In this document: piece by piece, positions 1 through 64,000 of the stretch
Numbering within the stretch: the first letter of the stretch is position 1
How the letters are laid out: each line of letters opens with the position of its first letter
From: Gammaproteobacteria bacterium
Lineage (GTDB): Bacteria; Pseudomonadota; Gammaproteobacteria; Pseudomonadales; Pseudohongiellaceae
DNA length: 64,000 nucleotides
Direction of reading: 5' to 3'
NCBI GenBank assembly: GCA_002711845.1
Contig: PASF01000008.1
Span: forward strand, 1 to 64,000
Translations under genes and position numbers: made by a program
The notes under the pieces: generated by a model
Seen by the model: the letters and a program-made list of their open reading frames with translations, nothing else
Told to the model about the DNA's origin: nothing
Database searches by the model: none

Positions 1-1
1 G

Positions 2-1141
2 GAAGAGCGTGATGAACTGCTGGCCAGCCTGCAGGAAGGCCTGGTCATCAAGGGTATCGTCAAGAACCTCACCGACTACGGTGCCTTCGTTGATCTGGGC
101 GGCGTTGATGGTCTGTTGCACATTACCGACATGTCCTGGAAGCGTATCAAGCATCCAAGTGAAATCGTCAATGTTGGCGATGAAATCAAGGTCAAGGTAC
201 TGAAATACGACCGTGAACGTAATCGTGTTTCCCTCGGCCTGAAGCAGCTGGGCGAGGATCCATGGGTTGATATCAAGGCCCGTTATCCGGAGGAAACCAA
301 GGTCAAGGCGCGTGTCACCAACCTGACAGATTACGGCTGTTTCGCCGAACTGGAAGAGGGTGTCGAAGGTCTGGTTCACGTATCGGAAATGGACTGGACG
401 AACAAGAACGTTCACCCGTCGAAGATCGTGCAGCTGGGTGATGAAGTGGAAGTGATGATTCTGGACATCGACGAAGAACGTCGTCGTATTTCTCTGGGCA
501 TCAAGCAGTGCTACCAGAACCCGTGGGATCGTTTTGCCGAGCAGTTCAAGAAAGGCGACAAGATCTCCGGCAGCATCAAATCAATCACTGACTTCGGCAT
601 CTTTATCGGCCTGGACGGTAACATTGATGGCCTGGTGCACCTGTCTGACATCTCCTGGGATGAGTCAGGTGAAGACGCGGTTCGTGCATACAAGAAGGGC
701 GACGAGATTGAAACCGTCATCCTGTCAGTTGATCCGGAGCGTGAGCGGATTTCCCTGGGTATCAAGCAGCTGTCCGAAGACCCGTTCGCCAATTATGTCG
801 GTGAGTTCGAGAAGGGCAGCATCGTCAAGGCGACCATCACTGCTGTTGATGCCAAGTCTGCAACAGTGGATCTGGGCAATGGTGTTGAAGGTTTGCTGCG
901 TGCATCCGAAATCAGCCGCGATAAGGTTGAAGACGCTCGCAACGTGCTGAAAGAAGGCGAGCAGATTGACGTTAAAGTCGTCAGTGTTGATCGCAAGAAT
1001 CGTGTTCTTGGTGTTTCGGTTAAAGCCATTGAAATGGATGACGAGAAAGCTGCGATTCAGGATCACAAGAACCAGGACGTTGCCGCTTCAGGGCCGACAA
1101 CCATTGGTGATCTGATCAAAGCACAAATGGAAAAGAAATAA
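2..1141 (+). CDS. rpsA: 30S ribosomal protein S1 (5'-truncated by window edge)
   Basis: S1 binds mRNA on the 30S subunit and helps structured mRNAs enter the ribosome. The frame is open from base 2 with no start, so the gene begins before the window. About 379 residues remain. They hold four S1/OB repeats, each with the beta-barrel signature ([47 protein letters not shown], and a more diverged [18 protein letters not shown]), which match repeats 3-6 of the six-repeat family. The missing part is the ribosome-docking N-terminus. ihfB follows 19 bases downstream on the same strand, the usual proteobacterial order. Confidence 0.97.
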
Positions 1142-1160
1142 CTCACTCAAGGAACCTGTC

Positions 1161-1451
1161 ATGACAAAGTCTGAGCTTATCGAGCGCATTGCCGCCAAAC
1201 AGACGCAGTTATCAGCAAAAGATTGCGAGTTTGCCGTCAAAGCGGTCATTGAGTATATGTCTGAGGCTTTGTCAGAAGGCGGCCGGATTGAAATCCGTGG
1301 GTTTGGCAGTTTTTCCCTGCATTATCGTGTACCGCGAATTGGGCGTAATCCCAAAACCGGTACACCGGTTGCGCTGAGTGGAAAACATGTACCACATTTC
1401 AAACCGGGTAAAGAACTGAGAGATCGTGTTAATAACTCGCTGGAGCATTAA
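1161..1451 (+). CDS. ihfB: Integration host factor subunit beta
   Basis: The 96-residue DNA-bending nucleoid protein pairs with IhfA, whose gene is also in this window. It has the HU/IHF fold: N-terminal helices ([14 protein letters not shown]), the EIRGFGSF strand, and the beta-arm signature GRNPKTG followed by [13 protein letters not shown]. The ATG follows an AAGGAACC ribosome site. It lies directly behind rpsA and is probably co-transcribed; a strong hairpin after the stop ends the unit. The distinction from HU rests on the gene position and on the longer C-terminal tail. Confidence 0.96.
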
Positions 1452-1495
1452 CCATCAAAGCATGGCCTGATCCAGATGGGTGCCAACACTGATAT

Positions 1496-1529
1496 AAAAC
1501 GGCGTATTCGCAAGAATGGCGCCGTTTTT
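1496..1529 (+). terminator. Rho-independent terminator after ihfB
   Basis: AAAACGGCG pairs with CGCCGTTTT, and an inner ATTC-GCAA-GAAT stem is capped by a GNRA-type tetraloop. The 3' arm runs into a T tract. It lies 45 bases after the ihfB stop and before lapA. Confidence 0.85.
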
Positions 1530-1576
1530 ATTTGCGGCGCCCGGAAATGGCATGCGTCCATCGGGGGTTACCTGTT

Positions 1577-1867
1577 ATGCGGCGATTCAAACGTTGGCTG
1601 ACATTTTTATTACTGCTACTGATATTCATTGTCAGTGTCGCGTTCTCCATGTGGAATACAACGCCTGTGACATTATCATTTGGCATTCACGAGTTCGCTG
1701 CGCGGCCTGTATCATTTTGGCTGATCATCACGTTTTGTCTTGGTGGGCTGACTGGCGTGGCCATTGGTGCAGGATTAATCCGCGACACGCGTTTGCGTCT
1801 TCGCATAAAGTCACTGGAAAAAGAGCTGCAACAACGGCAACAGTTCAAGCCCGGCGAGACAGACTGA
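1577..1867 (+). CDS. lapA: LapA-domain inner-membrane protein (DUF1049)
   Basis: The 96-residue protein has two membrane segments, roughly residues 7-25 (LTFLLLLLIFIVSVAF) and 42-64 (VSFWLIITFCLGGLTGVAIGA), then a basic coiled tail (RLRLRIKSLEKELQQRQQ). This is the architecture of LapA/YciS, a lipopolysaccharide-assembly-associated protein. I chose the ATG preceded by TCGGGGG rather than an in-frame TTG 45 bases upstream. In Enterobacteriaceae lapA is followed by lapB and then pyrF. Here pyrF follows directly and lapB is absent. The function in this organism is inferred from family membership. Confidence 0.85.
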   Translation: MRRFKRWLTFLLLLLIFIVSVAFSMWNTTPVTLSFGIHEFAARPVSFWLIITFCLGGLTGVAIGAGLIRDTRLRLRIKSLEKELQQRQQFKPGETD

Positions 1868-1897
1868 AAACAGGCATAACCAGGGGGGAAGCTTATC

Positions 1898-2602
1898 GTG
1901 CTGGAGAACAACAGGATTATTATTGCGCTGGATATGGCCAGTGAAGAAGAAGTCATGGCGCTGTTGCGTCAACTGGATCCGGCCAACTGCCGGGTCAAGG
2001 TTGGCAAGGAGCTGTTTACGCGCTTTGGCCCGCAGCTGGTCCGGAAAATCAATGGTCTGGGATTTGATATCTTTCTGGACCTGAAGTTCCATGATATTCC
2101 GAACACCGTACAAAAGGCTGTTGCGGCGGCTGCCGAGCTGGGTGTGTGGATGATCACGTTGCACGCGGCAGGCGGCGCAGACATGTTGCGAGCCGCACAT
2201 GCTGCTATTGCTGACAGTGAGCATAAGCCATTGCTGGTGGCGGTAACCTTGCTGACCAGCCTGCAGGAAGATGATCTTGTCGTGCAGGGTGTGCAGCGCT
2301 CGCCGCTGGAGCAGGTACAACGACTGGCCTCCCTGGCACAGGAGTGCGGTATGGACGGTGTCGTCTGTTCCGCCGCGGAGGCCGGGGAACTTCGCAAGCT
2401 GCTGAGTAAGGATTTTCTGTTGGTGACGCCTGGCATCAGGCCACCGGGTGACGCTGCGCATGACCAGAAGCGAATCGTGACCCCGGCCGCTGCGATCCGG
2501 GCAGGCAGTGATTACCTGGTTATTGGCCGGCCGATTACCCAGGCACGTGAACCCATCGAAAAACTGGCGCGAATACAGCAAGAAATTTTGGATGCCGGCT
2601 GA
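1898..2602 (+). CDS. pyrF: Orotidine 5'-phosphate decarboxylase
   Basis: This enzyme converts OMP to UMP in the last step of de novo pyrimidine synthesis. The 234-residue TIM barrel opens with RIIIALDMAS and carries the catalytic FLDLKFHDIPNTV motif (the D-x-K-x-x-D network), with TPGIRPPGDAAHDQKR as the phosphate-binding loop near the C-terminus. It starts at GTG, supported by CAGGGGGGAAG eight bases upstream. It lies 30 bases after lapA and may be co-transcribed with it. Confidence 0.97.
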   Translation: MLENNRIIIALDMASEEEVMALLRQLDPANCRVKVGKELFTRFGPQLVRKINGLGFDIFLDLKFHDIPNTVQKAVAAAAELGVWMITLHAAGGADMLRAAHAAIADSEHKPLLVAVTLLTSLQEDDLVVQGVQRSPLEQVQRLASLAQECGMDGVVCSAAEAGELRKLLSKDFLLVTPGIRPPGDAAHDQKRIVTPAAAIRAGSDYLVIGRPITQAREPIEKLARIQQEILDAG

Positions 2603-2692
2603 ATCCTGTGCTAAAACCTGATGAGCTCCTGCCTGAAATAGACAGGAGGCTTTGATGTACCATTGTGTTCAATATGGAAAAGGAGATTCCAC

Positions 2693-3040
2693 ATGCAAAC
2701 AGCAACGCGCTATATCAAATTGAGTTTCAAATCTTTCCTGTTTTGCCTGGCAACCTGCACCGCGGTGTTTTCGGTCTCGGTCGGCGCCAGTGCTCAGGAG
2801 TCACCGGCATCGACTGAAATAGTGGTCGAACAACAGGTCAATATCAATACGGCGGACGCCGAAACATTGGCGCTGGCACTGGACGGCGTGGGTATGACCC
2901 GGGCAATGGATATCATTGCCTATCGCGAGCAAAACGGCGAATTCGAGACGGTTGAGCAGTTGCAGGAGGTCAGTGGTATCGGGCCGGCGACTCTCGAGCG
3001 GAATCGGGCGCGTATTTTGCTGTCAGATTCAACCGAGTAA
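2693..3040 (+). CDS. ComEA-like helix-hairpin-helix exported protein
   Basis: The 115-residue protein has a signal peptide (hydrophobic core FLFCLATCTAVFSVSVG, likely cut after GASA) and one C-terminal helix-hairpin-helix pair: VNINTADAETLALAL, then GVGMTRAMDII and VSGIGPATLERNRARIL. This is the ComEA DNA-binding module found in competence proteins and in small periplasmic proteins of non-competent bacteria. An AAAAGGAG site precedes the ATG; an in-frame ATG 30 bases upstream lacks one. No other competence gene is nearby, so a role in DNA uptake is possible but unproven. Confidence 0.85.
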   Translation: MQTATRYIKLSFKSFLFCLATCTAVFSVSVGASAQESPASTEIVVEQQVNINTADAETLALALDGVGMTRAMDIIAYREQNGEFETVEQLQEVSGIGPATLERNRARILLSDSTE

Positions 3041-3069
3041 CGACGCGGACAACCCGCTTACGGTAGAAT

Positions 3070-3092
3070 GGGAGCCCTGTTTCGGGGCTCCC
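3070..3092. terminator. Hairpin after the ComEA-like gene
   Basis: GGGAGCCC pairs perfectly with GGGCTCCC around a 7-base loop. No T tract follows on the + strand, so it may be a weak or factor-assisted terminator or an RNA-stability hairpin. Confidence 0.5.
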
Positions 3093-3167
3093 TGATGGCC
3101 AGCACCGATAGACACTAAAAGTGGCCGCTGCCCTCGTCGACAGCCGGCGATTGATGATGGATTCATT

Positions 3168-4202
3168 ATGTGGGTTTGGTTGGCATTGCCAGGTGCCTTG
3201 CTGCTGTCCTGGTTAATTTGTGCATTGCTCGTTCGACGCGGCGGCTGGTTGATGGATGTGCCGGTTGAGCGTAGTGCGCATCAACGGGCAACGCCTCGCG
3301 GTGGCGGTATCGCCATTGTTGTCAGCCTCTACAGCTTTCTTGTCATGCTTGCCAGCCAGGGGTTGCTGAACCTGTTCCAGTTTAGCGTTCTGCTCTGTGC
3401 TGTGCCGGTCGCTGTGGCCGGGTTTGCCGATGATATTCGCTCCCTCTCTGTTAAAGTGCGATTGCCCGTGCATCTGCTGGCGGCGCTTATTGCGCTGGTG
3501 TTGCTGGGCCCGGTACCAGAACCATTTTTCAGTGGCCTGATCGAGTTGCCCTATATACTGATGTCAGCGCTGTTGATGATCGCTCTGGTGTGGCTGCTCA
3601 ATCTGTATAACTTCATGGATGGGATCGATACGCTGGCAGCGGGTCAGTGTCTGTTCGTCAGCGGGGCGGCCGCGATCTTGTTGCCCGACTCGCAGACCGC
3701 TCTGGCCTGGGTTTGTGGCGGTCTGTTTTTTGCGACGTTGGGGTTCTTTTTATGGAATCTGCCACCCGCCAGATTGTTCATGGGTGATGTCGGCAGCACC
3801 TTCCTGGGCTTTTTCCTGGGGCTGCTGGGGTTGCTCAGTCATTTTGACGGCAGCCTTTCGGTCTGGGTGTGGGTGCTGCTAATGGGTGTTTTTATCGCAG
3901 ACACCACCTGTACACTGTTACGGCGCTGGGTGTCGGGTTTCAGTGTAACCCAGGGGCACAGCACCCATGCCTATCAGCATCTGGCACGCCGGCTGGGCAG
4001 CCATGGCCGGGTCGCCCTGTTGCTGACGGCGGTGAACCTGGTCTGGTTTTTCCCGTTGGCCTGGCTGGCTGCGGTATACCCTGAATATGGGGTAGTGCTG
4101 GCATTCTCTGGTATAGTACCGTTAATGTTTGTAGCTGCCGTATTGGGAGCAGGGACTGAGGCCGGTACCCTCGGAGGCGCCGAGACAAAGGATCAGGCAT
4201 GA
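3168..4202 (+). CDS. Undecaprenyl-phosphate sugar-1-phosphate transferase (WbpL/WecA-like, MraY family)
   Basis: This 344-residue polytopic membrane enzyme starts a lipid-linked glycan by moving a HexNAc-1-phosphate from a UDP-sugar to undecaprenyl phosphate. Family motifs are intact: AGFADDIRSL (the catalytic Asp pair), NLYNFMDGID, the LFMGDVGST loop, and a HSTHAYQHLARRLG segment like the C-terminal cytoplasmic loop of WbpL/WecA. About ten hydrophobic segments are visible. The stop overlaps the next start (ATGA), so it is translationally coupled to a WbpM-like dehydratase. WbpL and WbpM bracket O-antigen synthesis in Pseudomonas. WbpL rather than WecA is inferred from this pairing. Confidence 0.88.
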   Translation: MWVWLALPGALLLSWLICALLVRRGGWLMDVPVERSAHQRATPRGGGIAIVVSLYSFLVMLASQGLLNLFQFSVLLCAVPVAVAGFADDIRSLSVKVRLPVHLLAALIALVLLGPVPEPFFSGLIELPYILMSALLMIALVWLLNLYNFMDGIDTLAAGQCLFVSGAAAILLPDSQTALAWVCGGLFFATLGFFLWNLPPARLFMGDVGSTFLGFFLGLLGLLSHFDGSLSVWVWVLLMGVFIADTTCTLLRRWVSGFSVTQGHSTHAYQHLARRLGSHGRVALLLTAVNLVWFFPLAWLAAVYPEYGVVLAFSGIVPLMFVAAVLGAGTEAGTLGGAETKDQA

Positions 4203-6190
4203 ATCTGTACACCATACCGTTATCGCGAACCGTCAAACAGGCGTTATTGATGCTTGTGGATGGGGTCATGCTGGCCCTGGCCGCCTGGCTGGCTTTCAAC
4301 ATGTTGCGCATTGATGCCGGCGCACTGGCAGACCGGATGGTGTTGTTTACCGGGCTGGCGATTCTGATCAGCGTACTGGGATTTTTCCGCATCGGCCTGT
4401 ATCGTGCGCTGTTGCTGTATATGGGCGTGCAGTCAGGGTTCATTGTGCTGCAGGGTGTCACCATCGCAGCAGGCCTGTTCGGCGCAGTTTATTACCTGGC
4501 GCTGTCACCCCAGGAACCCAACAATGCCGTAGTCCCCATTTTCTGGATGCTGGCTTTGCTGTTTATCGGTGGCAGCCGGTTTGTGGCGAAACTGGCGCTG
4601 CAAAGCCTGATTCACAATTTTCGCCCCAAAGAGCCTGTTATTATCTACGGTGCGGGCAGCTCAGGCATGCAGCTGGTCGCAGCGTTGCAAAATGGCGATC
4701 AGTATCTGCCGGTGGCATTTGTCGATGACAGCCGGCATATTGTCGGCAGTATCGTCCATGGTATCCGCGTGTACAGTCCCTCGGCACTGACTGAGCTGAT
4801 CAACAATTTTTCGGTCCGTCAGATTCTGCTGGCCATGCCTTCTGCCAGTCATGCCGAACGCAAGGAAATCCTCAACCGCCTCGAGCATTTGCCGGTGCAT
4901 GTCAAAACAGTGCCTGAGCTGTTTGACATGCGTTCTGGCAAGGTGCACGTCGATGAAGTGCGCGATATCGATATCGAAGACCTGCTGGGCCGCGATATCG
5001 TGCCACCGGATCCGAACCTGATGGGCGCGTGCATAACCGGCAAATCAGTCCTTGTTACCGGTGCGGCCGGCTCCATTGGCTCGGAGCTGTGCCGCCAGAT
5101 TATCACCCTGCGTCCGCAAAGGCTGGTGCTGCTGGACAGTTTTGAATTCGGCCTGTATGACATCGAGCTGGAACTGCAGGCCCTGCGCGATTCCCTGTCC
5201 GATACCGGCGACAGCATTCCTACCGAGATTATTGCGCTGCTTGGCAATGTCTGTAACCGCGGTTTGATGGAAGCGGTGATGACCCGATTTGAGGTCAAGA
5301 CTGTTTACCATGTCGCAGCCTACAAACAGGTGCCCATGGTTGAGAAGAACGTGGTCGAAGGCGTACACAACAATGTATTCGGTACGGCCGTGTCAGCGCT
5401 CGCGGCGCAGCAGTGTGGGGTGGCGCATTTCGTCCTGATTTCCACCGACAAGGCGGTGCGACCCACCAACGTCATGGGTGCCACCAAACGCTTTGCTGAG
5501 CAGGTCCTGCAGGCGCTCACGATGACCAAGGGCAGCCCGACCTGTTTCAGTATGGTGCGCTTTGGCAATGTACTGGGTTCGTCCGGGTCGGTGGTGCCAC
5601 TGTTTCGGCGGCAGATCAGTGAAGGCGGGCCGGTCACGGTGACGCATCCAGAGGTAACCCGCTATTTCATGACAGTCGAGGAGGCTGCCCAGCTGGTTAT
5701 CCAGGCTGGTTCAATGGCCAGTGGCGGCGATGTTTTTGTGCTCGACATGCATGACCCGATCAAGATTGTTGATCTGGCGCGGAAGATGATCCACCTGATG
5801 GGCTACGATGTCCGCGACGAGAACTCCTATCGCGGTGATATCGCCATCGAATATTCGGGCCTGCGCCCTGGCGAAAAACTGTTTGAGGAGTTGTTGATTG
5901 GCGAGTCTGTGACAGGTACAGAGCATCCCAAGATCATGCGGGCCGAGGAGGATTATCTGCCCTGGGAAAATCTGGAACCGATGCTGAACGAACTACAGGC
6001 AGCCTGCTCAAATATGGATCTGGCAGGTATACGGCAGATTCTGATGCGTGCCGTGGATGGTTTTGAGCCGGAAACCCTGGCCGATGACCCGTTGTGGTTG
6101 AGCCAGCCGTTGGCGGCAGTCCCACCAGCAGAGGCAGTGCCTGTTCTGCGCACTGCCTCGGCCAAGGTGACGCCGCTGCGTAAACGCTAG
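4199..6190 (+). CDS. UDP-HexNAc 4,6-dehydratase/epimerase, long membrane form (WbpM/CapD-like)
   Basis: The 663-residue protein has four N-terminal membrane helices (about residues 12-115), then a CoA-binding/Rossmann-like domain (IIYGAGSSGMQL), then a second NAD(P)-binding dehydratase domain starting at VLVTGAAGSIGSELCRQI. The catalytic region reads STDKAVRPTNVMGATKR. The usual SDR tyrosine is replaced by Met before the catalytic Lys, as in WbpM and PglF. Members convert UDP-GlcNAc to UDP-4-keto-6-deoxy sugars for O-antigen or glycoprotein glycans. It starts inside the stop of the transferase upstream. No glycosyltransferase, flippase or polymerase follows. Confidence 0.9.
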   Translation: MNLYTIPLSRTVKQALLMLVDGVMLALAAWLAFNMLRIDAGALADRMVLFTGLAILISVLGFFRIGLYRALLLYMGVQSGFIVLQGVTIAAGLFGAVYYLALSPQEPNNAVVPIFWMLALLFIGGSRFVAKLALQSLIHNFRPKEPVIIYGAGSSGMQLVAALQNGDQYLPVAFVDDSRHIVGSIVHGIRVYSPSALTELINNFSVRQILLAMPSASHAERKEILNRLEHLPVHVKTVPELFDMRSGKVHVDEVRDIDIEDLLGRDIVPPDPNLMGACITGKSVLVTGAAGSIGSELCRQIITLRPQRLVLLDSFEFGLYDIELELQALRDSLSDTGDSIPTEIIALLGNVCNRGLMEAVMTRFEVKTVYHVAAYKQVPMVEKNVVEGVHNNVFGTAVSALAAQQCGVAHFVLISTDKAVRPTNVMGATKRFAEQVLQALTMTKGSPTCFSMVRFGNVLGSSGSVVPLFRRQISEGGPVTVTHPEVTRYFMTVEEAAQLVIQAGSMASGGDVFVLDMHDPIKIVDLARKMIHLMGYDVRDENSYRGDIAIEYSGLRPGEKLFEELLIGESVTGTEHPKIMRAEEDYLPWENLEPMLNELQAACSNMDLAGIRQILMRAVDGFEPETLADDPLWLSQPLAAVPPAEAVPVLRTASAKVTPLRKR

Positions 6191-6203
6191 CGGCAGCCTG
6201 CGG

Positions 6204-6908
6204 TCAGCGTCGGGTCACTGACTCGATAATGACCGGCTCAACCGGCACATTCTGGTGCTGATTGCGATTGCCGGTTTCGACAGTCGCGATTTCGTCGACA
6301 ACGTCCATACCGCTGATGACTTCGCCAAAGACCGCATAACCGAACTGTTGAGGCGTTCTTCCTGTCTGGTTGAGAAAGTCGTTGTCTACCAGATTGATAA
6401 AAAACTGGCTGGTGGCACTGTCGACAACGTTGGTGCGCGCCATCGCCAGCGTACCGCGATCATTCTGCAATGACGGATCGGCTTCGTTGGTGATTGGCGG
6501 GTAACCGGACATTTCCACAAAGTCGCTGTCGTAGCCACCGCCCTGAATCATGAAGCCGGGAATAACGCGGTGGAAAGTCAGGTTGTCGTATAAACCGTTA
6601 TCGACGTAGCGCAGGAAGTTCTCTACGGAAATTGGTGCGCGATCCGCCCACAACTCGATTTCGACACTGCCCTTGCTGGTTTCCATGACCACCACCGGGT
6701 TGCCATCCATTTCGTCACTGACCGTCTCGGCTGCCTCGGAAACTGCTTCGGTTACCGCTTGTGTCGCATCACTGGCGGCATCCATTGCCTGTTCGGTCAT
6801 TGATTCGAGATCGGCCGGCGCCTCGTTGTCTCCCGAGCATGCGCCCAGGAGCAGGGTGCTGCCCAGCAACATGGCTGTGAATAAGTGTTTATAGCTTTTT
6901 GCAATCAT
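6204..6908 (-). CDS. Cyclophilin-type peptidyl-prolyl isomerase, lipoprotein
   Basis: The 234-residue protein begins with a lipoprotein signal ([15 protein letters not shown], lipobox LLGAC) and a low-complexity acidic/Ala linker (about residues 25-60). A cyclophilin domain follows with [14 protein letters not shown] (catalytic Arg), TSQFFINL and YAVFGEV. It probably isomerises prolyl bonds of envelope proteins while anchored to a membrane. I took the second of two close ATGs because a GGGAT site is well spaced from it. An in-frame start six bases upstream is possible. A candidate -35/-10 pair lies upstream on the same strand. Confidence 0.92.
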
Positions 6909-6967
6909 AATCATATCCCGCGTAGTCGTACTCAATAGAATTCGAGTCAATTTTGCCCGAGCGACTG

Positions 6968-6996
6968 ATTATAACCGGAGATACAAAGGATGCCAG
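6968..6996 (-). promoter_or_regulatory. Sigma-70-type promoter of the cyclophilin gene
   Basis: Read on the minus strand: CTGGCA, 17 bases, TATAAT. The -10 is perfect and the -35 matches 4 of 6. It sits about 60 bases before the cyclophilin start codon. Confidence 0.6.
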
Positions 6997-7062
6997 TGTT
7001 TGCTTGCTGCCACGCAACGGAGGGCGGGGGCAGGGCAACGATGAACAACAAAAGGGGGGAAT

Positions 7063-7137
7063 TGGCTGCCCAACCTGGACTCGAACCAGGAACCAAGTGA
7101 TTAACAGTCACCTACTCTACCATTGAGCTATTGGGCA
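7063..7137 (-). tRNA. tRNA-Asn (GTT)
   Basis: The full cloverleaf is present on the minus strand: acceptor TGCCCAA/TTGGGCA, D arm GCTC...GAGT, anticodon loop CTGTTAA with anticodon GTT, T arm CCTGG-TTCGAGT-CCAGG, and an encoded CCA end. Length is 75 bases including CCA. A strong promoter lies just upstream on the same strand. Confidence 0.97.
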
Positions 7138-7175
7138 ATCGTGTTGGTCATCTGTGTGACCCCAACAGGACGCGT

Positions 7176-7204
7176 ATACTAATGAGATTTTCAGAAGGGG
7201 TCAA
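7176..7204 (-). promoter_or_regulatory. Sigma-70 promoter of tRNA-Asn
   Basis: Minus strand TTGACC, 17-base spacer, TAGTAT, followed by a GC-rich ACGCG discriminator typical of stable-RNA promoters. It predicts a leader of about 30 bases before the tRNA. Confidence 0.75.
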
Positions 7205-7324
7205 CCCTTCTTTGCCATCTTTTGACGGTCCGCCATTATGCCCGGTCCAACACCTGACCCGTCCGCCAACGGCATCTGTTCTGTCCTTCGCAATCCCGCG
7301 CAGCAACCGTGTATACTTCCGCAG

Positions 7325-9370
7325 ATGACTACAAAATTTAACATGGCATCACCCTTTCAGCCGGCAGGCGATCAGCCGACTGCCATCGAGGCGTTGGTCG
7401 ATGGCCTGGAAGAAGGGCTGCTGGCACAGACCCTGTTGGGTGTCACCGGGTCAGGGAAGACCTTCACCATTGCCAATGTGATCGAGAAGACCCAGCGGCC
7501 GGCACTGGTCATGGCGCCCAACAAAACGCTGGCCGCGCAGCTTTACGGTGAGTTTGCCGAGTTCTTTCCCGACAATGCCGTTGAATATTTCGTTTCCTAC
7601 TATGACTATTACCAGCCTGAGGCATATGTACCGTCTTCCGATCTGTATATCGAGAAAGATTCGTCTATAAACGAGCACATCGAACAGATGCGCCTGTCAG
7701 CAACCAAGGCGCTGCTGGAGCGTCGTGACGTCATTGTGGTTGCCACCGTGTCAGCAATATACGGTCTGGGCGACCCGGGGTCCTACCTGAAAATGGTGCT
7801 GCATCTTGATCGGGGCGACAAGGTCGATCAGCGCTACATTCTGCGCCGGCTGGCTGATATGCAATACACCCGCAATGATATGGAGTTGCAGCGAGCCACC
7901 TATCGGGTGCGGGGAGATGTCATTGATGTGTACCCGGCAGATTCAGAACAGTATGCTGTGCGAATCGAGCTTTTTGATGATGAGATCGAGAACCTGGCGT
8001 TCTTCGATCCGCTGACCGGCGAGGTTTTGAGAAAAGTACCGCGTCTAACTATATTTCCGAAATCGCATTACGTGACGCCCAGAGAAAAGGTGCTTGACGC
8101 GCTTGAACAGATCAAGCTTGAACTAAACGAGCGCGTGCTGCAGCTGGAGAGTAATCATCAACTGGTGGAAGCACAGCGCCTGTCGCAACGGACAAAATTT
8201 GACCTGGAGATGATGACCGAGCTGGGTTATTGCACTGGCATTGAAAACTACTCCCGCTATTTGTCCGGCCGGCAGGCTGGCCAGCCACCACCGACCCTGT
8301 TTGATTATCTGCCCCCCGATGCGCTGGTCATCGTCGATGAGTCACATGTGTCGATTCCGCAGATTGGCGCCATGTACAAAGGCGACCGTTCACGCAAGGA
8401 AACACTGGTACAGTATGGCTTCCGGTTGCCATCGGCCCTGGACAACAGGCCGCTGCGTTTTGAGGAATGGGAGTCTCTGACACCACAACTGATATTCGTA
8501 TCCGCCACGCCGGGGCCGTATGAAAGCGAGCGTGCCGGACAGACCGTCCGCCAGGTCGTGCGCCCGACAGGTCTGATCGACCCGGCTGTGGAGGTTCGTC
8601 CGGCCGGTACTCAGGTGGATGACCTGCTATCGGAAATTCGCCACGTGGTGGCCAGGCAGGAACGTGTGCTGGTGACCGTGCTGACCAAGCGCATGGCGGA
8701 AGACCTGACCGATTACCTGATGGACCATGATGTGCGCGTGCGCTACCTGCATTCCGACATTGATACCGTGGAGCGCTCGGAAATCATCCGCGATCTGCGC
8801 CTGGGTAACTTCGATGTGCTGGTTGGCATCAACCTGTTGCGTGAGGGCCTGGACATTCCGGAAGTGTCGCTGGTAGCGATTCTGGATGCAGACAAGGAAG
8901 GCTTTTTGCGGTCTGAGCGCTCCCTGATTCAGACCATGGGTCGTGCCGCGAGAAATATCCGGGGGCGGGCAATATTGTATGCCGACCGCATTACCGGTTC
9001 CATGCAGCGTGCGATGGATGAAGGTGACCGACGTCGCGAAACCCAGATCGCCTTCAATACTGCCAACAATATTACGCCCGCCGGCGTCAGTAAAAGCATC
9101 ATGGATGTCATGGAGGGCGCCTACGGCGGTGGCAGCGGGGAAGGTAAGGGGCGCAAGCGTAATCGGCAGAGCGCTTCGGTAGCAGAAAAAATCGCCGCTT
9201 ATGGCACCGGGGCGCAGACCGGTATGCCGCACGATGCCAAAACCATCAGCCGCGAAATAACCCAGCTTGAGGCCAGAATGCTGGAGCTGGCAAGGAATCT
9301 CGAGTTTGAAGAGGCCGCTGCCCTGCGAGACAGGGTGGCAAACCTGCGTAAACAGCTTCTGCAGGTCTGA
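7325..9370 (+). CDS. uvrB: UvrABC system protein B
   Basis: UvrB verifies DNA damage and loads UvrC in nucleotide excision repair. The 681-residue protein shows the Walker A loop ([12 protein letters not shown]), the beta-hairpin region ([15 protein letters not shown]), DESHVS (motif II), late helicase motifs ([18 protein letters not shown]), and a C-terminal UVR domain ([16 protein letters not shown]) that contacts UvrC. The chosen ATG aligns with family N-termini ([11 protein letters not shown] follows within 12 residues). An in-frame ATG 29 codons upstream gives an untypical extension. No clear ribosome site precedes the chosen start, and I found no canonical LexA box. Confidence 0.97.
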
Positions 9371-9385
9371 GACTGATACTTGCTA

Positions 9386-9414
9386 TTGTAGTTTTGGCTC
9401 GCTGCCCCTATAAT
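9386..9414 (+). promoter_or_regulatory. Sigma-70 promoter of tRNA-Val
   Basis: TTGTAG, 17 bases, TATAAT, located 73 bases before the tRNA and just after the uvrB stop. The -10 is perfect. It probably also supplies readthrough transcription into thrS. Confidence 0.7.
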
Positions 9415-9487
9415 CGCCAACCTTGATAAAAGCACCCTCGCAGCAGTTTGGTCGGCGATATCTGTAAGCAGTTGCAAAGCGATTTAC

Positions 9488-9564
<77 letters not shown>

Positions 9565-9594
9565 CCTTTCTGCCCAAAAGCTGGTATTTCATGA

Positions 9595-9615
9595 GCCGCT
9601 TTCTGCGGTGCTTTT
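9595..9615 (+). terminator. Weak hairpin with short T run between tRNA-Val and thrS
   Basis: GCCGC, a TTTCT loop, GCGGT, then GCTTTT. The stem is only five pairs, one of them wobble. It could be a leaky terminator for the tRNA transcript or part of a thrS leader structure. Confidence 0.35.
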
Positions 9616-9652
9616 CCATAAACAGACCCATAACTGAAAAACACGTCATCCT

Positions 9653-11572
9653 ATGCCTGCAATTACACTTCCTGACGGCAGTCAACGCCAATTCGATGCG
9701 GCTGTAACGGTTGCTCAAGTGGCCGAATCCATCGGCGCCGGGCTTGCCAAGGCGGCGCTCGCCGGACGTGTCAATGGCACCCTGGTCGATACCTCGTATC
9801 AGATCACTGACGATGCAGAGCTGGCTATCATTACCGAGCGAGACCCGGAAGGTCTGGATGTGATCCGTCACTCCTGCGCACATCTGATGGCTCAGGCCGT
9901 GCAGCGGCTGTTCCCCGATGCCCAGGTCACCATTGGCCCGGTTATTGAAGACGGCTTCTTCTACGATTTTGCGTATGAACGGGCATTCACCCCGGAAGAT
10001 CTTGAGCAGATCGAAAAGGTGATGGGAGACATCGTCAAGGAAAACCTGCCGGTCGCAAGAGAAGTGATGAGTCGTGATGACGCCATTGCCATGTTTGACG
10101 GCATGGGTGAAAAGTACAAGGTAGAGATCATCAAGGATATCCCGGGCAACGAAGAGCTTTCGTTTTATCGCCAGGGTGATTTCATTGATCTGTGCCGGGG
10201 CCCGCATGTGCCCAATACTGGCAAATTCAAGGCGTTCAAGCTGACGTCGGTGGCCGGTGCCTATTGGCGTGGTGATGCCAGCAATGAAATGCTGCAGCGC
10301 ATTTACGGCACCGCCTGGGGTGACAAGAAGGCCCTGGCCGATTACCTGTTCCGCCTGGAAGAGGCACAAAAGCGCGATCATCGTAAAATCGGCAAGAAGC
10401 TGGGGCTGTTCCACTTTCAGGAAGAGGCGCCTGGCATGGTGTTCTGGCACCCCAAAGGCTGGTCGATCTATCAGACCATTCAGCATTACATGCAGAAGCT
10501 GCAAAATGAGAGCGGCTACCAGGAAATCCGCACACCGCAACTCGTTGATTATACCCTGTGGGAAAAGTCCGGGCATGCGGACAAGTTTGCCGATGAGATG
10601 TTCAGCGTTGAGTCCGAGAATCGCATGTACGCGATCAAGCCGATGAACTGTCCCTGCCATGTGCAGGTGTTCAACCAGGGTCTCAAGAGCTACCGTGATC
10701 TGCCATTACGTCTGGCCGAATTCGGTTCCTGCCACCGCTTTGAGCCTTCAGGCTCGATGCATGGCCTGATGCGGGTACGCAGCTTTACCCAGGATGATGC
10801 ACACATATTCTGTGCCGAATCGGCGATTCAGGACGAAGTGGCCCAGTTCATGGAATTGCTGTTCCGGGTCTATAAAGACTTTGGCTTTGATGACATCATT
10901 CTGCGTCTGTCCACTCGCCCGGAAAAACGGGTAGGCAGTGATGACATGTGGGACAAGTCCGAAGAGGCGTTGCGACAGGCACTCAACAACAGCGGCCTGG
11001 CCTGGGAACTGTTGCCAGGTGAGGGGGCATTCTACGGGCCCAAAATCGAATTTTCCTTGAAGGACTGCATGGGACGGGTACAGCAGTGCGGCACCATTCA
11101 GGTGGATTTCTCCATGCCAGAGCGCCTGGGTGCACAGTACGTGGCGGAAGATGGCAGCCGAAAGGTGCCGGTCATGTTGCATCGCGCGATCCTGGGATCT
11201 TTTGAGCGCTTTATCGGCGTTCTGATCGAGCACTATGCCGGCGCTTTGCCGGTCTGGCTGGCACCCGAGCAGGCGGTCATTCTCAATATTACCGACAAAC
11301 AGGGCGATTATTGTGAAAAAGTGCGTAAAATATTGGCAGAAAAGGGATTTCGGGTCAGTGCGGACTTGAGAAATGAGAAGATCGGCTTTAAAATTCGCGA
11401 GCACACCATGCAGAAGGTTCCATTTCTGCTGGTGGCTGGTGACCGGGAAATGGAAAACGGTCAGATTTCCGTCCGCACGCAGGATGGCCAGGATCTGGGC
11501 ACCATGACAATTGAGGCATTCGCAGAGCATCTGGCAACAGACGTCGCGCGCCTGGGTCGTACCGGTCACTGA
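9653..11572 (+). CDS. thrS: Threonyl-tRNA synthetase
   Basis: This enzyme charges tRNA-Thr. The 639 residues give an N-terminal TGS domain ([14 protein letters not shown]...), the editing/SAD domain, a class II core and a C-terminal anticodon-binding domain. The zinc ligands of the family are visible: C333 in [11 protein letters not shown]384 in DDAHIFC, H510 in MLHRAILGS. Motif 2 appears around [18 protein letters not shown]. It heads the thrS-infC-rpmI-rplT-pheS-pheT-ihfA order conserved in gammaproteobacteria. E. coli ThrS represses its own translation through a leader operator; I could not identify an equivalent here beyond one weak hairpin. Confidence 0.98.
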
Positions 11573-11617
11573 AGGTCACCGGCGAGCCTGACTTAAACTT
11601 ATACAGGAGAGAAGACG

Positions 11618-12157
11618 CTGTCGAATATGAAGAGCAGTTCCAAAAAACCCGTCATTAACGAAAATATTGAAGCCACCGAAGTACGTCTGGTACTGGCCGA
11701 TGGTGAACAGAAAGGTGTTGTGACGATTGAGGAAGCACGAGCAGAAGCCGCAGAGGCCAAGCTTGACCTGGTGTTGATCGCTCCTGATGCTGAACCACCA
11801 GTCTGCAAAATCATGGATTACGGCAAGCATGTCTTTGATATCAAGAAACAGAAGGCTGCCAGCAAGAAAAAGCAGCGCAAGACCCAGATTAAAGAAATAA
11901 AGTTTCGACCAGGGACGGAAGAAGGGGATTATCAGGTAAAACTACGCAACCTGATACGTTTCCTAGAAGATGGGGACAAGGCCAAGGTGTCGTTAAGATT
12001 CCGCGGACGCGAACTCGCCCATCAGCATCTTGGCCTCGAATTGGTACAGCGGATCGCTAAGGATCTGGAAGACTACGGTACCGTCGAGCAGGACCCCAAG
12101 ATGGAAGGTCGTCAGATCGTCATGGTTCTGGCACCGACGAAGAAGAAGAAGGTCTGA
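11618..12157 (+). CDS. infC: Translation initiation factor IF-3 (apparent CTG start)
   Basis: IF-3 keeps 30S subunits free and checks start codons. The N domain ([26 protein letters not shown]), the linker ([18 protein letters not shown]) and the C domain ([24 protein letters not shown]) are complete. The start matters: an AGGAGA site is seven bases before an in-frame CTG, whereas the first ATG is nine bases further and too far from that site (16 bases). No other start codon lies between the upstream in-frame stop and the CTG. Non-standard infC starts (AUU in E. coli) let IF-3 repress itself, and CUG is also discriminated by IF-3. With CTG the protein is 179 residues; with ATG 176. Confidence 0.93.
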
Positions 12158-12228
12158 CACCGGTCAGGCTTTCGTTTATCTAAACTGTATCGCCAGTGAT
12201 GGCTGATAAATGCGGAGTAATACCCGAA

Positions 12229-12423
12229 ATGAGCAAGATGAAGACCCACAGTGGCGCCTCCAAGCGCTTCAAGAAGACAGCGAGCGGCTGGAAGTGCAAA
12301 AGCGCGAACAAGAGCCACATCCTCACCAAAATGACCACCAAGCGCAAACGTCATCTGCGCGGTACTTCACTGGTTGCGGCCAGCGATAAGCCGTTGATCG
12401 ACCGCATGTTGCGCAAAATTTAA
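12229..12423 (+). CDS. rpmI: 50S ribosomal protein L35
   Basis: The 64-residue, strongly basic protein has the L35 signatures [17 protein letters not shown] and [18 protein letters not shown] start at the ATG giving MSKMKTHSG, which aligns with the family; a GGAGTAA site lies upstream. In-frame ATGs 33 bases upstream would add an untypical leader. It lies between infC and rplT as usual. In E. coli the L20 protein represses this pair by binding the mRNA. Confidence 0.95.
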
Positions 12424-12449
12424 GCATTTAGGATTCCGAGGAGACTGAT

Positions 12450-12806
12450 ATGGCCCGAGTTAAACGAGGCGTAACGGCGCGTCGCCGTCACAAAAAAATT
12501 CTGAAAGCGGCAAAAGGTTACTACGGTGCCCGTAGTCGTGTGTATCGCGTAGCGTTCCAGGCGGTTATCAAAGCCGGCCAGTACGCTTACCGTGACCGTC
12601 GTACCAAGAAGCGGGTATTCCGCTCACTGTGGATCACGCGTATCAACGCGCAGTCACGCGTCAATGGTATGACTTACAGCCAACTGATCGCTGGTTTGAA
12701 GAAAGCCAACATCGCTGTAGATCGCCGCGTCATGGCCGATCTGGCTGTACACGATAAAGCAGCTTTTGCTGCGCTGGTGAATCAGGCGAAAGCCGCCCTG
12801 GCGTAA
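12450..12806 (+). CDS. rplT: 50S ribosomal protein L20
   Basis: The 118-residue basic protein matches L20 over its whole length: [52 protein letters not shown] and the C-terminal [17 protein letters not shown]. It is needed for early 50S assembly and, in E. coli, represses rpmI-rplT. The ATG follows a CCGAGGAG site. A terminator-like hairpin separates it from pheS. Confidence 0.98.
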
Positions 12807-12825
12807 GTAATAGCGTTACCTTTGC

Positions 12826-12872
12826 AGAGCCGGTCCGGGTTTTCCAAATGTCCCGTTCCGGCTTTGTGCTTT
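12826..12872 (+). terminator. Terminator/attenuator between rplT and pheS
   Basis: AGAGCCGG pairs with CCGGCTTT (one G-T), with an inner CGGG/CCCG stem, followed by TTTGTGCTTT. The position matches the pheST attenuator of E. coli. No Phe-rich leader peptide is visible, so regulation by tRNA-Phe charging is not shown. Confidence 0.6.
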
Positions 12873-12891
12873 CATGGTATAAGCGGATTAA

Positions 12892-13911
<1,020 letters not shown>

Positions 13912-13955
13912 ATCAGATATCCCCCAAGCGGCACCGCACTAATGAGCACTGACAC

Positions 13956-16370
13956 ATGATCTTCACACAACAATGGATACGCGAGTGGTTGGGCGACAGC
14001 GTTGATCCGGCGCTACTGGAGCCGGAGCGGCTGGTGTCACAACTCACCATGGCTGGCCTTGAAGTGGACGCGCACGGGCCTGTCGCAGCGGCGTTCAGTG
14101 GCGTACTGGTCGCTGAAGTGCTTGATGTGCAACCACACCCGGATGCTGACAAGTTGCGGGTATGTGCCGTGAGCGATGGCAGTCAGACACTGCAGGTTGT
14201 CTGTGGCGCGCCCAATGTGCGGCCCGGCCTGAAAGTGCCCTATGCTACGATAGGGGCGGAATTACCAGGCGCCGATGCGGGCAAACCCTTTCGGATAAAA
14301 AAAGCCAGATTGCGCGGTATTGAATCCAGCGGCATGCTCTGTTCGGCCGCAGAGCTGGGTTTGTCGGATGCCGCAGACGGGCTCTATGAATTGCCTGCCG
14401 ATGCCACGGTCGGGGTTGATATTCGTGACTACCTCGACCTCAACGATATTTTCTATGAGCTTGATCTGACACCCAATCGGGGCGACTGTCTGGGGATACG
14501 CGGTATTGCCCGCGAGATTGCCGCGCTCAATGGTTTCTCGGCGACATTACCGCAGATACCGGCAGTGCCGGCGACGATAGACGACACCTTCCCGGTCAGA
14601 ATCAGCGCCCCTGAGGCCTGTCCCCGCTATCTGGGCCGTGTTGTGCGCGATATTGACGTCACTGCATCGACACCGTTGTGGATGCAGGAAAAACTGCGCC
14701 GCTGCGGGTTGCGCAGTATCGACCCGGTGGTTGATGTGACCAATTTTGTACTGCTGGAAATGGGCCAGCCGATGCACGCCTTTGATTTGAGCCGTCTGAA
14801 CCGTGAGATCTGCGTGCGGCTGGCAACATCAGATGATGAGCTGGCATTGCTCGATGGCAAAACGGTGCAGCCTGACCCCGATACTCTGCTGATAAGTGAT
14901 GGCGCGAAGCCTCTGGCGCTGGCAGGCATCATGGGTGGCGAGGACAGTGGTGTGACACAGAACACCCGTGATGTGTTTCTGGAATGTGCCTATTTTGCCC
15001 CTCTTGCTGTCGCCGGCCGGGCGCGCCGGTATGGCTTGCATACCGATGCCTCGCATCGCTATGAGCGCGGCGTCGACCATGAATTACAGGCCACGGCCAT
15101 GGAACGCGCGACCGCGTTGTTGCTGGACATTTGCGGTGGCCAGCCGGGACCGGTCACCGAAACACTCGGGGAAATGCCTGCCGTACGCGAAGTGTCGCTG
15201 AAGCCGGCGAATGTTAGCCGGCTGCTGGGCATGTCCATGTCTGATGAGCGGATTGTCGGCATTCTCAACGTGCTGGGTATACTGATCCTGGAACAAAACG
15301 ATGACGAGATGCGCTTTGCAGTGCCGTCTTTCCGGTTTGATATCAGCATTGAGGCTGACCTCATTGAAGAGCTGGCCCGCGTCCACGGTTACGATAATCT
15401 GCCGGTGACACGTCCGGCGGTGCGCATGCAGCTGCCTGAACAGCCTGAGTCGGCGGTGGGCCTGTCACGGTTGCGCGAGCGTCTGGTAACGCTAGGTTAT
15501 CAGCAGGTCATCAGTTACAGTTTTGTCGAGCCGGGGCTGATGGCCGCTGTTCAGGCCAGTCCACCACCGGTGCCCCTGTTAAACCCCATTTCGGCCGACA
15601 TGTCTGTCATGCGAACCAGTCTGTGGCCTGGCTTGATCACTACGCTTAAGCACAATGTCAATCGCCAGCAGTCTCGCGTGCGTCTGTTCGAAACCGGGCA
15701 GGTATTCCTGCGTCGTGAAGGCGACCATGAGTTGACTATCCGTCAGCCGGAGATGCTGGCCGGTCTGGTCTATGGCAGTCGTCAGCCAACTGAATGGTCG
15801 CAGGGCAGGGAGTCTGTTGACTTTTTTGATCTGAAGGGCGACCTCGAAGTGTTACTGGGACTGACCGGGCGCGCCGAGTCCTTTACCTTTGAGCCCGCCG
15901 AACACCAGGCGCTGCATGATGGACAGTGCGCCAGAATCATTGTCAACGGCCGTCACGTGGGGCTACTGGGCGCTCTTGACCCACGTTTGCAGCGCGAGCT
16001 TGATATCAGCCATCGCGTGCTGGTTTTTGAGATTGAACTGAGCGCACTGCTGTCTGCAAAAGTGCCTGTCTTCAAGCCATTATCGCGTTTCCCTGAAGTG
16101 AGTCGTGACCTGGCGGTCGTGCTTGATCAGCAGGTTTCCGCCCGGGCACTTCGCGAGTTATTGCAGGCTGAGGCGGGTGAATTCCTTGTCGGTTTGCGAA
16201 TATTTGATGTATTTCAAGGTGATGCATTGGGTAAAAACAAAAAAAGTGTGGCCTTGGGCTTGACCTGGCAGCATCCTTCGCGCACTCTAGGCGACGACGA
16301 TATCAATGTCATAATTGAGCGTTGTGTCAAAGGCCTGGAAGACAAATTTAATGCAAAGTTAAGGAATTGA
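13956..16370 (+). CDS. pheT: Phenylalanyl-tRNA synthetase beta subunit
   Basis: The 804-residue subunit has the full bacterial domain order: EMAP/tRNA-binding domain (about 39-150, [12 protein letters not shown]), B3/B4 editing domain ([21 protein letters not shown]), B5 domain, a catalytic-like core ([17 protein letters not shown]) and the C-terminal FDX-ACB domain ([16 protein letters not shown]). It binds tRNA-Phe and edits Tyr-tRNA-Phe. The stop is two bases before the ihfA start, consistent with one transcript. Confidence 0.98.
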
Positions 16371-16372
16371 GC

Positions 16373-16678
16373 ATGGAGAAGGGCGCACTGACAAAAGCCG
16401 AGATGGCCGAACGCCTGTTTGATGAGCTGGGCGTCAACAAACGCGAGGCCAAGGAGCTGGTCGAGCAGTTTTTCGAAGAGATTCGACTGGCGCTGGAAAA
16501 CAGTGAACAGGTCAAGTTGTCAGGTTTCGGTAATTTTGATCTGCGCGATAAAAAACAGCGTCCGGGCCGTAACCCCAAGACCGGTGAAGAAATCCCGATC
16601 AAGGCACGACGCGTTGTGACATTCCGGCCAGGCCAGAAGCTGAAGGCACGGGTAGAAAAGTATGCTGGAACCCAATAG
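16373..16678 (+). CDS. ihfA: Integration host factor subunit alpha
   Basis: The 101-residue partner of IhfB shows the HU/IHF signatures [35 protein letters not shown] and [12 protein letters not shown], with the basic arm [18 protein letters not shown]. The ATG follows AAGGAATTG, which overlaps the pheT stop. The pheT-ihfA linkage is typical of gammaproteobacteria. With ihfB at the window start, both IHF subunit genes lie within 17 kb. Confidence 0.97.
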
Positions 16679-17015
16679 TAACAAGGAACTGCCGCCCATT
16701 CCGGCGAAACGCTACTTCACCATCGGTGAGGTAGGCGAGCTCTGTACGGTGAAACCGCACGTCCTGCGTTACTGGGAACAGGAGTTCCCGCAGCTCAAGC
16801 CGGTCAAGCGTCGCGGCAATCGCCGGTATTATCAGCGCGAAGATGTTCTGCTGATACGTCAGATCAAATCACTCCTCTACGAGCAGGGCTTCACCATCGG
16901 TGGGGCCCGTCAGCGCATGAATGGTCATCAGGAAGCACCTGCCGGCCCGGCCGTTGAATCCGGAGAGCTCAGGCAAATGATCAGGGAGCTGGAAGAAGCC
17001 CTGTCCCTGCTTTAG
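16662..17015 (+). CDS. MerR-family transcriptional regulator
   Basis: The 117-residue regulator begins with the MerR winged helix-turn-helix ([28 protein letters not shown] by position about 18-45; wing [14 protein letters not shown]), then a dimerisation helix ([25 protein letters not shown]). The C-terminal effector part is very short, with no metal-binding cysteines, so no ligand can be named. It overlaps ihfA by 17 bases. A MerR gene directly after ihfA is common in Pseudomonas and relatives; its function is unknown to me. Confidence 0.88.
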
Positions 17016-17111
17016 TGGCTGCCTGGTCCTCCGTAACGTGCTGATACATCTGTGTTGTGCATGATCGAGCATTCGCCCGATCAAAAATGTGGCTAATTGT
17101 CACTTCATGTC

Positions 17112-17139
17112 TTTACATCATTTCCTGCAATGATATAGT
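17112..17139 (+). promoter_or_regulatory. Candidate promoter of the TonB receptor gene
   Basis: TTTACA, 16 bases, TATAGT. It would give a leader of about 120 bases. The rest of the 251-base gap between merR and the receptor is AT-richer than its surroundings, and I see no Fur box or other operator in it. Confidence 0.5.
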
Positions 17140-17266
17140 CCATAATCGGTTCGGGGGTGCTTCGGTACGTTCGCATCGTTTAAGGCAAAAAATATTGCCA
17201 CTCAGCGCCATGCCTCCCATCAGCATGGCAGACCGAAAATCATAATAAACATCTAGAGGTCTATGG

Positions 17267-20191
17267 ATGAAACCACAATCTGTTTTTACCTACAGAGTCA
17301 GTCTGCTGTCCGCAGCGATCGCTGCGAGTCTGCTCGTCCCCACTGGCGCCGTCATGGCGCAACAAGCCACAGAAATAGGCAATGTTCAACAGGGAGCCAC
17401 CGAAGTAGAAGAAGTTGTTGTCACCGGTTCCTTTATCCGCCGTACTGAGGGCTTTCAGGCAGCATCGCCGATCCTTCAGTTTGACGCGGAAGATATCGCC
17501 ACCGAAGGCACACCAAATATGGGTGATGTCATCAACAGCCTGAGCTTCAACCAGGGCTCATCAATCACCCAGAACTCTTTGACCGGCGCATCAAGCACTG
17601 CGACGTCAATTAATCTTCGAGGCCTTGGGTCAGGTGCCACACTGAATCTGGTTGATGGTATGCGGGTGATTGGCACCAACGTCAATACCTTCCTGCCGCA
17701 GATCGCTATTGGCCGCATGGATATCGTGACAGATGGCGCTGCCGCACTTTACGGCTCTCAGGCCGTGGCGGGCGTGGTCAACTTTGTACCACGAAAGTCT
17801 TACGACGGCGTGCGTGTCGAAGTATACCGACAAGGCGATGACCGCGGTGATTACACCGACGATCAGGTTAGTCTGCTGGCTGGTACTGAATGGAACGGCT
17901 TTGATATCGTGGTAGCGGGTGAATACCGCACCAACGGCCGACTGAAAATGATTGATCGTCCAGATCAGATGAATGCTGGTTTGACATCCTCAAGCACGCC
18001 CAACCCGGGTCGTTACAGAGTGCCTGTGCGAGATGTAAATGGCGAGCTCACCGGTGCCACACGAGTGAGATCTGACCCAAATTGCGGCGGCGTGCGTCAG
18101 GACCCAACGCAGGTTGGTAATAATCCGAATGGCTTCACTTTTGGTGGCCAGTGCTGGTTCGATTTTGGTGAATTCTGGGATTATCGTGCGGCGCAGGATT
18201 CCGCTCAGGCCTTTACCCATGTCACTTATGATGTCAGTTCAGACCTGACGCTGTCGGGCCAGTGGAGCTACTACAAGCGCTGGACTGCCAACCGCGGCTC
18301 ACCCTCTAATCCGGGCGGCCGTACTGGCGAGTTGCCCATGATCCGTGGCGAGTTGCCCGGTAACCCGTTCCGCGCCGTTGATGGCGCCGGTAACCCCTTG
18401 TTTGCGCTTGATTCCAATGGCGACGGCGTGCCAGATCGCAATCAGAGCGGGCAGGTAGTTCTCGACCCCAATGGTATACCCTTCAACGAAGACGTCGCGT
18501 TCTCCGCCTGGCGCCCCTGGGGTAAACATGGCACCTTGCCATCCCAGCTTGGTGCCGACGGCTCCACGGTGGGCGCTGGCCTGCTGTTCGGTTTCCGTAC
18601 AGCGCTGACAGCCGATTTCACAGTGCCCTTTGTGGAAGGCTGGGACGGCAAGGCAACTTACATGTATGCGCGCTCCACCGACAACAGCCGGGCCAATAAC
18701 TTCAGTCTGGGCATGCTCACACAGGGCCTGAACTGTGACGTGGTCAATGACCGTGACGCCTGTTTCAACCCGTTTGTGTCACCTGATGGCAACAACCTGA
18801 ATACCCAGGCGGTGGCCGATTCCACGTATGTACAGAATCGTGTGGATGACGTTGATACCCTGCAGACACTGGATCTGGTGTTTAATGGGACCCTGGCGCC
18901 AGGCGGATTTGAGCTGCCGGGCGGTCAGATTGGTGCGGCGATTGGTTATCAGCGCCGGGAAGACCGCTTTGACAATACACCCAGCCTGCACAGCCTGACG
19001 GGTGACGTGTTTATCGGCACCCAGCTGTTCCCGTTCAGTGACGGCCGTTCTGCTGATGCGTTCTTCGGCGAACTGGCACTGCCGGTGCTGGACAACCTGG
19101 AACTCCAGGTTGCCTTGCGTAACGAGGAATACAGCACGGGCCAGAGCTCAACCGACCCTAAATATGGTCTGATCTACCTGCCGACTGACTGGCTGTCGAT
19201 ACGGGCCACAAAAGGCACGTCATTCATTGCACCGTCGCTCAACCAGTTGAATGCACCGCAGTCCTGCGGCCTGACCAACGTCGCGGATCCGTTCACGACA
19301 TTCGCCGCGTTTACCGCCAACTGTTCACAGGGTAACCCCGATCTGGTACCAGAATCGGCGGATACCATGGGTATCGGTTTTACCGTGAACCTGCTGGAAG
19401 GTATGACACTGGATATCGATTACAGTGAAACCGACTTTACGGATCGTATTATATCGTCAACAACTGCCGATATCCTGGCCTCGGACTTCTTTAACTTCCG
19501 TCAGGCTACCGGTTACTCGGGCGCCGGCACGCCGCCAGCAGACATGGTTCGGGCCTGGGTTGCCAGTCCGCAATCAGACAAGCGTATCCAGCGTGATCCC
19601 AACAATGTGGCACAGATTGACCGGATTATCAGCAGCGACACCAATGCATCCAGCATGCTGGTGGAAGCGATTGATATCAAGTTCGACTATGTGTTCCCGA
19701 TCGCTGACCTGGGTATGTTCAATGTAGGTGTTGATGCAACGTTCGTCGATACTTACCAGTATCAGCTGTCACCGGATCGAGAGGTCGTGGAGGCTGTGGG
19801 TAATCAGAACGCGCTCACAGGCGCCGTTCCTCCGATGCCGGAATGGAAGGCCAACGTACGCCTGGGTTGGTCACGTGACCAGCACGCCGTCAATGTCATC
19901 GTTCGTTATCTGGATGAGATGACATTTGATTCAAGCAAGTTCTCCTTCCAGCGCTTCTTGCCATTCAGCAACTACCGCGATGTGGACGTGCTGCGAGCCT
20001 CGACAATCACGGATGCCAGCTACAACTACCGGGGTTTGCAGGCCTTTGGCGGTGAATTCTCATTCACCGTTGGCGCGCGTAACCTGTTTGACCGGCTGCC
20101 GCAGAAGGTCCCGATGCTGGGTGGTATGGAGTCATTCCTGTACGACCCGACCGGACGCATGGTCTACGGCCGTGTGACGTTCGAGATGTAA
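17267..20191 (+). CDS. TonB-dependent outer-membrane receptor (OAR-like)
   Basis: The 974-residue protein has a signal peptide (SAAIAASLLVPTGAVMAQQ), a TonB-box-like EEVVVTGSFIRR, a plug domain (INLRGLGSGATLNLVDGMRV, DIVTDGAAALYGSQAVAGVVNF) and a long C-terminal beta-barrel ending near VYGRVTFEM. It should import a large or scarce ligand using TonB energy. The substrate is not evident and no transport or catabolic genes adjoin. Residues 382-390 (DSNGDGVPD) in a predicted loop resemble a calcium-binding DxDxDG loop. It stands alone between merR and tRNA-Pro, with its own terminator. GAGG upstream supports the ATG. Confidence 0.93.
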   Translation: MKPQSVFTYRVSLLSAAIAASLLVPTGAVMAQQATEIGNVQQGATEVEEVVVTGSFIRRTEGFQAASPILQFDAEDIATEGTPNMGDVINSLSFNQGSSITQNSLTGASSTATSINLRGLGSGATLNLVDGMRVIGTNVNTFLPQIAIGRMDIVTDGAAALYGSQAVAGVVNFVPRKSYDGVRVEVYRQGDDRGDYTDDQVSLLAGTEWNGFDIVVAGEYRTNGRLKMIDRPDQMNAGLTSSSTPNPGRYRVPVRDVNGELTGATRVRSDPNCGGVRQDPTQVGNNPNGFTFGGQCWFDFGEFWDYRAAQDSAQAFTHVTYDVSSDLTLSGQWSYYKRWTANRGSPSNPGGRTGELPMIRGELPGNPFRAVDGAGNPLFALDSNGDGVPDRNQSGQVVLDPNGIPFNEDVAFSAWRPWGKHGTLPSQLGADGSTVGAGLLFGFRTALTADFTVPFVEGWDGKATYMYARSTDNSRANNFSLGMLTQGLNCDVVNDRDACFNPFVSPDGNNLNTQAVADSTYVQNRVDDVDTLQTLDLVFNGTLAPGGFELPGGQIGAAIGYQRREDRFDNTPSLHSLTGDVFIGTQLFPFSDGRSADAFFGELALPVLDNLELQVALRNEEYSTGQSSTDPKYGLIYLPTDWLSIRATKGTSFIAPSLNQLNAPQSCGLTNVADPFTTFAAFTANCSQGNPDLVPESADTMGIGFTVNLLEGMTLDIDYSETDFTDRIISSTTADILASDFFNFRQATGYSGAGTPPADMVRAWVASPQSDKRIQRDPNNVAQIDRIISSDTNASSMLVEAIDIKFDYVFPIADLGMFNVGVDATFVDTYQYQLSPDREVVEAVGNQNALTGAVPPMPEWKANVRLGWSRDQHAVNVIVRYLDEMTFDSSKFSFQRFLPFSNYRDVDVLRASTITDASYNYRGLQAFGGEFSFTVGARNLFDRLPQKVPMLGGMESFLYDPTGRMVYGRVTFEM

Positions 20192-20240
20192 ACGCTGCCG
20201 GTGGCGGCAGTGATGCCGCCATACGCAGGCGTTTCGCAAT

Positions 20241-20279
20241 AAAAAAGGCGGCCAGGTTTCCCCCCGGGCCGCCTTTTTT
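20241..20279. terminator. Strong terminator after the TonB receptor
   Basis: AAAAAAGGCGGCC and GGCCGCCTTTTTT form a perfect 13-pair stem flanked by A and T tracts, so it can act in both directions. Confidence 0.93.
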
Positions 20280-20293
20280 ATCGCCTGTGAGGC

Positions 20294-20321
20294 TTGCAAG
20301 CCAGCACAGGGCAAGTATAAT
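20294..20321 (+). promoter_or_regulatory. Sigma-70 promoter of tRNA-Pro
   Basis: TTGCAA, 16 bases, TATAAT, then a GC-rich segment; the tRNA begins 14 bases after the -10. Confidence 0.75.
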
Positions 20322-20335
20322 GCCAGCTCGATTTT

Positions 20336-20412
20336 CGGGGCGTAGCGCAGTCTGGTAGCGCACTACACTGGGGGTGTAGGGGTCGCAGGTTCAAATCCTG
20401 CCGTTCCGACCA
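20336..20412 (+). tRNA. tRNA-Pro (GGG)
   Basis: Cloverleaf: acceptor CGGGGCG/CGTTCCG, D arm GCGC...GCGC, anticodon stem CTACA/TGTAG around CTGGGGG (anticodon GGG), T arm GCAGG-TTCAAAT-CCTGC, encoded CCA. Length is 77 bases. It reads CCC codons. Confidence 0.97.
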
Positions 20413-20449
20413 ATTGCAGGGGTTGCCGGCGTTAAACGCCCAACCCGTC

Positions 20450-20483
20450 AAAAGAGAGCAGGTTTTGCCTGCTCTCTTTTTTT
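20450..20483 (+). terminator. Terminator after tRNA-Pro
   Basis: AAAAGAGAGCAGG pairs with CCTGCTCTCTTTT around a TTTTG loop, followed by a T tract. A second GGGTTG...CAACCC hairpin lies between it and the tRNA end (about 20419-20446). Confidence 0.93.
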
Positions 20484-20606
20484 ATTTCCGCCGTTTAGCG
20501 ACCTGGCCTCCTTATACCCTTGTGTTTCAGACGCTTGGCCGCTGGTGTTAGGCGACAATCCATCGTAAACTCTGGACATGAATCCGCCAGCCGAAAGCCC
20601 TACTAC

Positions 20607-21926
20607 GTGAAACCAAAATCTGATCACAGCGACGCGTCCGTGCCCGATGTGGCATCCGGTTCCACCGGGTCTGATGCTGCGTCGGCAGCGGTGCCGGCGC
20701 TGGATCCGGTTGAGGCTCTGCAGATTGAGAAACTGTACCGCGCCGGTGAGGTCATCATGTGGCAGGATGAGCCTGGCGATTGTGCCTATTTTGTCCAAAG
20801 CGGCCGCGTCGCAATTGTGCGTCAGCGCCCCGACGGCAGTGAAATAGAGGTCGGCCGTCGCGGTCCTGGAACGTTGATCGGGGAAATGGCCATCGTTGAT
20901 GATGGACCGCGCAGCGCGACCGTCCGTGCCCTGGAGGATTGTCGTCTGCTGGAAATATCCAAAGCGGATTTCAGTCGCGCCGTTAAAAATGCCAATCCGA
21001 TCGTCGGCCTGGTGACCAAGCTCATCCTGATGCGTTATCGTGACATCCTGCAGCGTTCTGAAAACGTCAGGGAATTTGCTGGCGTGACGACCATGCTGGA
21101 GCAACAGGAACGTCACCATGCAGAAGAGAGCCGGGTGCTTGATGCCGTCAGAATGGCCAATGAGTTCAAGGGAGCCGTCGCCAGAAAAGAACTGTTTCTG
21201 GAGTATCAGCCTTTCATCCAGATCGACACAGGTCGCATCATCGGCTTCGAGGCGCTCATGCGATGGCATCACCCGACCAGCGGGCGCATGCGCCCGGACC
21301 TGTTCATTCCCATGGCCGAAGATACCGGACTTATCATCGAAGCCACTCGCTGGGCATTTCGTGAGGCCTGTAAAACGCTCAAGCGGCTGATTACCCAGAC
21401 CGGTGATGAGGCGCTGTTTATCAGTGTCAACTTCTCTGCCCAGGACTTTGACGATCCGGGATTCCTTGATGAGTTGCTGTTCACCTTGCACGACACCGGT
21501 ATACACCCGTCGCAGATCCATCTGGAAATTACCGAACGTCTGCTGTTACGACAGTCTGAGCAGGTAAAAAAGATACTTCTGCAGTGCCGGGAACACGACA
21601 TGCAGATTGCCATAGACGATTTTGGTACCGGCTATTCGTCCCTGAGCTATCTGCACCAGTACCCGGTAAGCACGCTGAAAATTGACCAGAGTTTTGTGCG
21701 CAACATGACCAGTGACAAGGGTGTATTGGGACTGGTGAAGTCCATTCTGTCGTTAAGCGAGAACATGGGCCTTGCCATCATTGCGGAAGGGGTGGAAACG
21801 CAACAGCATGTGGATATGCTCAAGTCACTGAGGTGCCAGGTGGCACAGGGATTTTTCTTCGCCCGGCCGATGTCCGAAGATGATGCCGCCAACCTGTTAA
21901 AAGCACAACCCAAGAATCCATCATGA
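20607..21926 (+). CDS. Cyclic-nucleotide-binding domain fused to an EAL phosphodiesterase
   Basis: The 439-residue cytoplasmic protein has an N-terminal cNMP-binding/CRP-like beta-roll (about 25-140: DEPGDCAYFVQSGRVAIV, GEMAIVDDGPRSATVRAL) and a C-terminal EAL domain (about 180-430). Catalytic features are all present: E215-A-L, SVNFSAQ, LEITERL, DDFGTGYSSLSYL, LKIDQSFV, EGVET. It should hydrolyse c-di-GMP under control of a nucleotide or another ligand. No GGDEF domain or membrane segment exists. The start is uncertain: I chose a GTG that overlaps the TGA of a 10-codon reading frame. The stop overlaps the next gene. Confidence 0.88.
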   Translation: MKPKSDHSDASVPDVASGSTGSDAASAAVPALDPVEALQIEKLYRAGEVIMWQDEPGDCAYFVQSGRVAIVRQRPDGSEIEVGRRGPGTLIGEMAIVDDGPRSATVRALEDCRLLEISKADFSRAVKNANPIVGLVTKLILMRYRDILQRSENVREFAGVTTMLEQQERHHAEESRVLDAVRMANEFKGAVARKELFLEYQPFIQIDTGRIIGFEALMRWHHPTSGRMRPDLFIPMAEDTGLIIEATRWAFREACKTLKRLITQTGDEALFISVNFSAQDFDDPGFLDELLFTLHDTGIHPSQIHLEITERLLLRQSEQVKKILLQCREHDMQIAIDDFGTGYSSLSYLHQYPVSTLKIDQSFVRNMTSDKGVLGLVKSILSLSENMGLAIIAEGVETQQHVDMLKSLRCQVAQGFFFARPMSEDDAANLLKAQPKNPS

Positions 21927-22387
21927 CCGAACTGAGCATCCAGTTACTGAGCACGGTGCCCGGTTTGCCGCCGGTGTTGCAGACCGTTCATCTGCTGGGC
22001 CTGGCGATGTTGATGGCATCAGCAGTGATGATGGATTTGCGTTTGCTGAGTCTGGCAGGTCGTGGACAACAGGTGCAGGAGATGTTGCAGCGTCTGTTTC
22101 CATGGGTTTTCTGGGCCTTACCCATCATGCTGGTCAGTGGCTTGCCGTTTTTACTGGCCAGGCCGCAGCGATATTTGAATAATCCGGTATTTGCCTACAA
22201 AGCGGCTTTTCTGTGCCTGGCGCTGATTGTCACGTTCCTGCTCTGGCTGGGGTTCCGGCGCGGTGTCACGCAGCAGCGGGGTTGGCCTATAAAGGCACTG
22301 GCACTGGTGTCGCTGGTGGCGTGGGTGATGACCGCCATGTCCGGGCGCTGGATAGCCTACGCTGACTACCTGTTCTGGCCAGGATAA
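21923..22387 (+). CDS. Small four-helix membrane protein (DUF6644-like), copy 1
   Basis: The 154-residue protein has four hydrophobic segments (HLLGLAMLMASAVMMDL, VFWALPIMLVSGLPFLL, AAFLCLALIVTFLLWLG, ALALVSLVAWVMTAMSG). It starts within the stop of the EAL gene. The pattern QTVHLLG...MDLRLL recurs in the next protein (NSLHVLS...LDLRLA), so the two are paralogues, probably a heterodimer. It resembles the DUF6644/CopD-like membrane group. No function can be assigned; the conserved His in helix 1 could bind haem or metal. Confidence 0.75.
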   Translation: MTELSIQLLSTVPGLPPVLQTVHLLGLAMLMASAVMMDLRLLSLAGRGQQVQEMLQRLFPWVFWALPIMLVSGLPFLLARPQRYLNNPVFAYKAAFLCLALIVTFLLWLGFRRGVTQQRGWPIKALALVSLVAWVMTAMSGRWIAYADYLFWPG

Positions 22388-22391
22388 GCCG

Positions 22392-22880
22392 ATGCTGCAA
22401 CACGAATTCTGGTTAAATCTTGAATATACCTGGCTGGCGGAACAGATCGGTGCCACCTGGTTGTTCCCGCTGTTTAATTCCCTGCATGTGCTCAGTATTA
22501 CCCTGATGCTGGGGTCGTTACTGATGCTTGATCTGCGTCTTGCCGGCGTTGCTGCCAACGTTTATCCATACCGAACCCTGAGCCGGGATTTCCTGCCGTG
22601 GGTCTGGCTCGCCTTCGCGATCGCGGTGGTAACCGGGCTGGGTTTGTTCATCACCCGTGCCAGCGCCCATGTGCTCAACCCGGCATTTCAGTGGAAGATG
22701 CTGCTGATGCTGGCGGCAGGCCTGAACATGCTGTTGTTTCATCTTCGCGGCAAGCGCCTGGCGGAACACTGGGACCGCAGCCGCCCCATGCCCTGGTCAA
22801 TGCGTATCACGGGTATGGCTTCCTTGCTGTTGTGGGCCGGTGTTATGCTGGGGGGGCGCTGGATGGGACACATAATTTAA
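22392..22880 (+). CDS. Small four-helix membrane protein (DUF6644-like), copy 2
   Basis: The 162-residue protein starts four bases after its paralogue and shares its plan: LHVLSITLMLGSLLMLDLRL in helix 1, WVWLAFAIAVVTGLGLFI in helix 2, MLLMLAAGLNMLLFHLRG in helix 3 and GMASLLLWAGVMLGGRWMG in helix 4. The terminal GGRW(M)G parallels SGRWI in copy 1. The function is unknown. Tight packing with the c-di-GMP phosphodiesterase upstream and the thiolase downstream suggests one transcript. Confidence 0.75.
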   Translation: MLQHEFWLNLEYTWLAEQIGATWLFPLFNSLHVLSITLMLGSLLMLDLRLAGVAANVYPYRTLSRDFLPWVWLAFAIAVVTGLGLFITRASAHVLNPAFQWKMLLMLAAGLNMLLFHLRGKRLAEHWDRSRPMPWSMRITGMASLLLWAGVMLGGRWMGHII

Positions 22881-22894
22881 AGAGGGAGAAGGAC

Positions 22895-24082
22895 ATGGGC
22901 GAAGCATATATCGTGGCAGCCGTCAGGACGGCATGCGGGCGTCGCAATGGCAGACTCAGTGGCATTCACCCGATCGATCTGGGTGCTGCTGTGGTAGACG
23001 AGCTGCTGGACCGCACTGCGTTGCCTGCCAATGCCGTTGACGACGTCATTTTCGGTTGCGTCAGCCAGGTTGGCGCCCAGGCTGGCAACCTGGCAAGAAA
23101 TGTCGCACTGGCTTCCCGTCTGGATGTATCAGTGCCCGGTGTCACCGTTGATCGTCAGTGCGGCTCTTCATTGCAGGCCATTCATTTTGGCGCCCAGGCG
23201 GTGATGTCGGGCACCCAGGATCTGGTCATTTGTGGTGGGGTCGAAAGCATGAGCCTGGTGCCGATAGGTGCCAATTTCAATGACACTCTGGACAAAGGGA
23301 GGGGTGTACCGCGCGGGGAGCGTATCGACGAATTGTATCCGGGTATAGAATTCAGTCAGTTCAATGGCGCCGAGCTGCTCGCGCAAAAGTATCACATCAG
23401 TCGCAAGGAACTGGACAAATTTGGCGTGCTCAGCCACCAGCGCGCTGCCGCTGCCACCCGGGACGGGCATTTCCGACGCGAGGTGGTACCGGTAGAAGTC
23501 ACACTGCCAGATGGCAGTATTGACACCCATGTGCTTGATGAAGGCATCCGTTATGATGCCAGCCTGGAATCCATGCAGGGCCTGAAAACCCTGTTTGAAG
23601 ACGGTGTCATCACGGCCGGCACTGCCAGTCAGATCGCTGACGGATCGGCAGCACTGCTGATAGCCAGCCGTCGCGCTGTGGAAAAACACAACCTGCCGGT
23701 AAGGGCACGAATTCACACGCTGGTGGTGGTGGGCTCGGATCCCGAAATCATGCTTGAAGGACCAATTCCCGCCACAGAGAAGTTGCTCGACCGGGCTGAT
23801 CTGACCATCGACGATATCGATTTGTATGAAGTCAACGAGGCTTTCGGCTCGGTGCCATTGGCGTGGGCCAAAGCGCTGGGGGCGGATCTGCGCCGACTCA
23901 ATGTCAATGGCGGGGCGCAGGCATTGGGCCACCCGCTCGGCGCCACCGGTGCGAAATTAATGACCAGTCTGCTGCATGAACTTGAACGTCGTGAAGCGCG
24001 TTATGGTCTGGTGGCCATATGTGAAGGCGGCGGCACCGCCAACGCGACTCTGATAGAGCGAATAGACAGCCTTGACTGGTAA
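22895..24082 (+). CDS. Acetyl-CoA acyltransferase (thiolase)
   Basis: The 395-residue protein carries the thiolase active sites: nucleophile Cys in VDRQCGSSLQAIHFG, VNEAFGSVPLAW, His in GGAQALGHPLGATGAK, and the second Cys in ICEGGGTANA. Enzymes of this type cleave 3-ketoacyl-CoA in beta-oxidation or condense acetyl-CoA. The sequence style is closer to degradative FadA/PcaF-like thiolases than to PhaA. GAGGGAGAAGG supports the ATG. No other beta-oxidation gene adjoins, so the chain-length preference cannot be inferred. Confidence 0.92.
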   Translation: MGEAYIVAAVRTACGRRNGRLSGIHPIDLGAAVVDELLDRTALPANAVDDVIFGCVSQVGAQAGNLARNVALASRLDVSVPGVTVDRQCGSSLQAIHFGAQAVMSGTQDLVICGGVESMSLVPIGANFNDTLDKGRGVPRGERIDELYPGIEFSQFNGAELLAQKYHISRKELDKFGVLSHQRAAAATRDGHFRREVVPVEVTLPDGSIDTHVLDEGIRYDASLESMQGLKTLFEDGVITAGTASQIADGSAALLIASRRAVEKHNLPVRARIHTLVVVGSDPEIMLEGPIPATEKLLDRADLTIDDIDLYEVNEAFGSVPLAWAKALGADLRRLNVNGGAQALGHPLGATGAKLMTSLLHELERREARYGLVAICEGGGTANATLIERIDSLDW

Positions 24083-24092
24083 CACCTGCGGG

Positions 24093-25739
24093 TTGGAGCG
24101 GCTTCGCTTCATCAACCGTTTTACGCGAGCGATGCCCGCTGATCCGGTGACTGACAACTACTGTCGACCGGTCAGCGGCGCCCTGTATTCGCGCGTGCAA
24201 CCTACGCCGGTCGCGGATCCTAAATTGCTGGCGCTATCCAACGATGTTGCTGAGCGGGTGGGCCTGAACACCCGCACCTGTGACCAAACGCAATTGGCCA
24301 GCGTGTTTTCCGGCAATGAATTGCTACCGGGTATGGACCCTCACGCCACAGTCTACGGCGGCCACCAGTTCGGACATTGGGCGGGCCAGCTGGGTGACGG
24401 ACGGGCCATCAATCTCGGCGACGTACTGGGTGCTGATGACATCGCCTGGACCCTACAGTTAAAAGGCGCCGGGGCCACCCCGTATTCCCGACAGGCGGAC
24501 GGCAGGGCAGTGCTCCGGTCCTCTGTCCGTGAGTTTCTTTGCAGTGAAGCCATGCACCACCTGGGTGTGCCGACAACACGCGCGCTGAGCCTTGTCCTGA
24601 CCGGCGATACCGTGGTCCGGGATATGTTCTACGATGGCAATCCGCGCGCTGAACCAGGTGCCGTGGTGTGTCGGGCCTCACCCTCATTTATACGGTTTGG
24701 TCACTTTGAACTGCCCGCTGCGCGCGGTGACGTGGCATTGCTCGAAAATCTGCTGGATTTTGTCATTACCACTGACCGTCCAGATCTTCATGGCAGGCTG
24801 TCGTCCGGTGATGCGACAGACCGCCGGTCAGCCTGTCTGGACTGGTTCGCCGGCGTATGTGATTCAACCCAGTTCATGGTGTTGCAGTGGATGCGAGTCG
24901 GTTTTGTTCACGGGGTGATGAACACCGACAACATGTCTGTGCTCGGACTGACCATTGATTATGGCCCGTATGGCTGGATTGACGATTACAATCCTGACTG
25001 GACACCGAACACAACGGATTCGGAACAGCGCCGTTATCGATTCGGACAACAGGCTGCGGTGGCACGCTGGAATCTCTTTCAATTGGCAAATGCGTTGTAT
25101 CCGGTCATTCAGGACGCCGAAGCCCTGCAGTCCATCCTCAACAGCCTGCCTGGCAAGTATGAAGTGGCCAGGCGGAAGATGCAGGCGAGCAAACTGGGCT
25201 TGCCTGACGAAGCGCTGGGCGATCCGGCTTTTACCGAGCTACTCGATGACCTGGAACACCTGCTGGTTTGCCAACCCATTGACATGACAATCTTCTATCG
25301 CTGCCTGATTGATTTTGCCTGCGAGCATGATGCGCCCGCCGCCAATGAGCGTTCACAGGCGTCATTGTCTGACGCCATAGCGCCGGCGCTCTATCCTGTC
25401 GAGGCCAGTGATCCTGATGGCATTGCTGTCGCCAATAGGTCGATTTTTAAGCAATGGGGAAGATCCTATCGACAGTTTTTGCAGCGTTATCCGTTAAATG
25501 CGATGACCCGGCGCAAAAACATGAGTGCTGTAAACCCAGCCTTTGTGTTGCGCAATTATCTGGTTCAGCAGGCCATTGACACGCTGGAACAGGGTGACAG
25601 CACCGAGTTTGAAACCTTGTTCCGGTTGATACAGCAGCCCTATGAATGCCTGGCTGAACCGGACAGGCGTTTTGCCACACGGCGCCCGGCATGGGCCAGT
25701 AACCGGGCCGGGTGCTCAATGCTGTCCTGCAGTTCCTGA
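24093..25739 (+). CDS. selO: Protein adenylyltransferase SelO (YdiU)
   Basis: SelO is a pseudokinase that transfers AMP from ATP to protein Ser/Thr/Tyr during oxidative stress. Recognised blocks are YGGHQFGHWAGQLGDGRA, LKGAGATPYSRQADGRAVLR, SSVREFLCSEAMHHLG, and the catalytic VHGVMNTDNMS with DYGPYGW. The C-terminus ends SCSS, the position of the family's conserved redox Cys (Sec in some eukaryotes). The start is inferred: TTG giving (M)ERLRFINRFTRAMPADP matches family N-termini. Another TTG 21 bases upstream would overlap the thiolase stop. Length is about 548 residues. Confidence 0.92.
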   Translation: MERLRFINRFTRAMPADPVTDNYCRPVSGALYSRVQPTPVADPKLLALSNDVAERVGLNTRTCDQTQLASVFSGNELLPGMDPHATVYGGHQFGHWAGQLGDGRAINLGDVLGADDIAWTLQLKGAGATPYSRQADGRAVLRSSVREFLCSEAMHHLGVPTTRALSLVLTGDTVVRDMFYDGNPRAEPGAVVCRASPSFIRFGHFELPAARGDVALLENLLDFVITTDRPDLHGRLSSGDATDRRSACLDWFAGVCDSTQFMVLQWMRVGFVHGVMNTDNMSVLGLTIDYGPYGWIDDYNPDWTPNTTDSEQRRYRFGQQAAVARWNLFQLANALYPVIQDAEALQSILNSLPGKYEVARRKMQASKLGLPDEALGDPAFTELLDDLEHLLVCQPIDMTIFYRCLIDFACEHDAPAANERSQASLSDAIAPALYPVEASDPDGIAVANRSIFKQWGRSYRQFLQRYPLNAMTRRKNMSAVNPAFVLRNYLVQQAIDTLEQGDSTEFETLFRLIQQPYECLAEPDRRFATRRPAWASNRAGCSMLSCSS

Positions 25740-25960
25740 GGTTTTTTATCGGCCGTTCAGTCAGCGTCGAACAGGCAGCAGATCCGTAACCCGTCGCTTA
25801 TCGTATCTACTACGTTGTTGGCCGTATATTTAGGCTTTGGTAACACTTTGTCACTGTTGCGTATTGCGCACGGTCGGCCTTTCGCCGATGCTACGCGTAA
25901 TCTAATTTCACCTTCAACCCCACTGAACAAGTGTGGCCTCAAAGGCCAGGGAGCCGGAAC

Positions 25961-27091
25961 TTGCGATTTATCCTGCGACATCCATTGTTGATCGTATTCG
26001 TTGTTGCTGCGATAGCACTGGCTTATGGCGTTTATGCCCGTCTAACAGCAGAGCCGGCCGGCGGTGGCAGGCCGGGTATGTTTGGCGGCGGCATGGGCCC
26101 GGTTTCGGTCACTGTCACTGAAGTGACCCGGCAGCTATTCGCGGATGAGGTTGAGTCGGTGGGAACTGCGCAGGCGAACGAGTCGATCAACCTGACCGCC
26201 AAAGTATCCGATACCGTCACGGCCGTGCATTTTGAGGACGGCGACCTGGTCGAGCAGGGCGATATCCTGGTAGAGCTCACCAATAGCGCTGAAGCAGCCC
26301 GGTTGTCTGAAGTGCAGACCGAAGTGGACGATGCCCGTCGTCAATACGAGCGCTTGCAGAGCCTGATCGAGACCAACCTTATCTCGCAGACCGATCTGGA
26401 GGTGGCACGCACCCGATACGACACAGCGCGGGCCCGGCTGGAGGGCGTGATTGCGAACATGAACGACCGGCTTATTCGTGCGCCGTTTTCAGGCATGCTG
26501 GGTTTTCGTAACATCAGTGAAGGTTCTCTGGTGACGCCCAGCACCATCATCACGACGCTGGACGATATCTCCACCATCAAACTCGATTTCAACATCGCCG
26601 AGGTCTTTTTTGCGCAGTTGCAACCAGGCCTGAGTGTCTCGGCCAACAGCATTGTCTATCGCGGGCGTGAATTTGAAGGCGTGGTTCAAAATGTCGGTTC
26701 GCGAATCGACGAGGTGACCCGATCCGTGCAGGTGCGCGCTGAAATCGATAACAGTGACCGGGTGCTGCGCCCGGGCATGTTATTGACAGTCGGATTAACA
26801 CTGAATGAACGCGACACCGTCGTCGTACCGGAGGCCGCGCTGATCCCCAGCCAGGGTCGACAGTATGTATTCGTGGTCGATGAAGAAAGCATTGCTCGTC
26901 GGGTTGAAGTCGAGATTGGCCGCAGAAGGCCAGGCCTTGCCGAGATTGTGGCGGGTATTGTCCCAGGCCAACGGGTAATCACTCAGGGTGTTGCCCAGGT
27001 GCGACCCGGCCAGTCAGTCCGCATCATGAACTCGGGCGAATCGAGTACCCGTGCCGCCGGCACCACCGTCAGCCCCATCGATCAGTCCTGA
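25961..27091 (+). CDS. RND efflux periplasmic adaptor (membrane fusion protein)
   Basis: The adaptor (376 residues) links an inner-membrane RND pump to an outer-membrane channel. Order: N-terminal anchor (HPLLIVFVVAAIALAYG), lipoyl halves (VHFEDGDLVEQGDILVEL and IRAPFSGMLGFRNISEGS), a short coiled-coil hairpin (about 115-160), and beta-barrel/membrane-proximal domains (NSDRVLRPGMLLTVGL). I use a TTG start because AGGGAG lies seven bases upstream. An in-frame GTG 30 bases earlier has no visible site. It is followed by the pump gene. No outer-membrane factor or regulator is adjacent. The 221-base gap before it shows no clear promoter. Confidence 0.92.
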   Translation: MRFILRHPLLIVFVVAAIALAYGVYARLTAEPAGGGRPGMFGGGMGPVSVTVTEVTRQLFADEVESVGTAQANESINLTAKVSDTVTAVHFEDGDLVEQGDILVELTNSAEAARLSEVQTEVDDARRQYERLQSLIETNLISQTDLEVARTRYDTARARLEGVIANMNDRLIRAPFSGMLGFRNISEGSLVTPSTIITTLDDISTIKLDFNIAEVFFAQLQPGLSVSANSIVYRGREFEGVVQNVGSRIDEVTRSVQVRAEIDNSDRVLRPGMLLTVGLTLNERDTVVVPEAALIPSQGRQYVFVVDEESIARRVEVEIGRRRPGLAEIVAGIVPGQRVITQGVAQVRPGQSVRIMNSGESSTRAAGTTVSPIDQS

Positions 27092-27150
27092 GACCCGCCA
27101 GCGCCGAACCGAGAGGTTCGGACGGGGCTCATTTGAGAGGATAACGCAAA

Positions 27151-30100
27151 ATGATTCTGTCTGACGTTTCCGTTAAACGCCCGGTGTTTGCCGCAGTGGT
27201 CAGTCTGTTACTGGTAGCGTTTGGCATATTGTCATTTATGGAGCTCCCGGTACGGGAATACCCTGAGACCAACCCACCTGTGGTATCGGTCAGCACCAGT
27301 TATCCGGGCGCCTCTGCCGAAATTGTGGAAGCGCAGATTACTCAGCTGATCGAAGATCAGATAAATGGCGTCGAAGGTGTGCAGACCATCAGCTCGTCAA
27401 GCAGCGATGGTAGCTCGCGTGTCTCTGTTGAGTTTGCAGTCAGCCGTGATATTGATCAGGCAGCCAATGATATTCGCGACAAGGTTTCACGTGTCACCGG
27501 TCGCTTGCCCGAGGGCGTTGATCCGCCTGAAATAGCCAAAGCAGATTCAGACGCGCGGCCGATGGCCTATTACAACCTGCAAAGCACGCAGATGAGTTTT
27601 CTGGAGCTCAACGATTACGCCGATCGGTACATCGTAGATCAATTTGCTGTCATTAATGGTGTGGCCGGGGTTTCTGTCAGCGGCACCGGTGGCTATGCCA
27701 TGCGCGTCTGGCTGGACCGTGTCGCGTTGGCAGCCCGTGGCCTGACGGTACTTGATGTCGAATCTGCACTGCGCCGCCAAAACATAGAATTGCCCGCTGG
27801 CCGTGTGGATTCGCTCGAGCGCGAATTCAGTGTTCGTGTTGAACGGGTCTATCAGACACCGGATGATTTCCGTGAACTGGTTATCAGCCGCGGCAACGAT
27901 GGCCAGTTGGTGACACTGAAAGAAGTGGCGCGCGTGGAACTGGCAGCAGCCAGTAACCGGGCGATGTTCCGCGGCAACGGCGTTGATGCTGTCGGCCTGG
28001 GAATTATCAGGCAATCCAATGCAAACAGTCTGCAGATATTGCGGGATACCACGGCCGTTGCGGAGCGCGTGAATGCCACGCTGCCCGATCACATGACCCT
28101 CGAACTGTCCAACAGTGATGCGGAGTTCATCGAATACGCCATTGATTCAGTCTACACCACCATCATCATGACAGTTGTTCTGGTCAGCCTGGTGATTTAC
28201 ATGTTTCTGGGCTCGTTCCGCAGCATGTTGATTCCCGCAGTGACCATCCCTGTGTGCCTGATGTCTGCATTCATGGTGATGTTGATGTTTGGCTTGACGA
28301 TCAATCTGATTACGCTGCTGGCACTGGTGCTTTGTGTCGGACTGATTGTCGATGATTCCATTGTGGTGCTGGAGAATATCCAGCGCCGGGTTGAAGCCGG
28401 CGAGCCGCCCTTGTTGGCCTCGTACAACGGTGCCCGCCAGGTGGGGTTCGCAGTCGTGGCGACCACGCTGGTTCTGCTGGCCGTATTCGTACCGGTTGTC
28501 TTCATGGAAGGCAATATGGGCATTTTGTTTTACGAGTTGGCCATTACCATTGGTGGGGCTGTCGTCATCTCGACCATACTTGCCTTGTCACTCACGCCCA
28601 TGATGAGCTCAAAGCTGCTTAACAGTCATTCCCATGAGAGTTTTCTCACACGTATTGTTGATCGTGTTTTTCGGTGGCTCCAAAAAGGGTACCACGCGGC
28701 CCTGGAGTTTGCGCTGGGCATCCGCTATGCCATCCTTGCTGGCCTGCTGCTGGTTGGCGTAGGCGTTTATTTCCTGTGGCAGGAGGTCCCTTCTGAATTC
28801 GCACCACAGGAAGATCAGGGCGTGTTCTTTGCTCGCATGAACGGCCCGGAAGGGGCCAGTATGGCCTACATGCAGGAACAGGTTAATGACATGCAGGACG
28901 CTGTTGCACCGTTCCTGGAGAACGGCGAAATACGCAGTAGCGTGACCATTTTGCCGGGCTGGGGCTCGGGAAGTGGCGTCAGCAGCGGAGTCTCGATCAT
29001 GGCGATGGCGGACTGGGAAGTCAGGGAAAAGCCCACCCAGCAGGTCATGAATGAGCTGGCAGCGGAATGGCAGAACCTGCCTGGCATGCAGGTCATGATG
29101 TTCATGCGCTCGGGCCTGGTTCGCGGCGGCGGCGGTCAGCCGGTGCAGTTTGTGATTGGCGGACGTACTTACGAAGAGCTGGTCCAGTGGCGGGATATAC
29201 TGATCGAACGCGGTGAAGGCAGCGGATTATTCACACGCATGACCTCAGATTTCCTGGAAACACGCCCGAGCCTGACGGTGACTGTGGATAAAACCCGAGC
29301 CGCAGATCTGGGCGTCTCCATCCAGGCGATCGGACGCACCTTACAGGCGATGATGAGCGAAAGCCGCGTCACCACATTCGCCGATCGCGGTGAGGAATAC
29401 GATGTCATCCTGCAGGCTGAAGAAAGTCAGCGTGCATCTCCGGATGACCTCACCAATATCTATGTCAGATCCGAGAGCAGTGGCCAACTGATTCCCTTGT
29501 CCAATCTGATTACGGTCGAAAACACCTCGTCGCCAAATTCCCTGAACCGTTACATGCGGATGCGGGCCATTACCATCAACGCCGGTCTGCAGCCGGGGGT
29601 GACGTTGGAGCAGGGCCTGGCGTTCCTGGAAGAGGCTGTATTGACCGAATTGCCCGAGCATGCACAGGTCAACTACAAAGGTGAGTCGCTTGAGCTGAAA
29701 GAGGCAAGTGGTGGACTGGCCTTCATTTTTGGCATGTCTTTATTGGTGGTATTCCTGGTGCTGGCAGCGCAGTTTGAGAGCTTTGTGCATCCGTTGGTGA
29801 TCATGACCACGGTACCTTTGGCCATCTTTGGTGCCTTGATAGGTTTGCTGTTGACCGGCGGTACACTGAATATCTACACCAATATTGGCCTGATCATTCT
29901 GGTCGGTATTGCCAGCAAGAACGGTATTCTTATCGTTGAGTTCGCCAATCAGTTACGTGATGAGGGCAAACCCTTCCGCGAAGCGCTGGTAGAAGCCTGC
30001 GATATGCGCCTGCGCCCGGTCCTGATGACGGCGCTGTCCACCATCATGGGATCCCTGCCACTGATATTTGCGACCGGGGCCGGATCCGAGAGTCGGGTTC

Positions 30101-30372
30101 TGCTGGGTACCGTGATCTTTTCCGGCGTGCTGATGACCACACTGATGACGTTGTTTATCGTGCCCGTGGTTTATGACCTGTTGGCGAGAAATACGGGTTC
30201 GCCGCAGACAGTGTCGCGCTTGCTAAACAAGCTGCAAAGCAAATACACTGAAACCTCGAAACCTCGAAACCGCTCGGCGCGGGTGCAGGTGGGCCCAATC
30301 AGGCCGTCAGCCAGCGCCGGGAGGACATCTGATCGTCTGCTACCTGTCAAGGTAACCGCGCCAAAAAGGTAA
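27151..30372 (+). CDS. RND multidrug/solute efflux pump (AcrB/MexF-like, HAE1 class)
   Basis: The 1073-residue transporter has 12 membrane helices and two large periplasmic loops. Proton-relay residues appear in helix 4 ([20 protein letters not shown]). Typical opening: [20 protein letters not shown]. The C-terminal half has [21 protein letters not shown] and [17 protein letters not shown]. It extrudes drugs or other amphiphiles by proton antiport; the substrate is unknown. The last 40 or so residues are an unusual basic tail encoded by short duplicated DNA words. The ATG has AGAGGATAA upstream. lemA follows closely. Confidence 0.95.
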
Positions 30373-30378
30373 CCGCGC
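30349..30378 (+). repeat. Short tandem duplication at the end of the RND pump gene
   Basis: AAGGTAACCGCGC occurs twice with a 17-base period; the second copy supplies the pump's stop codon. About 85 bases upstream (30251-30266) AAACCTCG is also repeated in tandem. Both look like replication-slippage products. Confidence 0.8.
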
Positions 30379-30397
30379 AAAAAGGGAGAAACAGGCT

Positions 30398-30994
30398 ATG
30401 GAAGTGACAACCATCGTGGTTCTGGTCATCGTTGCGGTGCTGGTGTTTTACGGTATCGGCATTTTCAATCAGCTGGTCAGTTTACGGAACCGTTATCAAA
30501 ACGCGTTTGCCCAGATCGAAGTGCAGCTGAAGCGTCGTTATGATCTGATCCCCAATCTGGTAGAAACAGCCAAAGCGTATATGGCTCACGAACGCGAGAC
30601 GCTGGAGTCGGTCATTGCTGCGCGCAACGCGGCGTCACAGGGATTGCGGGACGCCGCTGCGAAACCGGGTGATGCGGCAGCGATGCAGACGCTGGCCGCG
30701 CAGGAAGGTGCGTTGGGCGGCGCGCTGGGGCGGCTCAATGTGGTCATGGAAGCCTACCCGGACCTGAAAGCCAGTCAGAACATGATGCAGCTGACTGAAG
30801 AGCTTACCAGCACTGAAAACAAGGTGGCCTTTGCCAGACAGGCGTTCAATGATCAGGTCATGGCCTATAACACCTACAAACAAAGCTTCCCACCCGTCGT
30901 GTTCGCCGGCATTTTCGGGCATGGAGCCGATGCGTCGCTGCTGGAGTTCGCTGACAGCGAGCAGATACAGGACGCACCTCAAGTCAGTTTCTGA
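30398..30994 (+). CDS. lemA: LemA family protein
   Basis: The 198-residue protein has one N-terminal membrane helix ([17 protein letters not shown]) and an all-helical cytoplasmic part with the family signatures [40 protein letters not shown] and [17 protein letters not shown]. LemA proteins often sit next to membrane M48 peptidases, as here (17 bases upstream). Their biochemical role is not established. GGGAGAAA supports the ATG. Confidence 0.93.
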
Positions 30995-31011
30995 GCAGCA
31001 CCGGAGCATCC

Positions 31012-32925
31012 ATGGACTTTTTCCGGGCGCAGGACGTTGCCCGTCGTAAAACCGGGCGTCTGGTTCTGTTGTTCGCGCTGGCGATCATCAGTCTGATAGC
31101 CATTACCAATGCACTGGTTCTGGTCACCCTGGGGCTGACCTCGACCAGCGCTGGCGGTGCGCCCGTGTTCACCGATGTGGAGCCAGCTGTTTTTGTGAGC
31201 ATCAGCCTGGCGGTGCTCGCGGTGGTGGGTTTCGGCAGCCTGTACAAAACGCTCAGTCTGCGCAGTGGCGGGGCACAGGTCGCCGAATCACTCGGGGCCA
31301 GACTGTTGCTGCCGGGCAGCGGTAACATCCATGAACAACGCGCCCTCAACATTGTTGAAGAGATGGCAATTGCCTCAGCGACACCGGTGCCTCCCGTTTA
31401 CCTGCTCGACGAAGATGCCATCAATGCGTTTGCCGCCGGTTTTTCGCCGTCCGATGCGGTGATCGGTGTCACCCGTGGTGCCATCGTTAAACTGTCACGC
31501 GAGGAATTACAGGGCGTGATCGCGCATGAATTCAGCCATATCCTGCATGGCGACATGCGTCTCAATATACGCCTGATCGGGCTGTTGCATGGCATTCTGG
31601 TGCTGGGGCTGATGGGCTACTATCTGATGCGGACAGCTGGCGTCAGCCGGCGGAGTAAAAACGGCAATGGCGTGATTTTCCTGGGGTTGGGCCTGGTCGT
31701 CATCGGTGCCGCCGGCACGTTTTTTGGTAACCTGATCAAGGCGGCCGTCAGCCGTCAGCGCGAATTTCTGGCGGATGCCTCGGCCGTGCAATACACCCGT
31801 AATGCCGATGGTATTGCCGGCGCCTTGAAGCAGATAGGTCGCGATCAGCGCGGGTCCCGGCTAGACAACCCCGGCGCCCGCGAGATCAGCCACGCGCTGT
31901 TCAGCCAGGGGGTGAAAACCTCGTTCGCGACCCTGTTTGCCACCCATCCACCGCTGACACAGCGAATCCGACGCCTGCAACCACAATGGGATGGCGAATT
32001 CGACGAATCGCCGGCCCCAGGGGTTACCGGTCAAGCGCCGGACCATGGATCCACAACTGCCGCCCGTCAACGCAGTGATGCCGCGCTGGGCATTGCGGCG
32101 GTCGCGGCCTTGCAACGCGCCGGTGCACCTGATTCGGCCGATGTTCAGGAAGCCAGCCGGATTCGCAGGCAGCTTGCGCCGGCATTTTTGCGGGCAGCAC
32201 ACGAGCCCCACGGCGCGCGCGCCCTGATTTATTTTCTGTTGCTGGACCCGCTGCCCGATAATACGGGCGCCGCAGGAACAGCCGCGCAGCACGAATACCT
32301 GGCTGTGCACGCAGATGCCGGCGTTTATCAGGAATTGGCGGCACTCATCAGGGACCGCGAGCAGTTGGCGGTGACCGATCGACTGGCACTGATCAATATT
32401 GCGTTGTCAGCATTGCGTCAGCTGAGTCCGGCGCAATTCCGTATGTTTGAAAAGAATATGCAGGCATTAATGCAGATGTCAGGCGAACCTTCACTGATGG
32501 CCTGGGTATATCACTTTCTGGTGCTGACGCATCTGCGCCCGGTGTTCGGCGGCGCGGCATCCAGATCCGCCAGGCGGCGACTGGAGCACTGCGCCAAGTC
32601 GTGTCAGGTTACACTGTCAGTTATGGCGCATCTGGGCCAGGCGGGAGACAAGGCGGGGCATGCTTTCAGTTGTGGTGCAGCGCATTTGCGGGCATGTCTG
32701 CCGGCGCTGGCCAGGGCCGAACTGTTATCCCGGCAAGACCTGAACCGAGAGTCGGTGCAGTCGTCGCTGACCGAACTGCAACAATTGCAACCGCGTGACA
32801 AGCAGATGTTCTTGCTGGCCGCGGCTGCCTGTATACAGTCTGACGGCAAACTCACCGCCGCCGAGCAGGTGCTGTTTCAGACTTGCGCCGAAATACTCGA
32901 CTGTCCGACGCCGGCGCTGTTCTGA
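31012..32925 (+). CDS. M48 family membrane metallopeptidase with large C-terminal domain
   Basis: The 637-residue protein has two N-terminal membrane helices (about 20-42 and 60-80), then an HtpX/Ste24-like zinc peptidase. H172-E-F-S-H176 and E251 (in REFLADASAVQYTRN) are the expected zinc ligands. Two more hydrophobic segments (about 185-200 and 220-240) lie between them. Residues about 330-637 form a mainly helical C-terminal region not found in HtpX; I do not recognise it. It probably degrades damaged membrane proteins, working with LemA. The convergent ygfZ gene ends 30 bases away. Confidence 0.9.
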   Translation: MDFFRAQDVARRKTGRLVLLFALAIISLIAITNALVLVTLGLTSTSAGGAPVFTDVEPAVFVSISLAVLAVVGFGSLYKTLSLRSGGAQVAESLGARLLLPGSGNIHEQRALNIVEEMAIASATPVPPVYLLDEDAINAFAAGFSPSDAVIGVTRGAIVKLSREELQGVIAHEFSHILHGDMRLNIRLIGLLHGILVLGLMGYYLMRTAGVSRRSKNGNGVIFLGLGLVVIGAAGTFFGNLIKAAVSRQREFLADASAVQYTRNADGIAGALKQIGRDQRGSRLDNPGAREISHALFSQGVKTSFATLFATHPPLTQRIRRLQPQWDGEFDESPAPGVTGQAPDHGSTTAARQRSDAALGIAAVAALQRAGAPDSADVQEASRIRRQLAPAFLRAAHEPHGARALIYFLLLDPLPDNTGAAGTAAQHEYLAVHADAGVYQELAALIRDREQLAVTDRLALINIALSALRQLSPAQFRMFEKNMQALMQMSGEPSLMAWVYHFLVLTHLRPVFGGAASRSARRRLEHCAKSCQVTLSVMAHLGQAGDKAGHAFSCGAAHLRACLPALARAELLSRQDLNRESVQSSLTELQQLQPRDKQMFLLAAAACIQSDGKLTAAEQVLFQTCAEILDCPTPALF

Positions 32926-32930
32926 GCACG

Positions 32931-32954
32931 CCGGCAGGCGATGGCGTCTGCCGG
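32931..32954. terminator. Hairpin between convergent M48 peptidase and ygfZ genes
   Basis: CCGGCAG pairs with CTGCCGG around a 10-base loop. It occupies nearly the whole gap. There is no T tract on either side, so termination strength is doubtful. Confidence 0.4.
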
Positions 32955-32955
32955 G

Positions 32956-33900
32956 CTACTGGCGTGGCTGCTCGCCAGCCTCCGCATCAGCCACTGGCGC
33001 GATGACCAGCGCTTCAGTTTCCCCGCTGGCGCGTTTGACGGCGTCGACAAGGTCACTGTTGTCGGGCAGGGTCTGTGTGTCTTGCAGCGTCACATGGCGC
33101 AATCGTTTCTTGGCGGTAGCCCGATAATACATGCGAGCCACCACTTCCTGGCCGGTATAACAGCCTTTTTTGAAGTCAATGACGCCATTGATATCGTAGT
33201 TCAGCACCTGCGGCGTATACAGCTCCTGCTGACCGGGGCGGATATGAGCGATCCCCGCGACGATATCGGCCAGTCGCCAGTCCTGCTCCGTACCGGAATC
33301 ACACCGTGACGACAGCGTTGCTGCAAGTTCACCATGGGCGCCACTCAGCACACAATAAAAACGCGCCGGCGACGCCTGCACCCGGACAATCACAGCACCA
33401 TGGGCAACTGTGCAGTCATCTGTGGTTGCTGGTGGCTGCACGCCACTGGCGCTGAGCGCTTGTGCACAGTCAGTACCGGCGATGCCGAGAGAGACATATT
33501 GCTCGCTGACATTCTGTAACTCGGTTTTGAAGAAGACTTTGTACTTGTTCAGTGTCGTGAGTACGATATCGGCCATGCCGGCACTGCAGATCAGCAATAT
33601 ACAGTCATCGTGGCGGAGCACTCGCAGGTCCGCGACAACCCGTCCTTTGAGGTTGCAAAGCGCCGCCCGCAGAGACCGGGACGCAGTCAGGTGCGACATA
33701 TTGCAGCTTAGCTGACCCTGCAGAAAGCGTTCGCTGTCCGGCCCGGTCACGGCGATGGTATCGGCATCTGCAAGTCGTGTGAGCCAGGCGGGCCGGCTGT
33801 CCCCGTCGCTGCCAGCGGGGGTACTCGGGCTGGCTGTTTCTGATGATGCCTCTGGTGCTGGCTGTGGTGCTGGTGTTTCCGACCTGGGAGGGTATGACAT
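32956..33900 (-). CDS. ygfZ: Folate-binding protein YgfZ (Fe-S cluster maintenance)
   Basis: The 314-residue GcvT-like protein contains the family signature KGCYTGQEVVARMYYR with its conserved Cys near the C-terminus, plus LQGQLSCNM near the N-terminus. YgfZ uses tetrahydrofolate to help maintain or repair certain Fe-S enzymes. I start at the ATG giving MSYPPRSETP; an ATG 20 codons upstream would overlap the divergent sdhE control region. The first ~40 residues are Pro/Ala/Ser-rich and likely disordered. It is divergent from sdhE, its common neighbour. Confidence 0.93.
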   Translation of the reverse strand: MSYPPRSETPAPQPAPEASSETASPSTPAGSDGDSRPAWLTRLADADTIAVTGPDSERFLQGQLSCNMSHLTASRSLRAALCNLKGRVVADLRVLRHDDCILLICSAGMADIVLTTLNKYKVFFKTELQNVSEQYVSLGIAGTDCAQALSASGVQPPATTDDCTVAHGAVIVRVQASPARFYCVLSGAHGELAATLSSRCDSGTEQDWRLADIVAGIAHIRPGQQELYTPQVLNYDINGVIDFKKGCYTGQEVVARMYYRATAKKRLRHVTLQDTQTLPDNSDLVDAVKRASGETEALVIAPVADAEAGEQPRQ

Positions 33901-33983
33901 GCTATGTTTATCCGGTAATACGCGATGATTTCGGTTAAAATCCCCGTATGGCCAAGTCAATGGCTCATCACACAGGAATAATC

Positions 33984-34253
33984 ATGTTATCAGATATTGC
34001 CTACAAGAAAATGCTCTGGCACAGCCGTCGTGGCATGTGGGAGCTGGACATTCTATTGCTGCCGTTCGCCGAGAACCAGCTGCGCACACTGGCGCCCGCT
34101 GAGCAACAGCTCTACGAGCGTCTGCTGGAAGAAGAGGATCAGGACCTTTTCGCCTGCCTGGTTGAGCGTGCCTCGCACCCGGATCCGGCTATTCAGGCGC
34201 TGGTGGTTCGAATCAGGGACTATGCCGCCTCAGGCGTCCGTCGCCCCCATTAA
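33984..34253 (+). CDS. sdhE: FAD assembly factor SdhE
   Basis: The 89-residue protein inserts FAD into succinate dehydrogenase and fumarate reductase flavoproteins. The signature HSRRGMWELD (the RGxxE motif that contacts the flavoprotein) is intact, followed by LLEEEDQDLFACLV. ACAGGAATA supports the ATG; in-frame ATGs upstream lack a site. The stop codon abuts the next start, so it is coupled to ygfX. Having nadB, another flavoprotein gene, alongside is typical of this locus but need not be functional. Confidence 0.95.
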   Translation: MLSDIAYKKMLWHSRRGMWELDILLLPFAENQLRTLAPAEQQLYERLLEEEDQDLFACLVERASHPDPAIQALVVRIRDYAASGVRRPH

Positions 34254-34706
34254 ATGCTGGCCCCGTTCCGTGTCCGTCGCTCCGGTCTGCTCGCGGTGTT
34301 TTACGGCGTCATGCATCTGGCCGCAGTGGCGGCGCTGCTGATCAGTGCTTTGCCGCGCGGGGCACCATTGTTGATCGCGCCACTGTTGATTGTGCACGGT
34401 ATCGTGCTGATGCGACGGGCGACGCTGGCAGACGGCAACGCACTGGCCGCAGTTCATGTTGATGATACTGACATTCTGCTGGAGCTGGTTAACGGCCGCC
34501 GGATTCCCGCGCAGCTGTCGGGCATTTACTGTGTCACGGGGCTTCAGGTTGCACATTTCCGGCGCCAGGGCAGGGATACGTCCCCGGGTTTCTGGCTCAC
34601 CGTGCTGCCGGACAGTGCTGGCCCACACACCCGGCGCCAACTGCGAACGTGGTTACTGACCGTGCCATTGTCACTAACCAGCGTGTCGACTCAGATCCGT
34701 GACTGA
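34254..34706 (+). CDS. YgfX-like membrane protein
   Basis: The 150-residue protein has a basic N-terminus ([10 protein letters not shown]), a hydrophobic hairpin (about 12-48: [33 protein letters not shown]), then a soluble beta-rich part ([27 protein letters not shown]). Position directly after sdhE and this layout fit YgfX/CptA, described in E. coli as a membrane partner or toxin linked to YgfY. Sequence similarity is weak by eye, so the call leans on context. Its end overlaps the end of nadB by 16 bases on opposite strands. Confidence 0.75.
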
Positions 34707-36331
34707 CCGGGTGTCAAAACGGTATCGCGGGCTTCTGCCAGCATCTCCGGATAATCCAGTGTGAAGTGCAGGCCGCGGCTTTCCTTGCGCAGTAACGCTG
34801 ACTCGATAATAAGACGTGCCACGAGCACCAGGTTGCGGAGTTCCAGCAGATCTCTGGAGATCATGTGGTGCTTGTAGTGTTCATGGATTTCCTGCTCAAG
34901 CAACTGGATACGTTTATGCGCGCGCTGCAGGCGGCGGTCACTTCTGACAATGCCGACATAGTCCCACATCATGCGTCTCAGCTCGTCCCAGTTATGCGAG
35001 ACCACTACCTCTTCATGAGAGCGGGTAACACGACTGTCATCCCAGTCCGGAATCGATGCCGGGGCGGGTGGTGTATCATCCATCCGCGCATGGATATCGT
35101 CCGCAGCACCGAATGCCAGTACAAAACATTCCAGCAGGGAATTACTGGCCATACGATTGGCACCGTGCAACCCGGTGGAACTGGTCTCACCGATCGCGTA
35201 CAGATTGGCAATCGTGGTTCGCCCCAGTTTATCAACCACAACACCACCACAGGTGTAGTGTGCTGCGGGCACCACCGGAATCCTGTCGCGAGTAATATCA
35301 ATGCCAAAATCAAGACACCTGGAATAAATGGTCGGGAAGTGCTCTTTGACGAAGTCGGCGGGTTGGTGCGTTATATTCAGATAAACGCAGTCGCAGCCCA
35401 GACGTTTCATTTCATGGTCGATGGCGCGCGCCACAATATCGCGCGGCGCCAGTTCACCGCGGCTGTCAAATGCCGGCATGAAACGGGTGCCATCGGGCAG
35501 TTCCAGGGTAGCGCCTTCGCCGCGCAATGCTTCAGTGATCAGGAAAGAACGGGCGTGAGGGTGATACAGACAGGTGGGGTGAAACTGGTTGAATTCCATG
35601 TTGGCAACCTGACAACCGGCACGCCATGCCATGGCAATGCCATCGCCGGTCGCACTGTCAGGGTTGGTCGTGTACAGATAGGCTTTGCTGGCACCACCGC
35701 TGGCAAGCACCACAAAACGGGCCCGAAACAGTTCCACCTGCTCCTTGTCTTTGCGATAGACATAGGCGCCAACACAACCGCTACCTTCGAGCCCGAGCTT
35801 TTCCCGGGTTATGACATCAACGGCGAGCCGGTTCTCGAACAGCGATATACCCGGATGATTCAGCGCGCGATCCCTCAGGGTTTCGAACACTGCCCGCCCG
35901 GTGGCATCGGTGGCATGAATGATACGGCGGTGGCTGTGTCCACCTTCCTGCGTCAGGTGCAGGGGTTTCAGGTTGTCCCGGTTTAACGGTTGTGAGGCGG
36001 CACCACCACCGGCTTGATCAGCGCTCTGCAGCGTAAATGGCACACCCTGTTCAACCAGCCACGCAATCGCCCCCTGACTGTGCTCGACAATATGGCGAAC
36101 CATGTCCTCATTGCACAGCCCGGCGCCGGCATCAAGCGTGTCGGCAATATGCGCATCGATGCTGTCGTGCTCGTCCAGAACGGCGGCGATGCCGCCTTGC
36201 GCCCAATAGGTAGCGCCCTGGCTCAGGGTGCCTTTGCTCAATACAGCGACCCGGGCAAATTCTGCGGTTTTAAGTGCCAGACTGAGGCCGGCGGCACCAC
36301 TGCCAATGATCAGGATGTCAAAGTCGTACAC
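34691..36331 (-). CDS. nadB: L-aspartate oxidase
   Basis: This FAD enzyme oxidises aspartate to iminoaspartate, the first step of de novo NAD synthesis. Visible blocks: FAD loop [60 protein letters not shown], and [19 protein letters not shown]. The GTG start gives [12 protein letters not shown] (546 residues), aligning with known NadB; a TTG start 21 codons upstream would add a non-homologous extension. The gene is divergent from rpoE, as in Pseudomonas and E. coli. Confidence 0.96.
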
Positions 36332-36382
36332 GGTGGCGGGCTTCCGAAGTGGTGCGAGGGACAAGAATTCTATAGACTCTGA

Positions 36383-36409
36383 GAACTTTTGCAAATCTCA
36401 GTGGTCTGT
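36383..36409 (+). promoter_or_regulatory. Candidate sigma-E (AlgU) promoter of rpoE
   Basis: GAACTT, 16 bases, TCTGT. This closely fits the extracytoplasmic sigma consensus GAACTT-N16/17-TCtgA and suggests autoregulation, as known for rpoE/algU. It predicts a leader of about 120 bases. It overlaps the upstream region of the divergent nadB. Confidence 0.6.
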
Positions 36410-36535
36410 TGTTGTCAGGCTTTACGGCCGTTATACGGGACATCTGGTCCGGCAGACCATGGCCGCCGCGACGATGATGTCAAAATTCCAGGAGCCGGGA
36501 ATGTCAGCGGTTTTATTTAGGCTCATAATGGACGT

Positions 36536-37114
36536 ATGAAAAATCAGGATTCAGATAACCAACTGGTAGAACGGGTTCTCAAGGATGACCGACAGGCATT
36601 CACCCTGCTGGTGCTGCGTTATCAGCACAAGGTCCTGGGTCTGATCAGTCGCTTTGTCAAAGACCCCCATGAAGCCGAAGACGTTGCTCAAGAGGCTTTC
36701 CTGAAAGCCTATCGGGCACTGCCCAGTTTTCGCGGTGACAGTCAGTTCTACACCTGGCTTTACCGCATCGCCGTAAACACGGCCAAAAACTACCTCGTGT
36801 CGCGCGGTCGCAGACCACCCAGCACTGATGTGGACATCGAAGATGCACAACAGGTTGACGACACCAGCATGCTGCGGGAAATGGATACCCCGGACGCCAA
36901 TCTGGAAAAAGAGGACATGCGCAGGGTGATCAACAAGGCGATTGCAGAGCTGCCGGAGGAATTGCGCACGGCATTTACCTTGCGCGAATTTTCAGGGTTG
37001 AGCTATGAGGACATCACAGAAATCATGGACTGTCCTGTGGGCACTGTCAGGTCTCGCATATTTCGAGCCCGGGAGGCCATAGACAAACGCGTCAAGGCGT
37101 TGTTAAGATCTTGA
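36536..37114 (+). CDS. rpoE: RNA polymerase sigma-E factor (RpoE/AlgU)
   Basis: The 192-residue ECF sigma factor controls envelope stress. Region 2 (RYQHKVLGLISRFVKDP, EAFLKAYRALPSFRGDS, FYTWLYRIAVNTAKNYL) and region 4 (LREFSGLSYEDITEIMDC, PVGTVRSRIFRAREAID) are nearly identical to E. coli RpoE and Pseudomonas AlgU. The anti-sigma gene follows 119 bases downstream and mucD after that. A matching promoter lies upstream. Confidence 0.97.
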   Translation: MKNQDSDNQLVERVLKDDRQAFTLLVLRYQHKVLGLISRFVKDPHEAEDVAQEAFLKAYRALPSFRGDSQFYTWLYRIAVNTAKNYLVSRGRRPPSTDVDIEDAQQVDDTSMLREMDTPDANLEKEDMRRVINKAIAELPEELRTAFTLREFSGLSYEDITEIMDCPVGTVRSRIFRAREAIDKRVKALLRS

Positions 37115-37233
37115 ATAATTTAAATATATCGAAAATTAGTCAGATTTCTGACAGATTTCCCCGCAGCCCGGGAACTCGCTGAGGGGTTCGTGGTCGAAGG
37201 AGTATGGTAAAAACAGGCAAGGTGGGCTTTTAC

Positions 37234-37896
37234 ATGAAGCACAACGATACACTGCACGAACAGGATCACGAGCAGGACCTGCTTGATCGGGAGGCGCTGT
37301 CGGCGCTCATGGACGATGAGCTCAGCGATTTCGAATTGCGACGTTTGCTCCAGCGCATCGAATCAAAACCTGAGCTGATGGCCGAATGGGAACGTTTTGG
37401 CCTGGTCCGCGCGGCGTTGCAACCTGATCCCTGGCGCGCACCGGCATCGCCTGATTTTGCCAGTCGCGTGCTGGCGGATATCGAGCAATCCATACAGCGA
37501 GAAGGCCCGCTGCCGGCGCAGCCCGACACATCCGGGCCTGCGGCTCGTGCAGGGGCGACGGACTGGTTCCGCAATATGACCCGGTTTGCAGTCGCGGCCT
37601 CAGTGACGTTTGCGGTATTCATCGGCATGCAGTCGGTTCTGCAGACGCCGGATGCCGGTCAGTCAACGCTGGCATCGGGCAGCAGTGAGACAGCGCCCGG
37701 TTCGCAGAATCAGCAACTCGCTGTCGATGCGGACGCGCAGCAGCGACTCAACGACTACATCCGCAGTGTCACCATTCCCGCGCGTATCGAGTCACAGTCG
37801 GCGCCCTACAATATTCTGTTGAACTCGCCACAGCTAAGACCGGTTTCCGACCGCGAACTGCTGGAAGAGGTAGAGCGCGCGCCGCAGCAGCCCTGA
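37234..37896 (+). CDS. rseA: Anti-sigma-E factor RseA (MucA-like)
   Basis: The roughly 220-residue protein has a cytoplasmic sigma-binding domain (about 15-60: LSALMDDELSDFELRRLLQ, ELMAEWERFGLVRAAL), a single membrane helix (FAVAASVTFAVFIGMQSVL) and a periplasmic tail containing NDYIRSVTIPARI and APYNILLNSPQLRPVSD. DegS/RseP-type cleavage would release sigma-E. The start is either this ATG (AAGGTGGG upstream) or one 30 bases earlier, which has AAGGAG placed too close. The expected rseB (mucB) gene does not follow. Confidence 0.92.
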   Translation: MKHNDTLHEQDHEQDLLDREALSALMDDELSDFELRRLLQRIESKPELMAEWERFGLVRAALQPDPWRAPASPDFASRVLADIEQSIQREGPLPAQPDTSGPAARAGATDWFRNMTRFAVAASVTFAVFIGMQSVLQTPDAGQSTLASGSSETAPGSQNQQLAVDADAQQRLNDYIRSVTIPARIESQSAPYNILLNSPQLRPVSDRELLEEVERAPQQP

Positions 37897-37973
37897 GCGG
37901 CCAATAAAACAGCCCTGAGCTGTCTCCGTCTGAACACAAATCAGCCCCGAACGGGTCTTTGGATGCTAGGGAA

Positions 37974-38007
37974 TCCCCCGGCACCCGAAGTCCGGGCGGG
38001 GCTTTTT
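37974..38007 (+). terminator. Terminator after rseA
   Basis: CCCC...GGGG outer arms and CCCG-AAGTC-CGGG inner stem, then CTTTTTG. It separates rpoE-rseA from mucD, implying that mucD has its own promoter in the following ~110 bases; I could not pick one out. Confidence 0.6.
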
Positions 38008-38124
38008 GCTGGTCGCCCGGTTTTGTCCGTTGAACCCTGGGTCGCAAAGCGGTATGTTTGAGTCATGGTTGTTCTCTGGCGCCGATGACCTGCTGGTCGG
38101 CAGCGCAGTTACTGGAGTGAATAG

Positions 38125-39522
38125 ATGAAGAAGTTTCTGATGATGTCCGTGCTGTTCATGACAGCCACACTGAGCTTGCAGGTAAGCGCCAATCTGCCTG
38201 ATTTTGCTTCCCTCGTGGCAGAGAACTCCGTCTCAATCGTCAACATCACGACCCGCCAGCAGGCCCCACAACGCTCAGGTGCCGAACAGCGTGATCTGGA
38301 AGAACTCCTGCGACAGCTTCGCCCCGAGGGCGCGCCACCTGTTGACCCCGACTCGGTACCCGGACGTCCCCGCGGCGGCGTAGGCTCGGGGTTTGTCATG
38401 AGCAGTGACGGCTACATCATCACCAACCACCACGTCGTGGCCAACGCTGACTCGATCACGGTCACGCTGACTGACCGGCGAGAATATACCGCCGAAATCG
38501 TCGGCACTGACGAATTATCCGATGTCGCCTTGATCAAGATCGACGCAGAAGGGCTGCGAGCCGTCCGTTTCGGCAATTCGGAGGCCGTCAGGGTGGGCGA
38601 GTGGGTGCTGGCCATCGGCTCACCGTTTGGTCTCGAATTTTCTGCGGCGGCAGGCATTGTCAGCGCCAAATCACGGAATGTCCCGTCTCGTGGCCCCGCC
38701 AATTATGTCTCGTTTATCCAGACCGACGTGGCGATCAATCAGGGCAACTCGGGGGGGCCGTTATTCAATCTCGAGGGTGAAGTGATCGGCATCAATTCGC
38801 AGATCCTCAGCAGCACGGGCGGTTCCAATGGCATTTCCTTTGCCATCCCCAGCAACATGGCCCTCAACGTTCTGGAGCAACTGCGCGAGACTGGCTCGGT
38901 CAGCCGCGGACTGCTTGGCGTTTTGATCAAGGACGTTGATCACGCGCTGTCCATGGCGTTTGACATGCCGCGGCCCTATGGCGCGTTCGTGGATGATGTC
39001 CAGCCCGGCAGCCCGGCGGAAGAGGCCGGTGTGCAGAACAACGACATCATTCTGGCGTTTAATGGCATCACCATTGAGCAGTCTTCCCAGCTTCCGTTCT
39101 ATGTGGGGCAGATCCGCCCCGGGTCATCGGCAGAATTGACCATCATGCGCGACGGCGACATCCTGGAATTGCCGGTTGTTGTGGGTGCGCTGCCGGGCAA
39201 TGACCAGGCCTTTGGTGGTGAGCGACCCGCTGCGCCGCGAGGCAACAGCCTCGCACTGAGTGTGGGCGAGCTGGATCCCGGCCTGCAGCAGGACGTGCCG
39301 GCACTGGCCCAGGGTGGCGTGCAGATCGAGCAGTTGCGCGATGGCCCGGGCCGGCGGGCAGGGCTGGCGACGGGGGATGCCATCGTGGCGCTCAACCACC
39401 AGCCGATTCGCCATGTTGACGATTTCAATCGCGTCATGGAGTCGCTGCCCGACACCGGTTACGTGCCTGTCAGGGTGGTGCGTGATGGCCGGGGCACGAC
39501 CCTGGTGCTGGAGCTGAACTGA
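38125..39522 (+). CDS. mucD: Periplasmic Do-like serine protease MucD (DegP family)
   Basis: The 465-residue protein has a signal peptide (MSVLFMTATLSLQVSA) and a trypsin-like domain with the triad H103 (NHHVV), D133 (SDVALIKI) and S209 (GNSGGPLF). Two PDZ domains follow (about 250-345, RGLLGVLIKDV and PAEEAGVQNNDIILAFNG; about 365-460, GRRAGLATGDAIVALN). It degrades misfolded envelope proteins and dampens sigma-E signalling. It lies in the rpoE locus, as in Pseudomonas. GGAGTGAATAG precedes the ATG. Confidence 0.96.
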   Translation: MKKFLMMSVLFMTATLSLQVSANLPDFASLVAENSVSIVNITTRQQAPQRSGAEQRDLEELLRQLRPEGAPPVDPDSVPGRPRGGVGSGFVMSSDGYIITNHHVVANADSITVTLTDRREYTAEIVGTDELSDVALIKIDAEGLRAVRFGNSEAVRVGEWVLAIGSPFGLEFSAAAGIVSAKSRNVPSRGPANYVSFIQTDVAINQGNSGGPLFNLEGEVIGINSQILSSTGGSNGISFAIPSNMALNVLEQLRETGSVSRGLLGVLIKDVDHALSMAFDMPRPYGAFVDDVQPGSPAEEAGVQNNDIILAFNGITIEQSSQLPFYVGQIRPGSSAELTIMRDGDILELPVVVGALPGNDQAFGGERPAAPRGNSLALSVGELDPGLQQDVPALAQGGVQIEQLRDGPGRRAGLATGDAIVALNHQPIRHVDDFNRVMESLPDTGYVPVRVVRDGRGTTLVLELN

Positions 39523-39567
39523 CGCCATTTATGCCCGCGTCGCCGCCGTGTTTGTGGTCGAAATCTC

Positions 39568-39596
39568 CTGACAGGACACGGTAGATCATGTAGACT
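39568..39596 (+). promoter_or_regulatory. Candidate promoter of the lepA operon
   Basis: CTGACA, 17 bases, TAGACT, in the 107-base gap between mucD and lepA. It predicts a leader of about 25 bases. Confidence 0.5.
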
Positions 39597-39629
39597 TGGC
39601 GCCTCTCGATTGACTGGTGATTCCTTTAA

Positions 39630-41429
39630 GTGACTGATTTAAGCCGTATCCGCAACTTTTCCATTATCGCGCATATTGACCACGGCAAATCCACCCTGGC
39701 AGACCGCTTCATTCAACATTGCGGTGGTCTGACGCAGCGTGAGATGGCCGAGCAGGTGCTGGACTCTCTCGATATCGAGAGAGAGCGCGGCATAACCATC
39801 AAGGCGCAAAGCGTCACGCTGTTCTACGAAGCGAAGGATGGGCAGCGCTATCAACTGAACTTTATTGATACCCCCGGCCACGTTGATTTTTCCTACGAAG
39901 TGTCGCGTTCGCTGGCTGCCTGTGAAGGCGCGCTGCTGGTTGTTGACGCCGGCCAGGGCGTAGAGGCACAGTCGGTCGCGACCTGCTATACCGCCATTGA
40001 GCAGGGGCTGGAAGTGATTCCCGTGCTTAACAAGATGGATCTCCCCCAGGCCGATCCGGACAAAGTGCGAAAGGAAATCGAGGAAATCATCGGTATTGAT
40101 GCGTCGGCGGCCGTCAGCGCCAGTGCCAAGACCGGCATGGGTATCACTGATATTCTGGAGGAGCTCATCCGTCTGGTGCCAGCGCCAGTGGGTGATCGCG
40201 ATGCGCCTTTGCAGGCATTAATCATTGACTCCTGGTTTGACAACTACCTCGGTGTGGTGTCGCTGGTCCGGGTAAAGCAGGGCACGCTCAAAAAAGGTGA
40301 CAAAATTATTGCCAAAACCATTGGCAAGGCTCATCTGGTCGATCACGTCGGCTACTTTGACCCCAAGCGGCATGACCTGCCCATGCTGCAGGCGGGTGAA
40401 GTGGGTTATATCATTGCCGGTATCAAGGAAATTCAGGGCGCGCCAGTGGGTGATACGATTACGCACGCATCAACACCCGACGCCCCGATGCTGCCTGGTT
40501 TCAGGCGTATCCAGCCGCAGGTTTATGCCGGTCTGTATCCGGTGTCCGCAGATGACTTTGAAGATTTTCGTGATGCCCTGGCCAAATTGACGCTTAATGA
40601 CGCGTCGCTGTTCTACGAGCCGGAAAGTTCGGATGCCCTCGGCTTTGGTTTCCGTTGTGGTTTCCTGGGCATGCTGCATATGGAAATCATTCAGGAACGT
40701 CTGGAGCGAGAGTACGACATTGACCTGATCACCACGGCACCGACAGTGGTTTATGAAGTGGTCATGCGCAACGACGAAGTGGTGCGCGTGGAAAGCCCAT
40801 CGTCGCTGCCGCCAGTGGCATCCATTATCGAAACCCGGGAGCCGATTGTGCTCGCCAGCATGCTGGTCCCGCAGGAATATCTGGGCAATATCATCAATCT
40901 GTGTGTGGCGCGGCGTGGTGTCCAGCGCGACATGCAGTTCATCGGCAATCAGGTGTCACTGAGTTACGAATTACCCATGGCAGAAGTCGTGATGGATTTC
41001 TTTGACAAGCTGAAATCGGCCAGTCGTGGCTACGCCTCGCTGGACTATCATTTTATTCGCTTCCAGACTGCCAGTCTGGTCCGCCTGGATGTGCTGATCA
41101 ATGGCGATCGGGTAGACGCACTGGCACTGATCGTGCACCGGGATCAGGCGCAAAGTAAAGGCCGTTCGCTGGTCGAAAAGATGAAGGAACTGATTCCTCG
41201 CCAGATGTTTGATGTGGCCATTCAGGCCGCCATTGGCGGCCAGATAGTTGCCCGTCAGACAGTCAAGGCCCTGCGCAAAAATGTCACGGCAAAGTGTTAT
41301 GGCGGCGATATAACACGAAAGAAAAAACTGCTTGAAAAACAGAAGGCCGGCAAGAAGCGTATGAAACAGGTAGGCAACGTGGAAGTGCCGCAGGAAGCCT
41401 TCCTTGCCGTACTGAAAGTGGACAGTTAA
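39630..41429 (+). CDS. lepA: Elongation factor 4 (LepA) GTPase
   Basis: The 599-residue translational GTPase has G motifs [23 protein letters not shown] and [13 protein letters not shown]-like domains II, III and V, and the LepA-specific C-terminal domain ([20 protein letters not shown]). EF4 acts on stalled or initiating ribosomes. It starts at GTG giving [16 protein letters not shown], which fits the family; the ribosome site is weak. It heads the lepA-lepB-rnc-era-recO run. Confidence 0.98.
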
Positions 41430-41442
41430 GGGTGCTCGGGTA

Positions 41443-42216
41443 ATGGATATCGATTTTTCGCTGGTGCTGGTCATTCTGGTCGCCATCTGCGGCTTCATCT
41501 GGCTGCTGGATGCCATGCTGTTTGCCAAAGCGCGTAAACAGGCCAACAAAACCGAAGAACCGGTGGTTGTTGAATATGCCAAGTCATTTTTCCCCGTTCT
41601 GTTTATCGTATTGATGCTGCGCTCCTTTCTGGTAGAGCCCTTTCAGATACCCTCCGGCTCCATGATACCAACCCTCGAAGTCGGCGATTTCATCCTCGTT
41701 AACAAGTATCATTACGGCTTGCGATTACCGGTTCTGGGTACCAAGATAGTTGCCAACAATGAGCCCGAAAGAGGCGAGGTGATGGTATTCATACCCCCAC
41801 ATGACCAGTCCTACTTCATCAAGCGGGTAGTCGGACTGCCCGGCGATACCATTGATTACGAAAACAAGGTGCTGCGGGTCAATGGTGACGTCGTGGACAT
41901 GGAAGTCATTGACGATGTGTCCATAGAAACGGCAGGCGGCATGCGCCCGGGCGTGGTGGTCAGTGAAACCCTGGGCGAATTGGCGCACCGTGCCCAGATA
42001 ATCACCCAGGATACTCGCAGCCGCGGCCGGACCAGCTGGGTAGTACCTCCCGGACACTACTTCATGATGGGTGATAACCGCGACAATAGCGCCGACAGTC
42101 GCGTCTGGGGCCCGGTACCAGAAGAGAATATTGTCGGCAAGGCGTTTGCTATCTGGATGCATAAAGAGCCCGGCCTGAATCTGCCGACCTTTAGTCGTAA
42201 TCAGCGCATTTACTGA
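41443..42216 (+). CDS. lepB: Signal peptidase I
   Basis: This 257-residue inner-membrane enzyme removes Sec/Tat signal peptides. There are two N-terminal membrane segments (LVLVILVAICGFIWLLDAM and FFPVLFIVLMLRSFLV). The catalytic dyad is S73 in PSGSMIPTL and K127 in YFIKRVVGLPGD, with box E GDNRDNSADSR near the C-terminus. It lies 13 bases after lepA, the common arrangement. Confidence 0.97.
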   Translation: MDIDFSLVLVILVAICGFIWLLDAMLFAKARKQANKTEEPVVVEYAKSFFPVLFIVLMLRSFLVEPFQIPSGSMIPTLEVGDFILVNKYHYGLRLPVLGTKIVANNEPERGEVMVFIPPHDQSYFIKRVVGLPGDTIDYENKVLRVNGDVVDMEVIDDVSIETAGGMRPGVVVSETLGELAHRAQIITQDTRSRGRTSWVVPPGHYFMMGDNRDNSADSRVWGPVPEENIVGKAFAIWMHKEPGLNLPTFSRNQRIY

Positions 42217-42221
42217 CCGGC

Positions 42222-42239
42222 GATAACACTGCTGTTATC
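42222..42239 (+). promoter_or_regulatory. Hairpin in the lepB-rnc gap
   Basis: GATAACA pairs with TGTTATC around CTGC. An ACCGG (42216) and CCGGT (42252) pair could extend it into a larger folded leader before rnc. E. coli RNase III cleaves a structured leader of its own mRNA; this may be a smaller counterpart. Confidence 0.4.
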
Positions 42240-42278
42240 AGCCCCGATGATCCGGTAAGGACTTTGGTGGGGAAGACC

Positions 42279-42986
42279 ATGCGAATTTCCAGGCAAGCAC
42301 TATCGACCCTGCAAACCAGACTGGGATATTCATTCCGGTCTGATGAATTGCTGACTCTGGCACTGACGCATCGCAGTGCGGAAAAAAACCACAATCAGCG
42401 GCTGGAATTTCTGGGTGACGCCGTACTCGGTTTTGTTGTCGCTGAGGCCCTGTATCACCGCTACCCCGACGCGCCGGAAGGCGATCTGAGCCAATTGCGT
42501 GCTGTGCTGGTAAATCGTGAGACCCTGGCAGGGCTGGCCCGCGAACTGAGCCTGGGCGAGCTGCTGGTGTTGGGGCAGGGTGAACGCAAAAGTGGCGGTC
42601 ACCATCGTGATTCCATCCTTTGTGATGCCATGGAAGCATTGCTGGGAGCGATTTACCTGGACGGTGGTGCTGATGCCTGTCGCGAGTGTATTCTGCGCCT
42701 TCTGCATGATCGTATGCAGCATGATCCGGCTCAGGGCGCCAGCAAGGATTCCAAAACCCGCCTGCAGGAACTGCTACAGGCAGGCGGGCATGCGCTGCCG
42801 GATTATCAGGTTGTTGCCGTCCGGGGAGAGGAGCACGATCAGGAATTTGAAGTGTCATGCAGTATTGCGCTGCTTGATCAAAGTAGCCGTGGTGCCGGCC
42901 GTACACGGCGACTTGCCGAGCAGCAGGCCGCCAGTCAGGCATTGCTGATGCTAACGCGCGCGCAAACACAGGACCAGAACACATGA
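42279..42986 (+). CDS. rnc: Ribonuclease III
   Basis: This double-strand-specific RNase is needed for rRNA processing. The 235-residue protein has the signature [20 protein letters not shown], a second metal-site block ([16 protein letters not shown]), and a C-terminal dsRBD ([30 protein letters not shown]). The ATG has GGGGA five bases upstream; an in-frame TTG lies 15 bases earlier. Its 3' end overlaps the era start (ATGA), so the two are coupled. Confidence 0.97.
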
Positions 42987-43876
42987 TGACAGAACACGAA
43001 ATGACCCGCTGCGGATATATTGCAATCGTCGGGCGTCCCAATGTCGGCAAATCCACGTTGCTGAATCACCTGCTGGAACAAAAGATCAGTATTACCTCGC
43101 GCAAACCGCAGACCACACGCCATCGCATCACGGGCATCAAAACCGCAGGCGACACACAATTCGTTTATGTCGATACGCCGGGGCTGCATAAAAACCAGAA
43201 AAAAGCCCTGAACCGGGCGATGAATGCCACCGTGACTGAAGTGCTGAAAGACGTTGATGTGGTATTGTTCATGGTGGAACGGCTGGTATTCAACGAAGAG
43301 GACGACATGGTGCTGCAGGCACTGGAAAAGATTAATGTGCCGGTTTTGTTATTGATCAATAAATGTGACCAGGTTGAAAATCGCGAGCGATTACTGCCGC
43401 ATATTCAGCAACTGGCGGCCCGAAGACAGTTCGCCGAGGTCATCCCACTGGCGGTACTGACCGGCCACAATATGGATACCGTGGAAACCTGTGTCGCCAA
43501 ATATCTGCCGGAAGGCCCGTTCATGTTCCCGGAAGATCAGGTGACTGATCGCAGCTCGCGCTTTCTTGCTGCCGAACTGATTCGGGAGAAAATTACCCGG
43601 CAGCTCGGTGATGAACTGCCTTACGAAGTGAGCGTGGAAATCGAGAAGTTTGTACAGGAAGGCACGGTGTTGCACATACATGGCCTGATCCTGGTCGACA
43701 AGGCAGGCCAGAAGCAAATCATCATTGGTCATCATGGAGAGCGCCTGAAAACCATTGGCAAGGCCGCCCGGCTGGACATGGAAAACGCCTTCGAAAGCAA
43801 GGTCATGCTCAATCTTTGGGTCAAGGTCAAATCGGGTTGGGCCGATGACGAACGGGCCTTGCAAAGCCTGAACTGA
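42983..43876 (+). CDS. era: GTPase Era
   Basis: This 297-residue GTPase binds the 16S rRNA 3' end during 30S maturation. G domain: [48 protein letters not shown] and NKCDQVE. The C-terminal KH domain reads [20 protein letters not shown]. It overlaps rnc by four bases, a nearly universal gammaproteobacterial pairing. Confidence 0.98.
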
Positions 43877-43886
43877 CAGCCTTACT

Positions 43887-44678
43887 GTGAAGCGAATTGA
43901 TCTGCAACCTGCCTATGTCCTTCACACCCGACCCTACCGGGACACCAGTGCACTGGTTGATCTGCTCAGCCTGGACTATGGCCTGCTGCGGGCAGTGGCA
44001 CGGGGAGTGCGCGGCAAGGCGTCCCGCAAGCGTTCCGCGATCCAACCATTCCAGCCATTGCTGGTGAGTCTGTCGGGCCGCGGCGAGTTGCTCAGCCTGA
44101 ATCAGGCCGAGCATGCCGCCCCGGGCTTCCGTCTGCACGGCGACCGGCTGTTCAGCGCCCTCTACCTGAACGAGTTGCTGATGCGCCTGTTACAGGCACA
44201 GGATGCCCAGCCCGGGATTTACCGGCTGTACCAGCAGGCACTGATTCGCCTGCAGCAACCGGGATCGCTGGAAGTCTGCCTGCGGTGTTTCGAATTCAGT
44301 CTGCTCCAGGAGCTGGGTTATGCCTGGGACCTGCATGTCGACGCGGTCGACGGGGCGGCGCTGCAGATGAGCGGCGACTACCTGTTTGATCCTGCCCATG
44401 GTTACCAGGCCTTGCCGTCACCCATTGTTGAACGGCCCCAGAACCTGTTCTCCGGAGCGGAACTGGTGCATTTTGCCAGCCTGGTTAGCAACACCGGGGA
44501 AGATGAAATTGACGCCGGTCATGCTGCCAAACGGCTGATGCGGCTGGCCCTGCAGCCGCACCTGGGCGCCAAACCTTTGCTCAGTCGCACGCTGTTTGCG
44601 GCAAAACCCGCTCCCCGGCAGATGCCTGATACTGATGCAGATGGCTGCATCCTACCCCCGGAAGACAATAAAGGGTAA
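43887..44678 (+). CDS. recO: DNA repair protein RecO
   Basis: RecO helps load RecA onto SSB-coated gaps. The 263-residue protein has an N-terminal OB fold (QPAYVLHTRPYRDTSALVDLLS, YGLLRAVARGVRG) and a helical C-terminal domain (LYLNELLMRLLQAQDAQPGIYRLY, CLRCFEFSLLQELGY). There is no Cys4 zinc site, as usual for this class. It starts at GTG ten bases after era. In Pseudomonas pdxJ comes next; here cysM does. Confidence 0.95.
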   Translation: MKRIDLQPAYVLHTRPYRDTSALVDLLSLDYGLLRAVARGVRGKASRKRSAIQPFQPLLVSLSGRGELLSLNQAEHAAPGFRLHGDRLFSALYLNELLMRLLQAQDAQPGIYRLYQQALIRLQQPGSLEVCLRCFEFSLLQELGYAWDLHVDAVDGAALQMSGDYLFDPAHGYQALPSPIVERPQNLFSGAELVHFASLVSNTGEDEIDAGHAAKRLMRLALQPHLGAKPLLSRTLFAAKPAPRQMPDTDADGCILPPEDNKG

Positions 44679-44702
44679 AATTGCGCCTCTTTTGGCCACA
44701 GT

Positions 44703-45644
44703 ATGATTGAATCCATGAGTCATTCCAGTACCGGGTCTTCCCAGGCCCAACCAACCCGCATCTACCCGGCAGTTGACAGCCAGATCGGAAATACCCCTCT
44801 GGTCAGGTTGCAGCGCCTGGCAGGTGACACCAGCAACACCATCCTGCTTAAACTGGAAGGCAATAATCCGGCTGGTTCTGTCAAGGACCGCGCCGCCTTC
44901 AACATGATCCAGCAGGCGGAACGCCGGGGTGAAATTGAACCCGGAGATACGCTGATCGAGGCGACCAGCGGTAACACCGGCATTGCGCTGGCCATGGTAG
45001 CGGCGATCAAGGGCTATCGCATGATCCTGGTGATGCCGGAGACCATGTCGCAGGAGCGCAAGGCTTCCATGTCTGCATACGGTGCCGAACTGGTGCTGGT
45101 CAGTGATGCCGACGGAATGGAAGGCGCACGCGACCTGGCCGACAGAATGTGTCGTGAGGGCAAAGGTAAAATTCTTGACCAGTTTGCCAACGCTGACAAC
45201 CCGGCCGCGCACTATCTGACGACCGGGCCGGAAATCTGGCGCGACACCCAGGGTTCGGTCACGCATTTTGTTGCGTCCATGGGCACTACAGGTACCATCA
45301 TGGGTGTATCGCGGTTCCTCAAAGAGCAGAATCCGGATATCAGTATCGTCGGTCTTCAGCCTCAGGATGGTTCCAAAATCCCCGGCATCCGTCGCTGGCC
45401 GCAGGCGTATCTGCCACGCATCTTTGAGCCCGCCCGTGTCGATCGCGTTATTGATATTGCACAAAGTGATGCGGAGCACACCATGCGAGCATTGGCCAGA
45501 GAAGAAGGCATATTCTGCGGTGTCTCTTCAGGAGGATCCGTCTACGGTGCCTTGCAGCTGAGCCGCGAACTCGAAAACGCGATTATCGTGGCAATCATTT
45601 GTGACCGCGGTGACCGTTACCTTTCTACTGGTGTCTTTTCCTGA
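44703..45644 (+). CDS. cysM: Cysteine synthase B
   Basis: This PLP enzyme makes cysteine from O-acetylserine and sulfide or thiosulfate. It is about 313 residues. PLP Lys lies in NNPAGSVKDRAAFNM, the substrate loop in EATSGNTGIALAM, the phosphate-binding GTTGTIMGVSRFL, and the C-terminal ICDRGDRYLSTGVF. CysM rather than CysK is supported by IRRWPQAYLPRIF and by the neighbours rlmD-relA-mazG. The start could also be the ATG 12 bases downstream. Confidence 0.94.
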   Translation: MIESMSHSSTGSSQAQPTRIYPAVDSQIGNTPLVRLQRLAGDTSNTILLKLEGNNPAGSVKDRAAFNMIQQAERRGEIEPGDTLIEATSGNTGIALAMVAAIKGYRMILVMPETMSQERKASMSAYGAELVLVSDADGMEGARDLADRMCREGKGKILDQFANADNPAAHYLTTGPEIWRDTQGSVTHFVASMGTTGTIMGVSRFLKEQNPDISIVGLQPQDGSKIPGIRRWPQAYLPRIFEPARVDRVIDIAQSDAEHTMRALAREEGIFCGVSSGGSVYGALQLSRELENAIIVAIICDRGDRYLSTGVFS

Positions 45645-45653
45645 GTTGATGTT

Positions 45654-47048
45654 ATGAGTAAATCCCGACGCCGCCGGCAAAAACTGCCTGTCGAAGCGGT
45701 ACCTGTCAGTATTGAACGCCTGAGCCATGAAGGTCGGGGTGTAGGCAAAATTGACGGCAAAATAGCGTTTGTTGACGGTGCACTGCCTGGCGAAAACGTC
45801 ACTGCGGTTTATACGTCGCGACGCAGCCAATATGACGCATTGAAAGTCCAGGATATCCTGCTGGCCTCATCGCAGCGGGTGACACCGCCTTGTGCGGTCG
45901 CCGGGATCTGCGGTGGCTGTGTGCTGCAGCATCTGGCACCCTCGGCGCAACTTGAACTCAAGCAGCAGGTGCTGACCGATCAGCTTAAACACACCGGCGG
46001 CATCACCGATTTTCAGGTGCTGCCGGCGATGGCAAGTGAGACTGAACATTACCGTCGCAAGGCGCGGCTTGCCGTCCGATATGTACACAAAAAAAGTGAC
46101 GTACTGGTGGGCTTTCGCGAAACCGCCAATACTTTCATCACCGACATGCATGACTGCGCCGTGCTGGTAAAGCCGGTCGCCCGCCTGATCAGTCCATTGC
46201 GTGCCCTGATCCTGTCTCTGGAGGCCTGTCGCGACATTCCGCAAATAGAAGTGGCGGTCGGGGAATCTCACTGCGTCGACAGCGAGCAGCTGCCTGACGT
46301 GTTGCGGGTGGCACTGGTACTGCGCCACCTGGTGCCGCTGGGTGACGCCGACCGGCAGCGTCTGCAACAGTTCGCCGAGCTTCACGACATTGCCTGGTTC
46401 CTGCAGTCCGGCGGCCCGGATACCGTGCAGAAGTTCTGGCCCGCGGATGACAATACGTCGTTGTTCTACTACCTGCCGCAGCGCGCCGGAAGCAATCTGC
46501 CGGCAATCACCATGGAGTTTCAGCCGGGTGACTTCACCCAGGTAAACGCCGGCATCAATCGTCATATGATCGAGCAGGCACTGGACCTGCTGGACCTGCA
46601 ACCGCAGGATCAGGTACTGGACCTGTTTTGCGGACTGGGCAACTTTACCCTTGCCATCGCACAACGCTGTCAAGCAGTGACCGGCGTGGAAGGCAGTGAA
46701 GATATGGTGACACGCGCCGCCATGAATGCACAGCGCAACGGCATCAACAACACCCGGTTTTATGCAGCCAACCTGTTCACTGATTTTGACCAGGAAACCT
46801 GGGCCAAGCCTGTTTATGACAAGCTCCTGCTCGATCCGCCGCGCTCAGGTGCGATTGAATTCGTCAGTCGTATCAGGGAACTGCTACCCAGGAGAATCGT
46901 GTACGTCTCATGTAACCCAGCCACTCTGGCAAGAGATGCCGCCGAATTGCAACGGCAGGGATATGAGCTGGCAAGCGCCGGCGTCATGGATATGTTTCCG
47001 CACACCGGCCATGTAGAATCCATGGCGCTCTTTGTTCTCGGGACATAA
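45654..47048 (+). CDS. rlmD: 23S rRNA (uracil1939-C5)-methyltransferase RlmD
   Basis: The 464-residue SAM enzyme has an N-terminal TRAM RNA-binding domain (IERLSHEGRGVGKIDGKIAF), Fe-S cysteines C80, C86, C89 (PPCAVAGICGGC) and C168 (HDCAV), the SAM motif VLDLFCGLGNFTLAIA, and catalytic blocks LLDPPRSGA and VYVSCNPATLARD with the nucleophilic Cys. It lies nine bases after cysM and nine before relA. Confidence 0.97.
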   Translation: MSKSRRRRQKLPVEAVPVSIERLSHEGRGVGKIDGKIAFVDGALPGENVTAVYTSRRSQYDALKVQDILLASSQRVTPPCAVAGICGGCVLQHLAPSAQLELKQQVLTDQLKHTGGITDFQVLPAMASETEHYRRKARLAVRYVHKKSDVLVGFRETANTFITDMHDCAVLVKPVARLISPLRALILSLEACRDIPQIEVAVGESHCVDSEQLPDVLRVALVLRHLVPLGDADRQRLQQFAELHDIAWFLQSGGPDTVQKFWPADDNTSLFYYLPQRAGSNLPAITMEFQPGDFTQVNAGINRHMIEQALDLLDLQPQDQVLDLFCGLGNFTLAIAQRCQAVTGVEGSEDMVTRAAMNAQRNGINNTRFYAANLFTDFDQETWAKPVYDKLLLDPPRSGAIEFVSRIRELLPRRIVYVSCNPATLARDAAELQRQGYELASAGVMDMFPHTGHVESMALFVLGT

Positions 47049-47056
47049 ATAAGACT

Positions 47057-49099
47057 ATGGTGCAGGTACGCGAAGAGTATTCTTTTAATTCCGATGGCAG
47101 CGTCAATTTTGCACAATGGCTTGCGCGCCTGGAAAGTTATGTCAATTTGTCCCGGCATGATGATATTCGTCGCGCCTGCCAATTGAGCTGGCAGGTTGAA
47201 TATCTCGCCATTGCTGCCAAGAATGCCTGGTCTCCTGGCGTCAGTGCCTACCGCACAGGCCTGGAAATGGCCGAGATCCTGGCCCAGTTGCACCTGGACA
47301 GTGAGGCAATCATCGTTGCGCTGCTTTACCGCCCGGTGCGTGAGTCGCGATTGCCGCTGGAGCAGGTACAGGAGGCATTCGGCCCGAATATCGCCACCCT
47401 GCTCGAAGGGGTGCTGCGCATGGCGGCGATTAACGAAACGGATACCAGCAAGACCCGGGTCCTTGGCCAGAGCCAGGATCAGATGGAAAACGTTCGTAAA
47501 ATGCTGCTGGCCATGGTTGACGATGTCCGTGTCGCATTGATCAAACTGGCAGAGCGGACCTGTGCCATCCGTTCAGTGAAAACCGCCAGTCAGGAAAAAC
47601 GTTTGCGGGTTGCCCGCGAAGTATTTGATATTTACGCACCTCTGGCACATCGACTGGGTATCGGTCAGCTCAAATGGGAGCTGGAAGACCTTTCGTTTCG
47701 TTATTTGCAGGCTGACAATTACAAACGTATTGCCGGCCTGATAGACGAGCGCCGGGTCGATCGCGAGCGCTTCATTACCGAGGTCACCGAAGAGTTGCGT
47801 CGCCAGTTCAGCCGTGCCGGTATTGATGCGGAAATCAATGGCCGTGCCAAAAGCATTTACAGTATCTGGCGCAAAATGCAGCGTAAGCAGCTCGACTTCT
47901 CGCAGATCTTTGACATACGCGCGGTACGCGTGCTGGTGCCGGATGTTCGCGACTGTTATGCCGCACTGGGTATTGTTCACAACCTGTGGCGGGTGATACC
48001 CAACGAATTTGATGACTACATCGCCAATCCCAAGGAGAACGGCTATCAATCTTTGCACACCGCCGTGATTGGCCCGGACAATAAGGTGTTCGAGATTCAG
48101 ATCCGCACGTTTGCCATGGACGATGATGCCGAGCTGGGCGTGTGCGCACACTGGCGCTACAAAGAAGGCATAGTTGATCCCGACTACCGGGACGGATTTG
48201 ATGAAAAAATTGAGTGGTTGCGACAGGTGCTTGCCTGGCATGACGAGATGGGCATGGTCGGGGGACTGGCAGAGCAGCTGCGCAGCGATGCCAGCGCTGA
48301 CGACCGCGTGTACGTGTTTACGCCAGAAGGGCACGTCGTGGATCTGATGGCCGGCGCAACACCGCTGGATTTTGCCTATTATGTCCACACGCAGGTTGGC
48401 AATCATTGTTCCGGTGCGCGGGTGAACGACAGGATCGTGGCACTGAATTACCAACTGAAGACCGGTGACCGGGTTGAAATTCTGTCCAGCGAATTGAATG
48501 AACCCAGCCGGGACTGGCTAAAGCCGCACCTGGGTTATGCCAATACACCCCGGGCGCGCGCCAAGTTGGTGCAATGGTTTAAAACCCAGGATCGGGAGCA
48601 GAACATTGCCTATGGCCGGCAGTGGCTGGAAACCGAGCTTGCGCGTTTGGCGATTCGCCATTTGCCGATTGACGAAGTGTCGCGACGACTCGGCTGTCGT
48701 AATGCCGAGGGCCTGTTTGTGTCTATCGGCACCGGCGCCATTGAGGTACATGAAGTGATTGATACGGCACAGCAGTTGTCACTGCTGTCAGGCAGACAGG
48801 ATCTGTTTACTGATGAGCTGGCAGGAAACCGTCTGGCTGACAGCAGTCCGGTGACTGTTCATGTGCAGGTTATCGCACGGGACCGGGCGGGTCTGTTGCG
48901 TGATGTCACCACCATTCTCGCCAACGAGGCGCTTTATGTTCTCGCCGTGAATACCCGCAGCGACAAACGAGATGCAACGGCCGCCATCCAACTGGAAATT
49001 GAAATATCTACATTCCACAGCCTGGCCCGGGCTCTTGACCGCCTGAATGACCTGGACAGCGTGATTGAAGCGCGACGACTGGAGGACAATGACCTGTGA
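47057..49099 (+). CDS. relA: GTP pyrophosphokinase RelA lacking the zinc-finger (CC) domain
   Basis: RelA makes (p)ppGpp on stalled ribosomes. The 680-residue protein has an inactive HD pseudo-hydrolase domain (around residues 84-96 AIIVALLYRPVRE replaces HDxxED), and a synthetase domain with RAKSIYSIWRKMQRKQLD, the acidic EFDD (317-320) typical of RelA, and NGYQSLHTAV. TGS (RVYVFTPEGHVVDLMAGATP), helical and C-terminal ACT domains (about 598-678, RDRAGLLRDVTTILANE) follow. The segment between the helical and ACT domains is too short for the Cys-Cys/zinc-finger domain; its CC, PGD, GRG and HRxDC motifs are absent. This matches a length about 64 residues below E. coli RelA. Confidence 0.95.
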   Translation: MVQVREEYSFNSDGSVNFAQWLARLESYVNLSRHDDIRRACQLSWQVEYLAIAAKNAWSPGVSAYRTGLEMAEILAQLHLDSEAIIVALLYRPVRESRLPLEQVQEAFGPNIATLLEGVLRMAAINETDTSKTRVLGQSQDQMENVRKMLLAMVDDVRVALIKLAERTCAIRSVKTASQEKRLRVAREVFDIYAPLAHRLGIGQLKWELEDLSFRYLQADNYKRIAGLIDERRVDRERFITEVTEELRRQFSRAGIDAEINGRAKSIYSIWRKMQRKQLDFSQIFDIRAVRVLVPDVRDCYAALGIVHNLWRVIPNEFDDYIANPKENGYQSLHTAVIGPDNKVFEIQIRTFAMDDDAELGVCAHWRYKEGIVDPDYRDGFDEKIEWLRQVLAWHDEMGMVGGLAEQLRSDASADDRVYVFTPEGHVVDLMAGATPLDFAYYVHTQVGNHCSGARVNDRIVALNYQLKTGDRVEILSSELNEPSRDWLKPHLGYANTPRARAKLVQWFKTQDREQNIAYGRQWLETELARLAIRHLPIDEVSRRLGCRNAEGLFVSIGTGAIEVHEVIDTAQQLSLLSGRQDLFTDELAGNRLADSSPVTVHVQVIARDRAGLLRDVTTILANEALYVLAVNTRSDKRDATAAIQLEIEISTFHSLARALDRLNDLDSVIEARRLEDNDL

Positions 49100-49953
49100 C
49101 AGACCAATACCCGGAAAACCGCCATGCCGCGTCGTTAGCAAAACTGGCGCATCTGATGGCTTGCCTGCGCGACCCGGTCCATGGCTGTGCCTGGGACCGG
49201 AAACAGACGCTGTCTTCGCTCACCCGCCACACACTGGAGGAGGTGTATGAAGTTATTGATGCCGTCGAGCAAGGAGATCCTGGCAAAATCTGTGACGAAT
49301 TGGGGGATCTGCTTTTTCAGGTGGTCTTTTATGCTCGCATTGCCGAAGAGGAAGGCCAATTCGACCTCGCTGCCGTTGCCGACACCATTACCAGGAAACT
49401 TCTGCACCGCCACCCACATATTTTCCCGGATGGCAGTCTGGTTAGTTTCGGACAGCCGTCAGGTCTCACTGCCGACGAGGTTGAGCGTAACTGGGAGCTG
49501 ATCAAAAACGCCGAGCGCGAAGCTGCTGCGAGCAATAATACGCCAGTCAGCGTAATGGACGACGTCGCCAGGGCGCTACCGGCGATAGAGCGGGCTGGCA
49601 AGCTGCAAAAGCGGGCAGCATCGGTTGGATTCGACTGGCAACACACCAGTGAGGTGCTGTCCTGTCTGCAGGAAGAAATTGCCGAGTTGCAGGAGGCGTT
49701 GGTTAACCAGGACAAACAGGCCTGCGACCATGAGTTGGGCGATGTGCTGTTCACTTGTGTTAATCTCGCCCGGCATTTGCAATCCGACCCCGAAACCGCC
49801 TTGCGAATGGCAAACCAGCGCTTCGAACGCAGGTTCCGGGATGTTGAGCAACGTGCTCGCCTTGCCGGCAGCAGTGTCGCTGACAGTGATGCAGTGACGC
49901 TTGATCAGTACTGGCAAGCGGCCAAAGAATTCGAGAACAACAACGATTACTGA
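49096..49953 (+). CDS. mazG: Nucleoside triphosphate pyrophosphohydrolase MazG
   Basis: The 285-residue protein has two MazG domains. The N-terminal one carries LEEVYEVIDAVEQGD and CDELGDLLFQVVFYARIAEEE; the C-terminal, more active one carries LQEEIAELQEAL and DHELGDVLFTCVNLAR. The EExxE...ExxD metal-binding pattern is intact in both. It hydrolyses NTPs and can lower ppGpp in E. coli. It starts at a GTG overlapping the relA stop (GTGA), so expression is coupled. Confidence 0.96.
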   Translation: MTDQYPENRHAASLAKLAHLMACLRDPVHGCAWDRKQTLSSLTRHTLEEVYEVIDAVEQGDPGKICDELGDLLFQVVFYARIAEEEGQFDLAAVADTITRKLLHRHPHIFPDGSLVSFGQPSGLTADEVERNWELIKNAEREAAASNNTPVSVMDDVARALPAIERAGKLQKRAASVGFDWQHTSEVLSCLQEEIAELQEALVNQDKQACDHELGDVLFTCVNLARHLQSDPETALRMANQRFERRFRDVEQRARLAGSSVADSDAVTLDQYWQAAKEFENNNDY

Positions 49954-49989
49954 TATGCAATTAACGTGAATCTGGAAACAGGAGTGATT

Positions 49990-50640
49990 ATGCGAATTAT
50001 CTTATTGGGTGCCCCCGGCGCCGGTAAAGGAACACAGGCTCAGTTCATCACCAGTGAGCTTGGCATCCCGCAAATTTCCACGGGCGACATGTTACGGGCT
50101 GCTGTCAAAGCCGGCACGCCGCTCGGTAAAAAAGTCGAAGATGTCATGAACAGTGGTGGCCTGGTGACTGATGAAATCATCATCGCCCTGGTTAAAGAGC
50201 GTATCACGCAACCGGATTGTGCAAATGGATTTCTGTTTGATGGCTTTCCCCGAACCATCCCGCAAGCGCAGGCGATGGTAGACGCAGGCATCGATATCGA
50301 CCGCGTTATCGAGATTCGCGTAGCAGATGAAGAAATTGTCGCGAGGCTCAGTGGCCGGCGTGTGCATCCGGGATCGGGCCGCGTTTACCATATTGATCAT
50401 CAGCCACCGACAACCGCTGGCATCGACGATGTGACTGGCGAGGCGCTGGTGCAGCGTGATGACGACAAAGAAGAAACCGTCCGCAAGAGACTGGCGGTTT
50501 ATCACGAACAAACCCAGCCTCTGGTTGAGTTCTACAAATCCCTGGAAGAAAAAGGCAGCGGTGTAAAACTGGTCAGTATTGATGGGCAGGCAGATGTGCA
50601 GAAAATCAGAAGCAGATTAGCTGAAGTTTTAAATGCGTAA
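49990..50640 (+). CDS. adk: Adenylate kinase
   Basis: This enzyme interconverts AMP, ADP and ATP. The 216-residue long-type enzyme has the P-loop [49 protein letters not shown] and a LID domain ([28 protein letters not shown]) without zinc-binding cysteines. CAGGAG supports the internal ATG; a GTG 24 bases upstream is less likely. It lies 36 bases after mazG. Confidence 0.97.
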
Positions 50641-50648
50641 TCTGGTTT

Positions 50649-50677
50649 TTGACAGAATAATTCCATTAAAAAATAAC
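50649..50677 (+). promoter_or_regulatory. Candidate promoter in the AT-rich leader of the histone-like gene
   Basis: TTGACA, 17 bases, AATAAC: perfect -35, 4 of 6 at -10. The 160 bases between adk and the next gene are clearly AT-richer than the rest of the window. A second -10-like TTATCG lies near 50719. Confidence 0.45.
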
Positions 50678-50801
50678 TGGAAATTGATGCATATTACTGT
50701 ATGGCATTATTTTTTTGTGTTATCGTGCCGCTCAAACGTGGCGAAGTCTCGCGTTGAAAGTTGAAGGTGGTTTTTTTCCACAGTCCTGGAGAGATAAAAG
50801 T

Positions 50802-51776
50802 ATGGCCAAAATTAAAGCGAAAAAGAAGACGTCTGCCACATCAGCGGTCAAAAAGATTAAAGACGCTGGCCTGGCAAAAGCTCAAACATCTCTGGCGAAA
50901 TTAGAGAAGGAAGCAGCAGTCAGCAAGAAGAGATTTGATGCCGCTGAAGCAAAAGCAAAAGCAGCTGTTACCAAAGCTTCGAGCAACGCCACTGCTGCCA
51001 GCAAAAAAGCCAAGGCAAATGCCCAGGCTGCCGCCAAAAAGGCCGCCGCCAACCTGACGGCCGTCAACGCCAAACTGAAAACAGCTCAGGCTCAGGCCAA
51101 AGCTGCCGCCGCCGCAGCCCGAGCCAAAGCAGCCGCTGAAGCCAAGAAACAGGCTGAAGAAAAGCGTAAAGCTGATCTGGCTGCCAAGGCTGATGCCGAT
51201 CTGCAGAAAGCCGTTAAGGCCTTCTCCACACAATGGATGCGCAAGCGCAAGAAAGCAGATGCAGCCAAGGAAGCGGCTCGGATCAAGAAACAAAAAGCCC
51301 GGGAACGCGCCGCCGCTCAAAAAGCCGCAGCAAAAGCCAAGGCAGCTGCAAAGAAGGCGTCCATCAAGGCCAGAGCCGCCGCAAAAGCCAAGGCTGCCCG
51401 TGAGCGCGCTGCGGCCCGCAAAGCTGCTGCCAAAGCCCGCGCAACTGCCAAAGCGAAAGCCGCGCGCGAACGTGCCGCCGCCAAGCGCGCAGCAGCCAAG
51501 GCCAAAGCCTCGGCAGCCAAGTCGAAGTCCAAAGCCAAGTCTGCTACCAAGTCAGCTGCACCGAAAAAGGCAGCACCTAAAAAAGCTGCAGCCAAGAAGC
51601 CTGCAGCCAAGAAATCAACTGCCAAGAAGCCCGCAGTAAAAAAAGCTCCGGCCAAAAAGGCATCGGCCAAAAAAGCTCCGGCCAAAAAAGTAGCTGCGAA
51701 GAAAACTGCCGCTAAAAAGGCGCCCGCCAAGCGCAAGAAGGCCGCCCCCAAAGCGGCAGCACCGGCACAGGCCTGA
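50802..51776 (+). CDS. AlgP-like, histone H1-type Lys/Ala-rich DNA-binding protein
   Basis: The 324-residue protein is almost entirely Ala, Lys, Arg and Pro. Residues about 1-60 are mixed, 60-180 form long Ala/Lys helices ([19 protein letters not shown]), 180-250 are Arg/Ala-rich, and the last 75 or so are AAKKPAAKK-type repeats like the eukaryotic H1 tail. AlgP of Pseudomonas, a positive regulator of alginate genes, has this design. It probably binds DNA non-specifically and compacts it. GGAGAGATAAAAGT supports the ATG. Low complexity makes alignment-based calls weak. Confidence 0.8.
51540..51760 (+). repeat. Degenerate tandem repeat encoding AAKK-P motifs
   Basis: Irregular 12- to 15-base units such as GCCAAGAAGCCTGCA and AAAGCTCCGGCCAAAAAG recur in frame. 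One GGCCAAAAAAGCTCCG stretch near 51664 nearly copies the unit at 51642. Such arrays change length by slippage. Confidence 0.7.
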
Positions 51777-51785
51777 CCCGTACTG

Positions 51786-51820
51786 AAAACCATACCGGTC
51801 AGTTGACCGGTATGGTTTTT
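51786..51820 (+). terminator. Strong terminator after the AlgP-like gene
   Basis: AAAACCATACCGGTC and GACCGGTATGGTTTT form a 15-pair perfect stem with a tetraloop, followed by T residues. Confidence 0.93.
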
Positions 51821-51917
51821 ATCTCTGATCGTTGATCTTTCAGGCGCCCGCACACAACAAGATGATGCCATCTGTCGCCTTTGACCGCGCGCCGCCTTTC
51901 CTATCAGAACCAGCATC

Positions 51918-52631
51918 ATGACAACGTTACTGGCTATCGACACCGCAGCGGATATCTGCTCCGTCGCCATCGCGCAGCAGGGTTCAGTCCGTCACCGGGC
52001 CAGTTCGGGCGTTCGCAAGCACGCGGCTGATGTGCTGCCGATGATACAGGCGCTGCTGGACGAATCCGGGACCAAACTCAAGGAAATTGATGCAATCATC
52101 ATGGTCAGCGGGCCGGGGTCGTTCACCGGCCTGAGAATTGGCAGCGCTGTGGCCCAGGGGCTGTCATTTGGTGCCGACATTCCCATCATCCGCATTTCCT
52201 CGCTGATGATACTGGCCCGCGCGGCCTTTGTGGCAAGTAACAGACAGCCCGGCACTGACTGCTTTCTGTTTACCTGTATGCACGCTCGCGAGGATGAATA
52301 CTACTTCGCAGTGTACCGAGACGATGGCCTTTCACAGCCAGAGGTTCTCATTGCTGACCAGATCAGCGATGCTGCCGCTATCCTTGCCCATCTGAACACG
52401 CATGGTAACTTTACCGGCGAGTCTTTCTGTGTGGGGATAGGTTGGCGGCAACAGGCCTTACGACGCGCAGAAGAGGTCATAGACGCTCCCCGGATATTGT
52501 CCGACATAAGCGGTGACGCCACCACGCTGTGTGATCTGGGCCGGTACGCCCTCGCTGCCGGTCAGGTTGAACCTGCAGAACAGGCATTACCGGTTTATCT
52601 CAAGGAAGACATGGCCTACCGGAAATCCTGA
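51918..52631 (+). CDS. tsaB: tRNA threonylcarbamoyladenosine biosynthesis protein TsaB
   Basis: The 237-residue ASKHA-fold protein partners with TsaD and TsaE in making t6A37 on ANN-reading tRNAs. Family blocks: [32 protein letters not shown], and [20 protein letters not shown]. It lacks the metal/ATP-site histidines of TsaD, as expected. The stop overlaps the next start (TGATG). Confidence 0.95.
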
Positions 52632-53437
52632 TGACCACGTTGGCAGTTCAGTACGACCGCGAAAACGCAGATTGCGAGAAGCTTGCACAAAAGCTGGACC
52701 TGCCCTTGATCAATGCGCCCGCCCAGCACGAAGGCCTGTTACTGTCCTATCGCAACAACAGGCTGACATTGAGTCAGCCGATGGCTCGTGACGCCGGCGC
52801 TGTCTGTGTCGATTTCTGCGATACCAGGCTATCATTCCGCCTGGCCCAGTCGCTGTCCCGTGAGGCCGTCGTGAAAGCGGTGGGAGGCCTGGCCCCCAAA
52901 CAGTCAGAAACAGGCACAGCGCCACACCTGATCGACGCCACTGCCGGACTGGGCCAGGATGCGTTTATACTGGCTGCGGCGGGGTGGCAGGTTTCACTGG
53001 TCGAACAGTCGCCGGTCATCCATGCATTGCTCGAGGATGGCCTGCAACGCGCACGTGTCGCGGCAATGGCGCCGCCGCATCAACGATTGCTGGAGACAAT
53101 ACTGCCGCGTCTGCATTTGTGTGAACCCGGCAACAGCCTGACAGTGTTGCCAACTTTGCCGGTGGCGTCAGTCATCTACCTTGACCCCATGTTTCCCGCC
53201 CGGGAAAAGACAGCGCGCGTGAAAAAAAACAGGTATCTGTTGCAGCATCTGCATGGCGAGGAGGGGGTGGGCGAGGGCCTGCTGCCACTGGCGCTGTCAC
53301 TGGCTACCAAAGTTGTTGTCAAACGCCCCCGTCTTGCCCAGCCGCTGGCGTCCATGGCACCGGCCTCCAGTCTGACCGGCAAAACCAGTCGGTTCGATAT
53401 CTACGTTGGCAGCCCGGACAGATCAGCTGCACAATAA
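52631..53437 (+). CDS. rsmJ: 16S rRNA (guanine1516-N2)-methyltransferase RsmJ
   Basis: The 268-residue SAM methyltransferase has the SAM motif [35 protein letters not shown], and the catalytic [18 protein letters not shown], typical of RsmJ/YhiQ. It shares one base with tsaB (TGATG) and its 3' end overlaps the convergent dapE by 15 bases. Confidence 0.95.
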
Positions 53438-54592
53438 CCGGCGGATGATCCCCTCATACATCAGCGACAGGTCGTCAAGATCGGCCAGTCGCACATGTTC
53501 ATTGACTTTGTGGATGGTGGCATTACACGGGCCCAGTTCGACAACCTCAGCACCGGTAGGTGCGATAAAGCGACCGTCCGAGGTGCCGCCGGCAGTGGAT
53601 GCCTCGGTACTGACTCTGTTAACCGCCTGCACGCTGTCCTTGACCGCCTGAATCAGGCGCTCACTGCGGGTGAGGAAAGGCAGTCCTGACAGCGTCCATG
53701 CCAGTTCATACTCGATCCCGTGAGCATCCAGTATGGCTTCCGTGCGCTGACGAATGTCGGTTTCACTCAGCTCGGTTGAAAACCGGAAGTTGAATGCTGC
53801 CGTCAGCAGGCCTGGAATGACATTATCGGCACCGGTACCCGATTGGAGGTTGGAGATCTGGAATGTGGTTGGCGGAAACGCCTCGTTGCCCTCATCCCAG
53901 GTTTCCCTGGCCAAGGCATCCAGGGGCAACATGGCCTGATGGATCGGGTTTCTCGCCAGATGCGGGTACGCGACATGACCCTGCACACCATGCACCGTCA
54001 ACCGCCCATGAAGCGATCCCCGCCGGCCAATTTTGACGACATCGCCAAGTGTGTCCGTACTGCTGGGTTCGCCGACAATACACCAGGTGATTTTCTCATC
54101 CCGTGCTTCCAGGGTCTCTATGACTTTACGGGTGCCATTGGTTGCGGCACCTTCCTCGTCACCGGTAATCAGAAAGGCAATCGAGCCTTCCGGCTGACGC
54201 TGTTCCGACTTGCAGGTCGCCACAAAGTTCTCACACGCGGTCACCATGGCCGCGAGGCTGCCTTTCATATCGGCTGCACCACGCGCATATAACAGACCAT
54301 CGCGCAGCGTCGGAGTAAACGGCGGCGATTGCCAGCTTTGCGCCGGACCGGTGGGCACGACATCTGTATGCCCGGCAAAACACAGCACGGGACCGGCATT
54401 GCCCAGACGCGCCCAGAAGTTGTTGACCTCGCCAAAGCGCATGACTTCGCAGCGAAAACCGATGGCCTCAAGTCTGTCAATCAGTAGCTGATTGCATCCT
54501 TTGTCATCGGGTGTGACCGATGGTATGCGCAACAACTGCACAGCAAGCTGGGCCGTGGGTGACAGGTGCTGTTCGTCAAAATTCTGGGTCAT
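53423..54592 (-). CDS. dapE: Succinyl-diaminopimelate desuccinylase
   Basis: The 389-residue zinc peptidase-family enzyme frees LL-diaminopimelate in lysine and peptidoglycan synthesis. Metal and catalytic blocks: [45 protein letters not shown] and [16 protein letters not shown]. The ATG gives [20 protein letters not shown]; longer readings upstream run into the dapD end and have no family match. It lies 34 bases after dapD on the same strand, so two consecutive pathway genes may be co-transcribed. Confidence 0.96.
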
Positions 54593-54626
54593 GTGGCATG
54601 GCTCATTCAGGTGGATACGGTGCTGT

Positions 54627-55667
54627 TCAGTTGTTCGTATGCAGCTCGGCATTGAGTGCAATACGGGTTTTGTTGCTCTTACATTCCACGGCACCGGTCT
54701 GCGAGTTGCGCCGGAATAGCAGGTCATTCTTGCCAGAAAGCGCCTTGGCCTTGAGCAATTCCACCAGATTGTTTTCATTGTCCAGCAGGCTGACCTTGGT
54801 GCCGCCTGTCACATACAGGCCAGCCTCGACGATGCAACGATCGCCCAGCGCGATACCAATACCGGCATTGGCACCAATGAGGCAATCCCGGCCCACAGAA
54901 ATGATCGCCGTGCCGCCACCCGACAGGGTGCCCATGGTCGAGCAGCCACCGCCCAGATCACTGCCTTCACCAATCATGACGCCGGCAGAGATGCGTCCTT
55001 CAATCATCGCAGTGCCTTCAGTACCGGCGTTAAAATTGATAAACCCCTCATGCATGACGGTGGTGCCTTCGCCCACATAAGCGCCCAGTCTGACGCGGGC
55101 CGTGTCGGCAATACGAACACCGGCAGGCACGATATAATTGGTCATTTTCGGGAATTTGTCGACGGACATGACATCAATCAACTGTCCCTGGGCTCTCGCC
55201 AGCAATTGCCTGGCCGGCAGGTCTTCAAGCGCAATGGCGCCCTGGTTGGTCCAGGCAATATTGCGCAGTACGCCAAACGCACCCTGCAGATTCAGGGCGT
55301 GTGGCCTGGCCAGACGGTGCGAGAGCAGCTGCAGTTTCAGGTACACCTCCGCGACAGTGGCAGGGGCAACATCCTCAGCAATAAAGGTGGCAACAAGGGT
55401 CTGCGTACTGACCGCCAGGGTCTCGACAATCGCTGCCACTGTCGGGTCTGCTTTAATAGCGGCGGCGCTTTGCAGGGCCTGTAATTGTGCCGGCTTCAGC
55501 GTCACAACCTGATTTCCCCCGGTATAGCCGCATTCGCGGGCCAACACGGACATGATCTCCGGTGCCGGGTTTACCATGGGCTGCGGATAATAGACTTCGA
55601 TGACTTCCTGGCGGGCATCGGTGGTTGCGATACCCAGTCCGAAACTGTGCAGTGGTGATGTGCTCAT
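54627..55667 (-). CDS. dapD: Tetrahydrodipicolinate N-succinyltransferase (long, Pseudomonas-type)
   Basis: This enzyme succinylates tetrahydrodipicolinate in the lysine/DAP pathway. The 346-residue protein has the left-handed beta-helix hexapeptide region ([60 protein letters not shown]). Its length and the [15 protein letters not shown] motif match the ~344-residue Pseudomonas form, not the 274-residue E. coli form. The ATG is 12 bases after AAGGAG; a TTG nine bases upstream is also possible. Confidence 0.95.
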
Positions 55668-55728
55668 GTGTGACAATGTCTCCTTGGAAAATTCTGGTGC
55701 TTGGAAGCCGGTCCGGCTGGCCTGCGTG

Positions 55729-56073
55729 CTAACCGGGCAGTGCTGTCAGCGCTTCGTAACCCAACAGCCAGCCCTGTGTGTCGCTGTGGACAACCGGGCG
55801 CTTGATGAGAGCAGGGTAGGTCTGCATCAGTGCCGCGGCTGCGGTGGGATCGGCGACGCTGGCCTGCTGGTCGCCGTCAAGCTGACGCCAGGTGGTGCCT
55901 CGTTTGTTGATCAGTCGCTCGCTGCCAAAAGCCGCAAGCAGTTCGGCCGCCAGTGCATGATCAATACCGTGCTTGCGGTAGTCATGCAACGACCACTCGA
56001 TTCCTCGCGCATCCAGCCATTTACCGGATTTACGCATGGTGTCGCAGTTGCTGATGCCGTATAGAGTGATCAT
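55729..56073 (-). CDS. ArsC/Spx-family thioredoxin-fold protein (YffB-like)
   Basis: The 114-residue protein begins MITLYGISNCDTMRKSGKWL, with one active-site-type Cys at residue 10, then a conserved Arg in LIKRPVV, as in ArsC/YffB proteins. It is too short to be a confirmed arsenate reductase and there is no ars gene nearby. Its position between glnD and dapD matches Pseudomonas. The role is probably thiol- or glutathione-related, but undefined. It begins four bases after the glnD stop. Confidence 0.88.
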   Translation of the reverse strand: MITLYGISNCDTMRKSGKWLDARGIEWSLHDYRKHGIDHALAAELLAAFGSERLINKRGTTWRQLDGDQQASVADPTAAAALMQTYPALIKRPVVHSDTQGWLLGYEALTALPG

Positions 56074-56077
56074 CGAA

Positions 56078-58789
56078 TCAGGCCGCCAGTTCCTGTGACA
56101 GAGCCTGTTGCAAACGCTCTATCTGTGCCGGATCAGTGATGGCCTGATCATTGATATCAGCGATAAAAAACAGGTCTTCCACGCGTTCACCCAGCGTCGC
56201 AATACGGGCATTGAGCAATTGAATTTCCTGTTCCGCAAACACCTTTCCGATCGCAGCCAGAATGCCGGGCTTGTCGATGCAGTTCAGTTCCAGGGTCGAC
56301 CAGGGTTGTCCCTCTTTGTTGATGATGTCCATTTCCACCTGTTGCCCGAAATGCTGAAGTTTGCGTGACGCCCGTTTTTTGGCAACGCGCAGGTGAGCGG
56401 AGGGTTCTGCGAGATACTGTCGCAGAACTTTCTTGATGTCTTCAATGCGCCGCGGATTGTCGCCGATTGAGGTGCCGTCACCGTCAAGTACCGAATACGT
56501 GTTCATGCAGTAGTTCTTGCTGGAGGTAAAAATGCGCGCATCCTGAATGTTGAGGCCGAGTTGTTCCATGGCCGCAGCACTGCTGGCGAACAGGTGATTG
56601 CGGTTGACCGTATAGATGAAGATATGGGTTGCACCTTCTGCCAGCGTGTCGGTGGTGTCCTGCACCAGTACCAGCGTTTCAGCGGCCAGTTTTGATGCCT
56701 TGTGGCGGGCAATGGACTCGGTATGCCAGACGATATTGGCGGCGGATTCGCGCACAAAGTACTCATCATCCGTGTTTTCCCAGATCGACAGCACGTCCGC
56801 ATCGGCAATACCCTTGGCGTGGAGTTTCTCCAGCGCACTTTCCTGCTTGTCCTTGATACGGTCGGCACGGTCAATGGGATTTTCGAGACCCCGGCGCAAG
56901 GCTTTTTTGGTATTCAGATACAACTGTCGCAGCAGTGATGCCCGCCACGCGTTCCACAAGGTCGGGTTGGTAGCGTTAATGTCGGCAACAGTCAGGGCGT
57001 AAAGGTAGTCCAGGTGAAGCTTGTCACCGACCTCCAGGGCAAAATCATGGATGACTTCCGGGTCGGAAATGTCCTTGCGTTGTGCAGTCATGGACATCAG
57101 CAGGTGTTTACCGATGAGCCAGGACACCAGTTTGGCATCCCAGGCGCTCAAGTGGTGACGCTGGCAGAACAGTCTTGCATCCTCCATACCCAGCGTCGAG
57201 TGATCGCCGCCTCTGCCCTTGGCAATATCATGATACAGACCGGCAATATACAGTAACTCAATCTTCGGCAATTTGTTGACAATGTGCGCGGCAATCGGAA
57301 AGTTTTCTTCTGCTTCCGGCAACCGGAAGCGGCGCATGTTCTCCACCACCTGCAGCGTGTGTGCGTCGACTGTGTATATATGGAACAGATCATGTTGCAT
57401 CTTGCCGGTGATGGCACCGAATTCGGGCAGGTAGCGACCCAGCACACCATAGCGGGCCATGCGCCGCAGCTGCGAGGTCAGGTCGTGCGGAGAGCGCAGC
57501 AGTTCCATGAACAAAGAAGTGTTACGTATATCATGACGGAACTGCTCATCAATCAGCGACCGGTTCTCGCGAATCTGTCGAATGGTGGAGGCACGAACGC
57601 CCTTGATTTCAGGGTTCTGTGCCATCAGCACAAAGATTTCCATCAGCGCAAACGGAAAGCGTTTGAACACGTCACCGTTACGCACTTCAATGTACCGGTT
57701 GCGGACCTGAAAACGATTGTTGATCTCAGTGACTTCGACATTCTCACCGGCGCGAAGAATAGCTTCGTCAAACAGTTGCAGCAACATGTCATTCAGCTCG
57801 CGCAGGGTGGCGACGGCCCGGTAGTATTCCTGCATCAGTTTTTCCACTGCCAGGCTTTTGTCATCATCCTGAAAACCGAACATGGCGGCCAGCTCGCGCT
57901 GTTTGTCAAACAGCAGACGATCTTCCTTGCGACCAGCCAGCAGGTGCAGACCATACCGCAGTTTCCACAGCAGCTTTTCGCCCTTGATCAGTTGCTCATA
58001 CTCTGAAGGCAGCAGGAATCCCAGTTTCACCAGATCGGCCAGATTGTTGGCATCATAGTGGCGCTTGGCGATCCAGCCGATAGTCTGTATGTCGCGAAGT
58101 CCGCCCGGCGACGTCTTGACGTTGGGTTCCAGGGCATAATCGATGTCATAGTATTTATTGTGGCGGGCAATCTGTTCATCACGCTTGGCAGTGAAGAACT
58201 CACGCGCTGGCCACACGTCATCGGCCTGGGTGACTTGAATCATTTCCTGGCGCAGACAATCCGGGTCGTTTGCCGGCCCGACAATGGTGCGTGACTCCAT
58301 CAGGCTGGTGGTCACGGTAATGTCCTTGACCGCCTCATCGCGGCACTGGGCGATGGTGCGCACACTCTGCCCGATCTCCAGATTGATATCCCAGAGAAAG
58401 GCAAAAAAGCCGCTGAGTGCGTTGCGATTGGCGGCTGCCTGGTCATCACCCATCAAAAACAGCAGATCAATGTCCGAGTGCGGATGCAGCTCTCCACGAC
58501 CATACCCACCGACCGCCAGTAAACTCAGGCGATCGGCATTGACCCAGTCAAATTGCGCCCAGGCGCGCTGCAGGATATGGTCCATAAACCATGCCCGCCC
58601 CAGCACCAGCGTCCTGATATCGGCGCCGGCCCGGTAACGCGCATCGAGTTCCTGCTGCGCATGGGCCAGTGCGTCCCTGAACACCTGGACCGCTGACTCG
58701 CCGGTTTGCAGACGCTGCGCAAACGCCTGCGGATCGAACAGTTGGGTATCTTGCAGGGTGTCAACATCGACCGGTCGGATCTCACTCAT
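56078..58789 (-). CDS. glnD: [Protein-PII] uridylyltransferase/uridylyl-removing enzyme
   Basis: GlnD senses glutamine and adds or removes UMP on PII proteins. The 903-residue protein has the nucleotidyltransferase site GGYGRGELHPHSDIDLLFL, a helical linker, an HD hydrolase domain (AGLYHDIAKGRGGDHS), and two C-terminal ACT domains (HIFIYTVNRNHLFASSAAAM; LELNCIDKPGILAAIGKVF), the full known order. It lies 49 bases after map on the same strand. Confidence 0.98.
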   Translation of the reverse strand: MSEIRPVDVDTLQDTQLFDPQAFAQRLQTGESAVQVFRDALAHAQQELDARYRAGADIRTLVLGRAWFMDHILQRAWAQFDWVNADRLSLLAVGGYGRGELHPHSDIDLLFLMGDDQAAANRNALSGFFAFLWDINLEIGQSVRTIAQCRDEAVKDITVTTSLMESRTIVGPANDPDCLRQEMIQVTQADDVWPAREFFTAKRDEQIARHNKYYDIDYALEPNVKTSPGGLRDIQTIGWIAKRHYDANNLADLVKLGFLLPSEYEQLIKGEKLLWKLRYGLHLLAGRKEDRLLFDKQRELAAMFGFQDDDKSLAVEKLMQEYYRAVATLRELNDMLLQLFDEAILRAGENVEVTEINNRFQVRNRYIEVRNGDVFKRFPFALMEIFVLMAQNPEIKGVRASTIRQIRENRSLIDEQFRHDIRNTSLFMELLRSPHDLTSQLRRMARYGVLGRYLPEFGAITGKMQHDLFHIYTVDAHTLQVVENMRRFRLPEAEENFPIAAHIVNKLPKIELLYIAGLYHDIAKGRGGDHSTLGMEDARLFCQRHHLSAWDAKLVSWLIGKHLLMSMTAQRKDISDPEVIHDFALEVGDKLHLDYLYALTVADINATNPTLWNAWRASLLRQLYLNTKKALRRGLENPIDRADRIKDKQESALEKLHAKGIADADVLSIWENTDDEYFVRESAANIVWHTESIARHKASKLAAETLVLVQDTTDTLAEGATHIFIYTVNRNHLFASSAAAMEQLGLNIQDARIFTSSKNYCMNTYSVLDGDGTSIGDNPRRIEDIKKVLRQYLAEPSAHLRVAKKRASRKLQHFGQQVEMDIINKEGQPWSTLELNCIDKPGILAAIGKVFAEQEIQLLNARIATLGERVEDLFFIADINDQAITDPAQIERLQQALSQELAA

Positions 58790-58838
58790 CGCTTACTACC
58801 TCGGGGAACGGGTTGATGTCTCGCTTTTGCAGGCTGGT

Positions 58839-59612
58839 TCAGAATGTTTCATCGGGGCGGCGGGTCATCACCTCAACGCCGCTTGAGGTGACCGCCAGGG
58901 TGTGTTCCCACTGCGCCGACAGGCGTCGATCCCGGGTTGTGACTGTCCAGCCGTCAGCCTTGGACAACTTGGTATGACGCTCGCCCAGATTGATCATCGG
59001 CTCTATCGTGAAGGTCATGCCTTCCTCAAGTGTCAGACCGGTGCCCGGTTTGCCGTAATGCAGGACCTGCGGGTCTTCATGGAACACGCGGCCGATACCA
59101 TGGCCGCAGTACTCGCGCACCACTGAATAATTGTGAGCTTCGGCATGGGTCTGAATGATATGTCCGATATCGCCGAGCTGGACGCCAGGGCGCACGATCT
59201 CGATAGCCTTGTACAGGCATTCCTGCGTAACCCTGATCAGGCGCGTCGCGTGTGGGGCGACATCCCCGACCAAAAACATTTTACTGGTATCACCATGAAA
59301 TCCATCTTTGATCACGGTGATATCAATATTAAGAATATCTCCGTTTTTCAGGATCTTGGCATCGCTGGGAATGCCGTGGCAAACCACCTGATTGAGGGAC
59401 GTGCAGATCGATTTCGGAAAGCCGTTGTAGTTAAGCGGTGCCGGGATGGCCTGCTGCACATTGACGATGTAATCGTGGCAGAGCCGGTCCAGCTCCCCAG
59501 TACTGATACCGGGCTTCACATGCGGTCCGATCATCTCCAGCACATCGGCGGCCAGACGACCGGCGATACGCATTTTTTCTATCTCGTCGGGGGTTTTCAG
59601 GCTGACGGGCAT
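58839..59612 (-). CDS. map: Methionine aminopeptidase, type I
   Basis: This 257-residue enzyme removes N-terminal Met from nascent proteins. The metal ligands are all visible: two Asp in NIDITVIKDGFHGDTSKMF, His in CGHGIGRVFHEDP, Glu in FTIEPMINLG and Glu in SAQWEHTLAV. In most gammaproteobacteria map is divergent from rpsB-tsf. Here the divergent neighbour is an ATP-grasp gene, 204 bases away. Confidence 0.97.
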   Translation of the reverse strand: MPVSLKTPDEIEKMRIAGRLAADVLEMIGPHVKPGISTGELDRLCHDYIVNVQQAIPAPLNYNGFPKSICTSLNQVVCHGIPSDAKILKNGDILNIDITVIKDGFHGDTSKMFLVGDVAPHATRLIRVTQECLYKAIEIVRPGVQLGDIGHIIQTHAEAHNYSVVREYCGHGIGRVFHEDPQVLHYGKPGTGLTLEEGMTFTIEPMINLGERHTKLSKADGWTVTTRDRRLSAQWEHTLAVTSSGVEVMTRRPDETF

Positions 59613-59816
59613 GACGCTCTCTCTAAGATGAAACAGGCAGAGCGCGTATTGTAAGAGCTATGCAGGGCCAGAGCAAACCGGCGCGGTATTTAGCGCTGGG
59701 CAGATCCTCGTTCAGCGACGCGCCTGGCCCGGATCAGAGTCCGCCGTGAAGTTGTCGCCCGGAAATGCTAGCATGCAGCAACTCCAGTATAGGCATTTCC
59801 TGACAGGAGCAAATAA

Positions 59817-61040
59817 ATGAAAAATGACACTAGTAAAGGTTACGTAGCATTATTGGGTTGGAGCCTGGCAGCCGTCGAAGCGGCAGAGGGCTTTGACCGG
59901 CGCTATGTCGTGGTCGCGCCAGACTGGGCCCAGGACTACTGTGACAAGCACAACATTCCCTACATCCCCTGGAACTTCGAGCGCCTGAATGATCGCTCCA
60001 TGGAGATTGCGCAACTGCTGCAGGAAAAGGGCGTTGACGTCGCCATTCCCCTGTTCGAAGAAACCGTAGAGTGGGCCGGCGCCATAAATGCGGTGCTGAT
60101 GGACAATCCACGTCTGTTCGGACAGTCCATCCTGTTCCGCGACAAGTCGCTGATGAAGCGTCGTGCTCAGCTTGGTGGTATCCGCGTCGGTATTTTTGAG
60201 GAAGCCCACGAGAAAGACGATGTCGTCCGATTTCTCAAGCGGGTCAATCAGACCCTGCTGAAACTGGACGGTGACCCCAATGACCCGATTCACCTCAAGG
60301 CATTCGACAAGGCGGGTTGCCTGGGGCACCGTGTGGTCAGAACCCCGGACGACGTCTACGCGATTCCGGATGAGGAATTCCCGATCCTGATGGAAAGTCA
60401 CCTAGATGGCTGGGAGTTTGCTGTCGAAGCGTGGATTCATGACGGCAAGATCCGGTTTCTGAACATTTCCGAATACGTCACCCTGGGTTACTCCGTATTT
60501 GTGCCGGCCACGCCGGATCTGGAAAAGTACCGCCCGCAAATCGTCCAGCAGGTCGAAAAACTGATCAAGACATTTGATATCCAGTTTGGTTTTGTGCACC
60601 CGGAATACTTTGTCACCAGTGACAACGAGATGTACTTTGGTGAAGTAGCGTACCGGCCGCCGGGGTTCAAAGTGTTTGAGCTGCTTGAACGGGTCTACGG
60701 CTTTAATGCCTACCAGGCATTGATCGTGTCGTTTGACCCCAAGACCACGGAAGAAGAAATTACCGCATTCTTCCCCAAGGAAATTGTAGACGCCAAGTGC
60801 CATGCCGGCTGCTTTGGTGTTTATCCCCGACGACGGGTGGTCAGCCGCATGGAGCTGCCAGAAGAGACTGAGGACCATCCGTACTTCGAGTCTCATGAAC
60901 TGACGCAGCCAATGGAAGAAACGGTGACCAAACGAACGGCATTCGGGACGCACTGGGGGCTGATCTATTTTACTGGCGATGATCCGTACAAAATGCGTGA
61001 TCTGTTGAAAAAACAGGAAGAACTGGATTTTTATGTCTGA
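59817..61040 (+). CDS. ATP-grasp ligase of unknown substrate
   Basis: The 407-residue protein has an N-terminal Rossmann-like part (VALLGWSLAAVEAA, YVVVAPDWAQ), then an ATP-grasp fold: lid Lys region RDKSLMKRR (108-116), HLKAFDKAGCLGHRVV (K161, in place of the usual Gly-rich KPxxGxGS loop), MESHLDGWEFAVEAW (adenine-side), and the metal/phosphate block FGEVAYRPPG (E276, R280). Such enzymes activate a carboxylate with ATP and join it to an amine or thiol. It overlaps the following gene by eight bases. GACAGGAGC supports the ATG. The substrate is unknown; it is not purD/purK/carB/biotin carboxylase by gross features. Confidence 0.85.
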   Translation: MKNDTSKGYVALLGWSLAAVEAAEGFDRRYVVVAPDWAQDYCDKHNIPYIPWNFERLNDRSMEIAQLLQEKGVDVAIPLFEETVEWAGAINAVLMDNPRLFGQSILFRDKSLMKRRAQLGGIRVGIFEEAHEKDDVVRFLKRVNQTLLKLDGDPNDPIHLKAFDKAGCLGHRVVRTPDDVYAIPDEEFPILMESHLDGWEFAVEAWIHDGKIRFLNISEYVTLGYSVFVPATPDLEKYRPQIVQQVEKLIKTFDIQFGFVHPEYFVTSDNEMYFGEVAYRPPGFKVFELLERVYGFNAYQALIVSFDPKTTEEEITAFFPKEIVDAKCHAGCFGVYPRRRVVSRMELPEETEDHPYFESHELTQPMEETVTKRTAFGTHWGLIYFTGDDPYKMRDLLKKQEELDFYV

Positions 61041-63009
61041 CACGCAACTGGCAGATTTGCTGCCGCGCATGGATGAATCGTTGCAGGTGCTGGCCAACAC
61101 GCCGGCACTGAGTAAGTCCCTAAAGATACGCCGCGTTCTGGATACTGCGCGGCGTATTCTCATGCATCCGGGCGGTTGCGAAGCACTGGAGCAACGCGCT
61201 CAACAAATGGACGCCAGCGGTGTTTTTCTGGACACGGACTGGGGGACCCCGGAAATTCTGGTGGCATCGCTGACGCGCCATGCGTTCCAGACCCGGGATC
61301 CTGATGTTCTGGTGCTGGAAGCGATGAGCGAGCTGAGATTGCTGGCCGTGGCCCGTGGTGATTACGCGCATGCATCGATATCGTCAGTGCAGGCACATCA
61401 CTTTCTGACGCAGGTACTGGCGCTGAACCTGGAGTTGATGTTTCAGGGAGTCAATGAGGCACAGCGCACAGCGCAGGGACGGGCCGCGGTTATACCTGAT
61501 CATCTGCTGCGCCATCTGGCCGAACGTATCGGCTACGAGCATATCATTGACAGCCTGATTGAGGAGATCTGGCGGGTACTGAAACAGCGACCCATTCAGG
61601 TTAACATGGTCAGGCAGATGGTCACCCAGATAGCCATCTGTCAGGTGAATCCGGACATCGAATTTCGCAGCAGCGGGCAGGGTGCTGATCGCCTGGTCAG
61701 CGCGCTGTTCGGGCCGACTGAAGCCAGCCGCGAAGACCCCGGGGTGGACATTTATCTCGAGCGGCTCGAACGCATGGATCAGGGCACCTTGCAGTCGGAA
61801 GCGACCGGCATGTCCAGAGCCATGCATGATACCGGACTGGTTTCAGCCTACCATGTGGTTTTACTCAGGCACCTGTGCGCCCATGACGATGTTGCCCACC
61901 TGGTTCACGATGCACTGGGACTGTCCAGCACCGGACGTGAATGCCTGTTGTGTTATCGCCCGCTGGTAATGGAACTGATCGACCAGGCAATACATGCAGA
62001 AACAGCACAGGCACTGTATGGCCTGACCCTGATGCTGGAACGCGGCATTCTGTATCAGTCGCCTGTGGCGCCGGCGTTGTGGCGGCAATTGTCACTGACG
62101 CTCAACCCGGTGGCGCAGGACAGACTGAAACTGGCTTACGGTGACGCGCAGCCGCCTCGGGTACGGTTGCTGGAAGGTGTGCTGTGCATGCTCGGTTTGC
62201 CTCTGGGCGTGGGGCAGGGCAACAACCCGACCTGTCAGTCTGCCAGAGCGCTGTCCATGTGGGCCTACAATGACCCGGACTACATGCTGCAGATGGTGGT
62301 CTGGGCGGCACGTGACGATGAAATTGTCATGCATTTTGAGGGGCAGGCCATCTCATCGCGCGACAGTCAGGCCGGGCTGGCGTCCGGCCTGGTGCTGGAT
62401 CTGGATCCGGTGTCGCTGCTGGTGGTGCCACACCTGGACCGGATCTACGCCGAAATGGGCCGTCGTTGCGTCGGCCGTGATGAAGACCCGCACCGCTGGA
62501 TCAACCCCGAGTTCCACGGCTGGTGGACCGGCCGCGGCTTCCGGATTGCGGTCGATATCGCCACCGGTCAGCTGCAGAAGCTTGATGAGTTCCTGCGCTA
62601 TTTTTACGCATCCTACCATCCATACTTCAACGACAATCAGCCCGTCATTCACCCGCAGCCTGCCGGCATAGCGGTCACTGACACTGCTGGGCGCTTCATC
62701 GGCTGGCATGCCATCACCATTCAGCGCGTGGTCCTGGACCCCGATCAGGTCATGCGGGTGTACTTCTACAACCCGAACAATGACAGTGGCCAGGACTGGG
62801 GGCATGGGGTTGTGGTCAGCACGGCAGGCAGCGGCGAGCGATTTGGTGAGGCATCATTACCGTTTGAGCAGTTTGCCTCGCGTCTGTATATTTTTCATTA
62901 TGACCCTCTGGAGCCCGGCAACCCTGAGGCGGTTGAGCAATCCCTGCTCGATGGCATAGCGGCCGATGTTCAACAAAGCTGGGCCGCCGCAAGAATCCCG
63001 GAAATCTGA
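61033..63009 (+). CDS. Unrecognised 658-residue protein with possible papain-like Cys-His-Asn site
   Basis: I do not recognise this family. Residues 1-380 are mostly helical, with no signal peptide or clear membrane helix. The C-terminal third has a cluster resembling a papain-like enzyme: VGQGNNPTCQSARALSMWA places Q395 six residues before C401 (as Gln19-Cys25 in papain), GWHAITIQRV gives H559, and YFYNPNNDSGQDWG gives N580, a Cys-His-Asn order with papain-like spacing from His to Asn. It could be a peptidase, transpeptidase or amidase. The eight-base overlap with the ATP-grasp gene implies a joint function. Confidence 0.75.
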   Translation: MSDTQLADLLPRMDESLQVLANTPALSKSLKIRRVLDTARRILMHPGGCEALEQRAQQMDASGVFLDTDWGTPEILVASLTRHAFQTRDPDVLVLEAMSELRLLAVARGDYAHASISSVQAHHFLTQVLALNLELMFQGVNEAQRTAQGRAAVIPDHLLRHLAERIGYEHIIDSLIEEIWRVLKQRPIQVNMVRQMVTQIAICQVNPDIEFRSSGQGADRLVSALFGPTEASREDPGVDIYLERLERMDQGTLQSEATGMSRAMHDTGLVSAYHVVLLRHLCAHDDVAHLVHDALGLSSTGRECLLCYRPLVMELIDQAIHAETAQALYGLTLMLERGILYQSPVAPALWRQLSLTLNPVAQDRLKLAYGDAQPPRVRLLEGVLCMLGLPLGVGQGNNPTCQSARALSMWAYNDPDYMLQMVVWAARDDEIVMHFEGQAISSRDSQAGLASGLVLDLDPVSLLVVPHLDRIYAEMGRRCVGRDEDPHRWINPEFHGWWTGRGFRIAVDIATGQLQKLDEFLRYFYASYHPYFNDNQPVIHPQPAGIAVTDTAGRFIGWHAITIQRVVLDPDQVMRVYFYNPNNDSGQDWGHGVVVSTAGSGERFGEASLPFEQFASRLYIFHYDPLEPGNPEAVEQSLLDGIAADVQQSWAAARIPEI

Positions 63010-63093
63010 CATCATTGTGTTACCCGTCTGGTGTATCATGATGCCCGGATAATGGCTGCGGACGAACATCAGCGGGCGGCAAGGATCATTGGT

Positions 63094-63582
63094 GTGAAGC
63101 AGGTAATGCAAAGACGGTTTGGTGAATGGCCGGTCACAGGCAAAGAGCAGCGCACAGCCTGGCTGGCCCTGATTCTGACGGCGATGGCTTTGCTGATGCC
63201 AGGGCAGGTGATGATGGCCATGCTGGCAGTTGCCGAGCCGGCGCTGGAGGCACTGCGTCAATGGCGCGACAGCTGGTGGCCCTGGCCGGCTTCGGCTCCC
63301 GTCGACGGCGGGCTGGCGCTCGACAAGATCATTCATTTTCTGCTGTTTGCCATGTGTGCCTTGCTGGCCTGCAGAGCCTGGCTATCGGCGGTGAGTGGCA
63401 TTTATATTGCGCTACTTTTGCTGGCGTTTGCCGGATTCACCGAAGTCATGCAATACCTGGTGCCCGGTCGCAGCATGAGCCTGGGTGACATGATTGCAGA
63501 CACCCTGGGGATTTTGGCGGGTGCAGGTATCTGGCAAGGGTACCGGCGTGTGACGATCCGCCCCGGCAGCAGCACGACATGA
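63094..63582 (+). CDS. VanZ-like membrane protein
   Basis: The 162-residue protein has about four membrane helices and the VanZ-family pattern: DKIIHFLLFAMCALLACRAW, FTEVMQYLVPGRSMSLGDMIA and a terminal DTLGILAGAGIW. VanZ-like proteins often occur in polysaccharide gene clusters, and their role is not clear. I start at GTG because AAGGA lies eight bases upstream; in-frame ATGs at 63052 and 63106 have poorer sites. The UDP-sugar epimerase gene follows 15 bases later. Confidence 0.82.
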   Translation: MKQVMQRRFGEWPVTGKEQRTAWLALILTAMALLMPGQVMMAMLAVAEPALEALRQWRDSWWPWPASAPVDGGLALDKIIHFLLFAMCALLACRAWLSAVSGIYIALLLLAFAGFTEVMQYLVPGRSMSLGDMIADTLGILAGAGIWQGYRRVTIRPGSSTT

Positions 63583-63597
63583 CCTTTGAGGACTGAC

Positions 63598-64000
63598 ATG
63601 AAAATTCTGATTACAGGGACGGCAGGATTTATCGGATCACACCTGGCCCAGCGACTACTGGCCAGGGGTGATGACGTGGTGGGCCTGGACAGCATCAACG
63701 ATTACTACGACCCCCGCGTTAAGTATGGCCGACTGGCACAGGCCGGCATTGGTGAAACGGATATACCCTTCAACACCATGCTGCAATCTGCCACGTCACC
63801 GGGCTATCGCTTTGTCCGCATGCAACTCGAAGACAGTGCCGCAATGCAGTCGCTGTTCAAGGCAGAGCGTTTTGATGCGGTGTGCAATCTGGCGGCTCAG
63901 GCCGGCGTCCGTTATTCTCTGGAAAATCCGCGGGCTTATGTTGATGCCAACATCGTTGGCTTTCTCAATATTCTGGAAGCCTGCCGTGATCACGGCGTCA
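63598..64000 (+). CDS. UDP-glucuronate 4-epimerase-like nucleotide-sugar epimerase (3'-truncated)
   Basis: The first 134 residues are present. The NAD-binding loop [19 protein letters not shown] is followed by [18 protein letters not shown], the DYYDxxLKxxRL signature of UDP-GlcA 4-epimerases, and [20 protein letters not shown]. Members make UDP-galacturonate for capsule or LPS. The catalytic Tyr-x3-Lys lies beyond the window. GAGGACTG precedes the ATG. The short gap to vanZ suggests one transcript. Confidence 0.88.

Follow-up and report, generated by a model that had tools for sequence, protein, structure and literature searches.

The question raised by this locus is what two overlapping genes, one for a probable ATP-grasp protein and the other for a large protein without a significant family match, do together. 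The window, by which we mean the whole 64,000-nucleotide stretch of DNA that was analyzed, comes from a source genome of 3.59 Mb in 15 contigs. The features on which the argument depends are the following.

59817..61040, + strand: gene A, an open reading frame of 407 aa, probably a divergent ATP-grasp protein, with L-amino-acid ligases as closest solved relatives
61033..63009, + strand: gene B, an open reading frame of 658 aa, predicted to be helical in its N-terminal part and possibly papain-like in its C-terminal domain
61033..61040, + strand: 8 nt shared by the 3' end of A and the 5' end of B, where translational coupling is likely
62212..62235, + strand: B motif GQGNNPTC (Q395-x5-C401), invariant in 28/28 diverse B sequences
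62701..62784, + strand: B motif GWHAITI...YFYNPNND, with candidate H559 and N580 (or D584), invariant in 28/28
63031..63582, + strand: VanZ-family gene directly 3' of B (Pfam VanZ, E 1e-13)

The coordinates of both reading frames and their overlap agree with what a sequence-only reading of this DNA had given, and the VanZ gene that it placed next to the module is borne out by the Pfam match. A and B are flanked by this gene and by map, which lies on the opposite strand and was named by eye; an epimerase-like frame, also named by eye only, starts at 63586 and extends past the end of the window. An AGGAG lies 5' of the ATG of A, and an AGGAAG is found some distance 5' of the ATG of B, within the end of A. 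The A-B spacing of -8 is also seen in locus L006, and the other values listed for loci with a full A upstream run from 39 to 239 bases, as estimates extrapolated to the first residue of the window's B. Both A and B are real genes under constraint, since synonymous codon differences outnumber nonsynonymous ones in comparison with L006 (138 to 6 for A, 246 to 50 for B) and with L088 (188 to 16 for A, 276 to 83 for B).

The earlier claim that A is an ATP-grasp ligase holds with moderate strength. The match of A to Pfam ATP-grasp_4 (E 5e-5, 23.4 bits) falls under the curated cut-off of 27 bits. The same model is listed at E 1 or better in 24/24 divergent members of the A family, the best at 3.2e-6, and an unrelated SANT-like model is likewise listed for 18 of the 24, the best at 7e-4. 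In NCBIfam, A finds PRK07206, argininosuccinate lyase, D-Ala ligase and PurK-type models only, all far below cut-off. The top matches of an A profile against the PDB are L-amino-acid ligases, 4wd3 (E 6e-4) and 3vot (E 1.7e-3), and are weak. K161, E204, E263, E276 and R280 are invariant in A alignments of 35 and of 24 sequences, and E193 is also invariant among the aligned family members. We take the invariant Lys, the Glu pair and the Arg to be ATP/Mg residues, by analogy with the roles of their counterparts in ATP-grasp enzymes. The predicted structure of A, with a mean pLDDT of 45, is too poor for a structure search. Together, these observations argue moderately for A as a divergent ATP-grasp protein, probably a carboxylate-amine ligase of that type. 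A resembles the L-amino-acid ligases (4wd3; BL00235, 3vot), which are of the ATP-grasp_4 class, in the ATP-grasp domain at residues about 180-303, the stretch covered by the PDB alignment, through the GE.A.R strand; it differs from them in the weakness of the match, the sub-cut-off Pfam score and the pairing with B. A separate ATP-grasp family, A-like at about 26-33% identity, occurs without B in the genus g5 (L206-L213), where 14 genomes carry it and the 8 inspected have conserved neighbors that include, by eye, an elongation-factor-P-like gene.

For B, a papain-like site had been proposed from the sequence, and the motif on which that proposal was built is invariant, but no family or fold match accompanies it. 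Neither Pfam nor NCBIfam lists a match for B at E 1, and searches of PADLOC, PHROGs and PDB sequences likewise gave nothing significant. Profile searches of B matched no papain-like family or solved papain-like structure, and a C1 propeptide model is listed for 1 of 27 B members, at E 0.17. Across 28/28 aligned B sequences, with identity down to about 52%, the residues Q395, G396, N397, P399, C401 and Q402 are invariant, as are H559, N580, P581, N582, N583 and D584. The Gln-x5-Cys, His, Asn/Asp order of papain-like enzymes is present in this motif, which was chosen after the sequence was seen, and we take the spacing Q395-x5-C401 to equal that of papain Gln19 and Cys25. Invariance alone is weak evidence for a site because 89 of the 267 columns in the C-terminal domain, about one in three, are invariant.

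The structure models give the candidate site no support because they are too poor there. The AlphaFold model of B has a mean pLDDT of 59 and is good for residues 1-160 only, which are predicted to be helical (block pLDDT 77-95). Values fall below 50 at 376-502 and 536-564, the regions that contain C401 and H559, and are worst at the candidate site itself, with block values of 26-30 around C401 and 29 at H559, and 62 at N580. That the model has a helix starting at 400, and strands starting at 562 and at 573, is no evidence, given pLDDT values of 26-30 and 29 at those places. A Foldseek search of the B model against the PDB returned nothing significant, the best E being 0.22. The conserved residues suggest, rather than prove, a papain-like site with Cys401-His559-Asn580 as candidate residues. 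When 299 genomes were searched with a profile for more distant relatives of B, with at most 4 candidates scored per genome, two matches came up beyond the clear family members, at E 0.022 and 0.07.

The distribution of the two genes is the strongest indication that they belong together. Of 397 genomes sampled across the phylum, 13 have B, the source genome among them, and full-length A (>700 bits) is found in exactly those 13; a further 11 genomes have weak A matches only, at E 9.4e-8 or worse. The Fisher value for co-occurrence over the 397 genomes is 1.2e-24 and, like our other Fisher values, takes no account of shared ancestry. In the sample of the family, B and full-length A occur in the same 9 of 99 genomes, and 14 more genomes encode a protein about 30% identical to A. 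Co-occurrence as neighbors, which the sequence-only reading had named as a check, is borne out as well: among the 80 named B loci, which are the best of at least 582 relatives, 70 have full-length A directly upstream of B. Six of the others have a partial A upstream, that of L068 being cut by the contig end, and four are without A; all nine genomes in which the local A is partial but uncut, or absent, hold a full-length A elsewhere, at 75-77% identity. The pair is found in three arrangements, A>B, divergent and B>A. Since the pairing has been retained through repeated rearrangement, a joint function of A and B is indicated. The pair is real and old, and the earlier suggestion of a single functional unit is well supported by the strict co-occurrence in both samples, the conserved adjacency and the presence of a second A where the local one has been lost.

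Additional copies of both genes were seen as well. In L132 (10305-10634), which belongs to the same genome as L007, A is reduced to a C-terminal remnant upstream of B, and the same is true of L033, L051, L062 and L077; each of these five genomes has a second, full-length A elsewhere. The source genome contains a second module (L095:8338-14214; contig C1, about 311340-317207), in which a second-type A (A2) on the - strand is followed by two tandem diverged B copies on the + strand, with A2 read away from B and the B copies 52-54% identical to that of the window. The B tree separates a first type of 92 sequences from two smaller ones, of 5 and of 4 sequences, each of these two with support 1.0, and L115 and L116 are poorly placed in it; in the A tree, A2 forms a group of 16 with support 1.0. 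A2 adjoins an other-type B in the source genome, L118, L121, L123 and L181, lies in L184 beside a low-identity B that was not placed in the tree, and is alone elsewhere.

The carriers of the pair share a further property. Ectoine synthase (ectC) is present in 13/13 carriers versus 51/384 non-carriers in the phylum sample and in 9/9 versus 11/90 in the family sample. Within the window's genus, the comparison (8/8 carriers versus 5/7 others, P 0.2) is not significant. In these samples, the pair occurs only within ectoine producers, and most ectoine producers are without it (51 of 64 ectC genomes). Ecology and ancestry both confound this association, and the pair is possibly tied to osmotic adaptation.

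The genes around the pair vary with lineage, and no third gene conserved across lineages was found near it. The region 3' of B contains a TlyA-like gene and a channel of the MscK type in Halomonas relatives, each cluster in 55 of the 80 best named loci (domains read in the G148 copies). Two Ectothiorhodospiraceae loci have an MscS gene 3' of B. A BCCT transporter is found one gene further on in an Alcanivorax pair locus, and another lies 2.6 kb away from the solitary A2 copy of G148. When four such channel and transporter proteins were used as queries against the 118 loci over 9 kb, channel relatives were found within 4 kb in 55 loci, of which only L055 and L068 are outside Halomonas-type records, and BCCT relatives were found in L019, L083 and L189. 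Over 23 contexts, channel or transporter neighbors number 4 versus 0.6 expected (P 0.004), in a post hoc comparison with contexts chosen by us and the 4 counted by hand; no channel or transporter gene was found in the other contexts of the 23.

The reading that we tentatively prefer, while placing it below an even chance, is that A and B are a ligase plus an amidase or acyltransferase that make and turn over an amide metabolite or modification in salt-adapted bacteria. In the scheme that we infer, the two proteins would form one self-contained module, probably cytoplasmic. A would activate a carboxylate with ATP, through the acyl-phosphate of ATP-grasp chemistry, and join it to an amine; B would hydrolyze or transfer the same kind of amide by means of a papain-like site at Cys401-His559-Asn580. 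Between them, the two enzymes would synthesize an amide-type metabolite or modification and then either turn it over or mature it; the setting would be that of ectoine-producing marine and halophilic Proteobacteria, possibly in osmotic adaptation. What the data establish is the two genes, their constraint, their strict co-occurrence and, in the samples, their confinement to ectC-bearing genomes; the two catalytic activities, the site in B, the action on one bond, the substrate and the osmotic role are proposals. A narrower version, which we regard as doubtful, is a new amide metabolite pathway confined to these ectoine producers. A would make, and B recycle, its product, which might be a compatible solute of peptide-like nature or else regulate solute pools.

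Two other enzymatic readings have to be weighed against this one. The pair could act on protein: A would attach a tag, either one amino acid or a short peptide, at a carboxylate or amine of the target, and B would trim the tag or take it off, its large helical half binding the protein substrate. The long helical N-terminal part of B is large for a small-molecule amidase, and the non-significant Foldseek matches listed for B (E 0.22-1.9) include many helical-repeat proteins, but no cross-lineage protein target is apparent among the first 60 shared neighbor clusters, and we consider protein modification rather unlikely. It is also conceivable, although unlikely in our estimate, that B is an acyltransferase of the transglutaminase- or calpain-like thiol kind instead of a hydrolase and transfers the intermediate made by A in a linear two-step biosynthesis. 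A shared intermediate would suit the finding that every sampled genome with B also has a full-length A, and the motif of B is compatible with thiol chemistry; in sequence searches, however, B matched neither transglutaminases nor calpains nor any other thiol enzyme family.

The remaining proposals take their cue from the surroundings of the pair and from its distribution. The sequence-only reading had raised decoration of a surface glycan, in which A would amidate a uronate carboxyl and the VanZ and epimerase genes would belong to the same process. Indeed, B is followed by the VanZ gene and then the epimerase-like frame not only in the window but in the same order in L132 and L133, and in Marinobacter changyiensis a different, weak VanZ-like gene (E 6.7e-5, below cut-off) lies 3' of B. 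Of the 118 loci over 9 kb, however, only 4 (L006, L007, L132 and L133), all from close relatives, have a relative of the window's VanZ at 4 kb or less from A or B, and other neighbors are found elsewhere. Nor did the hydropathy scan show a clear export segment in either protein: the highest 19-residue value is 1.07 for A and 1.69 for B, the latter at 447-465, a marginally hydrophobic stretch within the C-terminal domain. The VanZ gene is probably not part of the module, and glycan decoration is not supported by these data and appears very improbable. A defense or mobile-element function, which the patchy distribution (13/397 genomes) might bring to mind, is hardly credible: PADLOC gave no match, PHROGs gave E 0.4 for A and nothing for B, there is no phage record and the one plasmid record is an unannotated 1.8-Mb Halomonas replicon, and among viral contigs 28 stretches fit a pattern, none of them a relative.

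Returning to the reading of A and B as ligase and amidase or acyltransferase, known systems offer partial parallels. Glutathionylspermidine synthetase/amidase couples a CHAP amidase to an ATP-grasp synthetase. The CHAP part of this enzyme is named in a published account (PMC10318531). The proposed logic of A and B, by analogy an ATP-dependent amide ligase plus a papain-like amidase, would be alike, and the difference is that A and B are separate genes; neither has a Pfam match at E 1 to the glutathionylspermidine synthetase or CHAP amidase families. Among peptide-like osmolytes, N-carbamoyl-glutamine amide and N-acetylglutaminylglutamine amide (NAGGN) are known (PMC1224877), and a three-gene operon for NAGGN has been predicted in Pseudomonas aeruginosa (PMC3591346). 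The product of A and B would be similar to NAGGN-type compatible solutes only as a possible amide osmolyte of salt-stressed Proteobacteria. The NCBIfam library includes NAGGN-type protein models, and none of its NAGGN synthetase models matched B or A, the latter finding only weak matches to other models. Nothing ties A and B to the known peptide-like osmolytes. The amidoligase operons of Iyer et al. 2009 reportedly contain ATP-grasp and peptidase genes, and A and B are alike in general kind, a probable ATP-grasp ligase beside a possible thiol peptidase-like gene. The coupling of an ATP-grasp ligase to a thiol peptidase-like protein is in itself a known theme; what is new in A and B is the partner family, which has no profile match.

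Among the titles listed by literature searches, none was recognizably on the A/B pair; prior mention is possible, and absence from print is not demonstrated. The available part of an ectoine paper on Halomonas elongata (PMC3187862) does not name ATP-grasp. The strict pairing of A and B points to an amide-making pathway not yet recognized and open to test. The strictly co-occurring module is carried by many Halomonas-type bacteria, and a good number of its carriers are in culture, which puts deletion tests of both genes within reach. If an unrecognized amide metabolite or modification is indeed made, the pair would represent a missing pathway in salt-adapted bacteria together with a new thiol-enzyme family.

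Several other genes were seen near individual copies. A histone-deacetylase-domain gene, possibly an acetylpolyamine amidohydrolase, lies near A or B in L116 (6591-7709), L191 (12211-13311) and L054 (5615-6177), with weaker relatives in five Halomonas loci, and a TPP enzyme is a neighbor in L120, L125 and L186. In two Marinobacter-type genomes, a B paralogue is found near an AstE/AspA-like gene and a weak GCS2-type ligase gene (L119:11320-13841 and L124:7413-12868, with the domains read in L119), and in L124 it comes directly after a Memo-family gene. The HDAC, TPP and GCS2/AstE-like genes were rejected as module members, being too rare or lineage-bound. Finally, the lone A2 copies of L187 and L190 lie near genes that resemble, by eye, those of glycine betaine catabolism.
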